Of a DNA stretch of 64,000 nucleotides, positions 1-64,000 are shown one piece after another. The DNA is from Aurantiacibacter rhizosphaerae. Lineage in GTDB: Bacteria > Pseudomonadota > Alphaproteobacteria > Sphingomonadales > Sphingomonadaceae. The stretch covers positions 558,001-622,000 of the forward strand of contig NZ_WUBR01000001.1 in assembly GCF_009807005.1 (NCBI RefSeq), read 5' to 3'. The notes beneath the pieces were generated by a model. That model worked only from the letters and a program-made list of their open reading frames with translations, was not told the DNA's origin and did not search any database. The translations under genes and the position numbers were made by a program. Numbering within the stretch: the first letter of the stretch is position 1; the number at the start of each line of letters is the position of its first letter.

Positions 1-2
1 GA

Positions 3-2084
3 GTCCTAAAGTCCTTGTTCCTCGTCAAATATGTCAAGGGCTTCAAACCGTCGGTTCGCAACATCGCAATTCTGCTTTTGTCGGAATTTGAGGCGGACCA
101 GACGTTAATGCGCCGCAAGATTGAGGAAGCGCTAAGCCGTTTGGAGAGAGAAACCTATATCCAGCGCAACGGCGAGGTCTACGAGTTCCTGACCAATGAA
201 GAGAAGGATGTCGAAGCCGAAATCAAGGCTCTCGACATCGATCCGTCCGAGCTCTCGAAAGAACTCGAAACCCTCGCATTCGATACCATTTTACGTCACC
301 GTAAAATCAAACATCTCGCGACGACTAGCGAATACCCTTTCACCCGAAAGCTGGATGATCACGCTGTAGGACGCGAATACGAGTTGGCCATCAATCTGGT
401 TTCACCCTTGAGCGATGAAGTCGAAAGCCCTGATGGCATTCGAATGAAGACTATGTCTCGCGAAGAGCTTGCGGTTGCTATGAACCCCGATGCGACCTTC
501 GTTCGCGACCTGATCCTTTTCAAGCAAACTGACAAGTTCATCCGCCAGTCACGCAGCGGCTCACCGCAGCCAGGACGTGATCGCATTGTCGCGGAAAAAG
601 GGGAGCAAAATAGTCGCCGCTTAAAAGACCTCGAAATGCGGCTCCGCAAATTGATGGGAAGCGCTCGCCTGTTCGTTAGAGGTGACGAACTCGAGATCGG
701 CGGTGAAGATGCTCAAGAGCGCATCGCCAAGGCGTTCCAATCGCTGGTCGATAAGGTTTACACCAATCTCCCGATGCTGCGCGGTGTTAGCTATACCGAG
801 GCCGATATCAACAAAGCGGTGCAAGCTGAAAGTGGGCTCTTTGGATCTGACGACACAGGGATCAATGAGGCCGAGCAAGACGTCCTCAGCTTCATCAATG
901 CGCAGGCACGCAACGGTGTAAAAGTCTCCGTCAAATATCTGGCTGATCGGTTCACGTCCAAACCCTACGGCTGGCCAATAACCGCAGTCCTTTGCCTTGC
1001 AGGTAGCCTGGTCGCGAGGGGCAAGATCGAAGCGCGACTGGACAGCGCTGTGAAGGAGGGACTGGATCTCGCCAAGGCGTTGAACAACAGCCACGCGCTT
1101 CCGAACATTTTGCTCACCCCACAAACGGAATTCACTGCCGCCGAAATTCGGCGAGCTAAGGAGCTCTATCAGGAACTCTTTGCTCACCCCTCCTCGGGAA
1201 CCGACGCGCGCAGTTTGGGTGCAGAATGGACTGCAAGCATTGATGTGCTTGAAGCCGAGGTGGACGAACTTGTTCGCCAATCGCACCGCTACCCGTTCCT
1301 GACTTCGCTCGAGCCACTCAATGAGCTGCTGCGGAGCATGAAAGGCAAACCGGCGAACTGGTATATTTCAGAGGCGCCTAAGCGCGAGGATGACCTTCTG
1401 AACGCGAAGGAGGATATCCTCGACAAGGTGAAGTCCTTCATGGGCGGCGCACAAAAGGACATCTACGACGACGCCCGCGATATGCTCGCCGGCCAATCTG
1501 CCAACATCGACTATGTCGATCCTGATGCTGGTGCAAAGCTGAGTGCCGCATTGGAGGATCCGAACTGTTTCAAAGGATCGACGATCCAGAACATCAAGTC
1601 CGATCTTTTTGATCTGAAAAACAAGGTCGAACTCAAGGTGCTTGAGGAGCGCAAAGCTGTCATCGCAGAAGTCGAAGACGTTTCAGCGAAGATCGCTCAA
1701 ATGCCGGACTTCCAGGCGCTCGATACTGACCAACAGGCGCGCATCACCGCGCGCATTGATAGCCACAAAGAAGGCCTCGATACGGTCACTTTGATTCCCG
1801 TACTGCGCGATCGCGCCAATGGTGCACGCACCAACCTGCTATCAGATGTTGTCACTGAATTAGATCGTCTCGCGCGCCCAGCACCGGCGACTCAGCCGCA
1901 GCCAGGCCAATCCGACGGGCCAGCGCCCGCACCGCAGGCTCCCACAACGATCCTTGCCTCGCAGTTGAAGGTCGCAGCCCCGAAAACGCTGTTGACCGAT
2001 GAGACCGACGTTGATGAGTACCTTGATGCGATGAAAAGTGCCCTGCTGAACGAAATCCGAGCAGGCAAAAAGGTGATCGTCTAG
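3..2084 (+). CDS. brxC: BREX P-loop protein BrxC, C-terminal part (5' end outside window)
   Basis: The reading frame is open to the left edge, so the gene is cut there. About 693 residues of a protein that is usually near 1200 residues are visible, and the N-terminal P-loop ATPase part is missing. The visible part is largely helical and charged (coiled-coil-like stretches around the middle and before residue 600) and ends with a Pro/Ala-rich linker and a short conserved tail. BrxC is an ATPase of the BREX phage-exclusion complex. Identity rests on the similarity of its opening segment (SLFLVKYVKGFKPSVRNIAI) to remembered BrxC proteins and on its place before pglX, pglZ and brxL. brxA and brxB are expected to the left. 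The TAG stop shares its G with the next start codon. Confidence 0.88.
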   Translation, partial: VLKSLFLVKYVKGFKPSVRNIAILLLSEFEADQTLMRRKIEEALSRLERETYIQRNGEVYEFLTNEEKDVEAEIKALDIDPSELSKELETLAFDTILRHRKIKHLATTSEYPFTRKLDDHAVGREYELAINLVSPLSDEVESPDGIRMKTMSREELAVAMNPDATFVRDLILFKQTDKFIRQSRSGSPQPGRDRIVAEKGEQNSRRLKDLEMRLRKLMGSARLFVRGDELEIGGEDAQERIAKAFQSLVDKVYTNLPMLRGVSYTEADINKAVQAESGLFGSDDTGINEAEQDVLSFINAQARNGVKVSVKYLADRFTSKPYGWPITAVLCLAGSLVARGKIEARLDSAVKEGLDLAKALNNSHALPNILLTPQTEFTAAEIRRAKELYQELFAHPSSGTDARSLGAEWTASIDVLEAEVDELVRQSHRYPFLTSLEPLNELLRSMKGKPANWYISEAPKREDDLLNAKEDILDKVKSFMGGAQKDIYDDARDMLAGQSANIDYVDPDAGAKLSAALEDPNCFKGSTIQNIKSDLFDLKNKVELKVLEERKAVIAEVEDVSAKIAQMPDFQALDTDQQARITARIDSHKEGLDTVTLIPVLRDRANGARTNLLSDVVTELDRLARPAPATQPQPGQSDGPAPAPQAPTTILASQLKVAAPKTLLTDETDVDEYLDAMKSALLNEIRAGKKVIV

Positions 2085-3274
2085 TGATAGCCAATCTTGA
2101 ATTCGAGAACTTTGCCGTATTCGAACACCTGGACCTTTCTCTTTCCCCTCGGGTCAATGTTGTCATTGGATCAAACGGGACTGGGAAAACACTTCTATTG
2201 AAGGCTATCTATGGCTTGGGCCTTATGGCCGACGGTCAGTATCCTGATCGCTCCGACGACGGATTTGTGGCATCTGCATCGGGCAAATTTCTGCGCATAT
2301 TTTCAACTGAGGAAGATAGAGTTGGGACCCTTTCATCCAAAGGGATACAATCGCAGACTCGGCTGCGACTGGTGAGCGCTGATGGATCCGCCACGGAAGT
2401 GACTTTCGGCGCGAGGTCTCAGTATATGAATTTTTCCGCCGACACTGTGACACCGAAGTCTGCAAACACGCCGGTCTACATTCCGACGAAAGAAGTGCTT
2501 TCCTTAGTTCGTGGCATTCGCCACCCGAAACATGATCGCGCCACTGTCGAGATGATATTCGATGATGGCTATCTGAACCTTGCAGAACTTCTCGTGAAGC
2601 CCGGCTTCGACGAGAAGACATCTGATCTCCTCGAAGATCCAAGACTCTCTAATGTGATCCGCGATCTGGTTGCTCTTGTAGGAGGGCGATATCGCGAAAA
2701 CAATGACGGTGGGTTCGGGTTTCAGCCCGGACAATATGAAGAACGGGCCCAGGCTACTACGGACGGCGGTGAGGCGAAATCTAGAGCTCAAATCGCAAAG
2801 GCATATCAAGACTCGACCGAGACCAGATTTGTCTCAACCGACGTCGAGGGATTTCCCACTGGAATGACCGCTGAAGGATATCGAAAAATCGGTGTTCTTC
2901 ATCGCTTGCTGTGCAACGGATCTATTAACCCAGGCAACACAGGGACCCTTCTTTGGGATGAGCCCGAGTCGAACCTGAATCCAAAACTGATGAAAAAGTT
3001 GGTTCAGGTGCTATTGGAACTCTCCCGAAACGGGCAGCAAATCATTCTCGCTACCCACGACTATGTCCTGTTGAAGTGGCTAGACCTTCTTATGGACGAA
3101 GGGAAAGAAGACCATATCCGTTTTCACGCTATTTATCAGGACCCTGACACACAGAAAATGAGCGTCGAAAGCGCGGATAGCTATGCGCTCATTTCCAAGA
3201 CGGCCATATCGGACACCTTCGCGGAGCTATTTGATGAGGACATGGCTCGCGCGCTCGAGGTTACGAACACATGA
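2084..3274 (+). CDS. AAA/ABC-type ATPase (RecF/OLD-like) nested in the BREX operon
   Basis: The 396-residue protein has a Walker A motif GSNGTGKT at residues 29-36, a Walker B in LLWDEPESNLNP (about 288-299), and an H-loop-like LATHD shortly after (about 323). This is the layout of SMC/RecF/OLD-type ATPases (AAA_21-like). The GTG start overlaps the brxC stop in TAGTG, and its stop overlaps the next gene in ATGA, so translation is probably coupled. It is not one of the six core BREX type 1 genes. With the next gene it forms an ATPase plus nuclease pair, reminiscent of two-gene systems such as PARIS, Septu or OLD-like modules. Family assignment beyond ATPase is inference. Confidence 0.8.
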   Translation: MIANLEFENFAVFEHLDLSLSPRVNVVIGSNGTGKTLLLKAIYGLGLMADGQYPDRSDDGFVASASGKFLRIFSTEEDRVGTLSSKGIQSQTRLRLVSADGSATEVTFGARSQYMNFSADTVTPKSANTPVYIPTKEVLSLVRGIRHPKHDRATVEMIFDDGYLNLAELLVKPGFDEKTSDLLEDPRLSNVIRDLVALVGGRYRENNDGGFGFQPGQYEERAQATTDGGEAKSRAQIAKAYQDSTETRFVSTDVEGFPTGMTAEGYRKIGVLHRLLCNGSINPGNTGTLLWDEPESNLNPKLMKKLVQVLLELSRNGQQIILATHDYVLLKWLDLLMDEGKEDHIRFHAIYQDPDTQKMSVESADSYALISKTAISDTFAELFDEDMARALEVTNT

Positions 3275-3822
3275 AGCTGTATAAAGCCGAGGAAAATGCT
3301 GATCTCGAATTTTCTTTTCCAGATGAAGCGAAATGGGATGAACTTGACAAGCAGGGGGTGAAGCTCCCGGTTCAAATGAAATTTGTCGATCTCGTTATCG
3401 AACGAGAGAACGACATTTTGCTTGTTGAAATCAAGGATCCTTCGAACAAGAGAACCCCAGCGGATGAGCGCGCAAGATATTTCAAGAGGCTCTCGGACAA
3501 TTCAATCTTAACTCAGGAATTAACGCCGAAAGCACGCAGTTCATACACGTTTTTGCACTTGATGGAGCGCGACACGAAACCGTTCAAATATGTCGTGCTC
3601 ATCGGTCTAGATGCGTACGATCCGTCTCAGCAGAAGGCCTTGCTTACAGGATTCAAAGATCGCCTTCTGGCAGACATTCGCTGTGAAACAGACACTCCCT
3701 GGCGGCGGCAACACATAGCTGACTGCGTTGTGATGTCCGTCGATGTTTGGAACAAAACATTCGTCGATTGGCCTGTAGCCCGAGTTGCCGAAGTGGCTCC
3801 TATTGCGGAGGTCGGAGCCTGA
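3271..3822 (+). CDS. Predicted small PD-(D/E)XK-type nuclease, partner of the upstream ATPase
   Basis: I do not recognise a named family for this 183-residue protein. It carries a compact motif FVDLVIERENDILLVEIKDP, with D40, E53 and K55 spaced like the D...ExK core of PD-(D/E)XK nucleases, set in alternating hydrophobic beta-like stretches. The start overlaps the ATPase stop (ATGA) and its own stop overlaps the pglX start (TGATG). The likely role is the effector or DNA-cleaving subunit working with the ATPase. The nuclease call rests on the motif alone. An alternative is a structural protein that has kept the fold. Confidence 0.6.
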   Translation: MKLYKAEENADLEFSFPDEAKWDELDKQGVKLPVQMKFVDLVIERENDILLVEIKDPSNKRTPADERARYFKRLSDNSILTQELTPKARSSYTFLHLMERDTKPFKYVVLIGLDAYDPSQQKALLTGFKDRLLADIRCETDTPWRRQHIADCVVMSVDVWNKTFVDWPVARVAEVAPIAEVGA

Positions 3823-6800
3823 TGGATACCACAAAGCTCAGGAAATTTGCTCAATTTGCGCGGAGTACCTTGATTGATCAAGTTGCCGCAAGGCTGGAAT
3901 CCGTCTTGAGCGACGGCTCGTCGGCTCGGCGTGAATACCCAAAAGCCTTCAAGAAGCTTGAGGCACTAGTTGGCAAACTCGGACGAGAGCAAGTTGTCGA
4001 AAAGGTCGCCTACACCTGGTTCAACCGCTTCACTGCTTTGCGGTACATGGATGTAAACGGTCTCTCCCCGGTTCGCGTTGTGTCTCCGTCCGTTGGTCAA
4101 TTTCAACCGGAAATACTCTCGGATGCGAAGTCGGGGAGTATCAACGAGCAAATCGTCCCCGAAATCACTAGAGAAAAGGTCCTTAGCCTATTGGATGGTC
4201 GCGCCTCTAGCCCTGACCCGCAGGGAGAGGCTTTCCGACTGCTTGTCGTTGCTGCATGCAACTATTGGCACGACGCTATGCCATTTATGTTCGAACGCAT
4301 CGACGATTACGCCGAGCTTTTAATGCCTTCGGACCTGCAGTCCAACGCTTCGATCCTTGCATACCTTCGTGAGGCAATGACACCTGACGTTTGTGAAGAC
4401 GTCGAGATCATTGGCTGGCTCTACCAGTTCTATATTTCAGAGAAGAAGGATCAGGTTTTTGCGGGCCTTAAGAAGAACCAGAAGATCACGGCCGAGAATA
4501 TCCCTGCCGCAACACAGCTGTTCACGCCGCATTGGATTGTCCGCTACCTGGTGGAGAACTCGCTGGGACGGCTCTGGCTACTGAACAATCCGCAAAGCGG
4601 GCTGGCGGCCAAGATGGACTACTACATCGCGCCAGAAGAGCCCGAGACGGATTTCCTGCGTATCACCAAGCCCGAAGAGATCCGCATCTGCGATCCGGCG
4701 GTGGGCTCGGGGCACATGCTGACCTATGCCTTTGACCTGCTCTACGCCATCTACGAGGAAGAAGGATACGATCCGACCGAGATCCCCGAACTAATTCTCA
4801 AGCATAATCTGACCGGGGTTGAGATTGACGACCGCGCAGGCGCGCTGGCGGCCTTTGCGCTGGCGATGAAGGCCGCGGGCAAGCTAGGTCGGCGGCGGTT
4901 CCTGCGGATGGAGCCGACGCCCAACATCTGCGTATTGCAAGAAAGTCGTTTCCAAATCAGCGAGTTCAACGACTTCCTTGCTGAACTAGGGTATGATCTC
5001 AACGTTGACCGAGTGGCTTATGGACTGTCGAATACTCCTCTGATCCTCGATGAATTGTGGCGCAGCGTCAGCCGCTATCTGAAGCATGCTGAGACGAAAG
5101 TGTTTGAGGATACCTTTGAAAACGCGGTTGATGAGTTCGATGACTCGATCGTTTGCGAGATCGGAATGTTTCAAGAGGCATCGCAAAACCCATTCTTGGC
5201 GGCACAGATCAAAGACACCCGCGCACAGCTTTTGTCCATTGCCGCATCCGATAGAAACGTCCGGGATCGAAAGAAGCTGGAGGCCGAGTTCGGGAAACGC
5301 GCGAAGTCATCCAACATCGCTGGGCGGCTGGCAAAGATTGGAAACTCATATGCCAAGCATAGGTCTGATGCGACTTATCGAATGGAGCTTGAGGCGCTGG
5401 TGGAGCGCGTTGAAGAGGCGAGCGGCGCACCCGAGGCTTACGCCCAACTGGAGCAGGTAGGCCAAAGCCTATCAAAAGCCATCGCTTTCCATAGTGCGCT
5501 TTGGGCGACGGTCCTGCAGTTCGCACAGGCCAAGAACTTCGGATCTCTGATTGTGCCGAAACTACGCGATCCGGCCAAGACGCTGCGGATTATAGAAGCA
5601 CGGGATTTCGGCGGCGACTTGCTGCTGAAAGAAGTGCAGGAGCGCTTAATCTCAGTGCTGCGAATGGCAGAGGCGCTGTCGTCTAAGTATCACGTGGTGG
5701 TGACCAACCCGCCTTATGCGAGCGCGACGGGACTAAACTCAAAGCTTTCCGCATTCGTGAAAGGCGAGTATCCAGATAGCAAAGCGGATCTCATGACATG
5801 TTTCATGGAACGCGCAGGTATCCTTACAGTGCCTTTGGGCTACTGGGGGATGATTAATTTGCCATCATGGATGTTCATCTCGTCGTTCGAGAAGTTACGT
5901 ATCAAACTATTGGAGAATTCGTCCATTAGTTCGCTCGTTCATTTGGGGCGGGGAATATTCGGCTCAGACTTCGGCACCGTCGCTTTTGTTGTGCGCGACG
6001 TGAAGCCCAATGGGCGCACGATCGGAGCCTTTCGCCGTCTTTTTGAACGCCATGTGCATGTTCGCACGCCAGAGCAAATTCGAAATCTTTTCTTGGAAAA
6101 GGATTTTGGCAAATTTTCGCGCCTGCAATCCCAACTTCAAAGAATTCCCGGAAATCCGATTGCCTACTGGGCAAGCGACAAGATAGTTGCCCTCTTTGAC
6201 GACCCCGAGACTTATTTGAGTAGAAGCTTAAACCTCAGAGAAGGCATCAATACAGGAGACAATGAGAGGTTCTTGAGGGTTTGGCACGAAGTGTCGGACT
6301 TATCATTCGACAGAAATATTTCAGATAATCCCATCGAAACGAAGTGGAAACGTCACCGTAAGGGAGGCCCGTTTCGAAAATGGTACGGGAACGGTGAGTT
6401 TGCGCTCAATTGGGGGAAGACTGGACAAGAAATCCATGCCTTTCACGATCTGCCGCTCGACTACCGGGGCGCTCCGATGCGAGGGAAACAGTTCTTTCTG
6501 AAGGAGGCAGCATCTTGGACTCGCGTAAGTTCTGGAGACTTCGCAATCCGACACTCTTACCCTGGAGAGACTTTCGATTCCACTGCCCCCTCAATATTCG
6601 GTGATCATCAAGATCTTTTGGTCGCAGAAGCGTTCCTGAATGGCCCAATCTCGCGTTTTCTCTTGGGTATCCTTAGCCAAACGATTGACTTCAGACTGAC
6701 TGGACTGGGTCGACTTCCATTGAAGCTGCCGACGGCATCGCGCCATGCAATTGCTTCGGCTACGGGAAAAATCATTGACCTCGCCCGCGTCGATTGGGAC

Positions 6801-7808
6801 GCCTACGAAACCTCCTGGGATTTCACCGCGCTCCCACTTCTCTCGCCCGATCATCGTGACGAGACGCTGGAGGACAGCTACACCACCCTCCGCGCCCATT
6901 GGCAGTCCATGACGGACGAGATGCAGGCCCTTGAGGAAGAGAACAACCGCATCTTCATCGACGCCTATGGTCTGCAAGACGAGTTGACCCCCGAGGTGCC
7001 GATCGAGGAGATCACCCTCACCTGCAACCCTGCCTATCGCTATGGCGTGAAGATCTCCGAGGACGACCGCGAGGTCCGCCTGCGCGCCGACACGATGGCC
7101 GAGTTCCTTAGCTACGCCGTGGGCTGCATGTTCGGACGCTACAGCCTCGACGCGCCGGGCCTGATCCTCGCCAATCAAGGCGAGACACTGGCCGGCTACC
7201 TCGACCGCGTGCCTGAACCGAGTTTCATGCCGGACGAAGACAACGTCATCCCTGTGCTGGACGAAAACTGGTTTCCCGATGACATCACCGAACGCTTCCG
7301 CCAGTTTCTGCGCTTGACCTTCGGCGAGGACCATTTCCGCGAGAACCTGAAGTTCATCGAGGACAGCCTGGGCAAGGACATCCGCAAATACTTCACCAAG
7401 GATTTCTATTCCGACCACGTAAAGCGCTACAAGAAGCGCCCGATCTACTGGATGGTCGCCTCTCCCAAAGGCACCTTCAACGCGCTAATTTACATGCACC
7501 GCTATCGGGGCGATACGGTGTCAGTCATCCTCAACGATTACCTGCGCGAGTTTATCACGAAGCTTGAGGGGGAGCGTACACGGTTAGAGAAGCTCTCCGA
7601 CGATCCTGCCGCTAGCCAAGGTCAGAAGACCAAAGCACTGAAGGATGCTGCCAAAGTCGCCAAGCAGATCGATGAGCTGAACGAATGGGAACGCGACGTG
7701 ATCTTCCCACTTGCGCAGCGCAAGATCGAGATCGATCTCGATGACGGGGTTAAAGCGAACTATCCGAAGTTCGGTTCTGCCCTGAAGAAGATCGCTGGGT
7801 TGAGCTGA
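3822..7808 (+). CDS. pglX: BREX adenine-specific DNA methyltransferase PglX
   Basis: PglX marks host DNA by N6-adenine methylation at a BREX-specific non-palindromic site and is needed for both protection and exclusion. The 1328-residue protein shows the SAM-binding motif DPAVGSGHML (about residues 291-300) and the catalytic NPPY (about 629-632) of gamma-type N6-adenine methyltransferases. The start chosen is the ATG at 3822, giving the typical opening MDTTKLRKFAQFARSTL. An in-frame start further upstream would lie inside the preceding gene. The middle-to-late part (roughly 5.7-6.75 kb), where the target-recognition region should lie, is visibly more AT-rich than the flanks. The stop overlaps pglZ in TGATG. 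Confidence 0.95.
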   Translation: MDTTKLRKFAQFARSTLIDQVAARLESVLSDGSSARREYPKAFKKLEALVGKLGREQVVEKVAYTWFNRFTALRYMDVNGLSPVRVVSPSVGQFQPEILSDAKSGSINEQIVPEITREKVLSLLDGRASSPDPQGEAFRLLVVAACNYWHDAMPFMFERIDDYAELLMPSDLQSNASILAYLREAMTPDVCEDVEIIGWLYQFYISEKKDQVFAGLKKNQKITAENIPAATQLFTPHWIVRYLVENSLGRLWLLNNPQSGLAAKMDYYIAPEEPETDFLRITKPEEIRICDPAVGSGHMLTYAFDLLYAIYEEEGYDPTEIPELILKHNLTGVEIDDRAGALAAFALAMKAAGKLGRRRFLRMEPTPNICVLQESRFQISEFNDFLAELGYDLNVDRVAYGLSNTPLILDELWRSVSRYLKHAETKVFEDTFENAVDEFDDSIVCEIGMFQEASQNPFLAAQIKDTRAQLLSIAASDRNVRDRKKLEAEFGKRAKSSNIAGRLAKIGNSYAKHRSDATYRMELEALVERVEEASGAPEAYAQLEQVGQSLSKAIAFHSALWATVLQFAQAKNFGSLIVPKLRDPAKTLRIIEARDFGGDLLLKEVQERLISVLRMAEALSSKYHVVVTNPPYASATGLNSKLSAFVKGEYPDSKADLMTCFMERAGILTVPLGYWGMINLPSWMFISSFEKLRIKLLENSSISSLVHLGRGIFGSDFGTVAFVVRDVKPNGRTIGAFRRLFERHVHVRTPEQIRNLFLEKDFGKFSRLQSQLQRIPGNPIAYWASDKIVALFDDPETYLSRSLNLREGINTGDNERFLRVWHEVSDLSFDRNISDNPIETKWKRHRKGGPFRKWYGNGEFALNWGKTGQEIHAFHDLPLDYRGAPMRGKQFFLKEAASWTRVSSGDFAIRHSYPGETFDSTAPSIFGDHQDLLVAEAFLNGPISRFLLGILSQTIDFRLTGLGRLPLKLPTASRHAIASATGKIIDLARVDWDAYETSWDFTALPLLSPDHRDETLEDSYTTLRAHWQSMTDEMQALEEENNRIFIDAYGLQDELTPEVPIEEITLTCNPAYRYGVKISEDDREVRLRADTMAEFLSYAVGCMFGRYSLDAPGLILANQGETLAGYLDRVPEPSFMPDEDNVIPVLDENWFPDDITERFRQFLRLTFGEDHFRENLKFIEDSLGKDIRKYFTKDFYSDHVKRYKKRPIYWMVASPKGTFNALIYMHRYRGDTVSVILNDYLREFITKLEGERTRLEKLSDDPAASQGQKTKALKDAAKVAKQIDELNEWERDVIFPLAQRKIEIDLDDGVKANYPKFGSALKKIAGLS

Positions 7809-10303
7809 TGTCAGACCGTATCGAAACGGGCCTTAAGCTGCTCTTCGACGAGCACCGGATAGTGTTCTGGTACGATGCAGCGCGCGACATGCGGGGTGAA
7901 TTTGACGCTGTTGATCTGCCAGACGTGCAGAAGGTCGAAATCACGAACAACGAATTCGGTCTGAAATACCGGATGCTGCGGCAAGAGCCTCGCCAGAAGT
8001 TTCTGGTGTTTCACGATGGGCCCGCGCCTGAAATGGCCGACAATTGGCTGCTGGATCTGTATTTCGCCGGTGGTGTGTTCAAAGCCGATCAGGCGGCAAT
8101 CTGGCTTGCGGAACTGGGCCTGCCGCTGCAGTTTGAAGACGTGGTGCGCGACCATATGGAGTTTTACCGCTCCAAAGTTCGCATCGAAGCGCTGAAGCAG
8201 TCGGTCACTCCTTCAGACACAAAGAGCGAAGTGTTACGCCGTATGCTCGCCGTATGCGCAGGTGCTCAGGGTGCCTTGGATACGGTCATCGAGGAGCTGC
8301 TGGCAGAGCTCGCAGACGATCGTCACGACGCTATGCGCCTGATTGAACGCTCCGGCCTGACAGAGTTCTTCTGGAAGCAGGTTGAGAATGCCTACGGTTA
8401 TCTAAGCGAAGAGCCCGATTTCGAAGACTTCGCGATAACACTGTTCCAGTCCTGTTATGCCCGCGCTCTAGGTGACGATGGCAAGCTGAATGGCGAGGCC
8501 CTGCTTGTTTTCCGCCGCTGGAAGAACAATCGCCTATGGTCAACCGCATTTGAAACGCTGAGCGGTAAGTATCAGGACCTCCTGAAAATCCCTGAGGATG
8601 TCCAAAACCGCGACATCAAGATTTTAGGTGCGATTGATCACTTCGAGGAAATAGATCGCCATATCATCCGCTCTCTCGTTCGTGAGATGGCAAGTCAGAC
8701 GGTGTCATCAGCTGAGGTATTGAAAGCTGTTCGGGAGCGGAGACAAAGCCATTGGTATCCGACCTACGAGGATATCTACCAGGCCATCGGCTATGCCACG
8801 GAATTCCAGCAGGCCTTTGCTGAGGCAAACTTGACAATGACCTCCCCCGCTGAGGGTGTGAAGCGCTATGTTTCCCACTGGTTCAAGATCGACCAACTCT
8901 ACCGCAAATTCATCTATCATATGCAAAAGAGCGGCCAAGCCTCGCTCCTCAGCGCGCTCTTCGAGAGCGTCGAAAACCGGTATACGACTAATTTCCTTCA
9001 GGCTGTGAACGATGCTTGGCAAGACCAGATTGCTGAGCTCAACCACTGGAAGATCTCGGACTTCGCGCACCAGACCAGCTTCTACATGGACCAGGCCGCA
9101 GAATTCCGCCGCCGAGATCAGAAGGTGGTGGTGATTATCTCGGACGCCTTGCGCTATGAGATTGCAGAAGAAGCCCTGCGCGAAATCCGCAAACTGAACA
9201 GGTTCGACGCCGAGCTCGAACCGATGATTTCTGCTCTGCCCAGCTACACGCAGCTTGGCATGGCGGCGCTCTTACCAAACAAGGATCTAACGCTGGAAGC
9301 GGACGCAAGTGTGTCTTCTTTCGGCCTACCCACTCAGGGAACCGTCAATCGCGAAAAGGTTCTGGGAATGGGACGCTCGGGCGATCGAGCCAAAGCCATG
9401 AAAGCTGATGATTTTATGAGCTTGAAAGCGGATCAGGGCAAAGAGATCTTCCGCGATCATGACATTCTTTATCTTTATCACAACCGGGTCGACAACATTG
9501 GCGATAAGCTAGCCACTGAGGAGCACACGGCCGAAGCTGCCCAGGACGCCATCGAGGATCTGACCAAGCTTGTCCGCAAACTCACGACAGCCAACTTCTC
9601 GAACATCTTGGTGACGGCAGATCACGGCTTTATCTATCAACACCGCGCCTTGGATGAGACAGAATTTTCGATCGCGGTCCCAGCGGGCGCTGAAATTCTC
9701 GTCAAAAACCGCCGGTTCATTATCGGCCGCGATCTTGATGAGACTTCAGGTATGAAGAAGTTCTCTTCAGCCGACCTAGGACTGGCAGGGGACTTGGATG
9801 TGCTTTTGCCAAACTCCATCAATCGTATGCGCGTCAAAGGATCGGGCAGTCGGTTTGTGCATGGCGGAGCGACACTTCAGGAAATCGTCATTCCTGTGAT
9901 CCGTGTCGGGAAGAAACGCGACGCAGATGTCGAGAAGGTTGAAGTTCAGATCATTGTTGCCGGAAAGAGTTTAATTTCGTCCGGACAAACTTCGGTCACT
10001 CTCTATCAGGCTCAGCCCGTCTCAGAAAAGCAGCAGCAACGGGACCTTCTTGCTGGCATTTACGCCTCGGACGGCACACTCATCTCTGATGAGCATGCTC
10101 TCACCTTCGACTACACTTCGCAAAATGCACGCGAACGCGAGCTGCCACTCAAGTTCCTTCTTTCCCGGGACGCGGACCGCTTCAACAATCAAGACGTTCT
10201 GCTCAAGCTTCGCGAGCGCGTCGGCAAGACAAGCCATTATGAAGATTACACAAGTCACCGCTTCCAATTGCGCCGTGGCATATCGACAGATTTCGACTTT
10301 TAG
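7808..10303 (+). CDS. pglZ: BREX alkaline-phosphatase-superfamily protein PglZ
   Basis: This 831-residue protein has the usual length for BREX type 1 PglZ. The phosphatase-superfamily core is seen as VVVIISDALRYEIAEE (about 440-456), with the metal-binding Asp, and ILVTADHGF (about 599-607), with the second metal-binding Asp-His. PglZ is an obligatory BREX component and interacts with PglX; its exact reaction is not settled. It is translationally coupled to pglX (TGATG) and followed after 8 bases by brxL. Confidence 0.94.
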   Translation: MSDRIETGLKLLFDEHRIVFWYDAARDMRGEFDAVDLPDVQKVEITNNEFGLKYRMLRQEPRQKFLVFHDGPAPEMADNWLLDLYFAGGVFKADQAAIWLAELGLPLQFEDVVRDHMEFYRSKVRIEALKQSVTPSDTKSEVLRRMLAVCAGAQGALDTVIEELLAELADDRHDAMRLIERSGLTEFFWKQVENAYGYLSEEPDFEDFAITLFQSCYARALGDDGKLNGEALLVFRRWKNNRLWSTAFETLSGKYQDLLKIPEDVQNRDIKILGAIDHFEEIDRHIIRSLVREMASQTVSSAEVLKAVRERRQSHWYPTYEDIYQAIGYATEFQQAFAEANLTMTSPAEGVKRYVSHWFKIDQLYRKFIYHMQKSGQASLLSALFESVENRYTTNFLQAVNDAWQDQIAELNHWKISDFAHQTSFYMDQAAEFRRRDQKVVVIISDALRYEIAEEALREIRKLNRFDAELEPMISALPSYTQLGMAALLPNKDLTLEADASVSSFGLPTQGTVNREKVLGMGRSGDRAKAMKADDFMSLKADQGKEIFRDHDILYLYHNRVDNIGDKLATEEHTAEAAQDAIEDLTKLVRKLTTANFSNILVTADHGFIYQHRALDETEFSIAVPAGAEILVKNRRFIIGRDLDETSGMKKFSSADLGLAGDLDVLLPNSINRMRVKGSGSRFVHGGATLQEIVIPVIRVGKKRDADVEKVEVQIIVAGKSLISSGQTSVTLYQAQPVSEKQQQRDLLAGIYASDGTLISDEHALTFDYTSQNARERELPLKFLLSRDADRFNNQDVLLKLRERVGKTSHYEDYTSHRFQLRRGISTDFDF

Positions 10304-10311
10304 GGACACTC

Positions 10312-12387
10312 ATGAGCGCACTTGACGATAAGATTAACGAGCATTTCGCAGGCTATGTGGTCCGCAAAGACCTCGTGAAAGCGGTCAAGGGCAACGCAAT
10401 CGTCCCAACGTATGTCCTTGAGTATCTGCTCGGCCAATACTGTGCGACTGACGATGAAGCCTCGATCGATAGTGGGATCGATACGGTCAAAGATATACTC
10501 AAGAAGCACTACGTTCACAGAAGTGAAGCGGGCCTGATCCAGTCGACGATCAAGGAGAAAGGACGCTACAAGGTCATCGACCAGATAAGCGTCTCTTTGA
10601 ACGAAAAGACAGACAGCTACGAAGCGACCTTCGACAACCTGGGCATCAAGAAGGTCGCTGTAGACAGCAATACAGTCAAAGCGCATCCTAAGCTTCTGGT
10701 GACCGGCGTATGGTGCATTGCTGATGTCCAATACGAGTTTTCAGAGGACTCGCGGATTTCGCCGTGGGTGATCGAGACCATCAAACCCATCCAGATCGCA
10801 AAGGTCGATTACGAGGGCTACAAGCAAGCACGAGCGCAATTTTCCAAAGACGAGTGGATCGACCTCCTTATGCAGTCGATAGGCTTCAATCCTGAAGCCT
10901 TCGGTCGTCGAAGCAAGCTCCTGCAACTCATGCGGCTGATCCCCTTTGTCGAGCGCAACTATAACATCATTGAACTCGGTCCAAAGGGAACAGGCAAGTC
11001 CCACATCTATTCAGAATTCTCTCCGCACGGGCAGCTGATATCCGGCGGGGAAGTTACCATCCCAAAATTGTTCGTGAATAACGCGAACGGACGGATCGGC
11101 TTGGTAGGCTACTGGGATGTCGTGGCCTTCGATGAATTCGCTGGGCGCGAAAAGACCGCGAACAAAGCCTTGGTCGACATCATGAAGAACTACATGGCGA
11201 ACAAGACTTTCTCTCGCGGGATCAATCCCATGGGAGCCGAAGCAAGTTTCGCTTTCGTGGGGAACACAGACCACAATGTGCCATTCATGCTTAAGAACAG
11301 CGACCTGTTCGAAGCTCTTCCCCCTCAGTTCCATGACTCGGCCTTTATCGACCGCCTTCACGCCTATCTTCCCGGATGGGAGATCGACGTAATTCGCAGT
11401 GAAATGTTCACCGCTGGATACGGCTTCATCGTCGACTACCTCGCCGAGATTCTTCGCCATTTGCGCCAGGAAGACTTCTCCAACCGGCCTGACTTGCACT
11501 TCAAGATCAGTGAGAAGATCTCTACCCGTGACCGTGATGCCGTCTACAAAACCATGTCTGGCTTTTTGAAAGTCATTTTCCCTGCCGGAGGTGAAGCAGC
11601 CGAAGATGTTGAAGAACTGTTGCAGCTCGCGCTCGAGAGTCGAAAGCGCGTAAAAGACCAACTGTTCCGGATCGATGCAACCTATCCAGAGGTCGATTTC
11701 TCTTACACTGGCCCCGACGGTGAAACACGTCGTGTGCAGACCGTTGAAGAACAAGAGTTCTCACAATTCTACTATCTGAAACCGGCCTTGGATCCCAAGC
11801 AGCAGGATGAAGCCAGCGATGCTGTCGTAAATGATGGGGCCGATAGCCGATCTGAACCGGCCCAGACGCCAGTTCCCAAAGGGCCTGCGAAGCCGGTCGC
11901 CGAAGAAGGTCATCACGTGTTTGCCGAAAACCGGAAGGGGATGAGCTATAATAAGCTCTTCGGGCCCTATCTGGAGGGAGCGTCGCGGATCGTCGTGACG
12001 GACCCTTACATTCGCTATTTCTACCAGATCAAAAACATGATGGAATTTGTCGAGATGGTCATTCAGCGCAAAGCGCTCGAGGACCAAGTGGCCATCCATC
12101 TCGTCACAGGGCCTGACGATGGCAACGTGCAAAAGCAGCGGGAGCTGCTCGATAGCATTGCAGAAGCATGCATCGGAACGGGCGTTGACTTCACTTGGGC
12201 ATTTGACAGTTCAGGGACTGGCCACTCGAGAGATATCGTCACGGACACTGGCTGGAAAATTGTTCTCGATCGAGGCCTCGATATCTTCCAGGCGCCGATG
12301 CGGCGGGACGGGTTTAGCCTTGGCGACCGTTTGCAAGAGCACCGCATGTTGAAGAACTTCTACGTGACCTATGTGCAGCAAGACTAG
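10312..12387 (+). CDS. brxL: BREX AAA+ protein BrxL with an atypical C-terminus
   Basis: The 691-residue protein opens with a typical BrxL N-terminal region and an AAA+ core: Walker A GPKGTGKS (about 223-230) and a Walker-B-like VVAFDEF (about 270). Canonical BrxL ends in a Lon-like protease domain. Here I see no Lon Ser-motif (DGPSAG-type). After an acidic, Pro-rich linker (about 500-540), the last 150 residues (GASRIVVTDPYIRYFYQ, then QVAIHLVTGPDD) look like the PLD-like MIT C-terminal (MITD1-type) domain. BrxL is required for BREX exclusion and acts as a DNA-loaded ring in studied systems. It starts 8 bases after pglZ. The BrxL name is secure from AAA+ core and context; the C-terminal domain call is tentative. 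Confidence 0.85.
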   Translation: MSALDDKINEHFAGYVVRKDLVKAVKGNAIVPTYVLEYLLGQYCATDDEASIDSGIDTVKDILKKHYVHRSEAGLIQSTIKEKGRYKVIDQISVSLNEKTDSYEATFDNLGIKKVAVDSNTVKAHPKLLVTGVWCIADVQYEFSEDSRISPWVIETIKPIQIAKVDYEGYKQARAQFSKDEWIDLLMQSIGFNPEAFGRRSKLLQLMRLIPFVERNYNIIELGPKGTGKSHIYSEFSPHGQLISGGEVTIPKLFVNNANGRIGLVGYWDVVAFDEFAGREKTANKALVDIMKNYMANKTFSRGINPMGAEASFAFVGNTDHNVPFMLKNSDLFEALPPQFHDSAFIDRLHAYLPGWEIDVIRSEMFTAGYGFIVDYLAEILRHLRQEDFSNRPDLHFKISEKISTRDRDAVYKTMSGFLKVIFPAGGEAAEDVEELLQLALESRKRVKDQLFRIDATYPEVDFSYTGPDGETRRVQTVEEQEFSQFYYLKPALDPKQQDEASDAVVNDGADSRSEPAQTPVPKGPAKPVAEEGHHVFAENRKGMSYNKLFGPYLEGASRIVVTDPYIRYFYQIKNMMEFVEMVIQRKALEDQVAIHLVTGPDDGNVQKQRELLDSIAEACIGTGVDFTWAFDSSGTGHSRDIVTDTGWKIVLDRGLDIFQAPMRRDGFSLGDRLQEHRMLKNFYVTYVQQD

Positions 12388-12422
12388 CTACAAAACTGCA
12401 CTAGCACTTGGAGGGAAAAACC

Positions 12423-13559
12423 TTGTTCCGCGTTGATTTGAACCAAAACCGATTGTCTCGACTTTCGCAAAAGCGGTTTTCTGATCTCAACCTCCGCGAA
12501 CGAGACCATTTGCAGGAGTGGCTGGCTAATCAACCAGATGCCCTCGGCGAGGAATTGCTGATAATTCAAAAAGAGTTCGATGGCTTCGACGAGACCCGCG
12601 AACGTTTAGATCTCTTGGCACTGGACAAGGACGGCAACCTCGTAGTCATTGAGAACAAACTCGATGACAGCGGACGAGACGTCACCTGGCAGGCGCTGAA
12701 GTACACAGCCTATGTCTCTGGCCTGACCAAGACGCAAATCGTCGATATCTACCAGCAATACCTCGACCGTTATGCAGGCGGGGGCAATGCTGCTGTGCGG
12801 ATATGCGAATTCATGGAAGTTGAGGAGCTGGAGGAAACTGTCCTCAATCCAGGCAATGACCAGCGAATGATCTTTATCGCGGCCAATTTCCGGCGCGAGG
12901 TCACGGCTACTGTTCTATGGCTTCTCGGCCGTGGCATCCGGGCGCAATGCTTCAAGGTGACCCCATTTTCGTTTGACGACGAGCTCATGGTCGACATCCA
13001 GCAGATTATACCGACGCCCGAGGCCGCCGATTTCATGATCGGGATGTCGAGCAAAGAAAATGAAGAAAAGGCCATCCAGAACACACAGAAAAAGCGGCAC
13101 AAGTTGCGCTTGGATTTCTGGGAAGCTGCGCTCGACCAATTGCGTGCCGACGGCGTTACTCTCTACCAGAACATCAGCCCGACCAAGGACCATTGGCTTA
13201 GTGCGGGATCCGGTACCCGTTCGTGTCCTTATCAGATGATCTTCTCGAGGGATGAAGCACGGGTCGAGATAAGCTTGCAGCGTTCTGAGGCCGCAGAGAA
13301 CAAATGGCTGTTTGATCAGCTATATGGACAGAGAGAAGCGATCGAGGCTGCATTTGGAGCCCAACTCGATTGGCGGCGAATGGACGACAAGAAAGCCAGC
13401 CGCATCGTTTACGCTCATCCATTCGAGGGTTTCAACAAGGAAGCTTGGCCAGATATGATTGGCTGGCTTGCCGCTCATATCCAAAAACTGGAAGCGGCTT
13501 TCAGGGGACCGCTTTCCCGCCTAAACCCTCACGTCCGATCACAAGATGAGGTTGTGTAG
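12423..13559 (+). CDS. DUF4268 protein with NucS-like PD-(D/E)XK N-terminal domain
   Basis: The N-terminal half contains RLDLLALDKDGNLVVIENKL, with D63, E77 and K79 in the D...ExK arrangement of PD-(D/E)XK/NucS-like nucleases. The C-terminal half (KASRIVYAHPFEGFNKEAW and around) looks like DUF4268. The start chosen is the TTG at 12423, because GGAGG at 12410-12414 sits at ideal distance; a TTG at 12408 is less likely. The result is 378 residues. It lies 35 bases after brxL in the same direction and is probably an accessory defence or repair nuclease of the BREX island. The function is inferred. Confidence 0.75.
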   Translation: MFRVDLNQNRLSRLSQKRFSDLNLRERDHLQEWLANQPDALGEELLIIQKEFDGFDETRERLDLLALDKDGNLVVIENKLDDSGRDVTWQALKYTAYVSGLTKTQIVDIYQQYLDRYAGGGNAAVRICEFMEVEELEETVLNPGNDQRMIFIAANFRREVTATVLWLLGRGIRAQCFKVTPFSFDDELMVDIQQIIPTPEAADFMIGMSSKENEEKAIQNTQKKRHKLRLDFWEAALDQLRADGVTLYQNISPTKDHWLSAGSGTRSCPYQMIFSRDEARVEISLQRSEAAENKWLFDQLYGQREAIEAAFGAQLDWRRMDDKKASRIVYAHPFEGFNKEAWPDMIGWLAAHIQKLEAAFRGPLSRLNPHVRSQDEVV

Positions 13560-13663
13560 GATCAAGCCTGGTGATGAATTAATCAATTAAGCGTCGGTCT
13601 CGGGGCGTGATCCACAGCCCAAATCAACTGAGGTTTGTTCAAGCCAATTATCGTCACAGATAG
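13560..13663. other. Gap between the BREX operon and hipA
   Basis: These 104 bases separate two convergent genes (the DUF4268 gene on plus and hipA on minus). I see no strong hairpin plus T-run terminator and no gene. Confidence 0.4.
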
Positions 13664-14959
13664 CTAGATGGATCTAAACCCGTTTAAAGCCTGGTCTGCC
13701 ATCGATTGGGGGACGCCTGCTTCACGGGTCACTTCAGTCCATTCAGCAATGGCAGACTGGATATCCGAAATGATCGCTTTGGTTTCAGCGGCTTTGAGAT
13801 CTGCAAACCGCCCAAACGCGATAAGGTCGTCCAACTCGAAATTGTCTGTCTTGCCTGACAGCGACATTTGGTGCTCGCTAGTCCACTCTCCGTTCGGATT
13901 GTAGGCATAAACAACATCGTAGGCAGGCGAGAGACTCCAGCGGCCAGTTCGGTCCATAAGGAAAGCGATGTTCTTGGTGTGATCGTCCTGGTTGCGGATG
14001 AAGATGTTGAAGAACGCTCGTCGAACCTGCTCCTTGATCGCTTCGCGTCCGAGACCGAGCATGCGGATGGTCTCGATCGCCTGCTCGTAGCTATAGGCCC
14101 GAGCAAGGTTGAAATCGAAATGCCGCATCGCACAGAGCGACTGCATGTGGAGCTTCTTGCCGTCAGGCGTGCGGTCGAAACGCTGGGTCATGAAATGTGC
14201 CCGCCCGCCTTCTTCGTGCAGACGAGAGCGAGCCATGTCGATGCCAGCTTCTCGGGCTAGCAGATAGCAGGCGTATTCAAGCCGTCCGAAGCCCATCGGG
14301 TCGGCGAGTTCCTTGTCGGCATTGCCCGACACTCCATCGAATTTGACCAGCCATTGCGTATAGCCGGGCCCCGCAGTAAGCTGCCCTGAGTGGAATTCTC
14401 CGGTCTCCTCATTCCAGGCGAGGACGGCCTTGGCCCGGGCGCCACCAGCAGAGGTGCCGACGCGCAAGATCTCTTGAAGTGCGCGATGATCATCTTCACC
14501 CTTAAGGACACCGGCCAGTTCTTCACGCGCAGCAATGACCCTGTTGGCGAGCTCGACAAGCGGCGCGATATAGACCGGCCGGCCCTGTTCACGGCGCTCA
14601 CCGGTAGCAGGCTCGAATTCGAGCGCGCCCATGCCTCGGCGACCGGTATAGCAAAGGCGCTCGACCGGATCGAAGCTGTCGGCTGTGCGGCCCTGCTCGG
14701 CAAGCCAACGATTGATGAGGGCGTTGCCAAACTTGTCGGGTAGGCTGTCGGCCAGCATGCCCGGCAGCCCTTTGAAGGTCTCGTGATTCAGCGCGGGAAA
14801 ATCGTAGACGCCGCTTCGTAAGGGCATTGTGAGCGGGGCGACTTCGATACCGCTGCGGCTGAATTCCGGAGTGTATTCGAAGACCCCGACATCGCGATCC
14901 TCATCCCACAGAACGGCGCCGATCTGACGACCCCAGAGATTTACGACTGCGCGGCTCAT
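13664..14959 (-). CDS. hipA: HipA-family serine/threonine kinase toxin
   Basis: HipA kinases phosphorylate a translation factor (GltX in the E. coli case), cause dormancy, and are neutralised by HipB. The 431-residue protein has the HipA N-terminal subdomain (VVNLWGRQIGAVLWDEDRDV), a central GTSAGGARAKAV P-loop-like element, and the C-terminal kinase core with the catalytic NQDDHTKNIAFL and metal-binding LSPAYDVVY. The length is normal and all key motifs are present, so it is probably active. The start codon overlaps the hipB stop by ATGA. Confidence 0.93.
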   Translation of the reverse strand: MSRAVVNLWGRQIGAVLWDEDRDVGVFEYTPEFSRSGIEVAPLTMPLRSGVYDFPALNHETFKGLPGMLADSLPDKFGNALINRWLAEQGRTADSFDPVERLCYTGRRGMGALEFEPATGERREQGRPVYIAPLVELANRVIAAREELAGVLKGEDDHRALQEILRVGTSAGGARAKAVLAWNEETGEFHSGQLTAGPGYTQWLVKFDGVSGNADKELADPMGFGRLEYACYLLAREAGIDMARSRLHEEGGRAHFMTQRFDRTPDGKKLHMQSLCAMRHFDFNLARAYSYEQAIETIRMLGLGREAIKEQVRRAFFNIFIRNQDDHTKNIAFLMDRTGRWSLSPAYDVVYAYNPNGEWTSEHQMSLSGKTDNFELDDLIAFGRFADLKAAETKAIISDIQSAIAEWTEVTREAGVPQSMADQALNGFRSI

Positions 14960-15315
14960 GGGGCTTCGTCATCCCAGCTCCATTCCTCGCCAGCCTCACC
15001 TTCAGAAGACTTGCGCACCCTTTGCCGCGCTTTGCCGGTGTCGGACCGGGGATCGAGCGGGCTCAGCTTGGCATCCGGCATGACATCCAGCAGGCGGTCT
15101 TCAATTTCGAGCGCACGCATTATCCTGGCGAGGCTATCGATGGTCCCGCCACTACCGGCTTCCAGTCGGGCGAGCGTTGAACGCGAGATACCTGCCATTT
15201 CCGCAAGCTCGGCCTGCTTGAGATTGCGTGATATGCGATATGCTTCGATCTGCTTCCCGAGGTCGGATAGCAGCACCGATAGAGGGCGCTGGTCTGATGG
15301 ATCATAATGTGGCAT
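14956..15315 (-). CDS. hipB: HipB-like XRE-family antitoxin
   Basis: The 119-residue protein has a lambda-repressor-like helix-turn-helix in the first half (LKQAELAEMAGISRSTLARLEAGSG, the recognition helix being about ISRSTLARLE). Its tail is charged and probably disordered (RVRKSSEGEAGEEWSWDDEAP), as is usual for HipB degradation tails. It is the first gene of the hipBA operon and overlaps hipA by ATGA. It is expected to bind its own promoter region at 15.31-15.45 kb, where repeated motifs lie. Confidence 0.9.
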   Translation of the reverse strand: MPHYDPSDQRPLSVLLSDLGKQIEAYRISRNLKQAELAEMAGISRSTLARLEAGSGGTIDSLARIMRALEIEDRLLDVMPDAKLSPLDPRSDTGKARQRVRKSSEGEAGEEWSWDDEAP

Positions 15316-15447
15316 TATCGAGACATTATCTCCGATATGGAGCTTTGTGTAGCGATTTTGCGTCTTTACATGAAGGCACTTAATGCGTCAATATCGAGAC
15401 GTAAATTGGCTTATAACCGATAATGCATCAAATTTGCGACTTTATGT
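15314..15447. promoter_or_regulatory. hipBA control region with two interleaved direct repeats
   Basis: TATCGAGAC occurs at 15316 and again at 15392. TTTGCG-N-CTTTA occurs at 15357 and again at 15433. Both pairs are exactly 76 bases apart. The second TATCGAGAC copy lies in a short dyad CGTC-8-GACG. The stretch is AT-rich relative to its flanks and directly precedes hipB. It is a good candidate for repressor binding sites and the hipBA promoter. The roles are inferred. Confidence 0.45.
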
Positions 15448-15464
15448 AGGCCGGAGTGATGGAA

Positions 15465-15668
15465 ATGGATGACGAGAAGGAGCAAAACGACCAGACGGAC
15501 TGGAAGGGTCTACGAGAGATCGACCGTGCCATCTCCGAAAATCGGCGTATGGAATACAGCTGGAAGAAGGCTCTAGCAGATCCTTGGGAACGACGCGGAC
15601 TCTGGCTACTTGGGCTGGTCGTCGTCGCATTTGCGGCGTTCGTCATCCTGCAGGATTTCGTGCTGTAG
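15465..15668 (+). CDS. Small single-pass membrane protein
   Basis: The roughly 67-residue protein has a charged N-terminal half (DDEKEQNDQTDWKGLREIDR) and one C-terminal membrane span (GLWLLGLVVVAFAAFVIL). Start codons at 15456 (GTG), 15459 (ATG) and 15465 (ATG) are all possible. The GGAG at 15453-15456 best suits 15465. It diverges from hipB and its stop abuts the traG stop (tail to tail). I do not recognise a family. A small transfer-region membrane protein, such as an entry-exclusion factor, is only a guess. Confidence 0.5.
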   Translation: MDDEKEQNDQTDWKGLREIDRAISENRRMEYSWKKALADPWERRGLWLLGLVVVAFAAFVILQDFVL

Positions 15669-18380
15669 CTATCTATTGCTCCATTCTTTGACGTCGTCTG
15701 CAGCTTCCTCACTCGCGCCCGTGGCACCTTCCGTCTGGCGATCAAGATAAGTTCGCACGGTTCCAATTCTGCCACGACCCTGTCGGCGCACTCGTTCGAC
15801 CTCATCTGTGATGCCAGACCGATCAGGAGCGTCGGGCATTGAGGGACCACCCGAAGAGCTCACGGCGCCTCTTGCGCGTACCTGCCCAGCACTTCCGATT
15901 CCAGGGCGGCTGACCGGAGCGAAGTCCGGCAGCGAAAGGTCGGCTTCGATGTCGTCCTGAAGCCGATCAGCATAGCTCTCGACAAACCGTGATTGCAGCT
16001 GCTGACCCCGCGCGCTCATCTGGAACTCGATGTCATCGAAGCGCACCGGCCCGTAATAGTCGCGGTTGGCTTCCATCTCAGCCATGCCCCATTCGCGATA
16101 GGCCTGGCTCAGGTTCAGCGTGCCTGCGGCGCTGTTGGCCTCGTACCAGCTGGCCTGGTTCTCGAGGCGGCTGGCCATCTCTTCGGCCCGACGCGCCTCT
16201 CGCGTATAGCTCTCCGCTTCGGTCAGCGATCGGCTGAGACCCGACGAACTGGTCGATACTTGCGATACTGAGCTCGAGCTCGTCTCGCGCAAGAAACCTT
16301 CACGCGTGTTCGACCAGTTGCGACTGTCGGAAAGCTGCCGCAGCGTGCCCATGATCCTGACACGGTCTTCCGAGGCGATCCCGATATCGCTGTCGGTCCA
16401 CGACTGATTTCGGCCACCGCGGACGCCCGCCTGCGCGTTTAGTACTCCGCCTTCGGCCTTTGCTCCGGCTCCTGCTTCGCCGTTAAGGAACCAAGAAATA
16501 GTAATGTCGTCGGAGGCGCGCCGGGACAGGCCGAACTGCTGCTGGAGCGTCCTTGAGGCATTGTCGACTTCGCTGAATGCCGTGCCGATGCTGTCGTTCG
16601 TGCCGACGCCGCTGACCGTGTCGGAGCTCTGACCCTGACTGTAGGCGTTGCGGATCTCGCTGAACCGGGTGAGTGCAGAGCTCGTCGATTGCTGGGCGAG
16701 GTTGGCATAGGTCTCGCTCTGCGTCCGGCTCTGGCTCGCCATCGTTCCGAGGCGGCCGGTGAAGTCCTGCCCCAGTGTCGGCGTGAACGGATAGCTTGAA
16801 TTCGGGACAGCAGCGAACTCTCCATCGGGGAAGCTGGTGGTCTGCGTGCCGCTGTCGCGGAAACCACGCGTCTGCGTGGCGCCATAGGCGATGTTGGGTG
16901 CAAGATTGCCCTGCGCAAACTGGCGGGAAAACACCGTCGAATTGTCGATGTTCGAGTTGCCGAGCGAGACATTGCCGGTGCTCGCTTCGCGCGAGGCTTC
17001 CTCGGCCGCATTCTGGCTCGGGTTGAGATAGCTCGTTGCCTGGCCCGAGATCGCCAGCGCACCGCGCGCCACCCCGCCGGCAAGGAAGGGGATCGAGGCA
17101 ACGAGATAGCCCGCCAAGATACCGATATCGCTGTTGACGTCGCTCATGCCGGCAAAGGTCGCCAAGCTGAGGCCTGTGCTGCCGCCAGCGGCGGCGACAT
17201 CGCCCGCGCCCTTGAACATCAGGATCATGTGCAGGATGACGAAGAGCGGTCCCCACGCGGCAAGGTAGAAGAAGCCGGTGACGTAACCTCTCAATGCAAT
17301 GGGTCCGGTCCGCGGCATCAGGAACAGCGGAAACAGGACAGGGAATAGCGCGTAGAACACCACAGTCAGCACGACATTGAGGATCGGGACCCATTTCATC
17401 GCGTTGTGCGCGATCGAGGAATAGGTCCGCTCGGTCTGAATATCGGCCCGGGTCTGCGCGAATACGTCGATACTGCCGGTGCCGCTCGCCCCTGCAAAGC
17501 CGTACATGGCCTGGTTCATGGCATTGATCGTCAGCACCTGGCGGAAGATGTCGCTCGCGCTGCGCGAGATGCCGGTGAGATACTGGTAAGCAATCGGGAG
17601 GTCGGCCATGAGCTTGGCCTTGGCGAGCGCTTCGGCTTGTCGCGGATAGAGCTGGCGCCCCGCCACAAGCGTCATCTCGTCGATTAGGCTCGCCCACTGC
17701 CCTGACAGCGCGGTGTAGGCTTCGCGGCAGGTGATGATTGAGGCCGTCACGCTGTCGTCGGCCTGCCGGGTCAGGAATTTCTGCGCGCGAGCCGCGCTGC
17801 CCGGCGCGATCGTCGCCCAGATATCGTCGCTCTCGGACAGCTCCTTCATCGAGTAGCGGCCGAGCAGCAGATCGTAGAACACGCAATGCCGGACATGCTC
17901 ATCGAAGTTCGCAGCGAACTCCGGATCGGAAATGCGCAAGCTCCGCGTCGATTCGAGCAGCCGCGCGCCATAGATCATGCCGTTCTTCGAGTAGTTGAGG
18001 TCGTCCGGCAGGCCGAAGACGAGCTCGGCAGAGCGGGTCAGATAGTCCCCCGCCTGGCTGGTGAAGCTTGCCATCAGGGCGAGCCCGAGCGGGACATTGG
18101 CCACCGTTGCCGGTGCAAGGCTGGGATTGACCCGGTCGGTCACATGGACGTCCATGCGCGGCACCATCAGGCACATGTAAATGAGCGTCGCACCGAGGAA
18201 CCAGTTGAGCCAGGCACGCCAGTCCTGGTTGAACGCGACCACTATGACCGCGAGCATCATGCCCATCACCAGCGCGACCTGAATGAGGCTCTTGTAGCCG
18301 CCCGCACCGGTCCAGGCGGCAACGGCGTTGAGGACATTGACGATGTACTCGCCGCCGCCGACCGTGAAAATCTCGACCAT
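15669..18380 (-). CDS. traG: TraG-like mating-pair stabilisation and pilus assembly protein
   Basis: F-type TraG spans the inner membrane, with an N-terminal part needed for pilus assembly and a C-terminal part for mating-pair stabilisation and entry exclusion. The 903-residue protein is near the length of F TraG (938). The N-terminal half has several membrane spans (for example GYKSLIQVALVMGMMLAVIVV and WFLGATLIYMCLMV) and the C-terminal half is a long, polar, Ser/Gln-rich region with coiled-coil character. It is the last gene of the leftward transfer operon, 12 bases after traH. Confidence 0.9.
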   Translation of the reverse strand: MVEIFTVGGGEYIVNVLNAVAAWTGAGGYKSLIQVALVMGMMLAVIVVAFNQDWRAWLNWFLGATLIYMCLMVPRMDVHVTDRVNPSLAPATVANVPLGLALMASFTSQAGDYLTRSAELVFGLPDDLNYSKNGMIYGARLLESTRSLRISDPEFAANFDEHVRHCVFYDLLLGRYSMKELSESDDIWATIAPGSAARAQKFLTRQADDSVTASIITCREAYTALSGQWASLIDEMTLVAGRQLYPRQAEALAKAKLMADLPIAYQYLTGISRSASDIFRQVLTINAMNQAMYGFAGASGTGSIDVFAQTRADIQTERTYSSIAHNAMKWVPILNVVLTVVFYALFPVLFPLFLMPRTGPIALRGYVTGFFYLAAWGPLFVILHMILMFKGAGDVAAAGGSTGLSLATFAGMSDVNSDIGILAGYLVASIPFLAGGVARGALAISGQATSYLNPSQNAAEEASREASTGNVSLGNSNIDNSTVFSRQFAQGNLAPNIAYGATQTRGFRDSGTQTTSFPDGEFAAVPNSSYPFTPTLGQDFTGRLGTMASQSRTQSETYANLAQQSTSSALTRFSEIRNAYSQGQSSDTVSGVGTNDSIGTAFSEVDNASRTLQQQFGLSRRASDDITISWFLNGEAGAGAKAEGGVLNAQAGVRGGRNQSWTDSDIGIASEDRVRIMGTLRQLSDSRNWSNTREGFLRETSSSSVSQVSTSSSGLSRSLTEAESYTREARRAEEMASRLENQASWYEANSAAGTLNLSQAYREWGMAEMEANRDYYGPVRFDDIEFQMSARGQQLQSRFVESYADRLQDDIEADLSLPDFAPVSRPGIGSAGQVRARGAVSSSGGPSMPDAPDRSGITDEVERVRRQGRGRIGTVRTYLDRQTEGATGASEEAADDVKEWSNR

Positions 18381-18392
18381 GCTGCCTGACCC

Positions 18393-19829
18393 TTATGGAA
18401 CGATGGAGCGGGATTGCATCCCGCGCGACCAGTCGAGCGCGGCGGCCATCGACGGCGACATCGAGGCGGCGAGCATGTTCTCGATCATCGCGGTCTTCTC
18501 GATGATCTGCATGATCGTCGAGACCCGCGCTTGCCCGGTCGCTTGCCGCTGGGCGAGGCTCGATCGCACCTCGGCGACCTGCGCGCGCCAGATCGCGAGC
18601 TTCGCTTCATCGGCCGCAATGAAGCTCGCCATCGAGCGCCCGGCCTCTGCGGTGATGCGTTCGAGGATGGCATAGAGGAGATCGATGCTGGCGATCTCGG
18701 CCAGCGTGTCGCGGTCGTCGGTTGCCATCCCGCGACCATAGGCCGCCTGAACGGTAAGGATCTTGTAGAGCGGCACCGATGCCACCTGAAGCAGCTCCTT
18801 CTCCTCGTCGCCGATCGCGGTATCGCTGCGGATCGCCTCGACCATGCTGCCGATGAGCCGGGCAATGCGGGGCCGGATGGCCTTTGCGCTCGTGAGACTC
18901 ATCTGCTGGAAAGTGGGGTTGAGGCACTGGTCCGGCTCGTCGCACTGGAACACCCGCACCGACTGGCCCTGCGTCCCGTCGAGCAGTGCGGTCACCAGCG
19001 TCGAGGAGGCGTCGCCGGCGAAAGGCACGAACTTGCCCGGCTCGTCGTCGCGGGGCGGCACGTAGATCACCGTGCCGATGAGCGTCATTGCATATTCGGC
19101 AAGATCGCGGTCGAATGTGCCACCGGGGTTGAAGAAGGCGCTCTGCTTAAGGACATGCCAGGTGTAATTGCGCGGCACACCGGGATTGACGTCGGCATAG
19201 TCGTCGCCGGCGCCCTCGTTGGTCGAGGCTCGCTGGCCCCTTGTGCCGCAACCATGCTTGGCCGCGGCATAGTCGGTGAAGATACCTTCGGAGTTGCCGA
19301 TCGCTTCGCAGATCGCCTTGTCGGCGAGATCGCCCTTGGGCCAGACGCCGCCGACCAACCCCTGCGCCATCTCGCAGGAGTTGATCGAGAGATTGTTCAT
19401 GAGCTGCGCCTTTTGGCTGAACTCCTGCATGATCTTCGAGCACTCGGGGCAGACGGTGTCGATCGCGAGGCTGAAGGCGAACCCCACCGCATTGTTCGCG
19501 ACAGCCTTCAAGAGCGCGACCATCTCGCTCGCGTTGATGAAGGAGAAGGACCCGGCGAAGATATCGATACCGCCGCAACCAGCGCGGGCACGCGGCAGCT
19601 GGAGATTGGCGATGTTGGTCGTCTTCTGCGGGAAGCGCGTCCAGACATTGCCGAGACTGTAATAGCCCGCCGACTGTCCTTCAAACGCGCTCGGCCCGGT
19701 GACATTGGCCGCAGCGCCCATATCGTCCATGAAGCGGTCCATGCTGTCGCCGACGTTTGCGGCGACGGGGGACGCGACCATGCTGGCGGCAGCTATGGTG
19801 AGCGCCGCATTGCGGATGCTAGTAATCAT
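18393..19829 (-). CDS. traH: TraH-like conjugal pilus assembly protein
   Basis: TraH is a periplasmic/outer-membrane-associated F-pilus assembly protein. The 478-residue product begins with a signal peptide (MITSIRNAALTIAAASMVASPVAA) and resembles F TraH in length and in the Cys-containing central part (DTVCPECSKIMQEFSQ). The start at 19829 was chosen because it gives the signal peptide; the reading frame continues upstream only as antisense-like sequence inside traF. It overlaps the end of traF by 11 bases. Confidence 0.92.
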   Translation of the reverse strand: MITSIRNAALTIAAASMVASPVAANVGDSMDRFMDDMGAAANVTGPSAFEGQSAGYYSLGNVWTRFPQKTTNIANLQLPRARAGCGGIDIFAGSFSFINASEMVALLKAVANNAVGFAFSLAIDTVCPECSKIMQEFSQKAQLMNNLSINSCEMAQGLVGGVWPKGDLADKAICEAIGNSEGIFTDYAAAKHGCGTRGQRASTNEGAGDDYADVNPGVPRNYTWHVLKQSAFFNPGGTFDRDLAEYAMTLIGTVIYVPPRDDEPGKFVPFAGDASSTLVTALLDGTQGQSVRVFQCDEPDQCLNPTFQQMSLTSAKAIRPRIARLIGSMVEAIRSDTAIGDEEKELLQVASVPLYKILTVQAAYGRGMATDDRDTLAEIASIDLLYAILERITAEAGRSMASFIAADEAKLAIWRAQVAEVRSSLAQRQATGQARVSTIMQIIEKTAMIENMLAASMSPSMAAALDWSRGMQSRSIVP

Positions 19830-20649
19830 GTCCGGCTTCCTTCGAGGTGAGGAGGTAGATGCGGTCCTGCAGCTCGTCGGCCGAGAGCACGCCGTATCCG
19901 ATCGGGATCGGGCGCCTGGCCACGCTGTCCCACAACACAAGCGCCGGGGTGATGCCGGGCTCGAGCCCCATGCGCGGCCGCTGGCCGCTTTCGACCTTGT
20001 AGTCGGGGAAGTGCCGGGACGGTCCGCCATCGGTCGAGATTGCCCGGACCGTGATATGCCAGCGGTCCGCCACCGAGCGCACGATCGGGCTCATCACTTC
20101 GCACGCGCCGCAGGTCTGGGCGAAGAAGTAGAACAGTCCATAGCGCTCGGAGAGCCTGGCCATCACCGCATCGCGATCGGCAGCGCGCGCGTCCTGCCAT
20201 TGCTTCTTGGCGAGCGCGCCGACCGGTCTCTCGAGTGTGTAGTCGAGCTCGGGATCCTGCCAGATCGCGCGCTGCCAGACATCGGAGAACAGCGATGCCC
20301 GGTCGAGCTGGGCACGTTGGAAGCGGATATAGGCGGTGACGTTTTCCGGTGTCGGATAGAGGATCGCGCGCGCCTTGAGTTCGCGCAGTTCTCCCGTGAC
20401 CGCGTCCAGCTCCTGCGTGGCGGTTACCTGAGCCGGTGGCTGCGCCATCTGCGGCTCGTCTGCCGGTACCGGCTTTACGCAATAGAACCAGTAGCCGAGC
20501 CTGCGCTGCTCGCAGTAGAGGCTGTCTGCCGAGGCAGCTGGCTCTGCCTGGTGCGCTTCCTGGGCAACTGCCCGAACGGGAAGCAGTGCAGCGAGACACA
20601 TGGCCAGTACTGGGAGGTCCAGCATCGGCAGTGATTGGCGGCGCGTCAT
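19819..20649 (-). CDS. traF: TraF-like conjugal pilus assembly protein with thioredoxin CxxC
   Basis: This is a 276-residue exported thioredoxin-fold protein of the F-type apparatus. The signal peptide (PVLAMCLAALLPVRAVA) is followed by a mature region, and a C-terminal thioredoxin-like domain contains FFAQTCGACEVMSP with C180-G-A-C183. F-plasmid TraF itself lacks an active CxxC, so this copy looks redox-competent. The start at 20649 overlaps the traN stop (ATGA) and gives the signal peptide. Confidence 0.92.
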   Translation of the reverse strand: MTRRQSLPMLDLPVLAMCLAALLPVRAVAQEAHQAEPAASADSLYCEQRRLGYWFYCVKPVPADEPQMAQPPAQVTATQELDAVTGELRELKARAILYPTPENVTAYIRFQRAQLDRASLFSDVWQRAIWQDPELDYTLERPVGALAKKQWQDARAADRDAVMARLSERYGLFYFFAQTCGACEVMSPIVRSVADRWHITVRAISTDGGPSRHFPDYKVESGQRPRMGLEPGITPALVLWDSVARRPIPIGYGVLSADELQDRIYLLTSKEAGHDY

Positions 20650-22379
20650 TGGCCACTCCTTGCGTAATAGTCTTCGATTTTCTGCTGGATGAGAATGCTG
20701 GTCTCGAGCTCGTCGGGGAGCCGTGCAGCCTCGGTGAACTCGGCATAGACCTCGCTGAAATCCATCTGGCTGAGGTCGAGCCGGGCGAACTCGTCGAGAG
20801 TGAACCCCTCGCACTGTTCTTCCTTGGGCTTGTCCCAGGGCTTGGGCAGCTGGCGCCGCCCCTGTTCCTGCAGGATCCGCGAGAGCTTGCTCTCGAAGCA
20901 GCAGTAGACCTTCTTCTTGGTCAGGCAGACGCCGAGGAACTTGTCCGAGCAATAAGTCCCGACATAGGCGCACAGCCCTTGCGCATCGCGTTCGTGGAGC
21001 AGCACTTCTTCGCGGTTGCAGCCGAGCGCGACCAGCAGGCTGATGCCGGGGATGAGCGGGAAGCCCTTGCCCTTGCAGCAGTTGAGCACTCCGAAGACCT
21101 TGGAGGAGCAGGTGTTACGCGTGCCGCGGAACAGCGTCAGCGTCTCAGGATCGAACTGGCCGCGGGCCTCGTCCATCGCGTGGAGCGCGACCGCGGCGTC
21201 CTTGAACTCGTCGTTCGCGGTGCGCTCGATCGTTTCGCAGCTGCCATCGATGCAATAAACATCGCCGTCACAGACATACTGGGTGGAGCTGTCGGTACCG
21301 GGAAGCGGGCACTCGTAGATGCGCTCCCAGGTCTCGCAGGGGTCTTCGTCGGTAAGGCATTCCTCGCGGACAAAGCGGCAGGTGCCCTGGCTTTCGATGT
21401 CGGAGCAGTCGGTCGCCACTTCGCGGGCGATGCAGGTGTAATTGCGTTGCCATTCCCAGCAGGGGCGTGTGACAGCGACGCCATCGACCACGCGGGTCTG
21501 CGGATCGGCATCGGTGCAGACCTCGGCATCGAGCGTACAATCGCTATTGTCCGCAAGACCTGTGCATTGGCTTTCGTCCGGGGTCGTCGTGACGGCGGTC
21601 GCGGTGCTTATCCGGTAGGGCGTCTGACCTGCGACCTGTTCGTCGCAGGTCAGCTCGGTAAGCGGATCGCCCGGCTCGGTGCACCACTTGCGCCCGCCGG
21701 ACCATCCCCACTGCAAGCAAGGACCGTCACGGTGTCCGGTCACCCGGCAAAGAGCGCCCGAAAACTCTTCGCAATCCGGCGCACCTGACAGGTTGAAGCT
21801 GCCCAATGGGCTGCAAAGGTAATGATACTGCGGTTGCTGGCTGACCCTTGCGACGAGTGGCACCGCGCACTGGCCAACCGACTGATCGATCCGTGTGCCC
21901 GTATTGCAGGTCGCGGTATAGGTGCCCGCCGACCCCGAACCGGGCGGCAGCGGGACGCACGATCCCTGGCTGCCCGAAATTGCCATGCCGCTGGTGTATT
22001 CGAGCGGCGTCTCGTTGATCGCGAGGCTGCGGGCAATCACGTCCTCGATCTCGTTCGGCTCGAACCTTGCGCGATTGGCCATGCTGTCGCGGATCGTCCG
22101 CATCGGCGTGCTGGTTGTGGCAGCGCTGCGGGCGCGGGCCTCGATCTGGTCGGGATCGCGCGCAAGATCCTGCAGGTCGCGCGTCGCCTGCGGATCGAAG
22201 TTGGGAACGCGCGCCGCGTCGGGATTGGTCGTTGCGGCATCGCGCGCCTCGCCCAGCAGCTCGGTGGCAAAGTCCTTGCCGTCGGCTCTTGCCGCATCGC
22301 GGGTCTGAGCGTGAATGGAAGCCGCGCTTGTGAGGGCGAGAAGTGCGGCAAGGAGATGGGCGAGGGTTCTGCCGGTCAT
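20646..22379 (-). CDS. traN: TraN-like mating-pair stabilisation outer-membrane protein
   Basis: TraN is an outer-membrane, Cys-rich protein that contacts the recipient surface. The 577-residue protein has a signal peptide (TLAHLLAALLALTSAASIHAQ) and very many cysteines in its central part (for example QSQCTGLADNSDCTLDAEVC and GVLNCCKGKGF), matching the disulfide-rich TraN family; the length is close to F TraN (602). The dense disulfides fit with the dsbC and CxxC-TraF genes in the same operon. Junctions with trbC and traF overlap by ATGA. Confidence 0.92.
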   Translation of the reverse strand: MTGRTLAHLLAALLALTSAASIHAQTRDAARADGKDFATELLGEARDAATTNPDAARVPNFDPQATRDLQDLARDPDQIEARARSAATTSTPMRTIRDSMANRARFEPNEIEDVIARSLAINETPLEYTSGMAISGSQGSCVPLPPGSGSAGTYTATCNTGTRIDQSVGQCAVPLVARVSQQPQYHYLCSPLGSFNLSGAPDCEEFSGALCRVTGHRDGPCLQWGWSGGRKWCTEPGDPLTELTCDEQVAGQTPYRISTATAVTTTPDESQCTGLADNSDCTLDAEVCTDADPQTRVVDGVAVTRPCWEWQRNYTCIAREVATDCSDIESQGTCRFVREECLTDEDPCETWERIYECPLPGTDSSTQYVCDGDVYCIDGSCETIERTANDEFKDAAVALHAMDEARGQFDPETLTLFRGTRNTCSSKVFGVLNCCKGKGFPLIPGISLLVALGCNREEVLLHERDAQGLCAYVGTYCSDKFLGVCLTKKKVYCCFESKLSRILQEQGRRQLPKPWDKPKEEQCEGFTLDEFARLDLSQMDFSEVYAEFTEAARLPDELETSILIQQKIEDYYARSGQ

Positions 22380-23128
22380 GGCCGTTCCTTCCTGGTGAGC
22401 TGGCGCAGATGGAGGCGGGCAAGCTCGGCGCCCGGACCCCTGCCCGAGGCAAAGGTCTCGAGGACCTCGCCCACGCTGATGTTCCCGGCGATGCGGTCAT
22501 GCGGCGGCACCTCGCTGGTGCAATCGAACCCGTCGCATGGGCTGAACTCGGTGCTCAGCATGACGAAGCTCGGCGCGGCCTCGATGTTGAAGGCGCGGAA
22601 CAGCCGCGGATCGATGCCAAGCGAACCGGCTGCGTCGCGGCTGCTCCAGATGGCAGCCAGGCGCTTCTTGAACGCCTCGCTGTTTCCTTGCGGGAAGCCG
22701 CGCAGCACGGTGACGCCACCAGCCCTGGTCATGTCGTGGACCAGTGCCTTCAGCGCCTCGGGCGGCATCGACAGGCTGGCAAAGGCAATGAAGCGCGGGC
22801 CTCCCCCGAGCGATGCCCTCTCGGCCGCAACTTGTCCCGCGATCATCGCGTCGAAGTCGAGGACGGCGTCGGTCTCGACTGCCTTGATGCTGTCGGCATA
22901 GGCTGCGCGATTGGCCTGCGCCTGCGCCTGGATAGCCTGTGCGTCCTCGGTCAGCGCCTCGGCGCGTTGGCGGATATTGGTGCTGAGCGCCTGCGCGTCG
23001 TCGGCATGTTCGGCCGCGCGCTCGCGGATCGCTTCGAGATCGATGCCTTCGGGCGCGCTCTGTGCGAGAGCGAGGCCACCCAGAGTGACGGCAAAGCCGA
23101 CGGGCAAAAGGAGGAGGTGCTTGTTCAT
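22376..23128 (-). CDS. trbC: TrbC-like type-F conjugative pilus assembly protein
   Basis: The 250-residue exported protein has a signal peptide (HLLLLPVGFAVTLGGLALAQ), an N-terminal coiled-coil-prone segment, and a C-terminal thioredoxin-like TrbC domain (FIAFASLSMPPEALKALVHD and TVLRGFPQGN). TrbC works with TraW in F-pilus assembly. The start at 23128 overlaps the traU stop and gives the signal peptide. Confidence 0.9.
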   Translation of the reverse strand: MNKHLLLLPVGFAVTLGGLALAQSAPEGIDLEAIRERAAEHADDAQALSTNIRQRAEALTEDAQAIQAQAQANRAAYADSIKAVETDAVLDFDAMIAGQVAAERASLGGGPRFIAFASLSMPPEALKALVHDMTRAGGVTVLRGFPQGNSEAFKKRLAAIWSSRDAAGSLGIDPRLFRAFNIEAAPSFVMLSTEFSPCDGFDCTSEVPPHDRIAGNISVGEVLETFASGRGPGAELARLHLRQLTRKERP

Positions 23129-24138
23129 AGCGCGCAGCAGTTCCGCTTGCGCCAGACGAGGTATCCCATGTCTTCGCCGATGGCGGGGATGACCTGTCCG
23201 GCTGATTGAAAGGTGGTGGAGGCTCCGATGGGCGGGCAGGCGTAACGGCCCGAGGTCGCCGGGTTGGGATTGGTGGCCTGAAAGCGGTATTGCTGCTTGC
23301 GCATCACCGGCATCAGGTATTTGCCGCACAGGCCCTTGGACCCCATCGTCCCCCACGAGACGAGTTCGCGGTGGAGCTTGTAGGCAAAGCGCGAGAGCAC
23401 CAGCCGCGAGGCCTGGACGTGGCCAATGCTGGCCGAGACATTGCCGTTCATCGGGTACATCGATCCCTGGCAGCCCGCGCACCAGAACATCTCGTCGATC
23501 GGCAGCTTCGCGGTCGAGGCGACGCAGTCGGCCGCACAAGCGGCGAGCGCCAGCGGGTTGGCAAACAGCACGGCTTCAGGGTTGATGATCGCGGTGAGCT
23601 CGGAATCCTGCCACAGCGGATCGATCTCGGAGATGTAGAGAATGTCGATCGAGCCCGATTCCAGGCACAGGAAATCGGCGACGATCTCCATCCAGTAGAT
23701 CAGCGGATAGGCATACCAGTGGACATGCCAACTCGAATAATACTGGCTCGCGCCGCCTACCGCCGATGGCCCCGAAATCGAGCGAAAGCCGATATCGAAA
23801 CCCGGATCGAGTTTCATGCCGCCGAGGTTCACGAAGCACCACGGCTTCATGCTGACATCGGCAAGCCGCACCGGTTCCCAGAAGCCCATGGCGATCCCGG
23901 GCCTCAGACCGCACAGGCACACCGGCAGATCGGGGTTGTCGGGATCGGGCCGGCTCGAGGGCCAGATGTCCAGCCCGCCGATCGAGATCGGGAACAGGCA
24001 AGACCAGCAGATGTCAGTGATCGGGTTGACGAAGCTGCCGGTGCAGCGACCGGGACCGGCATCAGCCATGGCAGGTGTTGCGGTGGCGAAACCCAGAATG
24101 GCGGCCAGCACGAGCGCCAGCTTTCTTAAGTGTGTCAT
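23125..24138 (-). CDS. traU: TraU-like conjugal DNA transfer and pilus assembly protein
   Basis: The 337-residue product carries a signal peptide (ALVLAAILGFATATPAMA) followed by the hallmark TraU start GRCTGSFVNPITDICWSCLFPISIGG. It is periplasmic and Cys-rich, needed mainly for DNA transfer in F. It is coupled to traW upstream and trbC downstream by ATGA overlaps. The length matches F TraU (330). Confidence 0.95.
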   Translation of the reverse strand: MTHLRKLALVLAAILGFATATPAMADAGPGRCTGSFVNPITDICWSCLFPISIGGLDIWPSSRPDPDNPDLPVCLCGLRPGIAMGFWEPVRLADVSMKPWCFVNLGGMKLDPGFDIGFRSISGPSAVGGASQYYSSWHVHWYAYPLIYWMEIVADFLCLESGSIDILYISEIDPLWQDSELTAIINPEAVLFANPLALAACAADCVASTAKLPIDEMFWCAGCQGSMYPMNGNVSASIGHVQASRLVLSRFAYKLHRELVSWGTMGSKGLCGKYLMPVMRKQQYRFQATNPNPATSGRYACPPIGASTTFQSAGQVIPAIGEDMGYLVWRKRNCCAL

Positions 24139-24773
24139 TGGGCTGTCCTCCTTTTCGGTGGCAGCGCGATTTCGCTGATTTCGAGCAGGCGGCCCTGCTG
24201 GCGCACGCGTGCGGGCACCGACCTGATCCCGAACCTTTCCGTGAGTTTGCCGCCCTGGTCGAAGTAGAAGCGGCGCTGGCGAGCCTTCATCAGCTCGAGC
24301 GGCGCGCCCTTCACCAGGATCAGCTTGGCATTGGCGTCCTGCTTGAGCGCCCAGGCGAGCTGGTCGGGATCGTCGCCGTCGAGGAACAGGAGATCTGCGC
24401 GCAAGCCGACGCTGTCGAGCGGATTGACCCTCGTGCCAGCGGCATGGATCAGCTCGCCTTTTGCGCCGCGGATATCGGCAGCGAGCGTGATCGTCGGATC
24501 GAAGTGCCAGCGCCGGGCTTCGCTGGCCCGGACGATCCCGGCGACGGGGTCGGGCCGATTGACCCGTCCGATTGTGCGGCGCTTCAGGTCTTCATTGAGC
24601 CGCGCGGTCTCGCCCGAACGTTCCATCTGCGTCAGGCGCGAATGGATCTGTTCGAGGAGGTCGCGCTCGATCACGGGAAAGACCGTGCCGCGCTGCCCAT
24701 AGTCGCGCGCCAGCACCTGTGAGGGACAGAGCAGCACTGCAAGCAGGGCCGCAGGGAGGATGAGCTTGCTCAC
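24135..24773 (-). CDS. traW: TraW-like type-F conjugative pilus assembly protein
   Basis: The 212-residue protein has a signal peptide (LILPAALLAVLLCPSQVLA) directly followed by RDYGQRGTVFPVIERDLLEQI, a typical TraW N-terminus. TraW is periplasmic and interacts with TrbC. Its start overlaps the stop of the S26 peptidase gene and its stop overlaps the traU start. Confidence 0.93.
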   Translation of the reverse strand: MSKLILPAALLAVLLCPSQVLARDYGQRGTVFPVIERDLLEQIHSRLTQMERSGETARLNEDLKRRTIGRVNRPDPVAGIVRASEARRWHFDPTITLAADIRGAKGELIHAAGTRVNPLDSVGLRADLLFLDGDDPDQLAWALKQDANAKLILVKGAPLELMKARQRRFYFDQGGKLTERFGIRSVPARVRQQGRLLEISEIALPPKRRTAQ

Positions 24774-25291
24774 AGGATCGCCCTCCCGCTGCCGAGGATC
24801 TCGCCGCGGCAGACGAAGCCGATCTCGGCGTAGCGGCTGTCGAGGCCGCGGGGATGACTGGTCCCGGTGTAGAAGCAGCCGTCGGGGATCGGGCCTTCGG
24901 GGCCTTTGTGAAGCGCAATGCCGAGACGGGTCTCATCGAGCCGCGCGGCGATCTTGCGACCGTTGATGAAGACCTCGTGGCCACGGTGGCTCACGACATC
25001 GCCCGGCACGCCCAGCACCCGCTTGCCGAAGAGCTGCGCGCCTTTCCCGAAATGCACTTCGACGAGCCTGCTTGCCGGCGGCTCGAAGAAGATCAGGCTG
25101 CCGCGCTCGATCCGCGCATGCTTGTCGAGCCAGAAGGCCCAATTGGGCAGGCTCGGGCTGGCGTTGATGAGGAAGGCATGGTCTTTCGCGAAGGCATCGA
25201 CCGCGCCCCATCCGAGCGGCAGCAGCACCAGGCCGGTCAGGACAAGCGGTCGTTTGATCGTGCGGCCAAGACGAGAGGCAAAGTGCGTCAC
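24770..25291 (-). CDS. S26-family (TraF/RP4-like) signal peptidase of the transfer system
   Basis: The 173-residue membrane-anchored serine protease has one N-terminal span, INASPSLPNWAFW with the probable catalytic Ser (S47), and GKRVLGVPGD with the general-base Lys (K90). The conserved late box is HPRGLDSRYAEIG. RP4 TraF-type peptidases mature or cyclise pilin, so this enzyme probably processes the TraA-like pilin encoded in the same operon. The substrate is inferred. Confidence 0.88.
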   Translation of the reverse strand: MTHFASRLGRTIKRPLVLTGLVLLPLGWGAVDAFAKDHAFLINASPSLPNWAFWLDKHARIERGSLIFFEPPASRLVEVHFGKGAQLFGKRVLGVPGDVVSHRGHEVFINGRKIAARLDETRLGIALHKGPEGPIPDGCFYTGTSHPRGLDSRYAEIGFVCRGEILGSGRAIL

Positions 25292-25674
25292 TGAGCGCCT
25301 CCCTGCCCAAGCTGGCGGGCGATCCGTGCGCGCAGTTCATCGGTAGCATCGGGGGCATCGCCTGCGAGCACCGCTTCGCCGACCAGCACCACGCGGCCAT
25401 CGGTGCCCATTTCCGCAACAGCGCGCTCGGACGCCTGGAGGAAGGCGAGCACGCGCGCCTGGCTGGCTTCGGGATCCTGCTGGCCGCGCGCTTCGGCATC
25501 GACAAAAGCCGCGATGGTCTCGGCAAGCCGGACGGTGACGATCTGCTGGCGCGGCTCGGACAGTTCGCGGCTGACCCAGGCCGCCCAGAGCAGTGCGACC
25601 ACGAGCGCGAGCACGCCAAGAATTCTGAGCAACAGCGGGCGATTGAAGGATGGTAGTCTGCGCGTCTCAGTCAC
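25288..25674 (-). CDS. trbI: TrbI-like type-F pilus assembly protein
   Basis: The 128-residue protein has one N-terminal membrane span (LLLRILGVLALVVALLWAAWV) followed by RQQIVTVRLAETIAAFVDAEA, matching the small bitopic TrbI of F, which influences pilus length and retraction. It overlaps the upstream gene by 8 bases and the S26 peptidase gene by ATGA. Confidence 0.85.
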   Translation of the reverse strand: MTETRRLPSFNRPLLLRILGVLALVVALLWAAWVSRELSEPRQQIVTVRLAETIAAFVDAEARGQQDPEASQARVLAFLQASERAVAEMGTDGRVVLVGEAVLAGDAPDATDELRARIARQLGQGGAQ

Positions 25675-26047
25675 GGTTTGCCTCCCGGGGCGGATGGTTG
25701 TCGAGATCGGCCGCGAGCCGCTTGAGGAAGCGCGGCATGCGAAACAGCGTCACCGCGCCAGCGAGCACGAGGAAGCAGCCCTTGAGGTCCTGGCTGAACA
25801 GGCTGCGGCGCAACCCGTCGGCTTCGAGGTAGCGGTCCGACAGATTGGCGAGCTGGGTGAAGAGGCCGCCAAGGTCCCAGCCCGCAACGAACAGGAACAG
25901 CGCGAGCGGCAATCCCAGCACGATCAACAGCGAAGTCGCGGCAAAGCGCGCGGTCTCGATGAGGACGAAGCAGGTCCCTTGCAGGAACGGCAGCAGGCTG
26001 CGGAAGTTGGCCGGAGGGGTCCGGTCGGCGAGATGCGAGACCATCAT
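25667..26047 (-). CDS. Small membrane protein of the transfer operon (orf126)
   Basis: This 126-residue protein has no F-plasmid counterpart I can name. It has two or three hydrophobic segments (SLLIVLGLPLALFLFVAGWD and FLVLAGAVTLF) and basic ends. It sits between traC and trbI, overlapping both, so it is almost certainly translated with the apparatus. An inner-membrane helper for assembly is the simplest reading. Confidence 0.75.
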   Translation of the reverse strand: MMVSHLADRTPPANFRSLLPFLQGTCFVLIETARFAATSLLIVLGLPLALFLFVAGWDLGGLFTQLANLSDRYLEADGLRRSLFSQDLKGCFLVLAGAVTLFRMPRFLKRLAADLDNHPPREANRD

Positions 26048-28587
26048 TGTCCGCCTCCCGCTACGATGCGGATGGCATCGGCGAGGCTGTGCCCACGCCG
26101 CTCGCAGTCCTGGATCGCCGCATAGGTGTCGGGATCGGAGGAGTAGATCGTCGCCGAGAAGGGATCGAGCACGAGCCGACCGACCGCCTCGGTCTCGGGG
26201 CCCTTGATGAAGACCTCGCTGTACTCGGTGCCCGAACGCTTGAGGCTGCGGATCAGCGTCTCGGTGCGGTCGTCCATGTCGAGCCGCGCGTTCGCCCTGA
26301 AATCGGCGATCGTCTCGGCCTTCTGCTGGAGCACCAGCATCCAGTCGCTGTTCTCGAGCGCGGCGCGCGCGCCATCGGACTTGTAATAGTCATTGAGGGA
26401 CTGGGTCGCGGTGGCGAGCGCGCCGCCATATTTGCGCGCAGTGCGGGCATAGGTCTCGACGAACTCACCCATCGACCCGCCCTTGAGCATGGCCCAGGCC
26501 TCGTCGATCAGCAGCAGCTTCTTGTTCGCTCGCGAAGAGCGCGTCATCGCCTGGCTGGTCATGAACATGATCGCCGAAAGGACGACGCTGCGCAGTTCCT
26601 CGCGGGACGCGAGATCGCTCATCTCGAAGACGGTAAAATCATCGTCGAGCGCGAAGCTCGCCTTGCCTGCAAAGAACCCGCCGTAGCTGCCGCCGCGGCA
26701 GAAGGGTGCGATCGCGGTGGCGAGATCGCGGCCCGCCTCGCTTTCCGAACCGTGAAGCGCATGCGCGACATCGTCGACCGAGGCGCCGCTTCCCAGGGCC
26801 TCCCAGGTTGCAGTCACGGCCCGGTCGATCAGTCCGCGCTCGGTATCGCTCGGCGCAGTGCCGGGACGCGCCATCTGGCCGACGATCGCCTTGATCATGG
26901 CAAAGCAGTCGAGGCGGTAGTCCTCGTCTTCGTGCGCGCGGGCATCGTCGATCAGCGAGAAGGGGTTCAGGGAAAAGCCCGAGGCGAGCGTGAACTCGAC
27001 GAAGCGTCCGCCCTGCAGTTTGACCGAATGCTCGAAACTGCGCCCGTCGTCGATCACCACGACCTTGGCGCCGGCACCGCGCAAGGCGGCGCAGAGCTCC
27101 TGCAGCAGCACCGACTTGCCCGAGCCCGACTTGCCGCAAATCGCGATATTGTGATTGCCGGCAGTGTTTTCGAATGGCGACCACCAGAAGGGCTGACCGC
27201 GGCGGCCGACAAGCAGGAGGTGCGGGATCACGCCGCCGAGGTACTCGCCCTGCATCGGCGCGATATGCGCCGCCGTCGTCGAGAGCATGGTCTTGAGGCG
27301 CTTCAGCCGCGCCATGTCGTCGGCGAGGCCATCGGCAAGGCTCAGGGGAAAGGCAGCGACGAGGCCCTGCAGCTGGAGGAAGCGCTCGTCTGCCAAGTCC
27401 CAGCCCGCTGCCTTGTAGATCGCCTTGATGATGCGTTCGTGCGCGTCGCCCTGGCCGAGCGGCGAGACGCTGGTAAGCCCGTAGAAAAGCTTGACGAGCT
27501 TCTTGCCGGCCTGGAGTTCGGCCTGGACGTGGCGCCATTCGGCCGACTGTTCGGCGAGCTTGGGCAAGAAACGCGCGCTTTTGGTCTGGCTGAGGCTGGT
27601 CGTGCGCATGAACTTGAAGCCCGCGCGCGCTGATGCGGCTTCCTGGTCGGGGTAGACCAGGCACAGCATGGTCGCCGTTGGACAGGGGAAGCGCAGCTTG
27701 TCGGTGAACATGTCGCCGATGAGGCGCGCGCATTCCCACGGCGCCCAGCGTTCAGGGGTAGAACGCACGGCATAATGCCGCACGTCGAAATGGTCAGGAT
27801 AGCATTCGCCGACTTCGGGATTGCCCTCCTCGTCGCGGCCCGTCTCGCGGAAGCGCTCGGTCCTGAGGATCAGGCGATCGTCGCCGACCTCGAGTTCGAT
27901 GTCGCGGCGGATCGCCTGGACATCGAGCGTATCGTGCGGGTTCCACGCATGGATGTCGGTCTCGTGCGCGGTGGTCGGCGAGGTAAGCTCGTCGATCAGC
28001 GCCAGCAGCCCGCCCGGACGCAGATCTTGCGCATGTAGTCCGAGCGAATGGAGCATGCCCATCAGCCCTTCGCGGCATTCCGAGAGTTCGGCATCGGTCA
28101 CGCTGCCGGGCACGGGCACGCCAAGCGAGACGATCAGCCGGACGTTGCGTGCATGGAAGGGCGCATGCGCCGAGCCCGAATTCCAGACGAGATCGTAAAG
28201 GCGCCATGTGCGCGCCCTGGCGATGGCCTCGTAGATGCCGCCCTGCTCATAGCGCGGAGCGAACCAGGGGCCGACCACACTACCGATCCGCGGAGATGCG
28301 AAGTTCAGGACCTGGAGGCAGGCGCCCTGCGGCAGGCCTTCGGAGAAGAACTGACCGAGGATCTCGCCGGTCCGTTCGTCGGCCCCGATCAGCGGGGTGA
28401 CTTCGAGCACGAAGCCTTTGGAGCGGGCGTTGCGGTAGAGCTTAGCCCCCTCGTCATAAACCCGGTAGGGCAGCCAGTCCGAAAGCATGTCGAGCCCGAA
28501 ATGCGCCTGCGGCTTCTCGGGGCGTGCCGTGTCGGCGAACAGGCCCCGCGAGAGTGCGTCGCGCGCGGCAGCAAGGGATAGCGTCAC
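26044..28587 (-). CDS. traC: TraC-like (VirB4 family) type IV secretion ATPase
   Basis: TraC is the VirB4-class ATPase energising pilus assembly at the inner membrane. The 847-residue product has the TraC N-terminal domain (GLDMLSDWLPYRVYDEGAKL), a Walker A ICGKSGSGKSVLLQEL (about residue 480) and a Walker B KLLLIDEAWAML, followed by the usual GGALATATQSLNDYY. The start is a GTG at 28587, overlapping the traV stop. Its size matches F TraC (875). Confidence 0.96.
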   Translation of the reverse strand: MTLSLAAARDALSRGLFADTARPEKPQAHFGLDMLSDWLPYRVYDEGAKLYRNARSKGFVLEVTPLIGADERTGEILGQFFSEGLPQGACLQVLNFASPRIGSVVGPWFAPRYEQGGIYEAIARARTWRLYDLVWNSGSAHAPFHARNVRLIVSLGVPVPGSVTDAELSECREGLMGMLHSLGLHAQDLRPGGLLALIDELTSPTTAHETDIHAWNPHDTLDVQAIRRDIELEVGDDRLILRTERFRETGRDEEGNPEVGECYPDHFDVRHYAVRSTPERWAPWECARLIGDMFTDKLRFPCPTATMLCLVYPDQEAASARAGFKFMRTTSLSQTKSARFLPKLAEQSAEWRHVQAELQAGKKLVKLFYGLTSVSPLGQGDAHERIIKAIYKAAGWDLADERFLQLQGLVAAFPLSLADGLADDMARLKRLKTMLSTTAAHIAPMQGEYLGGVIPHLLLVGRRGQPFWWSPFENTAGNHNIAICGKSGSGKSVLLQELCAALRGAGAKVVVIDDGRSFEHSVKLQGGRFVEFTLASGFSLNPFSLIDDARAHEDEDYRLDCFAMIKAIVGQMARPGTAPSDTERGLIDRAVTATWEALGSGASVDDVAHALHGSESEAGRDLATAIAPFCRGGSYGGFFAGKASFALDDDFTVFEMSDLASREELRSVVLSAIMFMTSQAMTRSSRANKKLLLIDEAWAMLKGGSMGEFVETYARTARKYGGALATATQSLNDYYKSDGARAALENSDWMLVLQQKAETIADFRANARLDMDDRTETLIRSLKRSGTEYSEVFIKGPETEAVGRLVLDPFSATIYSSDPDTYAAIQDCERRGHSLADAIRIVAGGGQ

Positions 28588-29156
28588 CGGCTCTCTCCTT
28601 CGGTCATGTCAGGGTGGGGGACCGGCTCGCGGGGAGGGGAAAACGAGCCAGGTCCCCCGGGTTCCGGCGCGTCAGCGCCGGGCATCGCCGGAACGGGCTG
28701 CGAGGGGATGAACAGCTGTTCCGGCAATGTGTCTGTGGGTTGGAAATCGGGTGCGGGGCTGCCCTCGCGCGTCGCGGCAATGGTCGATGCCAGCGAGCGC
28801 AGGACTTCGCGGCGGCCCTGCGGGGCGCGCCAGCCTGTCCCTGCCTGTTCGGGCAGCGTCAGGTGAACGACGCGCGCCTCATGGTCGCGGCCCGCCGCGT
28901 CGCGGTAGGGCGTCAACACGACCTGCAGGCGGCGAACCGCTTCGCCGGTCGGGGTCACCGTCCGATGCGCGTCAACCGTGTCGGCCTTTTCGATCCCGGT
29001 CGCCCCGGCATCGATCGCGGAGGTCGGCGCGCAGGTCCCTTCGGGAGCGCGGCAGGCAAAACTGCCTTTGACGTTGCCGCCAAGGCTGGCGCAGCCGCTG
29101 GCCAAAAGGAGCGGCGCAGCGAGTACCGCGGCTCGAAGGATCGGAAGCCGGCTCAT
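28584..29156 (-). CDS. traV: TraV-like outer-membrane lipoprotein of the T4SS core
   Basis: TraV is the VirB7-like lipoprotein that anchors the outer-membrane core complex with TraK and TraB. The 190-residue product begins with a lipoprotein signal (AAVLAAPLLLASGC, acylated Cys about residue 22), has further cysteines (FACRAPEGTC) and a Pro-rich C-terminus. The start at 29156 gives the lipobox and overlaps dsbC by ATGA. The same frame runs far upstream but only as a shadow of dsbC. Confidence 0.88.
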   Translation of the reverse strand: MSRLPILRAAVLAAPLLLASGCASLGGNVKGSFACRAPEGTCAPTSAIDAGATGIEKADTVDAHRTVTPTGEAVRRLQVVLTPYRDAAGRDHEARVVHLTLPEQAGTGWRAPQGRREVLRSLASTIAATREGSPAPDFQPTDTLPEQLFIPSQPVPAMPGADAPEPGGPGSFSPPREPVPHPDMTEGESR

Positions 29157-30025
29157 TTCGCCTCTCCCTTGCTCTCGGCGACGAAGCGGCGGATCGCTGC
29201 GGCATCGCGGTAGCCATGAAGCACCGCCCCATCGCGGGCGCGCACGATGACCGGAGTTCCGGCAAACCCGTTGGCCCTCGCGAAAGCTTCGTTGGCATCG
29301 AGCGCCTTGGCGTCCTTGCAGGTCTTGCCGGTCGCCGGAGCCTGGCCGGCATAGGCCGCATGCAGCGCCTTTGCCGGATCCTTGGCGCACAGCACCGCTT
29401 CGGAAATCTTGCGGCTCGCCGCGCCAAAGATCGAGATCGGTCGCTCTTCGACGTGGACCTTGGCCTTGGCGAGCTGCGCGGTCAGGCGTTGGCAGTAGCC
29501 GCACTGGAAATCCGAGAATACGACCAGGCGTTCGCCCTTGGGGTTGCCCCAATGGATCGCGCCGGCAACCGGAAGCGACGAGAGGTCGACATGGCTGGCG
29601 GCCGCCTGCATAGGCGCTTCGTCGCGTCCCGTTGGCGCATCGCTCGCTACGCGTGCCGCACCGGCCGCAAGCAGGTCGGGATTGAGTTCGAGCAGGCGGG
29701 CGGCGGTCACGTCGCGCCGCTCTTCCATGTCGTAGAGACGGCCCACGAAAAGGTAGCGGGCGGTCTCGTCGATGTAGAACAGCGTGTCGCCCGAGACAAC
29801 TTCGCACCAGGGGCCCAGCGTGTCGCAGCTGATCGCATCGATCGGGGTCTTGGGCAGCCGCAGTTTCAGTGCCTGCGCGACATCGCTGGCCATGCCGGCA
29901 GCGTTCGCAGGCATCGCGGTGACGGCAGAGACTCCGAGCGTCAGCACGGCGGCGGCGCTCGAAAGGGCAAGGGCAAGGTGGGCGGCGCGGGCCTTCAGGC
30001 CCGGCCGGTGGTCATTGTAGTTCAT
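29153..30025 (-). CDS. dsbC: DsbC-like thiol:disulfide isomerase of the transfer operon
   Basis: The 290-residue exported protein has a long, hydrophobic signal segment (about residues 16-43), a DsbC-type dimerisation region, and a thioredoxin domain with FSDFQCGYCQRL (active site C175-G-Y-C178). It would isomerise disulfides in secreted transfer proteins such as TraN, TraU and TraH, taking the place of TrbB in the F plasmid. It is coupled to traB upstream and traV downstream. Confidence 0.92.
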   Translation of the reverse strand: MNYNDHRPGLKARAAHLALALSSAAAVLTLGVSAVTAMPANAAGMASDVAQALKLRLPKTPIDAISCDTLGPWCEVVSGDTLFYIDETARYLFVGRLYDMEERRDVTAARLLELNPDLLAAGAARVASDAPTGRDEAPMQAAASHVDLSSLPVAGAIHWGNPKGERLVVFSDFQCGYCQRLTAQLAKAKVHVEERPISIFGAASRKISEAVLCAKDPAKALHAAYAGQAPATGKTCKDAKALDANEAFARANGFAGTPVIVRARDGAVLHGYRDAAAIRRFVAESKGEAK

Positions 30026-31338
30026 TTGGAAGGGCTCCTGACGTGGACGCCGTCGAGAAAGACGATCTCGACCTCGATGCCGGTCGGCATCTCGACGACG
30101 GGTTGGTATTGTTCGGCGCGTTCGATGAGGTATCGGCTGACGGTGTCGGCGGCTTCGCCGGCACCCTGGCCGAAGCCACCGGCGAGGATGTCGGTCGGCG
30201 ACAGCGCCTCGCGCTGACCGTTGGCGCCGACCTGGCCGGTAAAGATGCCGTTGGCGTTGGCTGAGAATCCCCGGCCGAAGCCGCCCACAATCCCGGCGAG
30301 CAGCGCCTGGCTGACAAGGCTGCCTTCGCGGCTGACCACGCGGCCGCGCACGCCCGACTTTCCGGCAAAGGAGATAAACCCCTTGACCTCGCTCACCGCG
30401 AAGCGCCCACCGGGCTGCGCGCAGGTCATGCGCACCAGCTTGACGTAGACCTTCTCGGCCGAGAGATCGCCGCGCGCCGCGCCATTGACGAGACAGCCGG
30501 TAATGTCGGTGGTGAGGAGCTTGTTGCCGCGCATCACCGAGCGGGCCGGTCCGGTGATCCGGAGCATCACGGGAAGTGGATCGCTCTGGCTCGCAACGCC
30601 GGTCGAGGCATCGACACCCACGATGACCGTTGCCGGTGCGTAGCTGTTGGGCGGCAGGTAATCGCGGCTCGCTTCGAACAGCAAGGCCGGCGCAGTCTCT
30701 GCCGCGCGCGGCTTGCCGTCCTTGCCCGGCTCAGCGCTGAAACTCATCAGGCTGAGCTGTCCGCCCTGCGCTTCCGGCGCTCCTTGCGGTGGCTGGACAG
30801 CCCCGCTCGTTCCCACGCCGGGACCATAGGCCGGTGGTGGTGGCAGCGGCGGCGCGGTTGCAGGCGCCTTCGCGGCTTCGCTGAGCTTTGAACGCAGATT
30901 GGCATTCTCGGTCGAGATCGCGTCGATCGCCGCCTGGCCGTCGGAGCGCATCTGCGCGTTCTCGCTGCGCAGCGCTTCGAGCTCTTGCTCGATTTCGGGG
31001 CGCGGCAGCTGGGCTTGCTGCAGATCCTTGATCGCGCGGCCCTGTGCATCGAGCCGGTTGCCGTAGCTCGCGACGAACTCGCGCTGTGAGAGGTTGCGAT
31101 TGACGAGGCCGCCGGTGTCGATCGTCGCCGCACCATTGGCATCACTGCCGCCCTCGTCGCCATCGCCGCCGAAGATAAACATCCCGCCGCCGATGAGCGC
31201 GATGGCCCCGATCCCGGCGAGCAGCATCTTCTGGCGCTGCGCGATTTGCGAATTGAGGTTGCGTCGACCGCTTTCACGTGCTTCCGGCGAGCCCGGCAGA
31301 GGCCTCTTTACGGCGCCCTTCTGTGTTGCCTCCGCCAT
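30022..31338 (-). CDS. traB: TraB-like (VirB10 family) T4SS core-complex protein
   Basis: TraB spans the envelope and links the inner and outer membrane parts of the secretion channel. The 438-residue product has a cytoplasmic N-terminus, one membrane span (MLLAGIGAIALIGGGMFIFGG), a coiled coil (ALRSENAQMRSDGQAAIDAI), a Pro-rich stretch, and a C-terminal VirB10/TrbI-like beta-barrel domain (for example LLTTDITGCLVNGAARGDLS). Its start shares one base with the traK stop (TGATG). Confidence 0.93.
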   Translation of the reverse strand: MAEATQKGAVKRPLPGSPEARESGRRNLNSQIAQRQKMLLAGIGAIALIGGGMFIFGGDGDEGGSDANGAATIDTGGLVNRNLSQREFVASYGNRLDAQGRAIKDLQQAQLPRPEIEQELEALRSENAQMRSDGQAAIDAISTENANLRSKLSEAAKAPATAPPLPPPPAYGPGVGTSGAVQPPQGAPEAQGGQLSLMSFSAEPGKDGKPRAAETAPALLFEASRDYLPPNSYAPATVIVGVDASTGVASQSDPLPVMLRITGPARSVMRGNKLLTTDITGCLVNGAARGDLSAEKVYVKLVRMTCAQPGGRFAVSEVKGFISFAGKSGVRGRVVSREGSLVSQALLAGIVGGFGRGFSANANGIFTGQVGANGQREALSPTDILAGGFGQGAGEAADTVSRYLIERAEQYQPVVEMPTGIEVEIVFLDGVHVRSPSK

Positions 31339-32153
31339 CAGTCGAGCCCTCCCTTGGCAAAAACAAGGAAGGCACTGGTCGCTTCACCAGGAGCGAGTGC
31401 ATCGCGGCCATAGGCAAAGGCGAGCGCGCCTGCGGGACCCTCCCGCTCGGAGCCAAGCGCAAGGCTCTCCTTGCCGAGATTGCGTACGAGAAAGCGCTGT
31501 CCGGTCAGTTCATCGCCCTGGTATTCGGCGACCAGCTGGACCTCGATGCCGCCGGTGCGGCGCGGAGCCGAAAGTTCGGCGCGGGCAGTGAAGCCGGGCA
31601 AGACGGCATCGCTCGCCATCGCCTCGATCAGGCGGATCGCAGCGTCCTCGGGTCCGGTCTCGGTCTCCCATTCGGTAGCCGCGGCTTTGGCGAGCGCGGG
31701 ATTGGTGATGAAGAGCTGGGTCGCTTCCTCGCCGCCGAGACGGCAGGCGAACTTGTAGACGTAGCCCGCCTTGCTGGTTGCAAAGAAGCTGACCCGGGCA
31801 GCGGCAAATTGCGGGGGCACGGAGATATAGATGTCTCCGCGCACCGGCTCATGCGTCACCTGGAAGTCGTTGTAGGGAAAGCCGCTGGCGATCTTCGAGA
31901 CATTGGCAAAGCCGTCATCGATGAGCGCGATCCGGGTGAGTTCGCCGCGGGCGAGCTCGCAGTCGATCGTCGCATTGTCGGCCGCTTCGACGAACTGGTC
32001 GGCATGCGCCGGGACCGGCGCTAGCGCGAAGGCAAGCACGGCCAGACCGGTCAGCTTGAGCCCGGGATCGGGGCGCCTTGTTGCGCCGATTGCGAAACAG
32101 GCAAGGCCGGTTCCGGCAAGCGCAGCAGCGAGGGGAGATGGGAGAAGGCTCAT
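31338..32153 (-). CDS. traK: TraK-like (VirB9 analogue) T4SS core protein
   Basis: The 271-residue product is somewhat longer than F TraK (242) because of an extra hydrophobic N-terminal stretch before a second signal-like segment (LTGLAVLAFALAPVPAHA). A later start is therefore possible, though the ATG at 32153 overlaps the traE stop as is usual here. The mature part shows typical secretin-like TraK features (DNATIDCELARGELTRIAL and NDFQVTHEPVRGDIYISV). Confidence 0.88.
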   Translation of the reverse strand: MSLLPSPLAAALAGTGLACFAIGATRRPDPGLKLTGLAVLAFALAPVPAHADQFVEAADNATIDCELARGELTRIALIDDGFANVSKIASGFPYNDFQVTHEPVRGDIYISVPPQFAAARVSFFATSKAGYVYKFACRLGGEEATQLFITNPALAKAAATEWETETGPEDAAIRLIEAMASDAVLPGFTARAELSAPRRTGGIEVQLVAEYQGDELTGQRFLVRNLGKESLALGSEREGPAGALAFAYGRDALAPGEATSAFLVFAKGGLD

Positions 32154-32719
32154 TGGCCGGGTTCCTCCTTGTCGGTGGGAAGTTGTTCGAAGCCGGCGAG
32201 CGCGAGGCTGAGACCACGCTTCGACCAGCGGAAACGGAAGGAGCGGCGCTGGCTCGCGATCACCTGCGCGCCGACAAAGGTCTTGAGCGTCCCGGTAACG
32301 GTCGAGGTCAGAGCCTTGGGATCGACATGGATTTCCGCGATCACGAAGGCCTGGCTGATGTCCGAGCCGCGCTGTTCCTCGACGATTCTGACGAGCTCGG
32401 CCTTGAGGCGGCCGTGCGCTGAGGGATCGGCGAGCTTCAGGATGTTCGCCATCCAGTAGTCGAGGCTTTCGGGTGCCCGGTTAAGGAGCATCAGCGCCGT
32501 GTCGCGGGTGACGAGCTCGAGATAGGGCGCATCGATCGCGCCGCTCGAGACGGTGATCCGCTCGGCGGTGATCGGGACCAGCACCACTTGCTCGTCGCGG
32601 GTGACCGCGGCGCCGAGGCTGACCAGCGTGGTCAGGCCAAGGACACCTGCCAGCACGGCAAAGCGGTTGCGTTGCCGGAGGTAGGTCTGTGCCTGTTCGT
32701 GCGCGAATTCTGCTCGCAT
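32150..32719 (-). CDS. traE: TraE-like (VirB5/8-class) conjugal transfer protein
   Basis: The 189-residue protein has one N-terminal membrane span (RFAVLAGVLGLTTLVSLGAAV) and a periplasmic domain matching TraE (PYLELVTRDTALMLLNRAPE), the same size as F TraE (188). It is an inner-membrane component of the pilus assembly platform. It lies 12 bases after traL and overlaps traK by ATGA. Confidence 0.92.
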   Translation of the reverse strand: MRAEFAHEQAQTYLRQRNRFAVLAGVLGLTTLVSLGAAVTRDEQVVLVPITAERITVSSGAIDAPYLELVTRDTALMLLNRAPESLDYWMANILKLADPSAHGRLKAELVRIVEEQRGSDISQAFVIAEIHVDPKALTSTVTGTLKTFVGAQVIASQRRSFRFRWSKRGLSLALAGFEQLPTDKEEPGQ

Positions 32720-32731
32720 GGGTCGCCTCCC

Positions 32732-33019
32732 TCAGCCCGCCAACAGGCGGCAGTGGGAGGGCGGCGTGGCTTTCAGCCCGAGAAAGCTCCCGGGCAGGTA
32801 CCAGTACGCAGCATGCACCAGTGCCGAACCGGCGCCGCGTGCCTTTGCCTTCCGCAAGGCAAGCCAGGCCCCGGCGGCCAGGCCGATACCGATGAAGATA
32901 TGCTGCGAGAGAATGCCCCAGGCGAAGGGAATGAGAATCCCTGCAAACTCGTCGATGGTCCAGAAGCCGATGAGCTCCGGGTCGTCGAGCCGCCGTGGAA
33001 CGAGGTACCTGTCGGCCAT
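32732..33019 (-). CDS. traL: TraL-like (VirB3 family) pilus assembly protein
   Basis: This 95-residue inner-membrane protein has the TraL opening RYLVPRRLDDPELIGFW and two adjacent hydrophobic segments, in line with F TraL (91). It is the second gene of the operon, 31 bases after the pilin gene, with a 9-bp inverted repeat around the junction. Confidence 0.92.
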   Translation of the reverse strand: MADRYLVPRRLDDPELIGFWTIDEFAGILIPFAWGILSQHIFIGIGLAAGAWLALRKAKARGAGSALVHAAYWYLPGSFLGLKATPPSHCRLLAG

Positions 33020-33030
33020 GCCGCCCTCCT

Positions 33031-33071
33031 GTCGTGACCGGATCCGCTGATCAGATGACCGCGGTCACGAC
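33031..33071. repeat. Inverted repeat at the end of the pilin gene
   Basis: GTCGTGACC (33031-33039) and GGTCACGAC (33063-33071) are perfect 9-bp arms separated by 23 bases. The pilin stop codon (33051-33053) lies in the loop. It could form an mRNA hairpin that stabilises the pilin message or lowers read-through into traL. No T-run follows, so it is not a classic terminator. Confidence 0.5.
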
Positions 33072-33383
33072 CGAGGTGACGATCGGCACGCCGGTGCCGA
33101 CACCGATCCCGACGCCGACCGGCACCGCGACCTGGCCGAGCGAGAAGCGCCCGGAGGCGAGACCGATCAGACCGCCCGCAAGGCTGAGCACGGTGATGAT
33201 CTTGCCGCCCGAGCCTTCGAGGAAGTCGGTGAACTTGGTCAGCGCGGGGTCGAAGGTGGTGTCGGCGCCGGCAAAGGCTGCACCGGCGCAGGCCAGCGCC
33301 ACGCAGGCGGGAAGAATGTAGTCGCGGCCACGGGCACGGTTGAGCGTGCGCTGCTGGGCCGGAAGGGCAGTCTTGGTGGTCAT
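33051..33383 (-). CDS. traA: TraA-like F-type pilin precursor
   Basis: The 110-residue precursor has a long leader ending in ALACAGAAFA (cleavage after about residue 38), leaving a mature subunit of about 70 residues, like F pilin. The mature part has two hydrophobic helices (IITVLSLAGGLIGLASG and VPVGVGIGVGTGVPIVTSVVTAVI) around a short basic loop. It is the first gene of the operon, as expected for TraA. The S26 peptidase in the same operon may mature it. Confidence 0.9.
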   Translation of the reverse strand: MTTKTALPAQQRTLNRARGRDYILPACVALACAGAAFAGADTTFDPALTKFTDFLEGSGGKIITVLSLAGGLIGLASGRFSLGQVAVPVGVGIGVGTGVPIVTSVVTAVI

Positions 33384-33751
33384 GGATGGAACCTTTCGAG
33401 GAATTGAACATCAGCCAGCGATGCGTTCGCTGTATGTTCTTTCCTCTCTCCGGAGCCGGGCTGTAGGAAATCGGGAACTGGATTTTGGGGCTGACGACCA
33501 AGCAAAAAGCGACATTGGAAGGTGCGGTGGACGGGATTCGCGCAGGCTGATCGCGGATCAGCGCCGACTGTGCCGGATTCTGAGTAAAACGAGCCGCGCT
33601 ATGCGCGAACGCGACCGGAATTCGCGCGAATCGTCGAAGGAAGGTGATCCGTTCCTTCCTCTAAGTTCTCTAATTGTTCTTTTCGTTTTCCTACAGGCTT
33701 CCTTCGCGGTTAGCCGGTGAGTCGACCACCTCTGGAGAAAAGGATTCGTCG
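33384..33751. promoter_or_regulatory. Divergent control region between traA and the HTH regulator
   Basis: These 368 bases hold no gene. Three dyads are seen: GCTGATC-GCG-GATCAGC at 33546-33562, the perfect 12-mer ATTCGCGCGAAT at 33620-33631, and AGGAAGG/CCTTCCT arms at 33638-33660. A T-rich stretch follows at 33661-33690. The transfer operon promoter should lie on the left (minus strand) and the regulator promoter on the right. The first two dyads are good operator candidates for the HTH or AlpA-like proteins. I could not assign -10/-35 boxes with confidence. Confidence 0.5.
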
Positions 33752-34243
33752 ATGCCCAACATGACGCTCTTTGCCGAACAACAGGTTCGCGCCGACCTCG
33801 CGCGGCTGCTTTTGGCCGCTGTCGAAGGCAGCGGTCGTGCACGCTGCGATATCGCGCGCGATGCGCAGATACATAAGGATGCCCTGCGCCGCGTCCTTGT
33901 CGGCGAACGCTCGGCCAGCCTCGGTGAAGCCTTGCGTATTCTCGCCGCGAGCGGTGTCGCGCCGCATGCGCACCTGCTTCTGTTTCTCGTCAGTAGCGGC
34001 GATCACGCGATCGCTTGGCTGCAATCGGACCTCGCGCAATTCTTCGAGGACTTTTCCGGCGAACTGCCCTCGGCGCTCGAGCGTGTCCTTGGCAACCAGG
34101 TTCATGACGTGAAGCCGCGCTGGGCAAAGGGCACGGCGCATCGCGTCGCCCGCCTGCTTTCCGATCACATCGATGAGCTCGAACGCAAGGACGCGCTGCT
34201 TGGCGATGTCTTCGCCGGTGCCGAAGGAGGCCATCGTGGGTGA
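33752..34243 (+). CDS. Helix-turn-helix regulator next to the transfer operon
   Basis: The 163-residue protein has an N-terminal HTH-like segment (CDIARDAQIHKDALRRVLVGERSASLGEALRIL) that looks XRE-like, and a C-terminal helical region ending in a charged tail. The ATG at 33752 is preceded by a good GGAGAAAAGG ribosome site. It is divergent from traA across a dyad-rich gap, so control of transfer genes is the natural guess. I do not recognise a named family. Confidence 0.7.
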   Translation: MPNMTLFAEQQVRADLARLLLAAVEGSGRARCDIARDAQIHKDALRRVLVGERSASLGEALRILAASGVAPHAHLLLFLVSSGDHAIAWLQSDLAQFFEDFSGELPSALERVLGNQVHDVKPRWAKGTAHRVARLLSDHIDELERKDALLGDVFAGAEGGHRG

Positions 34244-34451
34244 AGAGATCGACAAAGGAGCGACCGAAACCCGCCGGGTTACACGGCTCATTCGCTTGCC
34301 CGAAGTACAGCATCGTGTCGGGCTCGGCCGTTCGACGATCTATCGCTGGATGGCCGAGGGCAAGTTTCCGAAGCCGGTGCAACTCGGTGGTTATGCGGTC
34401 GCATGGGCGGAAGACGAGGTACAGGCCTGGATAGCGACGCGGCTGAAATGA
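34236..34451 (+). CDS. AlpA-family (MerR-like winged helix) regulator
   Basis: The 71-residue protein is a classic AlpA-type DNA-binding domain: RLPEVQHRVGLGRSTIYRWM, then EGKFPKPVQLGGYAVAWAEDEVQAWI. The start is a GTG at 34236, chosen because AAGGAGG sits 5-6 bases upstream; it overlaps the end of the HTH gene. AlpA-like proteins regulate excision or other functions of mobile elements. Confidence 0.85.
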   Translation: MGEEIDKGATETRRVTRLIRLPEVQHRVGLGRSTIYRWMAEGKFPKPVQLGGYAVAWAEDEVQAWIATRLK

Positions 34452-34753
34452 AGGCGAACAGTCCATTCATGGACGATCTGGATCTGAATCTCGGAATTGC
34501 AGAAGCGGACAGGGCTTGGGGTCCTGCGCAGGAATCTTCGCAGACGGATCGAGACCCGGATAATCCTTATCGAAGCCGACCCCATGTCTTCGCGTGGATT
34601 AGGGCAAGGGATCCTGTCCGGACCACCATGGTTGCAGGCAGTTATCGCAACAGGCGCCGTCACATCACAATCGTCTTAAGCTCGATGCTTGCTTGCTACT
34701 GGCTTGCGGGGAAGCTGGCCTGTCCGGAGCGCACGTTCAACTATGGATCGTAG
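34448..34753 (+). CDS. Hypothetical protein, possibly truncated at the metal-island junction
   Basis: A 101-codon frame starts with an ATGA overlap on the AlpA-like gene, which favours real translation. The product is polar and acidic (MDDLDLNLGIAEADRAWG, then ESSQTDRDPDNPYRSRP) with a possible short membrane segment near the end. Its last 13 bases run into the convergent P-type ATPase gene, at the border between the transfer region and the metal island, so the original C-terminus may have been replaced. No family recognised. Confidence 0.4.
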   Translation: MKANSPFMDDLDLNLGIAEADRAWGPAQESSQTDRDPDNPYRSRPHVFAWIRARDPVRTTMVAGSYRNRRRHITIVLSSMLACYWLAGKLACPERTFNYGS

Positions 34754-36708
34754 CGAAGAAGTCGCAACGCATTGAACACGACGAGAAGCGTCGATCCTTC
34801 ATGCATTACGACAGCGGGCCCGATCCCAAGGCCGAATATGGTCGCGGGAACCAGCAGAGCGACCACGCCGAGGCTGACATAGACGTTCTGGCGGATGATG
34901 CTGCGCGATTTGCGAGACAGGCCGACAGCAAAGGGCAGATGGCGCAGATCATCCGCCATCAAAGCGACGTCCGCCGTTTCAAGCGCGACGTCGGATCCGG
35001 CGGCGCCCATGGCGATGCCGACTGTGGCGCGCGCCATGGCGGGCGCATCATTCACTCCGTCGCCGACCATGGCGACCTTTGCTTCCCGGCTGAGCGCCTC
35101 GATAGTCGCGACCTTGTCTTCGGGCATGAGGTCGCCGCGCGCCTCGTCCAGCCCCACCTCGGCGGCGATAGCCTCGGCAACCTTGGCGTGATCGCCCGAG
35201 ATCATGAGCATCCGTTCAATGCCAAGCTTGCGCAGTTCCTTCAGCGTCTCCTGCGCGCCGTCGCGCGGCGTATCCATCATCCCGATTACGCCGAGATCGC
35301 GTCCGCCGTAGCGCACGGCCATCGTCGTGCGCCCCTCATCGCGCAGCTTCTCGATGGCGTCGGCTGACGGTGTGCCGAGTGGTTCGAGCCCATCCGCGCC
35401 GAACATCTCCGCCTTTCCGATCCATGCCGTCTTACCTTCGAGCATGGCTTTCACGCCGCGTCCGGTCAGGCTTTCCAGGCCCTCGGCTTTCCGATCCGCT
35501 GGTACGTCCAGACGCGCCTTGCCATCCCTAACGACCGCTTGCGCCAGCGGATGGTCGCTCAGCGCCTCGACCGCCACGGCGACTTGCAGCAACTCACGTT
35601 CATCAATGCCCGGGGCCGGGATCACATCGATTATCCGCGGCTCACCTTCGGTGAGCGTGCCGGTCTTGTCGAAGGCGATGGCCTTCAGCGTGCCGAGATC
35701 TTCCAGCGCTGCACCGCCTTTCACCAGCACGCCGCCACGTGCCGCGCGGGCAACGCCGGACAGCACGGCACTGGGCGTGGCGATTGCCAGGGCACAGGGA
35801 CTGGCCGCGACCAGCACGGCCATGGCACGATAGAAACTCTCGCTGAAAGGCTCGTCAATCACCAGCGGCGCACAGAGCAACAGCGCGGCCAGCAGTAGCA
35901 CGAGAGGGACAAATATGCGTTCGAATTTGTCGGTCATCCGCTGGGTGGGCGAGCGTTCGGTTTCCGCTGCAGCCACCAGCGCGGCAACCTTGCTGAGCGT
36001 GCTTTCGTTCGATTTACGCGTTACCTCGATTTCCAGCGCGCCGCTGCCATTGATGGTCCCGGCAAAGGCGCGCGAGACGGCATCGACGGCGCCGGCAGCC
36101 GTGCGCGCTGCGGCACGATCCTCAACCGGACGTTTGTCGACCGGAATGCTCTCGCCGGTCACGGGTGCCTGATTGATGGCAGACTGACCCTTGATGATGA
36201 AACCATCGGCAGGCAGGCGCTCGTTGGGACGGACCAGCACGACGTCGCCGACGACAAGTTCCTCGACTGCGACATCGACCGGCGATCCGTCGCGCAGCAC
36301 GGTCGCGCGTTCGGGTGCAAGTTCGGCCAGCGCGTCGATCGCGCGCTTCGCGCGGCCCATGGCGAAACTTTCCAGCGCATGACCCAGGCTGAACAGGAAC
36401 AGCAGCAGTGCGCCTTCCGCGAACTCGCCCAGGATCGCCGCCCCCGCCGCCGCGACGAGCATGAGCGAATCAATCTTGAACTGGCGTGCCAGCGCATTCT
36501 CGACTGCTTCGCGAAGCGTGAATAGTCCGCCGAAAAAGTAGGCGGCGACATACCCTGCCAGAGGCACCCAGTGCGGCGCGGTGGGCACCAGCTTCTCTAC
36601 CGCAAACCCCACCGCCAGCGTGATGCCGGAAAGGAGTGCGAAGGCCAGTTCTACGGGGAGGCCGAAAAGCTTGGCAACCCCATGCGCGTGATCGTGATTG
36701 TCAGCCAT
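34741..36708 (-). CDS. PIB-4-type heavy-metal P-type ATPase (Zn/Co/Cd class)
   Basis: The 655-residue efflux ATPase has phosphorylation motif DKTGTLTEG, hinge MVGDGVNDAPA, and the membrane metal motif SPC (VAASPCALAIATPSA) rather than CPC, plus MHEGSTLLVVFNALRLL in the last span. SPC with HEGST is the signature of the PIB-4 subgroup (CoaT/CzcP-like). There is no N-terminal metal-binding domain, only a short His-rich start (NHDHAHG). It follows czcA by 4 bases, so it is the last gene of the czc operon and would move metal from cytoplasm to periplasm for CzcCBA to expel. Confidence 0.9.
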   Translation of the reverse strand: MADNHDHAHGVAKLFGLPVELAFALLSGITLAVGFAVEKLVPTAPHWVPLAGYVAAYFFGGLFTLREAVENALARQFKIDSLMLVAAAGAAILGEFAEGALLLFLFSLGHALESFAMGRAKRAIDALAELAPERATVLRDGSPVDVAVEELVVGDVVLVRPNERLPADGFIIKGQSAINQAPVTGESIPVDKRPVEDRAAARTAAGAVDAVSRAFAGTINGSGALEIEVTRKSNESTLSKVAALVAAAETERSPTQRMTDKFERIFVPLVLLLAALLLCAPLVIDEPFSESFYRAMAVLVAASPCALAIATPSAVLSGVARAARGGVLVKGGAALEDLGTLKAIAFDKTGTLTEGEPRIIDVIPAPGIDERELLQVAVAVEALSDHPLAQAVVRDGKARLDVPADRKAEGLESLTGRGVKAMLEGKTAWIGKAEMFGADGLEPLGTPSADAIEKLRDEGRTTMAVRYGGRDLGVIGMMDTPRDGAQETLKELRKLGIERMLMISGDHAKVAEAIAAEVGLDEARGDLMPEDKVATIEALSREAKVAMVGDGVNDAPAMARATVGIAMGAAGSDVALETADVALMADDLRHLPFAVGLSRKSRSIIRQNVYVSLGVVALLVPATIFGLGIGPAVVMHEGSTLLVVFNALRLLRYDP

Positions 36709-36712
36709 ATAT

Positions 36713-39700
36713 TCAGATCTCCCTAGAGGGATATTCGCGGCGTTCGGCGCGAGTCAGGTTGAGCCGGAGCATCGCTCGCCAATTCTCACGCCATCCGACA
36801 TCTTGGCCGTTCGCGCGCAGCACCAGCCGGGCAATGGCAGGAAGGACGAAGAGTGTCAGCGCGGTTGCGGTGATCAATCCGCCGATCACGACAGTGGCGA
36901 GCGGACGCTGGACTTCCGCGCCCGTGCCGGTCGCAAGGGCCATCGGCACGAAGCCGAGCGAGGCCACCAAGGCTGTCATCAGCACCGGTCGCAACCTCGC
37001 CAATGCGCCATCGGTGATCGCCTCATCGAGAGGCAGTCCCTTGTCGAGCCGCTGGCGTATCGCGGTCATCATCACGAGCCCGTTCAATACCGCGACACCC
37101 GATAGGGCGATGAAACCCACGGCGGCGGACACCGAGAACGGCATCCCCCGTAAGGCAAGCGCGAAAACCCCGCCTGCCAGTGCCATCGGGATCGCGCTGA
37201 ACACCGCCAGCGCTGGCACCCATCCGCCGAGCGCCATGAACAGGAGCAGCAACACCAGCGCGAAGCAGACCGGAACGACGAGGGCGAGCCTTGCCTGCGC
37301 GGCCTGGAGGTTCTGGTATTGCCCGCCCCATTCGATGTAGGAGGCAGCCGGCAGTTCGACGCTTTCGGAGACGCCTGCCCGGGCCTCCTCGACAAACGAC
37401 CCGAGATCGCGTTCGCGCACGTTCGCCGACACGATCACCAATCGGCGACCCTGCTCCCGGCGAACCTCGGCGAGACCATCTACCACTTGGAAATCCGCCA
37501 GCGTGCGAAGCGGGACCGTGACCCCGCTTTCGAGGACTATGGGCAGAGCGCCGAGCTGATCGAAATCGTCCCGGGTCGCATCGGCAAGCCGCACGACGAC
37601 ATCGAACCGGCGGTCACCCTCGAACACCAGCCCGGCGGGGCGGCCGCCCAGCGCGATGGCCACGGACTGCGCGACCTCCTCCACGGTCAGACCATAGCGG
37701 GCAATCGTCGGTCGATCGAAGGCGATGTCGAGCGTGGGGAAGCCGGTGACCTGCTGGACCTTGACGTCGGCAGCACCCTCGACGCCGCGAAGCACCCCGG
37801 CCACTTCTCCGGCTGACCGGGTCAGCGCCGTGAGGTCGTCTCCGTAGAGCTTGACCGCTACGTCGCCGCGAACACCCGCGATCAGCTCGTTGAAGCGCAG
37901 TTCGATGGGTTGGCTGAACTCGTAGAGGTTGCCGACCAGACCGCTGAGCGATTCCTCCATCTCGGCGACGAGTTCGTCCTTCGACAGGTCGGGATCGGGC
38001 CACTCTTCGCGCGGCTTCAGGATGACGTAGGCATCGGACGCGTTCGGCGGCATCGGATCGCTCGCGACCTCGGCCGTGCCGGTGCGCGAGAAAACCAGTT
38101 CTACTTGTGGGAAGGTCTCGAGCCTGTCCTCCACCTGTCTCTGCATGGCGAGCGAGCGTTCGAGCGAGGTCGACGGTATCCGCAGCGACTGAACCGCGAT
38201 GTCGCGTTCATCCAGCTGCGGTGTGAACTCGCTGCCGAGGAAGGTGAACACGAAAGCCGCTACGGCGAAGAGCCCGGCGCCCGCCCCGATCACCGGCCAG
38301 GGACGTGCGATGGCGCGGCGCACCGCCGGGCCATAGCGTTCCTTCGCCATCCGAACGGGCTTGACCTCCTTCTCGGTCAGCTTGCGATTGAGAAGCACCG
38401 CGATCATCGCCGGCACGAAGGTCAGGGACAGCACGAAGGCGGAGGCGAGTGCCAGCATGACCGTGATGGCCATGGGCGAGAACGTCTTGCCCTCGACCCC
38501 CGTGAAGGTGAGCAGCGGCGCATAGACCAAGAGGATGATCGCCTGGCCGTAGACGGTCGGCTTGATCATCTCCTGGGCAGCCAGCCGTGTCTCCGTCAGC
38601 CGTTCGCCGAGGCTGAGCAATCGACCTTCGCGGTGCTGCCTCGCAGCGAGCCGCGCGACGCTGTTCTCGACGATGATAACTGCGCCATCGACGATTAGGC
38701 CGAAGTCCAGTGCCCCGAGGCTCATCAGGTTGCCCGAGACACCAAGCCTGTTCATTCCCACCGCTGCCATCAGCATGGATATCGGAATGACCAATGCGGC
38801 GATGATCGCTGCCCGGATATTGCCGAGCATCAGGAACAGGACTGCGATCACCAGAAGCGCGCCCTCGACGAGGTTCTTCTCGACCGTGGCGATGGTCGCA
38901 TCGACCAGCGACGAGCGGTTGTAGACGATCTCGGCGACCACTCCGGCAGGGAGCGAGGCGCGGACTTCTTCCAGTCGCTCGGCCGAGGCGGCAGCCACGG
39001 TGCGGCTGTTCTCGCCGCTGCGCATCAGGACCGTGCCAACGACCGCTTCCTCGCCGTTGAGCGAGGCAGCGCCGGTTCTGAGGTCGCCGCCGATGCGAAC
39101 CGAGGCGACATCTCCGATCCGGATAGGAACGCCCTCGCGGGTCGCGACCACTGCCTGTTCGATGTCCTGTGTGCCCCCAAGCCGCGCATCGACGCGGACG
39201 AGCAGAGCCTCTCCTGCACGATCGACGAAGTTTGCGCCTTCGGCGAGGTTCGCCGCTTCCAGAGCATCGATCAGGGAGTCGAACGACAGACCGTAGCCGG
39301 TCAGACGAGCAGGATCGGGCTGGACCAGGAACTGCTTCTCGTAGCCACCGATCGAGTCCACGCCCGCCACCCCGTCGATGGAGCGCATGAGCGGAGCCAC
39401 CACCCAGTCCTGCACCGTGCGAAGATAGGCTGCCTTGGCGACTTCGGTGTCGAGGCGCTCGCCGCGTTCGGTGATGAAGCTCCCGTCCGCCTGCCAGCCG
39501 GTTCGACCACCCTTGGGCGCATCGCGACCTCCCGGATACTCGTATTCGATCGTATACATGAGCACTTCGCCCAGGCCCGTCGAGATCGGCCCCATCGTAG
39601 GCTCGGCGCCTTCCGGCAGGGAGGCGCCGATCGGGGCGAGCCGTTCGTTCACCTGGCTGCGTGCGAAGTAGATATCGGTGCCTTCTTCGAAGATCGCCGT

Positions 39701-40048
39701 GACCTGGCTGAAGCCGTTGCGCGAGATCGAGCGGGTCATCTCGAGCCCCTCGATCCCGGCAAGCCCGGTCTCGATGGGAAATGTCACCTGCGCCTCCACC
39801 TGCGACGGGGAGAGCGCGGGCGCGCTGGTGTTGATCTGCACCTGCGTGTTGGTGATGTCCGGCACCGCATCGATCGGCAGGCGCAAAAGGTTCATGGCGC
39901 CGTAGATCGCGGCGAAGACGGTGAGGACGATGACCGCCCAGCGGAACCGCACGGCGATGTCGAGGATGGCCCCGATCAAACCGTGGCGATGGCTGGCCGA
40001 ACCGGTGTGGTTTCCCACGTCGGGCGTGGGCCGTGTCTCAGTGACCAT
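36713..40048 (-). CDS. czcA: CzcA-like heavy-metal efflux RND transporter
   Basis: The 1111-residue inner-membrane proton-driven pump has the HME-RND motif DFGLIVDGAVIIVENSVA in TM4, which points to the divalent Zn/Cd/Co/Ni group (CzcA/CnrA-like) rather than the Cu/Ag CusA group. The N-terminal FRWAVIVLTVFAAIYGAMNL is the first span. The length is typical. It overlaps czcB by 11 bases. Confidence 0.93.
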   Translation of the reverse strand: MVTETRPTPDVGNHTGSASHRHGLIGAILDIAVRFRWAVIVLTVFAAIYGAMNLLRLPIDAVPDITNTQVQINTSAPALSPSQVEAQVTFPIETGLAGIEGLEMTRSISRNGFSQVTAIFEEGTDIYFARSQVNERLAPIGASLPEGAEPTMGPISTGLGEVLMYTIEYEYPGGRDAPKGGRTGWQADGSFITERGERLDTEVAKAAYLRTVQDWVVAPLMRSIDGVAGVDSIGGYEKQFLVQPDPARLTGYGLSFDSLIDALEAANLAEGANFVDRAGEALLVRVDARLGGTQDIEQAVVATREGVPIRIGDVASVRIGGDLRTGAASLNGEEAVVGTVLMRSGENSRTVAAASAERLEEVRASLPAGVVAEIVYNRSSLVDATIATVEKNLVEGALLVIAVLFLMLGNIRAAIIAALVIPISMLMAAVGMNRLGVSGNLMSLGALDFGLIVDGAVIIVENSVARLAARQHREGRLLSLGERLTETRLAAQEMIKPTVYGQAIILLVYAPLLTFTGVEGKTFSPMAITVMLALASAFVLSLTFVPAMIAVLLNRKLTEKEVKPVRMAKERYGPAVRRAIARPWPVIGAGAGLFAVAAFVFTFLGSEFTPQLDERDIAVQSLRIPSTSLERSLAMQRQVEDRLETFPQVELVFSRTGTAEVASDPMPPNASDAYVILKPREEWPDPDLSKDELVAEMEESLSGLVGNLYEFSQPIELRFNELIAGVRGDVAVKLYGDDLTALTRSAGEVAGVLRGVEGAADVKVQQVTGFPTLDIAFDRPTIARYGLTVEEVAQSVAIALGGRPAGLVFEGDRRFDVVVRLADATRDDFDQLGALPIVLESGVTVPLRTLADFQVVDGLAEVRREQGRRLVIVSANVRERDLGSFVEEARAGVSESVELPAASYIEWGGQYQNLQAAQARLALVVPVCFALVLLLLFMALGGWVPALAVFSAIPMALAGGVFALALRGMPFSVSAAVGFIALSGVAVLNGLVMMTAIRQRLDKGLPLDEAITDGALARLRPVLMTALVASLGFVPMALATGTGAEVQRPLATVVIGGLITATALTLFVLPAIARLVLRANGQDVGWRENWRAMLRLNLTRAERREYPSREI

Positions 40049-41198
40049 GTTCGGCGCCCTCCTTCCCGAGTTCGGCCTTGAGCAGGAAGGCGTTGGCGAC
40101 AGCGATCCGCCATCCCTCCTGGAGACCGGAGAGAATTGTCACCATGCCCGCAGACCGAGTTCCGACTTGGACCTCGCGGGCCTGGAACCCGGTCTTCGTC
40201 CGGACAAAAACGACATCGCGCCCCCCCACCACCTGGATAGCGTCCTCCGGCACCGCGATGCGGTCGCGGTCGATCTCACCCGAAGGTCTGATCCGCGCCT
40301 GGAGAAACGCGCCCGGCTGAAGGCCAGGAATACCGCGCGACAACGACAGGACCGCAGTGGCACTGCGGCTTTCCGGATCGAGAGAAGGCGTGACCGAACG
40401 CACCCGGGCGCCAATTTCGCGGCCATCGCCGACGACCAGCACGGCCTCGTCACCAGGCTGGATGCGGGAGGCTTCAGCGGAAGGGAGCGCCACCTCGATC
40501 TGAAGCCCGTTCGGATCGACCACGCTGTAAAGCTCCTCGCCGGCGTTCACGAAGGCTCCGAGCACAATGGGTGCCGCGGTGATTCTGCCGGCCAGAGGAG
40601 AGGTGACTGCCAGCGATCGCCCATCACCGCTGACACCGGCTGCTGCTACTGCCGCCTGCGCCCGTTGCAATTCCGAACGCGCTACGCTGAGATTGGCCTG
40701 CGCGGCTTCCAGGTCCTGGCGGGCGGTGACGTTTGCTTCGAACAACCGCCGTTCGCGTTCGTAGGCGGCCGACAGCTCGCCCACCCGCGCACGCGCGGCA
40801 CTGAGCTGCGAGGCGAGAGCCGCAGCGTCCGCGCTTTCGATGCGGGCGACGGTCTCGCCGCGTGCAACATAGTCGCCCAGCGTCTTTCCCACCGAGCGAA
40901 CGACGCCAGAAGCACGGGCGTCGATCCGCGCGGAAGCGGTGGGGCTTGCAGCGACAGTCGCCGGGAAGACGAGCTCGACAGCGGCGCCAGACCGCACGGC
41001 GGTCAGCTGTATCCCGGCCTCGCTGATCTGCTCCTCGCTCAGCGTGACCACCCCCTCGGGTGTCTCAGCCTCCACTTCCTCCTGCGCATGGTCGTCGACT
41101 TTGGCGGTCGGCCAGAAGATCAGCGTCAGCGCGCCGATCGCGATTACGATACCGACGAGGATCGCCAGATTTCTGCGTGTCATGGATGTATCTTTCAT
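40038..41198 (-). CDS. czcB: CzcB-like periplasmic adaptor of the RND efflux system
   Basis: The 386-residue membrane-fusion protein has an N-terminal anchor (LAILVGIVIAIGALTLIFW), a lipoyl/barrel region (ASGVVRSVGKTLGDYVARGE), and a coiled-coil hairpin (VGELSAAYERERRLFEANVT). It links CzcA with the CzcC outer-membrane channel. A second ATG at 41183 is an alternative start. It overlaps czcC by ATGA. Confidence 0.92.
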   Translation of the reverse strand: MKDTSMTRRNLAILVGIVIAIGALTLIFWPTAKVDDHAQEEVEAETPEGVVTLSEEQISEAGIQLTAVRSGAAVELVFPATVAASPTASARIDARASGVVRSVGKTLGDYVARGETVARIESADAAALASQLSAARARVGELSAAYERERRLFEANVTARQDLEAAQANLSVARSELQRAQAAVAAAGVSGDGRSLAVTSPLAGRITAAPIVLGAFVNAGEELYSVVDPNGLQIEVALPSAEASRIQPGDEAVLVVGDGREIGARVRSVTPSLDPESRSATAVLSLSRGIPGLQPGAFLQARIRPSGEIDRDRIAVPEDAIQVVGGRDVVFVRTKTGFQAREVQVGTRSAGMVTILSGLQEGWRIAVANAFLLKAELGKEGAEHGH

Positions 41199-42448
41199 TG
41201 TGCGGCCAGCCCGATCAGTTCGGCTGCGGCCAGCCCCCTCTGTTCGCGGGCTGCGATAAGCGCCTCGCGGATCGTGTCGCGCGCCTCGGCGGCAGCTAGA
41301 ACTTCGATCAGGGGGAAACGTCCGTTGCGATATCCGATGCTCACGAGGCGTAGCGCCTCCTCCGCCTGCGGGAGCGATGTCCGCGACAGGGTCTCGACGC
41401 GCGCTTCGGCACCAAGATACCTCGCCCGGGCGGTGGCGACCGTCTGCTCGTAGTCCGCGAGGGCTACGGCTTCGCGAGCGTTCGCTGCCCGCAACCGAGC
41501 CTCGGCAGCCGCAACGTTACCCTGGTTGCGATCCCGAAAGGGAAGCGGGATCGAAACACCGACGAGGAAGGCGTTATCGCCGCTTTCCCCGAAGCGCCGC
41601 ACGCCCGCGGAGACTGTCGGATCGGGAATACGCAGACTTCGCTGCCGCTCGATTTCCGCCGCAGCAGCCGTGCTCTCGGCACGCGCAACCCTGTAGGTCA
41701 GGCTATCGGCCGCCCCGGCCATGAGGGAAGCGGGCGGGAGGATATCCGGAAAATCCGCCGGAACGAAGGGCGCTTCACTGCCCGCCCATAGAGCGGCAAG
41801 CGCAATCCGGGCCGACAGGCTCTCCGCCTCGGCCTCGACGAGATGCGCGCGCGCTTCGGCGAGGGCTGCATCCGCTCTCAGCGCGCGCAGAGGCGGCTCG
41901 CGGCCGACCTCCACAAGGACACCGGCGATGCGCGCCAGTTCTTCATTGCGCGCGACCACATCCTGCGCAAGTTCGACCCGGGCAGCAGCGGCAGCAGCCC
42001 TGAGGTATCGTTCGCGCACTAATTGTCCGAGTTCCACCGTGGTCAGATCGGCCCTGAGGGCTGCGAGTTCCGCCTGGGCTTCAGCCGCACCGACACGGGC
42101 GGAACGTTTGCCGCCGAGTTCGAGACGCTGGCCTACAGAGAGGGTATACTCGGTCGCCTGAAGGCCGGAAAAAGCCCCGCTGCCAGCGAGGTTCTCGACC
42201 TCGAAGGACACTTCGGGATTAGGCCGGAGACGGGCCTGATCGACAAGCGCCGCTGCCGCCTCGGATTCCGCGCGGGGTCCCACGAGGCGAGGGTTGGTGG
42301 CGGGGGTATCGGTCTCAATGGCAACCCCGCTGAGCTCGAGGGCGTCGTCGAGCGTGACGACACGCTGGGCCTGCGCGCTGGCAGATCCCGTGGACAGGGC
42401 GAGTATCAGTCCCCAGACGGGGACTGCTCGCCACGATATGGCGGACAT
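41195..42448 (-). CDS. czcC: CzcC-like outer-membrane efflux channel (TolC family)
   Basis: The 417-residue TolC-like protein starts with a signal peptide (VWGLILALSTGSASA) and contains the repeated helical pattern of outer-membrane efflux proteins (PNPEVSFEVENLAGSG and PLPFRDRNQGNVAAAEARLR). It completes the CzcCBA tripartite pump. It heads the czcCBA-ATPase block, 65 bases after the His-rich small gene. Confidence 0.9.
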   Translation of the reverse strand: MSAISWRAVPVWGLILALSTGSASAQAQRVVTLDDALELSGVAIETDTPATNPRLVGPRAESEAAAALVDQARLRPNPEVSFEVENLAGSGAFSGLQATEYTLSVGQRLELGGKRSARVGAAEAQAELAALRADLTTVELGQLVRERYLRAAAAAARVELAQDVVARNEELARIAGVLVEVGREPPLRALRADAALAEARAHLVEAEAESLSARIALAALWAGSEAPFVPADFPDILPPASLMAGAADSLTYRVARAESTAAAAEIERQRSLRIPDPTVSAGVRRFGESGDNAFLVGVSIPLPFRDRNQGNVAAAEARLRAANAREAVALADYEQTVATARARYLGAEARVETLSRTSLPQAEEALRLVSIGYRNGRFPLIEVLAAAEARDTIREALIAAREQRGLAAAELIGLAAQ

Positions 42449-42513
42449 GAATGACTATTCCTCTGCTGACGTTCAGTTCGGCGTCGGATCACTGGTCCGA
42501 CGCGCGGCGAACG

Positions 42514-42852
42514 TCAGGCTCGAGGAGGGGGTGTGGCCAGTTCTGCCAGGCCAGAAGCGGACCAGGGTTGGTCGGCCGCCCGGAGCACCGCTACAACCTT
42601 GCCGAGCACAGCAGGTTTTGACGATTGGCCCACGGCCTGCGACGCGTGATGGCAATGGCCATGCGCACAGGTACCGTGCTTCTCCGGACCCGTGTCGTCA
42701 TTGCCCGGCTCGTCATGCTGCTCAAGCTGAGATGCGACCGGAGTCTCTCCCGCGCATTCGGCCGCTTCCGCCACCGGAGTCCACAGGACACCGAATGCGG
42801 TGCACAGCGTGATCAGCTGCAGCAAGAAGGAGCGGGCGAAGAGCCGGGTCAT
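42514..42852 (-). CDS. Small exported His/Cys-rich protein upstream of czcC
   Basis: The 112-residue protein has an N-terminal signal peptide (LQLITLCTAFGVLWTPVAEA) and a metal-binding-looking patch KHGTCAHGHCHHASQ. It is the first gene of the czc operon. Position and pattern recall the small CzcI-type proteins of czc loci, but I cannot assign the family with certainty. A periplasmic metal binder or sensor is the likely role. Confidence 0.65.
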   Translation of the reverse strand: MTRLFARSFLLQLITLCTAFGVLWTPVAEAAECAGETPVASQLEQHDEPGNDDTGPEKHGTCAHGHCHHASQAVGQSSKPAVLGKVVAVLRAADQPWSASGLAELATPPPRA

Positions 42853-42955
42853 CGCGTGTCCGATACCAGCGCGAACTCCACTACGGAAGAACTATTTTGA
42901 ACGAGGAAATGTGATGTCATCACAAAGCGATAGTCCTCTCTAGCGCGTTTCTTTT
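42853..42955. promoter_or_regulatory. czc operon upstream region with a 15-bp palindrome
   Basis: TGTGATG-T-CATCACA at 42910-42924 is a perfect 7-bp-arm dyad about 60 bases before the start of the His-rich gene. It is a candidate operator for the czc operon; the binding protein is unknown. It resembles a CRP half-site pair but has a 5-base rather than 6-base spacer. Confidence 0.45.
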
Positions 42956-43330
42956 TCACCCATCATTTCGATTTGTTGGTAGACCTAGCACACGTCTGAT
43001 CTCCGGCTCTATTTCCATCCGGGTGAAAGCACTGACATTGGAACGGCCGGTGTTTCCGACCGGCAGCTTTCCTGTAGCGTTACCCAGGGGAGCGAGCGCA
43101 AGCCTGAACATCTGACCGCAGACCTCCCGCCAGTCTCCTACTCTCCAGGCAAGCCGCAGCATGCGCAAATGCGCGACGCAGTGCGGTCCGAAACGGTCTT
43201 GAGCGACCACGTGGGCGCGCTCGAGATGGTGCCAGGCTTCCTCGAAATTCTGCTCCTTCGCGGCCTTCGCTGCGCGTCGGTATTCTTCTGCGAGGAATGC
43301 ATTCCTGCTGCTGATAGTATTGCTATTCAT
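42956..43330 (-). CDS. DUF3703 protein
   Basis: The 124-residue helical protein carries the DUF3703 pattern (FEEAWHHLERAHVVAQDRFGPHCVAHLRML, then GDWREVCGQMFRLAL and NTGRSNVSAF). DUF3703 proteins are regularly found beside metal-efflux genes but have no proven function; His and Cys residues in helical hairpins suggest metal binding. The start at 43330 overlaps the CDF transporter stop by 8 bases. Confidence 0.8.
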   Translation of the reverse strand: MNSNTISSRNAFLAEEYRRAAKAAKEQNFEEAWHHLERAHVVAQDRFGPHCVAHLRMLRLAWRVGDWREVCGQMFRLALAPLGNATGKLPVGNTGRSNVSAFTRMEIEPEIRRVLGLPTNRNDG

Positions 43331-43943
43331 GGGCCAGCTCCCGCCGCGCCTGCCCGAATACCTCGATGCTTCCCCAGAACGCCAGTCCGGCCATGATCGA
43401 GGCGACCAGCAGGTCGGGCCATGCCTGACCCGTTCCGAAAACGCCGAGAGCGGCCCCGAGAACCGCGATGTTCCCGATGGCGTCGTTGCGCGAGCAAATC
43501 CAGACCGACCGCATGTTCGCATCGCCCTCGCGGAAGCGGAAAAGCATAAGTGCGACGATTACGTTGGTCGCCAACGCCAGCGTGCCGACTATTCCCATCG
43601 TCGAAGGCTCCGGATCGGCACCTGCTATGAGGCCATAGATGGCGTAGCCGATCACCCAGATACCGAAGGCGAGCATGGTTGCTGCCTTTATCAGAGCAGC
43701 TTTCGCCCGCCATGCGAGCGCCATCCCGGCAACGCCCAGGCTGATCGCATAGTTCGCTGCATCGCCGAAGAAATCGAGCGCGTCGGCCTGAAGGGAGCGG
43801 GAATCGGCAGCGATACCCGTTACCATTTCGACTGTGAACATGGCTGCGTTCGCGATGAGCGCGATCCAAAGGGCGCGGCGCCAGCGCGGCTCATTGTGCG
43901 CAGCGGTATCGGGTTCCGGTGTCTGGCAGCAGGACTTGGCCAT
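43323..43943 (-). CDS. CDF-family cation efflux transporter with a CxxxD site
   Basis: The 206-residue protein has about six membrane spans and no C-terminal cytoplasmic domain. The TM2 metal site keeps DFFGD (DxxxD), but the TM5 position reads CSRND, so the usual His of HxxxD is Cys. The N-terminus is Cys-rich (AKSCCQTPEPD). The start at 43943 is chosen because it lies just after the MerR-type promoter; an ATG at 43985 would be inside it. It is probably an inner-membrane metal exporter controlled by the divergent CadR-like regulator. Confidence 0.82.
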   Translation of the reverse strand: MAKSCCQTPEPDTAAHNEPRWRRALWIALIANAAMFTVEMVTGIAADSRSLQADALDFFGDAANYAISLGVAGMALAWRAKAALIKAATMLAFGIWVIGYAIYGLIAGADPEPSTMGIVGTLALATNVIVALMLFRFREGDANMRSVWICSRNDAIGNIAVLGAALGVFGTGQAWPDLLVASIMAGLAFWGSIEVFGQARRELAHE

Positions 43944-43983
43944 GCGGCTCTCCTTGCAACATTCGAGTCGCAAGCACATATGC

Positions 43984-44004
43984 ACCTTGTAGCAACTACA
44001 AGGT
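43984..44004. promoter_or_regulatory. MerR-type operator/promoter of the CDF gene
   Basis: ACCTTGTAG and CTACAAGGT form a perfect 9-bp dyad with a 3-base centre (CAA). Read on the minus strand, TTGACC lies just before it and CATATG just after it, with a 19-base spacer between them. This is the over-long spacing typical of MerR-activated promoters. It serves the CDF transporter and probably autoregulates the divergent regulator. Confidence 0.85.
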
Positions 44005-44010
44005 CAAGCG

Positions 44011-44406
44011 ATGCGTATCGGAGAACTCGCCAAAGCCACCGGCACCAAGGCGGAAACCATCCGCTATTATGAGCGTGAAGGTGTTCTGCCCGTCGCCGAC
44101 AGGACTGATAGTAACTACCGTGATTATTCCGACAGCCATTTGGCTACCCTGACTTTCGTGCGTAGGGCTAGAGGCTTGGGATTCAACATGGTGCAAGTGA
44201 AAGAATTGCTCATGCTTTCCGATCACGACGACAAGCCCTGCGAAGATGTTGATCAAATCGTGCGGGATCATCTCGAGGATGTCGAACGCAAGATCTTAGA
44301 TTTGCAGTCACTCCATGGCGAGCTTGGGCAGCTTCTTCATTCCTGCCGTTCGGACAGGGTAGGCGAGTGTCGCATTCTCGAAAGCCTCGCGCGCCCCATG
44401 CGTTGA
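44011..44406 (+). CDS. cadR: MerR-family heavy-metal regulator, CadR/PbrR-like
   Basis: The 131-residue protein has the MerR HTH (MRIGELAKATGTKAETIRYYEREGVLP), the dimerisation helix, and three cysteines C77, C112 and C120 with spacing like CadR (which has 77, 112, 119). These would bind Cd/Pb/Zn. It diverges from the CDF gene across a perfect MerR operator. The symbol is a best guess; PbrR or ZntR-like subtypes are possible. Confidence 0.85.
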   Translation: MRIGELAKATGTKAETIRYYEREGVLPVADRTDSNYRDYSDSHLATLTFVRRARGLGFNMVQVKELLMLSDHDDKPCEDVDQIVRDHLEDVERKILDLQSLHGELGQLLHSCRSDRVGECRILESLARPMR

Positions 44407-44632
44407 CAATGACTGGCGGAGGGTCGGCTTTGGACGTCATTGGATGCAGTCTCAGAAGACCGAAATGAGGTGCAAGGCGTACATTGATCCCGCCCTGACT
44501 TCAGTAGCCGCAGAACCAATGTTGAGTCCCAAAAAAGCTACGTGATCATCCAAATAGGATGTTCATTAGCTGTCCTAAATTGAACACATCAAAAATGAAG
44601 GCCCGCCATTCGCCCACACTAAGCGGCGGTGT
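44407..44632. other. Gap between merR and copB
   Basis: No gene is seen in these 226 bases. TTGAACAC at 44580 and GTGTTCAA at 44629 form an 8-bp inverted repeat enclosing CCGCC/GGCGG arms and, on the minus strand, TTCATTTTT. It may act as a weak terminator for copAB. Confidence 0.35.
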
Positions 44633-45853
44633 TCAAAACCAGAATCGGACGCCCACAACGTAGTTGGTCACGCTCGGATCCTCGCCCGCAATGCGGGCAT
44701 AGTCGGCGCTTTGGCCCACCTTCCATTCCTGTTCAACGCCGACATAGGGCGCGAATTCACGCGCGAATTCGTAGCGCAGCCGCAGTCCGAGTTCGACCGA
44801 TTCGAGACCTGCTCCGACACCCAGTTCGGGAATGTCCTGCGCTGACAGGTTCACTTCGGCGCGCGGTTGCAGGATCAGGCGCTGGGTAATGCGCTGGTCT
44901 AGTTCGGCTTCCACACGTGCCGTCAGATCGCCTTTGGTGGACAGGAACGCGGCCGCGTCGATCTCGAACATATAAGGTGCAAGTCCCTGCACGCCGATGA
45001 CGGCATGGGTGCGTTCGGGACCGGTCAGGTCCTGTCGAACACCAGCCTGCAGGTCCCACCAAGGACCGATCGCGTGGCTCCAAAGGCCTTGGATTTCGGC
45101 GGACTCGGGCTTCTCTCCGAAGGTACCTTCGCCCTCGCTCTTGAACCAGAATTTGTCGAGGTCGCCGCCGTAATAGCCTTGCACGTCCCACAAGTAACCA
45201 TCGCCACCTTCCCGTGCGCGATACTCAGCCCGATCGCCCTGGAACCAGAACACGTTCATCCCGCCGTTCTCGGCGCGCAGAGCATCGCGCGAGGCGCGCA
45301 TCGCTTCGGCGCCCCAGATCGCGTCGGCGGCGCGGGGCGGTCCCGATCCCGCCGCTGCCGGAGGCGGTCCTTGTGGGATGGGTGTCATGTCCATCGTGCC
45401 ATGGTCCATGGCTCCGTGGTCCATGTCTCCATGGTCCATCGTCTGATGGTCCATCGGCGCTTGGCCGGACGATTGCATCCCTTCATGGCCCATCGCCGCG
45501 TGGTCCATGCTTTCCATATTGGAATGTTCCATCGCCGGCATCTCGCTATGATCCATCGCCGAATGGTCCATGGCGGAATGGTCCATTCCTTCCATTTGAG
45601 CGTGGTCCATCTGCGAATGATCCATGCCAGAATGGCCCTCGTGCCGATCGGCGGAGACTGGTTCCCCCGGTGGCGTGGCAGGCTCACAAGCCCCCTCGGG
45701 CACCGGATGGCCCATGGCGCGATGGCGTGCGGCTTCCTGTTCGCATTCGGTCTGGGCTGGCGATTGCGCGCTAGGCAGCGCGTGACCTGAATGGTCCTGT
45801 GCGATAGCGGGAGTTGCGGCGCTCGCGAGGAGCATGGCGACGACCAGGCGCAT
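44633..45853 (-). CDS. copB: CopB/PcoB-like copper-resistance outer-membrane protein
   Basis: The 406-residue protein has a signal peptide (LVVAMLLASAATPAIA), a long Met/His/Asp repeat region (MDHSAMDHSAMDHSEM and similar, about residues 75-155) that should bind copper, and a C-terminal beta-barrel CopB domain ending in a terminal Phe (VGVRFWF). It works with CopA in periplasmic copper tolerance and overlaps copA by TGATG. Confidence 0.93.
   Translation of the reverse strand: MRLVVAMLLASAATPAIAQDHSGHALPSAQSPAQTECEQEAARHRAMGHPVPEGACEPATPPGEPVSADRHEGHSGMDHSQMDHAQMEGMDHSAMDHSAMDHSEMPAMEHSNMESMDHAAMGHEGMQSSGQAPMDHQTMDHGDMDHGAMDHGTMDMTPIPQGPPPAAAGSGPPRAADAIWGAEAMRASRDALRAENGGMNVFWFQGDRAEYRAREGGDGYLWDVQGYYGGDLDKFWFKSEGEGTFGEKPESAEIQGLWSHAIGPWWDLQAGVRQDLTGPERTHAVIGVQGLAPYMFEIDAAAFLSTKGDLTARVEAELDQRITQRLILQPRAEVNLSAQDIPELGVGAGLESVELGLRLRYEFAREFAPYVGVEQEWKVGQSADYARIAGEDPSVTNYVVGVRFWF
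45388..45627. repeat. Degenerate MDH-type coding repeats in copB
   Basis: The segment encodes more than ten copies of MDH-x-x-M/MxH-like units, seen in DNA as recurrent ATGGTCCAT on the plus strand. It is a protein-level copper-binding repeat, not a CRISPR or transposon repeat. Confidence 0.8.
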
Positions 45854-47673
45854 CAGTCTTCTCCCACCCGCTTCACATCGGGTGCCGAAGGCGGCTTGGC
45901 GACGGTCACGATCTGAAACATGCCCGAATGCATGTGGTAGAGCAGATGGCAGTGGAAGGCCCAGTCGCCCTGTTCGTCGGCGGTGAGGTCGAAGGTCGCG
46001 CTGCCGCCGGGCTGGACGATCACCGTGTGCTTCTGCGGCTGGCGATCGGCAGGCGCGCCGTTGACCAGTTCGAAGAAATGGCCGTGCAGGTGGATCGGGT
46101 GCGCCATCATCGTGTCGTTGACGAGTTTGACCCGCACGCGTTCGTTATAGGCGAAGCGGATCGGATCGTCGCTCACGGCGGTGAACTTCTTGCCGTCGAA
46201 CGACCACATGTAGCGCTCCATATTGCCGGTCAGATGAATCTCCATTTGTCGTGACGGGCGGCGCAGATCGTCGTTCGGTTCGAGCGCGACAAGATCTTTG
46301 TAGTTCAGGACTTTGTGCGGCACGTCGTCCAGCCCAAGGCCAGGATCGCCCATGCGATCGACCGGATTCATCGACACCATGTCGATACCGGGGCCGACCT
46401 TCACACTGGGCGGCAGCAGGGACGTGTCGCGCATGTTCATGCCGCTCATATCCATTCCGGACATCGGATCGGGGGTCGCACCCTGCGATGACATGTCATG
46501 GCCCATGGCCGTATGATCCATGCCGGCCATGTCGCCGCTGCCATGGTCCATTCCACCCGACCCGTGGCTCATACCCATGTCCGCCATCGTCAGAAGCGGC
46601 GGATCGCGCAAGGGCGGGATAGGAGCCCGCGCGCCGGGACGCGAGGCGAGGGTCGCCACCGCCATGCCCGACCGGTCCATGCTCTCGGCCACGATTGTCC
46701 GCGCCTCACCGGTCGGCTCGACAACGATGTCGTAGGTCTCCGCCGTGCCGATCTGGAACTCCTCGACCTCGACCGGGCGCACGTTTTGCCCATCGGCGCC
46801 AACCACCCAGAACTTCACCCCGGGAATGCGGACGTTGAAGAAGGTCATCGCGCTGCCGTTGATGACGCGCAGCCGCACCCGCTCGCCGGGATTAAATAGG
46901 AACTCGAGACCCTCTTCCGGGCCGCGTCCGTTGGCGAGATAGGTGTAAGTCGAGCCCGTCACGTCCAGGATGTCGGTCGCCATCATGCGCATGCGCGCCC
47001 ACATCCGCCGGTCTTCGCCAGAGAGCGGATAGTCGTCGGTCCAAGTGTTCTGCTGGTAATTGAAGTAGCCTTCGCCCTTCTTCAGCTTGTCCATGATGGT
47101 GTGCGGGTGGAGCGGGGTGAAATCGCTCAGCAGCAGCACGTAATCGCGGTCTGCCTGCACCGCGTCCGGGCCGGAGGGTTCGACCACGATCGGCCCGTAA
47201 TGCCCCGCCTGTTCCTGCAGTCCCGAATGGCTGTGCCACCAGTAGGTGCCGTGCTGGCGAAGCGCAGGGATGTCGTAGACGAAGGTCTCACCCGGCTTAA
47301 TTCCGGGGAAGCTGACGCCAGGGACGCCATCGAACTGGAACGGCAGCAGCAGGCCATGCCAATGGATCGAGCTGTCCTCATCAAGAGTGTTCGTAACCGC
47401 GAGGCGAACCGGCTGACCTTCGCGCAGGCGCACCAGCGGACCGGGCACGCTACCGTTCACGGCGACTGCGTGTCCGCGGCGGCCCTGCACGACGCGCGGG
47501 CCTTCGCCGATGGTCAGCGCGATGTCCCGACCCGAGACTTCATCGAAGCCAGCGCGGATGGGGCCGCCGCCGTGAAGGTCGGCGCCGCGGGCCCAGGCCG
47601 GCAGGGCCAAGGCGCCTGCACCGACCGCTCCCGCTCCCAAAAGTCGTCGACGCGAAACCAGCAATTCACTCAT
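45853..47673 (-). CDS. copA: CopA/PcoA-like periplasmic multicopper oxidase
   Basis: The 606-residue protein is Tat-exported (VSRRRLLGAGAVGAG) and has all four multicopper-oxidase motifs: IHWHG, YWWHSHSG, HPIHLHGHFF, and FHCHLLYHMHSGM (T1 Cu ligand Met). A Met/His-rich insert (HGSGGMDHGSGDMAGMDHTA) is present before the third domain. It oxidises Cu(I) in the periplasm. The start at 47673 is set by the Tat signal. Confidence 0.95.
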   Translation of the reverse strand: MSELLVSRRRLLGAGAVGAGALALPAWARGADLHGGGPIRAGFDEVSGRDIALTIGEGPRVVQGRRGHAVAVNGSVPGPLVRLREGQPVRLAVTNTLDEDSSIHWHGLLLPFQFDGVPGVSFPGIKPGETFVYDIPALRQHGTYWWHSHSGLQEQAGHYGPIVVEPSGPDAVQADRDYVLLLSDFTPLHPHTIMDKLKKGEGYFNYQQNTWTDDYPLSGEDRRMWARMRMMATDILDVTGSTYTYLANGRGPEEGLEFLFNPGERVRLRVINGSAMTFFNVRIPGVKFWVVGADGQNVRPVEVEEFQIGTAETYDIVVEPTGEARTIVAESMDRSGMAVATLASRPGARAPIPPLRDPPLLTMADMGMSHGSGGMDHGSGDMAGMDHTAMGHDMSSQGATPDPMSGMDMSGMNMRDTSLLPPSVKVGPGIDMVSMNPVDRMGDPGLGLDDVPHKVLNYKDLVALEPNDDLRRPSRQMEIHLTGNMERYMWSFDGKKFTAVSDDPIRFAYNERVRVKLVNDTMMAHPIHLHGHFFELVNGAPADRQPQKHTVIVQPGGSATFDLTADEQGDWAFHCHLLYHMHSGMFQIVTVAKPPSAPDVKRVGED

Positions 47674-47705
47674 GGGTCTTGCAACTCCTTCGGCCGCTGA
47701 CATAT

Positions 47706-47745
47706 ATACCCCCCAGGAGTATTGCAAGATACCCGGGAGGGTATC
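47706..47745. promoter_or_regulatory. Two CsoR-type GC-dyad operators between copA and csoR
   Basis: ATACCCCCCAGGAGTAT (47706-47722) and GATACCC-GGGA-GGGTATC (47728-47745) are pseudo-palindromes with AT ends and central C/G runs, as in known CsoR/RcnR operators. They sit between divergent copAB and csoR, so one repressor could control both transcripts. Confidence 0.75.
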
Positions 47746-47766
47746 GTCGCCGATGGAGTGCTAAAC

Positions 47767-48042
47767 GTGGCAGCAACCGATGGTTCCCGCATCGTAAATC
47801 GTCTTCGCAGGATCGAGGGACAGGTGCGCGGCGTGGCGCAGATGATCGAGGATGATCGTTACTGCATCGACGTCCTGAACCAGGTCCAGGCGATCAAAGC
47901 TGCTCTCGGCCGTGCCGAGAGCGAAATCTTGAAGCGCCATGCGGCTTGCTGCGTGGCTGAAGCGATCGCCAGCGGTGACGCCGACGAACAGAAGCAGAAA
48001 TTCGGCGAACTGGTCGACCTTTTCGAGAAGGCCAAGCGGTGA
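47767..48042 (+). CDS. csoR: CsoR-type copper-sensing repressor
   Basis: The all-helical 91-residue repressor has copper ligands C33, H58 and C62, with exactly the 25 and 4 residue spacing of M. tuberculosis CsoR (C36, H61, C65). The GTG at 47767 is chosen because GGAG at 47755-47758 is well placed; earlier in-frame starts would lie in or next to the operator. It is probably a repressor of its own operon and of copAB, released by Cu(I). Confidence 0.9.
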   Translation: MAATDGSRIVNRLRRIEGQVRGVAQMIEDDRYCIDVLNQVQAIKAALGRAESEILKRHAACCVAEAIASGDADEQKQKFGELVDLFEKAKR

Positions 48043-48668
48043 ACTCCGTTCTACGCCTTTTGGCCAGCCTGGCTCTTCTTCTCTCGGCAACGGTTGCGTT
48101 CGCGCACGGCGACGAGAAGCATGGGGAGGAGGGCACGCGTCCTGCTGTAACCGCTGAGGTCCGTGCTCAGCCCGGTCACGAAATGGAAACGATGGGCAGC
48201 GCCGCAGTTCCCAACGAAACCACGCAAGGCCATGATGCCGAGCAGGTTGAGAGTGAAGGCATAACCGGAGCTCTCAAGAGCCTGCATCCGGCAACCGTCC
48301 ACTTCCCGATAGCGCTCTTGCTGATGGCTGCGCTAATCGAGATGTTCGTAATGTCCCGCCGTACTTCAGAACGCGAAGCGGCCATGAAGATCATGATCTA
48401 CGGCGGCGCTGCGGGATCTGTCGTGGCAGCGCTGTTCGGGTGGATACATACCGGACTGTGGTTCGGCGGCGATACCGTCATGCAGCTTCACCGCTGGAAC
48501 GGGATGCTGATCGCCGCCCTTGGCCTGGTGGCAGCCTGGATCGCTTACCGAAATCCGCAATCGCGCCTTGCTCTTCGCCTGACGCTTTTTCCGCTTGCGG
48601 TCCTACTGATCGCTCAGGGCTACATGGGCGGCGAACTCGCTCATGGTCTCAATCACCTCAAACTCTGA
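48039..48668 (+). CDS. DUF2231-type membrane protein of the copper operon
   Basis: The 209-residue protein has a signal-like N-terminus (ASLALLLSATVAFA), a His/Glu-rich segment, then LHPATVHFPIALLLMAALIE, the hallmark of DUF2231, with four or so membrane spans. The GTG start overlaps the csoR stop. The family may handle heme or copper at the membrane; no function is proven. Confidence 0.85.
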   Translation: MNSVLRLLASLALLLSATVAFAHGDEKHGEEGTRPAVTAEVRAQPGHEMETMGSAAVPNETTQGHDAEQVESEGITGALKSLHPATVHFPIALLLMAALIEMFVMSRRTSEREAAMKIMIYGGAAGSVVAALFGWIHTGLWFGGDTVMQLHRWNGMLIAALGLVAAWIAYRNPQSRLALRLTLFPLAVLLIAQGYMGGELAHGLNHLKL

Positions 48669-48679
48669 AGGAGCCTGCC

Positions 48680-49063
48680 ATGCGTTTCAATTCTTTCGCC
48701 TGCGCCGGAAAGTCGTTGCTTGCGCCAGCGCTCCTGCTCCCGCTGTATGCATGCAGTGATGCCGCCGCTCCGGTGGAGGAGGAAACTCCGGCAGCCGAGG
48801 CGGCTGTCGCTACCCCCGCTCCGGTTGCTTCCGAGGCGGTCACCGAGCCGGTCTCCGAGCCGCGATCTGATGCGCCAGTCGCCGCGTCGAGTCCGCAGCC
48901 TGCAACCACCAGTGCGCCCGTGCCTTCCGCTCGCAAGGTCGCGCCGGCACCCGTCGCAACCCCCACGCCGACGGCAGCCGCAACGCCCGCCGCTGATCCG
49001 CATGCGGGCCACGACATGACCACCATGTCCGACGAAGACATGAAAGCAATGGGACACAACTGA
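48680..49063 (+). CDS. Ala/Pro-rich lipoprotein with Met/His tail
   Basis: The 127-residue protein has a lipobox (LLLPLYAC), a low-complexity Ala/Pro/Thr stretch of about 85 residues, and a C-terminal metal-binding-like tail HAGHDMTTMSDEDMKAMGHN. It starts 11 bases after the DUF2231 gene and overlaps the DUF411 gene by TGATG. Family unknown; a periplasmic copper-binding tether is plausible. Confidence 0.7.
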   Translation: MRFNSFACAGKSLLAPALLLPLYACSDAAAPVEEETPAAEAAVATPAPVASEAVTEPVSEPRSDAPVAASSPQPATTSAPVPSARKVAPAPVATPTPTAAATPAADPHAGHDMTTMSDEDMKAMGHN

Positions 49064-49527
49064 TGAGCCAACGCAGAAATCCGACCCGTCGCCCGCTTCT
49101 CCCCATACTTGGCACGATGTTGCTCGCAGCCTGTACGGGCGCGGCGCAGGCAGCCAGCTTCACCATGTATCGCGATCCCAGCTGCGGATGCTGCGAAGCC
49201 TGGGCCGCGCACATGCGGCAGGGCGACCGGCACGAAGTCGCCACGGTCGATCACCCCGACATGGCGTCGGTAAAGACGCAGAACGGCGTCCCTGATGACC
49301 TTCGTTCGTGTCACACCCTGATCGCGGATCGCTACGTCATCGAGGGCCACGTACCCGCCGCCGAAGTCGAACGCCTGCTCGCGGAAAGGCCCGACTGGGT
49401 CGAAGGGCTCGCGGTCGCCGGTATGCCGCTCGGATCGCCCGGCATGGAAGCGGGGGGCAAAGTCCAACCGTACCAGGTAATAGCGTTCGGCAACGGCCGC
49501 CGCGAGGTTTTCGCATCCTATCCCTGA
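49063..49527 (+). CDS. DUF411-family periplasmic metal-binding protein
   Basis: The 154-residue protein has a signal (or lipoprotein) N-terminus (LGTMLLAACTGAAQA), then the DUF411 core MYRDPSCGCCEAWAAHM with a CxCC motif and GVPDDLRSCHTLIADRY with a conserved Cys-His. DUF411 proteins are found beside copper genes and bind Cu in studied cases. Confidence 0.88.
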   Translation: MSQRRNPTRRPLLPILGTMLLAACTGAAQAASFTMYRDPSCGCCEAWAAHMRQGDRHEVATVDHPDMASVKTQNGVPDDLRSCHTLIADRYVIEGHVPAAEVERLLAERPDWVEGLAVAGMPLGSPGMEAGGKVQPYQVIAFGNGRREVFASYP

Positions 49528-49566
49528 TTTCAGTCATACGCACCTGCGAAGCAGAGGAGGCAATCC

Positions 49567-51933
49567 ATGAGCTGTTGCGACACCCACCACGCAAATCACG
49601 CGGAAGGTGAAGCTACCGCCGTCGACCCCGTCTGCAGCATGAGCGTGACGATCGAAAGCGCGGCTCATGTCGCCGAGCACGATGGCGCGACCCATTACTT
49701 CTGTTCGGCACGATGCAAGGACAAGTTCGTCAGCGATCCGGAGCACTATCTGTCGGGCGCGCATCCCATGCAGGTCGAAGACGTTCCCGAAGGGACGATC
49801 TACACCTGTCCCATGCATCCCGAGATCCGGCAGGTAGGACCGGGAAGCTGCCCCATCTGCGGAATGGCTCTGGAGCCCGAGACGGTCAGCCTCGAGGATG
49901 GCCCCGATCCCGAACTCGTCGACATGACCCGCCGCTTCTGGGTCAGCGCGCTCTTCACCCTGCCGTTGTTCGCCTACGCGATGAGCGACATGGTGCCCGG
50001 GATCAGCTTCGACCGGCTGATCGAACCGGCACGTGCGCAATGGGCGCAGCTGGCCCTCGCTACACCGGTCGTACTTTGGGGCGGCTGGCCTTTCTTCGAG
50101 CGCGCATGGCAGTCGCTCAGGACCCGCAACCTCAACATGTTTACGCTGATCGGCTTCGGCGTTGCGATCGCATTCCTGTTTAGCCTCGTCGCGACTCTCC
50201 TTCCCGATATATTCCCGCCCGCCTTCCGCGATCATTCGGGTCGGGTTGGGGTATATTACGAAGCAGCGGCGGTCATCACCACGCTCGTCCTACTTGGCCA
50301 GGTGCTCGAACTCAGGGCGCGGGGCTCGACCTCGAGCGCGCTGCGTGCACTGCTCGAACTTGCGCCGCCGACCGCGCTCAAGATCTTCGGCAGCGGCGAC
50401 GAGCGCGAAGTGTCGCTCGACCAATTGGCAAGCGGTGACCTGCTCCGCGTCCGCCCGGGTGACAAGGTGCCGGTCGATGGCGAAGTGACCGAGGGCGCGA
50501 GCGCCATTGACGAGTCCATGATCAGCGGCGAGCCGCTGCCTGTTTCCAAAAAGGCCGGCGACCAGGTGATCGGCGGAACGGTCAACCAGACCGGCGGCTT
50601 CGTTATGCGGGCGGGCGCGGTCGGCAAGGACACGATGCTGTCCAAGATCGTCCAAATGGTCGCCGAAGCTCAGCGCAGCCGCGCACCGATCCAGCGTCTG
50701 GCCGATCAGGTCGCGGCCTGGTTCGTGCCTTCCGTGGTCGTGATCGCGGTCGTTACCTTTATCGTCTGGGCCATCTGGGGGCCATTCCCCGCGCTTGCCT
50801 ATGCGCTGGTCAACGCAATCGCCGTTCTCATCATTGCCTGCCCATGCGCGCTCGGCCTCGCAACGCCGATGTCGATCATGACCGGGACCGGCAAGGGCGC
50901 CCAGCACGGCATCCTCATCCGCAACGCCGAGGCGCTCGAGACGCTCGAAAAGATCGACACGCTGGTGGTCGACAAGACGGGCACTCTCACCATGGGCAAG
51001 CCTGATCTCGTCGCCGTCACTCCCCGAGTGGGCCTGGACGAGGCCGAGTTCCTTTCCGCCGTCGCCGCGGTCGAATCGGGGAGCGAGCATCCGCTTGCCC
51101 ATGCAATAGTTGAAGGCGCCAAGGCGCGAGGCGTGGCGTTCGAGGCAGCGTCTGATTTGTCGTCGACTACCGGCGAGGGTGTCGAGGCGCGCGTGGGACC
51201 GCGGAAGGTCGCCATTGGTAACGAGAAACTGATGCGGCGGCTCGGTATCGATGATGCGGAATGGCTCGCGTCCGCAGAAGCCGGACGCTCCCAGGGCCAG
51301 ACCGTGATGTTCGTGGCCATCGATGGCGCACCGGCAGGGCTGATCGCGGTCGCCGATCCGATCAAGCCGACCAGCGCTGCGGCCATTCGGGCGCTGCACG
51401 AGCGCGGGATCGAAGTGGTCATGCTGACCGGCGATAGCCGGGCCACCGCCGAAGCCGTGGCCCGCCAGCTCGGTATCGACGAGGTCGAGGCCAATGTGTC
51501 GCCCGAGGACAAGCATCGCAAGATCGAGGCTCTCAAGGCCGCCGGCAAGCGCGTTGCGATGGCAGGGGACGGCATCAACGATGCGCCGGCGCTGGCGGCG
51601 GCGGATGTCGGCATTGCGATGGGAACCGGCACCGACGTGGCAATCGAAAGCGCTGGCGTCACGCTGGTTCGCGGCGACCTGACCGGTGTTCTCCAGGCGA
51701 TCGTCCTGTCGCGCGCCACCATGCGCAATATTCGCCAAAACCTCGTATTCGCGTTCGGATACAATGCGCTCGGCATCCCGGTGGCAGCGGGCGTGCTGTT
51801 TCCCGCCTTTGGCCTTCTTCTCAATCCAATGATCGCCGCCGCGGCCATGAGCCTCTCGTCGGTGTCGGTCATCGCCAATGCCCTGCGTCTTCGCGGGCTC
51901 AGCCTTCCAACCTTGAGCGAAGGTCGGGCATGA
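49567..51933 (+). CDS. copA: Copper-exporting P-type ATPase with YHS and HMBD domains
   Basis: The 788-residue PIB-1 ATPase starts with a Cys/His-rich segment and a YHS domain ([12 protein letters not shown], then [11 protein letters not shown]), then a heavy-metal-binding domain (YTCPMHPEI and CPICGMAL, about 78-100). The membrane metal motif is CPC ([13 protein letters not shown]), the phosphorylation site DKTGTLTMG and the hinge [11 protein letters not shown]. It expels Cu(I) (or Ag) from the cytoplasm. It has no classical N-terminal GMxCxxC domain. It starts 39 bases after the DUF411 gene with a good AGAGGAGG site. Confidence 0.94.
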
Positions 51934-52346
51934 TCGCGGCAACGGCTATCGGAATAGCGCTCTTCCTTGCTTCGCTGACATTGCATCTCGCCATGCTGCG
52001 CCTGGCGAAGAAGCTTGCACCGCCGGGGCTTGCGCCGACCGGTCTGAGACTAACGGGCGGCTCATTGCTCGTTCTCATCAGCCACATGATGGTAGCCGTT
52101 GTCTTCGCGGCCGGTTTCGCATGGGCAGCCTCGCTCGGTCTTGGCGGGTTCGCCAAGGAACCGGCCATGTTGCCCATGGATTATTATTACTTCGCCCTGA
52201 TCACCGTGACGACAGTGGGCCTGGGCGACATCTATCCAACCGATCATCTCAGGGTGATTGCGGGCATCGCGTCGCTGACGGGTTTCATCCTGATCAGCTG
52301 CACAGCCCAGTACGTATACAAGACGATGAGCCAACAGGAGGATTGA
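51930..52346 (+). CDS. Potassium-channel-like (Ion_trans_2) membrane protein
   Basis: The 138-residue protein has three hydrophobic stretches and a pore loop [12 protein letters not shown] (about 92-103), with the K+ selectivity filter TVGLGD. It overlaps the ATPase stop (ATGA) and is 1 base from the DUF305 gene, so it belongs to the copper operon. It is probably an ion channel. Why it is linked with copper export is unknown; charge compensation during metal export is a speculation. Confidence 0.8.
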
Positions 52347-52970
52347 ATGGCTGACAACCACAGCGCGGACCACCAGCAGAACGGTGGTGGAAGCCACTAC
52401 TGGCGCTTCATGGCGATGGTGGCGACGTCGACCGCGATCATGTTCGGCCTGATGTATCTAAACACATACGAGCTTAATCACGTGTTCTGGAGCGAGACGC
52501 GCTTTTGGATGACGTTCGTTATGGGCGGCATGATGATGATCGTCATGCTCCTCTTCATGTGGGGCATGTACAAGGACAAGACCAAGAACTTCATCATCCT
52601 GGGCGTAGGCGCGCTGGTCTTTGCGGTGGCGCTGTGGCTGGTCCGCAGCCAGGCGACCGTCAACGACGAAGAGTACATGTCCGCTATGATCCCTCACCAT
52701 TCGATCGCAATCATGACGAGCGCGCGGGCCGAGATCACCGATCCGCGTGTTCGCAAGCTGGCGGACTCGATCATCGAGGCTCAGGTCAAAGAAATTGCAG
52801 AGATGAAGTTGCTGATCGAAGATATCGAAAGGAACGGTGAGATGGGCGACGGCACGCCACTCCCCGCGCGGACGACCGATCTCACACCAGAGCTATTGCA
52901 GGAAGCCAAACAGGCGGTTGAGCGTCCTATCAGCCCGGAGGTGCGCGACGAGGTTACGGTGGACGAATAG
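52347..52970 (+). CDS. DUF305 membrane protein
   Basis: The 207-residue protein has three membrane spans with Met-rich faces (FVMGGMMMIVMLLFMWGMY) and a C-terminal DUF305 domain (MIPHHSIAIMTSARAEITD, with the HHxxAxxM motif). DUF305 proteins are common in copper clusters and probably bind Cu through Met/His. It is the last gene of the csoR operon. Confidence 0.88.
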   Translation: MADNHSADHQQNGGGSHYWRFMAMVATSTAIMFGLMYLNTYELNHVFWSETRFWMTFVMGGMMMIVMLLFMWGMYKDKTKNFIILGVGALVFAVALWLVRSQATVNDEEYMSAMIPHHSIAIMTSARAEITDPRVRKLADSIIEAQVKEIAEMKLLIEDIERNGEMGDGTPLPARTTDLTPELLQEAKQAVERPISPEVRDEVTVDE

Positions 52971-53299
52971 AAGCTTCGAGATGATTTATCCCGCAATTTG
53001 CGAAAACGTGAATTTGCGGGATAACCACGTGATCGGATGGCTGTGCGAAGGTGGTTTGCTGACCGTTCTTGCTGACTTGCAATGACGATATCAAAGCGGG
53101 ATTAGCGCTAATGCTGAGTCCTGAAAAAGGCATCGAACCAATGCATTAGACGGGTTTTGAGGGCCTTTTGAGGGCTTTTTGGAGATAGCCGAATTTCTAA
53201 CCATCTGATAAGACTTAAAAAACTAGCTCGAATGTGATGCCTCTTCTGGCACCATTTCAAAAGTTTTCTCCAAAAATTCGACTCACCGCGCGAGCGCGA
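52971..53299. other. Junction gap with a long inverted repeat
   Basis: No gene is supported in these 329 bases between the copper operon and the oppositely oriented dioxygenase gene. TTATCCCGCAA (52986-52996) and TTGCGGGATAA (53014-53024) are perfect 11-bp arms around a 17-base loop. ATTAGCGCTAAT (53101-53112) is a 12-bp palindrome. TTTTGAGGGC is directly repeated near 53154-53175. The region is AT-rich compared with its flanks and may be a module border or recombination scar. Confidence 0.5.
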
Positions 53300-54787
53300 T
53301 CAGGCGCTTTGCAGTATGGGGTCAGCAAGGCCGATGTCTTCGGCGCGGGCGAAGTTGCCGTGGAGGCCGAAGCGCAGCCGGATGGGCACGTTGATCGTTG
53401 CCAGCGGGCCTTTCTCAATATCCAGGGCATCGAAAATCAGCAGGTCGCTGCGGTGATCTTCTAGCCTGTTGCAAACCAGTACGATCCAGCCGTCACCCTC
53501 CGGCGCATCCTTGGTGCGCGGTATGAAGCATGGTTCCTGCAAGGAGGAGACGGGGCCGCACCACCAGTGCTTTTCCGCTCCTGTTTCCAGATCTTTCAGG
53601 AACAGGCAATTCATCATGAAGCCGGTGGCGCTGCCGCCTTTCAGTTCGACCGGGCGATCCATGTCGACTTCAAGGCCCCAGGTGTAGCGGTTCTTTTGTC
53701 CGGTGAAGCGGTCATCGATGCGGGGGAATTCGCTGGCGGTATCGGTCAGCCGTTTGATCTCGGCAAATTCATCCGTGTTGCTGGCAAGGTCCACGGTCCA
53801 GCGGGTAAGGCGCGGCATGGCTGCGATCGGATCGAAGGGCGCGCCATGCACATCGGGGAAGAAGGGGAAGGCGTTGTTCTCTCCTTCGGGCGCGATGAAA
53901 TGGATCTTCGTGCCATCCTGCCATGCATTCACGGTGTGGCTGGCAAAGCAATTGTCGCGCTTGAACCAGCGGATATCTGAATCGCGCAGATCATCCCGGC
54001 GCGGAATGATGCCCAGGTACACGGGCATCGTTGTGTCAAAGCCGAAATGCGGCTTACCATGCTCCAGCCTTTCCCAGCTGCCCACGGACGGCACGATGTG
54101 CAGCACCAGATAATCTGGTGTGATCGCGAAATCGTGCATCATGCAGTAGTATGGCACCTTGAACCATTCCTCGCGCACAAGCTTTCCGGCGCTGTCTATC
54201 TCCATGTAGGAAACGTCATCGGTGCAAAGGCCGCTGGCGGCATAGCCGAGGGCCACCATGTTGCCGGTGGCGGGGTCGATTTTCGGATGGGCAGTGAAAG
54301 TCTGGCTTTTCATCGCGCCGTCGAATGTTTCGAAGCTTTCGCTCTCCATCGTCACCGGGTCCATGATCAATGCCGGAGAATCCTCCTTCATCGCCCACAG
54401 CTTTCCGGCGAAGAGCCAGGCATTGGTGTTTGCGGTGGAGCGCAGCCTGCCCGTCACGCTTTCATCATCGGTGAGGGGGTTGCGATAGGCGCCGAACAGG
54501 GCCTCGCCAGCGTCACGCTCCAGCTTCCATTTGTCTGTCTGGGCCCAGCGTTGCCTGAAATCGCACTGGCCATCGTGGAAATGGAAACGGCTGATCATGC
54601 CATCCCCGTTGAACGGAATGTCATCGCCCAAGCGCGGCGGGAATTGCGGATCGGGCTGAACGCGGAAGAAGGCACCGTTCAGCCCTTCGGGGATCGTCCC
54701 TTCGTGCTGCAGGTCCATGATGTCAGCCTCTATCCGGCTGGGCGTGTTGAAGCCTGTGAAGCTGGGCGTATCGGGAAAGGTGCTCAT
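53300..54787 (-). CDS. NOV1-like stilbene-cleaving carotenoid-oxygenase-family dioxygenase
   Basis: The 495-residue non-heme Fe(II) dioxygenase cleaves the central double bond of stilbenes to two aldehydes in the best-known relatives (NOV1, LsdA). The four iron-binding histidines are H167, H218, H284 and H476, and the stilbene-binding residues F59, Y101 and K134 sit at the same numbers as in NOV1 (recalled). The ATG at 54787 is chosen because it reproduces this numbering; an upstream start at 54871 would add 28 residues. It lies 102 bases downstream of marR, in the same direction. Confidence 0.9.
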   Translation of the reverse strand: MSTFPDTPSFTGFNTPSRIEADIMDLQHEGTIPEGLNGAFFRVQPDPQFPPRLGDDIPFNGDGMISRFHFHDGQCDFRQRWAQTDKWKLERDAGEALFGAYRNPLTDDESVTGRLRSTANTNAWLFAGKLWAMKEDSPALIMDPVTMESESFETFDGAMKSQTFTAHPKIDPATGNMVALGYAASGLCTDDVSYMEIDSAGKLVREEWFKVPYYCMMHDFAITPDYLVLHIVPSVGSWERLEHGKPHFGFDTTMPVYLGIIPRRDDLRDSDIRWFKRDNCFASHTVNAWQDGTKIHFIAPEGENNAFPFFPDVHGAPFDPIAAMPRLTRWTVDLASNTDEFAEIKRLTDTASEFPRIDDRFTGQKNRYTWGLEVDMDRPVELKGGSATGFMMNCLFLKDLETGAEKHWWCGPVSSLQEPCFIPRTKDAPEGDGWIVLVCNRLEDHRSDLLIFDALDIEKGPLATINVPIRLRFGLHGNFARAEDIGLADPILQSA

Positions 54788-54855
54788 CACTGCATGACCT
54801 TGGCTGAAACTGGATCGTGTCAACAATACAGGGAGGTTTGCATCTTTGCAATTAT

Positions 54856-54879
54856 CGGTCATTGTCAACACAATGACCG
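54856..54879. promoter_or_regulatory. 10-bp-arm palindrome between marR and the dioxygenase gene
   Basis: CGGTCATTGT and ACAATGACCG are perfect arms around CAAC. On the minus strand TTGACA spans the centre of the dyad. It is a strong candidate for the MarR operator controlling the dioxygenase; an RNA hairpin after marR is the alternative, but no U-run follows. Confidence 0.6.
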
Positions 54880-54889
54880 GAATGATGCA

Positions 54890-55423
54890 TCAATCCTCCT
54901 CCACCGCAGCCTCCAGCGCGGCGCGAACCTTTTCGATCAGGGCATCGAACTGGGCAATTTCATCTGCTGAAAGATCGCTGGTGAGATTGCGATGGAACTC
55001 TGCCCGCGTGGCCAGCACCTTGCGATACAGGGCCTTGCCCTTGGCCGTGAGTTTCAGCACCTGCATCCGGCGATCCGAGGCATCTTCCTTGCGCGCCAGC
55101 AAGCCTTGGGTTTCAAGCGCGGATACCGCGCGGCTTACCTCGGCCCGGTCGGCGCGCGCCTGCTCTGCGATCAGGCCCACCGTTGCGCCATCCGCGGTGC
55201 TGCCCAGCCGTGCGATAACGCGCCAGTGGGCATATGAAATGCCGAATTTCTCTGACAATTGCCGGATCGTCAGCCGGTCCATCACCTTTGCCAGCAGGGC
55301 CATTCTGAAGGTGGGGAAGTCCAGGTCTTCCAGGTGCCAGCCGGATAATTCCACGGCCGATATCTGCGGAGTTTTATCGTCAGCCAAATCCAGATCCCTG
55401 CGTGCGTTTGCGGTTTCGAACAT
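54890..55423 (-). CDS. MarR-family transcriptional regulator
   Basis: The 177-residue winged-helix protein has the MarR DNA-binding core (TVGLIAEQARADRAEVSRAVSALETQGLLARKEDASDRRMQVLKLTAKG, with the DxRxxxxxLT wing). It lies between the dioxygenase gene and the divergent GMC operon, so it probably controls both in response to an aromatic ligand. About 30 residues precede the usual MarR start. Confidence 0.92.
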   Translation of the reverse strand: MFETANARRDLDLADDKTPQISAVELSGWHLEDLDFPTFRMALLAKVMDRLTIRQLSEKFGISYAHWRVIARLGSTADGATVGLIAEQARADRAEVSRAVSALETQGLLARKEDASDRRMQVLKLTAKGKALYRKVLATRAEFHRNLTSDLSADEIAQFDALIEKVRAALEAAVEED

Positions 55424-55560
55424 GCGGCAGATTGCGGCGACAAGTCTATGCCGCTACACGCCGCTTTGTGCGATTCATTGATTAGTCATGCAATGTAGCC
55501 CCGGCAATGCGCGCAACGGATTTTTCGCGAATGCCATATCGGGAATAGTAAGGTCAGACC
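55424..55560. promoter_or_regulatory. Divergent promoter region marR / GMC operon
   Basis: No gene is seen. CATTG at 55476 and CAATG at 55491 form a weak dyad resembling the inner part of the palindrome at 54856. The ribosome site for the GMC gene is AAGG at 55550-55553. Promoter boxes are not clear. Confidence 0.35.
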
Positions 55561-57210
55561 ATGGACGGCGATTTGCAAGCCTTTGATTACATTGTGGTTG
55601 GCGCAGGCTCTGCCGGATGCACGCTGGCGGCGCGATTGTCCGAAGATGCGGATAACACGGTGCTGCTGGTGGAAGCCGGCAAGCGGGAAAACGATCCGCT
55701 GCTGTCCATGCCCATCGCCTTTCCCATCGTGATGGGCGTGAAGCGGTACAACTGGAATTATGCGGGCGAGGAAGAACCCTTCGCCGATAATCGCTGCATC
55801 CGCCAGCCGCGGGGGAAGGGGCTTGGCGGCTCCTCCCTCATCAACGGCATGCTTTATGCGCGGGGCAACGCGCGCGATTACGATGAATGGCGCCAGCTAG
55901 GGCTGGAGGGGTGGAGCTATGACGATGTCCTGCCCTACTTCAAGAAATCGGAGAACCACTGGGGCGATGCGGACGAATACCACGGCAAGGGCGGGCCGCT
56001 TTCCATCACCAAGCATATTCCCGATGATGAACTGTTCCCCCGCTTCATCAAATCGGCCGAGAAGCTGGGCTACAAGACGCAAGAGGATCACCACGGGCCG
56101 GATCAGGAAGGTTGGGGGTCGCCGGATATCTCCATCCACAAGGGGCGGCGCGGATCGACGTCCTCCCGCTTCCTGTTCCCGGCGATGGACCGCCCGAACC
56201 TGGCGGTGATCTCCGAAGCGCATGCCACCCGGATCGAGATCGAGGATGGCCGCGCCGTTGCCCTGCATTACCGGCAGGGCGGCCCGAACGGCAACGATCA
56301 CCGCGTGGCGGCGAACCGCGAAATCGTGCTGAGTGGCGGCACCTATAATTCGCCGCAATTGCTGATGCTTTCCGGCATCGGTCCGGCGGATCACCTGCGC
56401 GAACATGGCATTGATGTGGTGCATGATCTGCCCGGCGTGGGTCGCAATCTGCAGGATCACCCATCCGTGGCGATGATCTGGAAAGCGGATCGCAAGGTCA
56501 CGCTGAACCCTGAACTGCGGTATGACAGGATTGCGCTTTCCGGCCTGCAATGGCTGCTGACGGGCAAGGGGCGGCTGGCCAATATGCCGGTGACGGCCAA
56601 TGGCTTCATCAAGACGCGCCCTGATCTGGAACGGCCCGATGCGCAATGCCTGCTCCAGCCCACCACCATTTTCGCGCGGCCATGGTTTCCGGGGATTCGC
56701 AAATCCGCGGATGACGTGATCTCGATGGCCTGCGTGCTGCTGCGCGCGGAAAGCCGGGGCTGGGTAAAGCTGCGCTCTGCCGATCCGTTCGATGCCCCGC
56801 GCATCCTCAACAATGTTTTGAAGGAGGAGGCGGACAAGGCCTTCTTCCGCCGCCTGATCCCGCAAATCCGGCAGATCATGGCAACCTCTCCCGTGGCAGA
56901 TGTGATCAAGGGTGAAGTCGCCCCCGGCCCCGAAGTGCAGAGCGATGACGAAATCGATGCTTGGCTGCGCCAGGCCACCAACACCGCGCTGCATCCCACC
57001 AGCACTTGTGCGATGGGTACCGGCCCCGATGCCGTGTGCGATGATCAGTTGCGCGTGCGCGGGATCGCCGGGCTGCGCGTGGCCGATGCCTCCGTCATGC
57101 CGCGCATCGTGGGCGGCAACACCAATGCCGCCGCCATCATGATTGGCGAAAAGGCGGCTGACCTGATCAGGCATGGTGGCCATGCAGCCCGTCAGCAGGC
57201 GGCGGCATGA
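55561..57210 (+). CDS. GMC-family FAD-dependent oxidoreductase (first copy)
   Basis: The 549-residue flavoenzyme has the FAD motif [20 protein letters not shown] at the start, GMC signature 1 (PRGKGLGGSSLINGMLYARG), and the C-terminal catalytic His/Asn region (ALHPTSTCAMG, then GGNTNAAAIM). It probably oxidises an alcohol to an aldehyde (choline-dehydrogenase/aryl-alcohol type). It is first in an operon with a second GMC enzyme and an aldehyde dehydrogenase, overlapping the second copy by ATGA. Confidence 0.93.
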   Translation: MDGDLQAFDYIVVGAGSAGCTLAARLSEDADNTVLLVEAGKRENDPLLSMPIAFPIVMGVKRYNWNYAGEEEPFADNRCIRQPRGKGLGGSSLINGMLYARGNARDYDEWRQLGLEGWSYDDVLPYFKKSENHWGDADEYHGKGGPLSITKHIPDDELFPRFIKSAEKLGYKTQEDHHGPDQEGWGSPDISIHKGRRGSTSSRFLFPAMDRPNLAVISEAHATRIEIEDGRAVALHYRQGGPNGNDHRVAANREIVLSGGTYNSPQLLMLSGIGPADHLREHGIDVVHDLPGVGRNLQDHPSVAMIWKADRKVTLNPELRYDRIALSGLQWLLTGKGRLANMPVTANGFIKTRPDLERPDAQCLLQPTTIFARPWFPGIRKSADDVISMACVLLRAESRGWVKLRSADPFDAPRILNNVLKEEADKAFFRRLIPQIRQIMATSPVADVIKGEVAPGPEVQSDDEIDAWLRQATNTALHPTSTCAMGTGPDAVCDDQLRVRGIAGLRVADASVMPRIVGGNTNAAAIMIGEKAADLIRHGGHAARQQAAA

Positions 57211-58859
57211 CATACGATTACATCATCGTGGGCGCAGGCTCTGCCGGGTGCGTGCTGGCCAATAGGCTCAGCGCCGATCCGGGCAATTCGGTGCTGCTGC
57301 TGGAAGCGGGCGGAGAGCATCGGCATTTCCTGCTGGACATGCCACTGGGCATGATGCGGGCGATGTTCAAATCGCAGTTCGTGTGGCGATACAAATCGCA
57401 GCCCGAACCGCATCTGGGCAGGCGCGAGATCATGCTGCCGCGTGGGCGCGTGCTGGGGGGATCATCCTCCATCAACGGCATGTTCTACATGCGCGGCCAT
57501 TCCAGCGATTTTGACGAGTGGCGCCAGCAGGGCTGCACCGGCTGGAGCTATTCCGAGGTGCTGCCCTACTTCAAGCGCATGGAAAACCACTGGAGCGACG
57601 ACACCCGCTGGCACGGCCATGATGGCCCGCTGGAAGTGGTGCCGGTGCAGACGGAAGGCCGCCTGCACGAACCGCTGATGGAAACTGCCGAGGCCGCAGG
57701 GTTCAGCACCAGCGACAATCTGAACGGCGAGGTGGAGGAAGGCTTTGCCCGCGGCGAGCTGACCGTGGACAGCAAGGGCCGCCGCGCCAGCACGGCGCGC
57801 GCCTATCTCGATCCGGTGCGCGATCGCGGCAACCTCACCGTGATGACCGGCGCGCTCACCCGAAGGGTGCTGCTGGATGGCAAGCGCGCAACCGGCATCG
57901 AGTTTGACCATGAGGGCGAGCGCAGGACGGCCAATGCGCGAACCGAGGTGATCCTGTGCGGCGGCAGCTACAATTCGCCGCAACTCCTGATGCTGTCGGG
58001 CATCGGCCCCGCCGCGCATCTGCAGGACAAGGGTATCGCCGTGCAGCACGATCTACCGGGCGTGGGCCGCAACCTGTCCGAACACCCGCGCGTGCCGGTG
58101 CATTTCGGCCTGCAGAAGCCCGTCAGCTTCCTCAACGAACTGCGCGCGGACAAGGTGGCGCTGTCGGTGCTGAAATGGCGACTGCTGGGCACGGGCAGCT
58201 TCGCCAGCCAGTTGAACAGCTGCAACATCGTGATCCGCACCCGGCCAGAACTGGAGCGGCCCGATATCCAATTGTGGAGCAACCCCATCCGCATGGATGC
58301 GCAGGTGTGGTTCCCCTTCTTTCGCAAGCGGCAGGACGATCGCATCACCGCCGACGTGATCCTGCTGCATCAGCAGAGCCGCGGCTGGCTGGAACTTGCA
58401 TCCGCCGATCCGCAGGATTTTCCCGCCATCACGCTTAACATCTTCTCTGACGCTGCAGACCTGCGCACCGCGCGTGACGGCATTCGCCTGGCGCGCGAAA
58501 TCTATCGCACAGAGCCGCAGGCCAGCCTGACAGGTGAGGAAATCCTGCCCGGCGAGGATTTGCAGAGCGATGAAGAACTGGACGAATACATCCGCGCCCG
58601 CGCCGAGGTGACGCAGCATCCCGTCGGCACCTGTTCGATGGGCACAGGCTCGATGAGCGTTGTCGATCCGCAGCTGCGGGTTCACGGCATCGCTGGCCTT
58701 CGCGTTGTCGATGCCTCCATCATGCCGACCGTTCCCGGCGGCAACACCAATGCGCCCACCATCATGGTGGCCGAAAAGGCCGCGGACATGATCCTCGGCA
58801 AAGATCCGCTTCCCGCGCAAGATGTGCGCCAAACCAGCCAATCCCTGTCAGGAGCCTGA
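57207..58859 (+). CDS. GMC-family FAD-dependent oxidoreductase (second copy)
   Basis: The 550-residue homologue of the preceding enzyme has the same plan: [51 protein letters not shown] and [10 protein letters not shown]. The two differ enough in the middle (substrate domain) to suggest different substrates or stereoisomers. The stop is 3 bases before the aldehyde dehydrogenase start. Confidence 0.93.
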
Positions 58860-58862
58860 CCC

Positions 58863-60377
58863 ATGAATATGCCCGTCGACATTTCCATCCTCGATGATCT
58901 TCGCAAAGACTTGTCCGCCAGATCGAGAGAGCTTTTCATCGGCGGCAAGTTCCAGCCAGCCGCATCGGGCGAAACCTTCGCCGTGATCGATCCCGCCACG
59001 GGGGAGGAGTTTGCCTCTGTCGCATCGGGCGATGCGCAAGACATCGATCTGGCGGTGAAATCCGCGCGGAAATGCTTCGATAGCGGCGCATGGTCCGGCC
59101 AGACCCCGGCGCAGCGCGCCCGTGCGCTCACCCGCCTTGCCGATCTGGTGGAAGCCAACGGCAGCCGCATCGCGCTGACCGAAACGCTGGACAATGGCAT
59201 GCCGATGATGATGGCATTCTTCGGCGGCGTGTCCGCCGCATCGGAGCAGCTGCGATACAATGCCGGCTGGGCGACGAAGCTGAACGGGGAAACCTTCACC
59301 CCCTCCAACCCCGGCGAATGGCATGCCTTCACCACCCGCGAACCCGTGGGCGTGGTGGGCGCGATCGTGCCGTGGAACTTCCCCTTCGTGATGGCCGTCG
59401 CCAAGATTGCCCCGGCGTTGGCCGCGGGCTGCACCGTGGTGCTGAAACCTGCCGAGCAGACACCGCTATCGGCGGTGATCCTGGCAGAGCTGATTGCCGA
59501 GGCAGGCTTCCCCGAAGGCGCCGTCAACATCGTTACCGGCTATGGCAAAACGGCGGGCGCGGCACTGGTGGAACACCCGCTGGTGGACAAGATCTCCTTC
59601 ACCGGCTCCACCGCCACGGGCAAGGGCATCGTCCACGCCTGCACGGATAACCTCAAGCGAGTGACGCTGGAACTTGGTGGCAAGAGCCCGGTGGTGATCT
59701 TCGGCGATGCCGATCTGTCGAAAGCCATTCCCGGCACCGCGATGGGCATTTTCGGCAATGCGGGCCAGGTATGCGCCGCCGGATCGCGCCTGTTCGTGCA
59801 CGAAAGCGTGCGGGACGAGGTGATGGAAGGCCTTGCCGGTTTCGCCAAATCGCTGAAGCTGGGATCGGGCCTGTCGCCTGAAACGCAGATGGGGCCGCTG
59901 GTCAGCCAGGTGCAGTTCGACAGGGTCAGCAGCTATATCGACAGCGCCACCAGCGAAGGCGCCACCACGGTTACCGGCGGCGGGGCAGCATCGGTGGATG
60001 GGAGCGAGGGCGGCTACTTCATGCAGCCGACAGTGCTTGCCGATACGGCACCCGGCATGAAGGCGGTGGAAGAGGAAATCTTCGGCCCCGTGCTGTGTAC
60101 GCAGACCTTTGGTGATGACGATCTCGAGCAGGTGGCAGCTGCCGCCAATAATACCAGTTTCGGCTTGTCCTCCGCCATTTGGACGCGGGACATGTCCAGC
60201 GGACTGAAACTGGCGAAGCGCATTCGTGCAGGCATGGTGCGTATCAACGGCGGGGCTGGCGGCCCCGATCCGGCGATGCCGCTGGGCGGGTTCAAGCAAT
60301 CGGGCTGGGGCCGCGAGAATGGCCGCAACGGGATCGAGGCTTATACAGAGATCAAGTCCGTCACGATCAACCTGTAA
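58863..60377 (+). CDS. Aldehyde dehydrogenase
   Basis: The 504-residue NAD(P)-dependent ALDH has the catalytic Glu in LELGGKSPVVIF, catalytic Cys in NAGQVCAAGSRLFV, and the C-terminal KQSGWGRENG motif. It would oxidise the aldehyde made by the GMC enzymes or released by the dioxygenase. The length is normal and all key residues are present. It is last in the operon, followed by a hairpin terminator. Confidence 0.94.
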   Translation: MNMPVDISILDDLRKDLSARSRELFIGGKFQPAASGETFAVIDPATGEEFASVASGDAQDIDLAVKSARKCFDSGAWSGQTPAQRARALTRLADLVEANGSRIALTETLDNGMPMMMAFFGGVSAASEQLRYNAGWATKLNGETFTPSNPGEWHAFTTREPVGVVGAIVPWNFPFVMAVAKIAPALAAGCTVVLKPAEQTPLSAVILAELIAEAGFPEGAVNIVTGYGKTAGAALVEHPLVDKISFTGSTATGKGIVHACTDNLKRVTLELGGKSPVVIFGDADLSKAIPGTAMGIFGNAGQVCAAGSRLFVHESVRDEVMEGLAGFAKSLKLGSGLSPETQMGPLVSQVQFDRVSSYIDSATSEGATTVTGGGAASVDGSEGGYFMQPTVLADTAPGMKAVEEEIFGPVLCTQTFGDDDLEQVAAAANNTSFGLSSAIWTRDMSSGLKLAKRIRAGMVRINGGAGGPDPAMPLGGFKQSGWGRENGRNGIEAYTEIKSVTINL

Positions 60378-60397
60378 GCTTGCGCGGCCTCAAACGC

Positions 60398-60429
60398 ATT
60401 CCACCCCGGCGGTGAGGCCGGGGTGGAAT
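60398..60429 (+). terminator. Hairpin terminator after the aldehyde dehydrogenase
   Basis: Perfect 13-bp arms ATTCCACCCCGGC and GCCGGGGTGGAAT surround GGTGAG, followed by TTTGTCGTT. The stem is strong but the T-run is short. It lies between convergent genes and could end both. Confidence 0.7.
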
Positions 60430-60478
60430 TTGTCGTTCGGCATCGATGCGAAGTCGCGGCGCCTGGCCGCGTCTTCAA

Positions 60479-61045
60479 TCAGACGGCTGAGCGTGAAGCG
60501 TCGTCGATGATGAAGCGCCATCCGCCGTCGGCCTGCTTCTGAATAACCTCGATGCCGCCACCCGTCATTTCCTGCAGTACGCCATCCGGATTTTGGAAAT
60601 TCAGGCGCCAGTGATTGGTCGTCAGCGCAATATCCTTGTAAACCAGGTGCTTGCGATTGCCCAAAACGATGGTCGGCTTGATCGCCAGCAACCCTTCGAA
60701 ATCGCTGCGAACATCGCTGCGACCGGCCAGCATCTTTTCGTCCGGGTTCAGATAGGTGACGTCTTCGACATACAGGTCCGTCAGGCCATCCAGATCGCCC
60801 GCGTTGAAGCGTTCCTGCCAGGCATCGTAAAAAGCATCGATGTCGGTCACCGGAGCCGCTGCGCTAGCCGTTGTCGCATGCGCCACTGCGGAGCCTGCGC
60901 CGATTTTCACGGCCAGTGCGCCGGCTGTTGCCACGCGCAGGAATTCACCGCGCGAAAGGCTGGGCCAGCTCACGTCAGAGGCCAAAGTCTCACGCGATCC
61001 GCCGTCTTTCAGGCTTTCCCATGCTTTGTTGATTGATCCGATCAC
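60479..61045 (-). CDS. Exported NTF2-fold (SnoaL/DUF4440-like) protein
   Basis: The 188-residue protein ends in an NTF2-like domain (DAFYDAWQERFNAGDLDGLTDLY, then LTTNHWRLNFQNPDG). The N-terminus has a Tat-like box SRGEFLRVATAGALAV, but with Gly instead of the second Arg, followed by a hydrophobic stretch and AVAHA. The start is the GTG at 61045 (AGGAGAAGATATC upstream). NTF2-fold enzymes include lignin-dimer lyases such as LdpA, but also hydrolases and isomerases, so no reaction is assigned. Confidence 0.75.
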   Translation of the reverse strand: MIGSINKAWESLKDGGSRETLASDVSWPSLSRGEFLRVATAGALAVKIGAGSAVAHATTASAAAPVTDIDAFYDAWQERFNAGDLDGLTDLYVEDVTYLNPDEKMLAGRSDVRSDFEGLLAIKPTIVLGNRKHLVYKDIALTTNHWRLNFQNPDGVLQEMTGGGIEVIQKQADGGWRFIIDDASRSAV

Positions 61046-61222
61046 GATATCTTCTCCTAAAATCGCTTGCGCGGGGCCGTTAGGGGCCAGGCACCCACGT
61101 GCTTTACCGAGGCCACAGTTTCGGCGCGGCAATGCAGCGGGGCAATCGCATTTCAGGCCAGTAATCGGTGTCTTGCGGCCTTTGGACCGGGCGGGGCGCG
61201 GGCAATGCCTCGCTCCAGATGC
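61046..61222. promoter_or_regulatory. Gap upstream of the NTF2-fold gene
   Basis: This 177-base stretch lies between the LysR stop and the NTF2-fold gene start, both on the minus strand. It should hold that gene's promoter. No clear boxes or gene were found. Confidence 0.3.
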
Positions 61223-62167
61223 CTAGATGGCGGAGGCCAGGCCCAGCACGCCGCCCTGATCCGCACCACCTTCAACCTGCATCTCGTCTCGGACGAAATC
61301 AACGAAGGCCCGCACTTTCGACAGGGCGAAATTTCCGCGTGGAAAAATGATGTGCAGGGGCAGACTTCTGGTAACGATATCGGTCAACAGCGGCTCCAGC
61401 CGGTTGGCGGCGATATCGTCCTGCACCAGGAAACGCGGCAGATAGCTGATGCCGAGCCCTTCCAGCGTGGCCTCTCTTGCCATGCGAACCGAATTGCTCG
61501 TCAAAGGCCCGCGATTGACGGCGACGGACACATCTTCGGACAACCGCCATTCGCCCACCTTGGAAAGGTGCGTTTCAACGATGCAGGTGTGATCCTTCAG
61601 ATCGTTGGGAGCGGTGGGCCGATCGGTCTTGTCGAGATAGCCGGGCGCCGCCACCAGAACCATTGAATAATCGCGCAACCGCACGGATTCCAGGCTGGCA
61701 TCGAAGGTGTCGCCGATCCAGAAGGCCACGTCGAACCGGCCTTTCAGCATATCCACCTTGCTGTCCGACAGGTTGAGGAACAACCTCATGTCGGGATAGG
61801 TCTTCAGGAAGCGCGGGACGATGGAAGTGAGATCGAACAGCGATGCGACAACCGGCGCATTGACCTTCAGTTCTCCACGCGGCTTTGACAGCATGCCGGT
61901 GATGATCTGGTTGGCCTCGTTCACCTCGTCCACGATCCTGGCGCAGCGCGCATACATCTCGCGCCCGGCAGGGGTGAGGGAAACGGACCGCGTCGTGCGA
62001 TCCAGCAGGCGAACGCCAGCGCTCTGTTCCAGCTTGGCGATCTGCCGACTGACGGCAGCCTTTGAGTATCCTAGAAGCTTGGCAGCGTTCGAAAAGCCAC
62101 CTGTGCTTACGACTGCGGCGAACGAAATCATCGCCATTACATTGCCCAGGTCAGGTCTGTCTTCCAT
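61223..62167 (-). CDS. LysR-family transcriptional regulator
   Basis: The 314-residue protein has the N-terminal winged HTH (FAAVVSTGGFSNAAKLLGYSKAAVSRQIAKLEQSAGVRLLDRTTRSVSLTPAG) and a periplasmic-binding-like effector domain. The ATG at 62167 is preceded by AAGGAGGGAAG. It is divergent from the aminotransferase gene and probably controls it. Confidence 0.93.
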   Translation of the reverse strand: MEDRPDLGNVMAMISFAAVVSTGGFSNAAKLLGYSKAAVSRQIAKLEQSAGVRLLDRTTRSVSLTPAGREMYARCARIVDEVNEANQIITGMLSKPRGELKVNAPVVASLFDLTSIVPRFLKTYPDMRLFLNLSDSKVDMLKGRFDVAFWIGDTFDASLESVRLRDYSMVLVAAPGYLDKTDRPTAPNDLKDHTCIVETHLSKVGEWRLSEDVSVAVNRGPLTSNSVRMAREATLEGLGISYLPRFLVQDDIAANRLEPLLTDIVTRSLPLHIIFPRGNFALSKVRAFVDFVRDEMQVEGGADQGGVLGLASAI

Positions 62168-62364
62168 GCATTCTTCCCTCCTTGAACAGTTGGCCAGAGT
62201 CAATCAGCATGAGCCCGACTACCAACATCCATTGTTGCGTCTGTGCAAAAATATGTTCAATATAAGATCAACTGTTGCATGCGCGGTAACTCTGCGCGAG
62301 TATGCAATCACGAGAAAATTAACAGTTCGCGATTCGGTTCGCGATGGATGACGGAGAATTATTT
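62168..62364. promoter_or_regulatory. Divergent LysR / aminotransferase promoter region
   Basis: The AT-rich gap has an interrupted dyad TTGCAT (62275) ... ATGCAA (62302) and a direct repeat GTTCGCGAT at 62325 and 62337. Both are candidates for LysR sites, which usually have T-N11-A cores. The LysR ribosome site lies at its left end. Confidence 0.45.
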
Positions 62365-63729
62365 ATGGCAGCCCAACGGTCCGAAGCAGCCCTGCGCGAC
62401 GAGCGAAGCCAGTTTCACCCTTTCACCTCGATCAATGACATGAAGGCCGATGGTCCGATGATGATTGAATCGGGCTCCGGTGTTCGCATTCGCGACATTC
62501 ATGGCAAGGAATATCTGGACGGCATGGCCGGGCTGTGGTGCTGTAACCTGGGTTATGGTCGCAAGGAAATCACCGATGCGATCACGCAGCAGAGCGAGAA
62601 GCTGTCGTTCTTCCACACGTTCAACAACATGGGTATCGACGTAGTCGGCGAATGTGCGGAGGAGCTGCTGAAGCGCGCACCGGTGCCGATGTCGAAGATT
62701 TTCTTCGGCACTTCCGGCAGCGATGCCAACGAAACCCAGCTTAAGATCATCTGGGTTTACAACAACCTGCGTGGCAAGCCGGAAAAGAAGAAGATCATCT
62801 CCCGCTGGAACGCCTATCACGGTTCCAGCGTGGCGACGGCCAGCCTGACCGGCCTGCCGGGCATGCACAAGCTGTTCGACCTGCCCAAAGGCCCAATTCT
62901 GCATGTCAGCGCGCCGTATTATTATCGCAACGCGCCCGAAGGCATGTCGGAGCGTGATTTCTCCCGTCATCTGGCGAAGGAACTGGAAGATACGATCGAG
63001 CGTGAAGGCGCCGATACGATTGCAGCCTTCTTTGCCGAGGCGGTGATGGGTGCAGGCGGCCTCATTCCCCCGCCCGAAGGTTACTTCGACGAGATCGTGC
63101 CGATCCTGAAGAAAAACGACATTCTGCTGGTCGCCGATGAAGTGGTTTCGGGTTATGGACGCCTCGGCACGTACTGGGGCGCGCAGTCCTACGGGTTCGA
63201 GCCTGATCTGATCACCTCTGCAAAGGGTGTGACCTCGGGCTATTTCCCGATGTCGGCAGTGTTCGTATCGCCAAAGGTGTGGGACGTGCTGGATGCCGGC
63301 GCCGGTGAAATCGGTGTGTTTGGCCATGGCTACACATATTCGGGCCACCCGGTGGGCGCGGCCGCCGCGCTGGCAGCGCTCAAGCTGATCGATGATCTTG
63401 AAGTCGTTAAGAACGTGGCCGACGTTGGTCCTTACATGAAGCAAGCTCTGCATGACCGGCTGGGTCAGCATGCCCATGTCGGCGATATTCGCGGCAAGGG
63501 CCTGATGCTTGGCATCGAACTGGTGAAGGATCGCGGAACGAAGGAAGCCTTCCCGATGCAGGACCGCACCGGTCGCAAGGTTTTCAAGGCTGCGGCAGAA
63601 CGTGGCCTGATCACCCGTATGCTGGGCGATACCCTGGTATTTGCTCCGCCGCTGGTGATGACCCGCGCAGATGCGGACGAGCTTGTCGACAAGTTCGCCC
63701 TGGCAGTGGAAGACGTGGTCGGCAACTGA
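62365..63729 (+). CDS. Class III (omega-type) PLP aminotransferase
   Basis: The 454-residue PLP enzyme has FGTSGSDANETQLK, RWNAYHGSS, the PLP Asp in LLVADEVVSGYGRLG, and the Schiff-base Lys in TSAKGVTSGYFPMSAV. It is closest in appearance to omega-amino acid:pyruvate or diamine transaminases. The ATG at 62365 has GGAG 9 bases upstream; an ATG at 62344 is a weaker alternative. The amine substrate is unknown. Confidence 0.92.
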   Translation: MAAQRSEAALRDERSQFHPFTSINDMKADGPMMIESGSGVRIRDIHGKEYLDGMAGLWCCNLGYGRKEITDAITQQSEKLSFFHTFNNMGIDVVGECAEELLKRAPVPMSKIFFGTSGSDANETQLKIIWVYNNLRGKPEKKKIISRWNAYHGSSVATASLTGLPGMHKLFDLPKGPILHVSAPYYYRNAPEGMSERDFSRHLAKELEDTIEREGADTIAAFFAEAVMGAGGLIPPPEGYFDEIVPILKKNDILLVADEVVSGYGRLGTYWGAQSYGFEPDLITSAKGVTSGYFPMSAVFVSPKVWDVLDAGAGEIGVFGHGYTYSGHPVGAAAALAALKLIDDLEVVKNVADVGPYMKQALHDRLGQHAHVGDIRGKGLMLGIELVKDRGTKEAFPMQDRTGRKVFKAAAERGLITRMLGDTLVFAPPLVMTRADADELVDKFALAVEDVVGN

Positions 63730-63778
63730 TCGCCAACCTTCCCAATTGTCGGCGCGTCGGGCGCAGGAGAAAGACGTT

Positions 63779-64000
63779 ATGAACCATAGCGAAGCTAACG
63801 CCGTGCCCTGCGCCGATGCGCAGCCGCCCAGAATTACGCAGACAGGACTGTTCAGCGCAATTCTGGTCGGCCTTGTGGGCGCGATGGTGATTTTCATCAC
63901 GCCCGGCTTCCTGGCCGTGATCGCGCAGATGACCGGCTTTGACGACGATCAGCTAGGCTATCTGGTGGCCTGGGACATCAATGCCATGGCGGTGGCCATC
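63779..64000 (+). CDS. MFS transporter, N-terminal part (cut by window end)
   Basis: Only 74 codons are present. A polar N-terminus (NHSEANAVPCADAQPPRITQ) is followed by a membrane span LFSAILVGLVGAMVIFITPGFLAVIAQMTG and the start of a second, in the style of major facilitator transporters. A good AGGAGA ribosome site precedes it. It lies 49 bases after the aminotransferase and is probably cotranscribed, so it may import the substrate. Confidence 0.6.
   Translation, partial: MNHSEANAVPCADAQPPRITQTGLFSAILVGLVGAMVIFITPGFLAVIAQMTGFDDDQLGYLVAWDINAMAVAI

What the first reader, a model, noticed from the sequence alone, without database searches (positions are those of the whole stretch)
2084..3822. 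ATPase plus PD-(D/E)XK nuclease pair nested inside a BREX operon
Two non-core genes lie between brxC and pglX: an ATPase (Walker A at residues 29-36, Walker B, H-loop) and a 183-residue protein with D40, E53 and K55 in a PD-(D/E)XK arrangement. All four junctions overlap (TAGTG, ATGA, TGATG), so the pair is translated as part of the operon. By eye the DNA is more AT-rich than later BREX parts. It could be an independent two-gene anti-phage module, or a restriction/alarm arm acting when BREX is inhibited.
Basis: partly seen in the sequence, partly recalled or inferred. Interest (0 to 1): 0.75.

Follow-up and report, generated by a model that had tools for sequence, protein, structure and literature searches.

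The report
Swappable nuclease module inside BREX operon
Two extra genes, an ATPase and a probable nuclease, sit seamlessly inside a bacterial anti-virus operon as an optional add-on, and comparison with relatives suggests that the nuclease is repeatedly swapped together with the tail of the ATPase.

Summary
Between brxC and pglX lie an ABC-type ATPase (A, 396 aa) and a 183-aa protein (B) with D40/E53/K55, coupled by 1-4-nt overlaps. The pair is catalogued: A and B match PADLOC HEC-02A (1.4e-94) and HEC-02B (1.2e-71). A 2026 survey already describes OLD-ABC ATPase plus PD-(D/E)XK pairs in BREX as backup effectors. It is optional: in 10 of 10 pair-less relatives the brxC stop overlaps a pglX-like frame's ATG by one base. 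Relatives lie in BREX-2, a BREX-3-like and a type III RM operon, and alone. B's motif is conserved in 45 sequences, window included (D 43, E 45, K 44); fold searches agree only weakly. Not found in print in my searches: B has two types (24-32% identical) exchanged between similar backbones, at least six changes on the A tree, and A's last ~45 residues go with B (partial r 0.81 at 361-395, at most 0.27 before residue 346). L071 vs L004: BrxC 96.6%, B 31%. Best reading: sensor ATPase with an exchangeable cognate nuclease; trigger and substrate unknown.

The parts
3..2084 (+). brxC, 3' part (693 aa in window; the full gene begins about 1.4 kb upstream of the window, G000:C1:556566)
   Evidence: PADLOC BrxC 1e-263, NCBIfam NF033441; full gene in L050, place
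2084..3274 (+). gene A: ABC/SMC-like ATPase, HEC-02A relative (sensor/regulator candidate)
   Evidence: PDLC04213 HEC-02A 1.4e-94; AAA_21/AAA_15; model pLDDT 84.7, nearest folds PtuA (Septu) and Rad50
2168..2191 (+). Walker A of A (residues 29-36)
   Evidence: G29, N31, G34, K35 invariant in 40 aligned homologues
2948..2968 (+). Walker B of A (residues 289-295, LLWDEPE)
   Evidence: L290-E295 invariant in 40
3053..3058 (+). T324-H325 of A (H-loop)
   Evidence: invariant in 40
3104..3274 (+). A tail from about codon 341-347 on: strand 359-364 and last helix 374-394; exchanged together with B
   Evidence: DNA break point in relatives, co-variation with B, model
3271..3822 (+). gene B: predicted PD-(D/E)XK nuclease, HEC-02B relative (effector candidate), type 1 allele
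   Evidence: PDLC04220 HEC-02B 1.2e-71; model pLDDT 84.2
3388..3435 (+). D40 (3388-3390), E53 (3427-3429), K55 (3433-3435) of B
   Evidence: 43/45, 45/45, 44/45
3529..3531 (+). K87 of B, invariant lysine in the helix after the motif strand
   Evidence: 45/45; helix 78-97
3822..7808 (+). pglX, BREX-1 adenine methyltransferase
   Evidence: NF033452, 1352 bits
7808..10303 (+). pglZ type A
   Evidence: TIGR02687 3.4e-236
10312..12387 (+). brxL
   Evidence: TIGR02688 1.5e-182

Best explanation
The pair is a self-contained two-gene defence module of the HEC-02 kind that has entered a BREX-1 operon between brxC and pglX without breaking translational coupling. A is an ABC/SMC-like ATPase that most likely senses infection, perhaps the disabling of the host modification/BREX machinery. 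B is a PD-(D/E)XK-type nuclease that A holds in check and then releases or activates. The C-terminal helix of A is the likely docking element for B: A tail and B are exchanged as one cassette between otherwise similar, in the best case near-identical, operons. Shown by sequence: the genes, the coupling, optional presence, wide occurrence, conserved motif, cassette exchange and tail-B co-variation. Inferred: nuclease activity, tail-B contact, sensing, backup role. Unknown: trigger, and whether the substrate is DNA or RNA.
For: HEC-02A/B matches. Complete ABC motifs and PtuA/Rad50-like fold for A. D/E/K/K87 conservation in B. B-like ORF next to A in 45 of 47 loci. Empty sites: in 10 of 10 loci the brxC stop shares a base with the ATG of a pglX-like frame. 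Other homes: BREX-2, a BREX-3-like operon and a type III RM operon, alone. Exchange: 13 type-1 and 17 type-2 rows need 7 changes on the A-backbone tree, at least 6 forced by well-supported branches. L071 vs L004: BrxC 96.6%, PglZ 95.6%, BrxL 90.3%; A 90-100% in its first eight 40-residue windows, about half over the last 70 residues; B 31%; sharp DNA borders. The string TFAEL stands in 13 of 13 type-1 tails and 0 of 17 type-2 tails (tails printed). Partial Mantel r 0.85 for A 355-394 against B, 0 of 999 permutations. B is not tied to the PglX target-recognition region (partial r 0.13, 162 of 999; 16 loci), against a restriction enzyme that matches the methylation specificity.
Against: No experiment. 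Fold support for the nuclease is weak: no match at E <= 0.001 in PDB or the viral library; Pfam gives window B only SduA_C 0.13 and SLFN_AlbA_2 0.26, and among 40 members NERD in 2 (best 0.018) and DpnII in 1 (0.027) beside unrelated single hits. Tail and B are neighbours, so co-inheritance could be plain linkage. Other parts also follow B a little: A 1-340 partial r 0.41 (4 of 999) and PglX 1-500 0.33 (16 of 999), given BrxC; A 300-339 0.12 (24 of 999). The B types are somewhat clustered on the A tree (shuffles as low: 9 and 24 of 500), and the tree warns of long branches among type-2 rows (L005, L026, L027, L029, L032). Outside BREX the tail rule is not clean: stand-alone L075 has a type-1-like B but a tail nearer type 2 (score 92 vs 76); L073 and L074 agree with the rule; L077 (B nearer type 1, tail nearer type 2) also disagrees, on weak scores. 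L078's B lacks the lysine.
Confidence: 0.58

Rival explanations
1. B is the missing restriction enzyme of this BREX: it cuts unmethylated DNA at the PglX site and A is its ATP-driven helper.
For: The pair lies next to the methyltransferase gene in BREX-1, BREX-2, a BREX-3-like and a type III RM operon.
Against: B type does not follow the PglX recognition region. Pairs exist with no recognised methyltransferase next door (neighbours mostly read by eye). Pair-less BREX-1 loci with pglX, pglZ and brxL exist: L067, L068, L081, L082, L085, L086, L087.
Confidence: 0.15
2. Co-exchange of the A tail and B is only linkage: the two B types diverged, and later crossovers can happen only in conserved DNA (A Walker B/H-loop region and pglX start), so the tail rides along without touching B.
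For: Break points lie just after the conserved Walker B/H-loop block and near the pglX start. Stand-alone L075 and, weakly, L077 mix types.
Against: Tail and B types agree in 30 of 30 BREX-embedded pairs on the tree, over at least six exchanges. In L071 vs L004 the last 70 residues of A are about half identical while the rest is 90-100%.
Confidence: 0.32
3. Toxin-antitoxin or other addiction unit that stabilises the BREX island rather than a phage sensor.
For: Two coupled genes, nuclease plus partner, on an island beside a conjugation-type gene (window 15669-18380, judged by eye).
Against: A has all ABC ATPase motifs and is closest in fold to PtuA of Septu; repeated embedding in defence operons.
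Confidence: 0.1
4. A constant structural part of this BREX-1 subtype.
For: Same slot in 17 loci with an undivided pglX, own included.
Against: Seamless empty sites in the 10 pair-less loci examined; genome G526 has both an empty and an occupied BREX-1.
Confidence: 0.02

Closest known systems
HEC-02 (Hma-embedded candidate 2, PADLOC-DB)
   Same: Both genes match the HEC-02A and HEC-02B profiles over nearly full length.
   Different: Embedded in BREX-1, not Hma. Exchange of tail plus B was not found described, but the preprint that defines HECs (Payne 2024, cited in PMC12988326) is not held, so it could not be read.
OLD-ABC + PD-(D/E)XK pairs in BREX (Rakesh & Krishnan 2026, PMC12839542; sections 17 and 35 read, plus word finds)
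   Same: Reports 594 taxa in which OLD-ABC ATPases pair with HNH, PD-(D/E)XK or PIN nucleases in BREX and related neighbourhoods, and proposes backup effectors.
   Different: In the sections read no such pair is followed into alleles; a word find in the main text gave 0 for 'swap', 'split' and 'HEC'. Whether this pair is in its supplement is not known.
PARIS (AriA/AriB)
   Same: ABC ATPase plus nuclease, sensor-effector logic (passages of PMC12409363); linked to BREX in PMC12839542.
   Different: AriB is a Toprim tRNase; B has a PD-(D/E)XK motif and no Toprim match. A matches AriA profiles far more weakly (1.5e-20) than HEC-02A.
Septu (PtuA/PtuB)
   Same: A's best PDB fold match is PtuA (E 2.0e-13).
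   Different: PtuB is an HNH nuclease (recalled; PDB titles of retron PtuA complexes name an HNH nuclease); B has no HNH match.

Membership tests
HEC-02 | A-type ATPase matching HEC-02A | tested here: met
   PDLC04213 1.4e-94, residues 1-392 of 396
HEC-02 | B-type protein matching HEC-02B directly downstream | tested here: met
   PDLC04220 1.2e-71, residues 2-174 of 183; ATGA overlap
HEC-02 | Anti-phage activity | not testable with these tools
   no bench data; PMC12988326 says several HECs (naming HEC-06) were active, HEC-02 is not named in the passages seen
PD-(D/E)XK nuclease superfamily | D ... E-x-K on adjacent strands | tested here: met
   D40 next to strand 41-44, E53 and K55 in strand 49-55 of the model; 43, 45, 44 of 45 sequences
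PD-(D/E)XK nuclease superfamily | Fold match to solved members | tested here: inconclusive
   none at E <= 0.001; N.BspD6I up to 0.84, EcoO109I 0.28, Hjc rows 0.13-0.33, among unrelated folds; viral library: a putative Holliday junction resolvase 0.80, an uncharacterised protein 0.87
PD-(D/E)XK nuclease superfamily | Metal-dependent cleavage | not testable with these tools
   -
PARIS | Toprim nuclease partner | tested here: not met
   no AriB or Toprim match for B in Pfam, PADLOC, NCBIfam at the limits used
Septu | HNH nuclease partner | tested here: not met
   no HNH or PtuB match for B at the limits used
BREX-1 host operon | brxA, brxB, brxC, pglX, pglZ, brxL in order | tested here: met
   profiles for brxC, pglX, pglZ, brxL; brxA and brxB by place and by matching genes annotated DUF1819 and DUF1788 in L005

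The most novel reading that the evidence does not exclude
BREX and other methylation-based defence operons carry a plug-in alarm module whose killing part is a swappable cassette: the ATPase body stays with the operon while its C-terminal docking helix plus the nuclease are traded by homologous recombination. In the best pair this lies alongside, but independently of, change in the target-recognition region of PglX, so that the operon has two separately changing faces, what it recognises and how it strikes.
Probability: 0.43. Interest if true: 0.75.

Novelty: new member of a known kind. Interest (0 to 1): 0.52.

Why it matters
It turns an unassigned gene pair into a testable sensor-effector module and gives a precise, cheap test: swap the last ~50 residues of the ATPase and see which nuclease it accepts. 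If the tail-nuclease coupling holds, defence modules can change effector without changing sensor, which would explain how backup effectors stay ahead of phage inhibitors, and it would give a natural rule for pairing ATPases with nucleases.

Tried and rejected
Constant BREX part: rejected by the empty sites. PARIS and Septu membership: rejected, no Toprim or HNH partner. B tied to the methylation specificity: partial Mantel test on 16 loci with an undivided pglX, not supported. Phage carriage: no B match at 1e-3 in 50,697 phage records. Natural A-B fusion that could be folded as one chain: none noticed among the loci listed, but not searched for systematically. PDB sequence search with the B profile: 2 chance-level hits. 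Viral fold library: no match at E <= 0.001. Exchange borders on the downstream side could not be seen in L016/L022 and L028/L023, and only late in L018/L025, because other genes follow B there.

Rows dropped before counts: L034 (no B recognised) and L035 (fragment of A) from the B counts; L033 (A interrupted) from the A tree; L069 and L072, copies of L012 and L013; the A tail of L076 was not used, its ORF overlaps B by 74 bases. L044 was left out of the profile alignments as a near-copy of L043. Trees used LG+G4 without the mixture model. The BrxC tree took 19 of the 30 pair-bearing BREX rows and 10 rows chosen for lacking the pair (L067, L068; plasmid hits H7-H14), so its ratio says nothing about frequency. 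Of the 10, L080 has no annotated pglX, pglZ or brxL after brxC and an IS nearby, L083 is unannotated and L084 lists no pglZ (the plasmid gene table is incomplete).
Full report
OBSERVATION. Junctions are brxC/A TAGTG, A/B ATGA, B/pglX TGATG; pglX/pglZ is TGATG too. GC is 50.6 and 48.6%; the seven other genes compared have 52.7-54.2%. The operon is brxA, brxB, brxC, A, B, pglX, pglZ, brxL, BREX-1 by NCBIfam, followed by a DUF4268 protein (Pfam; PADLOC PDC-S11). The window is G000:C1:558001-622000 of a 3.4-Mb genome.

WHAT THE PROTEINS ARE. A matches HEC-02A at 1.4e-94 and B matches HEC-02B at 1.2e-71. HEC stands for Hma-embedded candidate, from a 'guilt-by-embedding' survey (passages in PMC12988326; the defining preprint is not held). 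A carries Walker A, Walker B and H-loop, invariant in 40 homologues; its model (pLDDT 84.7) is nearest to PtuA of Septu and Rad50/SMC heads. B: in 45 sequences, the window's included, E53 and K87 are 45/45, K55 44/45 (R in L007), D40 43/45 (E in two). Its model (pLDDT 84.2) has E53/K55 on strand 49-55, D40 just before strand 41-44, and K87 in helix 78-97. Foldseek gives no PDB hit at E <= 0.001; nicking and restriction enzymes and Hjc resolvases are among the top rows (that these are PD-(D/E)XK folds is recalled), N.BspD6I with probability 0.84, but so are unrelated proteins such as Psy3-Csm2. So PD-(D/E)XK is likely, not proven.

HOW IT IS DISTRIBUTED. Forty-two loci of genome contigs, four plasmid loci, eight matches in 385 genomes of the same class, own included, and two more from the BrxC search (L070, L071) were looked at. 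A B-like ORF is next to A in 45 of 47 loci L004-L050. Homes: between brxC and an undivided pglX in 17 loci (L004, L005, L008-L014, L026, L027, L029, L030, L033, L050, L070, L071), and in L032 between weak brxC and pglX matches; after the N-terminal half of a divided pglX in 13 loci (L015-L025, L028, L031); between pglX and pglZ in L043; in BREX-2 after pglX in L007; after PglXI in L073, a BREX-3-like operon, and between a type III methyltransferase and a type III restriction gene in L078; and with no recognised defence neighbour in many others (most of those neighbours were read by eye, not searched).

EMPTY SITES. Ten related BREX-1 loci lack the pair in this slot: L067, L068 and plasmid loci L080-L087 (tblastn of A at 1e-15 matched four plasmids in all, none of these). 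In 10 of 10 the last base of the brxC stop is the first base of an ATG: eight open directly with MDTNALKKFAQ, the pglX start, and in L086 and L087 the frame reaches a similar MDTG start 14 codons on. Seven of the ten show pglX, pglZ and brxL (L067, L068, L081, L082, L085-L087). On the BrxC tree occupancy needs 3 changes, at least 2 forced (chosen sample). Genome G526 has both an empty (L068) and an occupied (L071) BREX-1. The pair is therefore optional and its insertion seamless.

THE EXCHANGE. B falls into a type like the window's (64-93% identical by blastp) and another 24-32% identical to it. On a tree of A residues 1-340 of 30 BREX-embedded pairs, 13 type-1 and 17 type-2 rows need 7 changes, at least 6 forced by starred branches, and none of 200 bootstrap trees needs only 1. 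DNA comparison shows the borders: in L071 vs L004, 60-nt windows are 82-100% in the brxC end and 87-100% in A codons 1-340, then 32-58% through A tail and B (72% in the window at B's end), and 82-100% for most of the pglX start. L011 vs L012, L010 vs L012, L070 vs L004 and L008 vs L014 show the same drop between more diverged flanks. In L015 vs L020 the flanks are 88-100% while A after its first 60 nt is only 43-85%, so whole pairs are exchanged as well. In L016/L022 and L028/L023 the downstream border is not visible, because other genes follow. In L071 vs L004 the other strongly diverged part of the proteins compared (BrxC, A, B, PglX, PglZ, BrxL) is the PglX recognition region: five 100-residue windows 36-78%, the other six 87-98%.

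TAIL-B COUPLING. Identity of the last 44 residues of A to the window's follows the B type: 70-89% for five type-1 and 32-36% for three type-2 loci among the window's nearer relatives, and, against L015, 69-81% vs 26-38% in the divided-pglX group. TFAEL stands in 13 of 13 type-1 tails and 0 of 17 type-2 tails. A partial Mantel scan over A, controlling for the rest of A, gives 0.81 at residues 361-395, 0.49 at 346-365, 0.27 at 331-350 and 0.17 or less elsewhere; block 355-394 gives 0.85 (0 of 999 permutations), control blocks 0.12 (300-339; 24 of 999), 0.05 (130-170; 191) and 0.03 (1-40; 291). Given BrxC distance on 16 loci: tail 0.92 (0 of 999), A 1-340 0.41 (4), PglX 1-500 0.33 (16), PglX 500-900 0.13 (162), PglX 900-1160 0.16 (126). 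The tail block is a strand plus the last helix 374-394 in the model. Linkage is a fair rival; outside BREX, L073 and L074 obey the rule, L075 and (weakly) L077 do not.

MECHANISM. By analogy with PARIS, whose AriA hexamer holds AriB and lets it go when phage proteins are sensed (passages of PMC12409363), A is taken as sensor/holder and B as effector. The pair lies next to a methyltransferase gene in the recognised host operons listed above; this suggests that it watches the modification machinery, as PrrC is recalled to do for a type I system. This step is inference. B does not follow the recognition region of PglX.

NOVELTY. The pair is a new member of HEC-02; pairs of this kind in BREX are in print as backup effectors (PMC12839542, section 35 read, section 17). 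That the A tail and B form an exchange unit was not found in the listings searched or by word find in PMC12839542; bioRxiv as a library and most subscription papers are not held, and the one preprint that matters most could not be read.

Noticed in passing
L015-L025, L028, L031 (pglX N half about 6150-8004; C half further down): pglX is divided into an N-terminal methyltransferase half (606 aa in L015) and a C-terminal half (595 aa), like HsdM/HsdS, with the pair and in some loci other modules between them. L031's contig ends before a second half and L018's cuts it.
   Followed up: partly
L015:9694-12714; L022:9697-13157: In the same slot as the pair, a UG5-nitrilase reverse transcriptase gene (L015) or a SIR2-HerA pair (L022): stacked known defence modules inside one BREX operon.
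   Followed up: partly
L009:9736-17185: Two pglX-like genes in tandem directly after B.
   Followed up: no
window 12408-13559: DUF4268 protein matching PADLOC candidate PDC-S11 (6.1e-177) directly after brxL; weak NucS (7.1e-5) and PDDEXK_4 (0.031) signals.
   Followed up: no
window 10312-12387: BrxL has a C-terminal MIT_C (phospholipase D-like) domain, 4.1e-42, which may be the BrxL-HKD fusion described in PMC12839542.
   Followed up: no
L003:9232-9867 (-): An S24-peptidase repressor-like gene lies upstream of brxA, where relatives L081, L082 and L084-L087 have a WYL-domain gene.
   Followed up: no
L033:6092-8471: A of Photobacterium sp. SKA34 is interrupted into two separate ORFs while B is open; left as it is.
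   Followed up: no
L079:8214-9287: Isolated BrxC fragment near a 903-aa ORF that begins like the 903-aa ORF at window 15669-18380: perhaps a decayed BREX at the same kind of island site.
   Followed up: no
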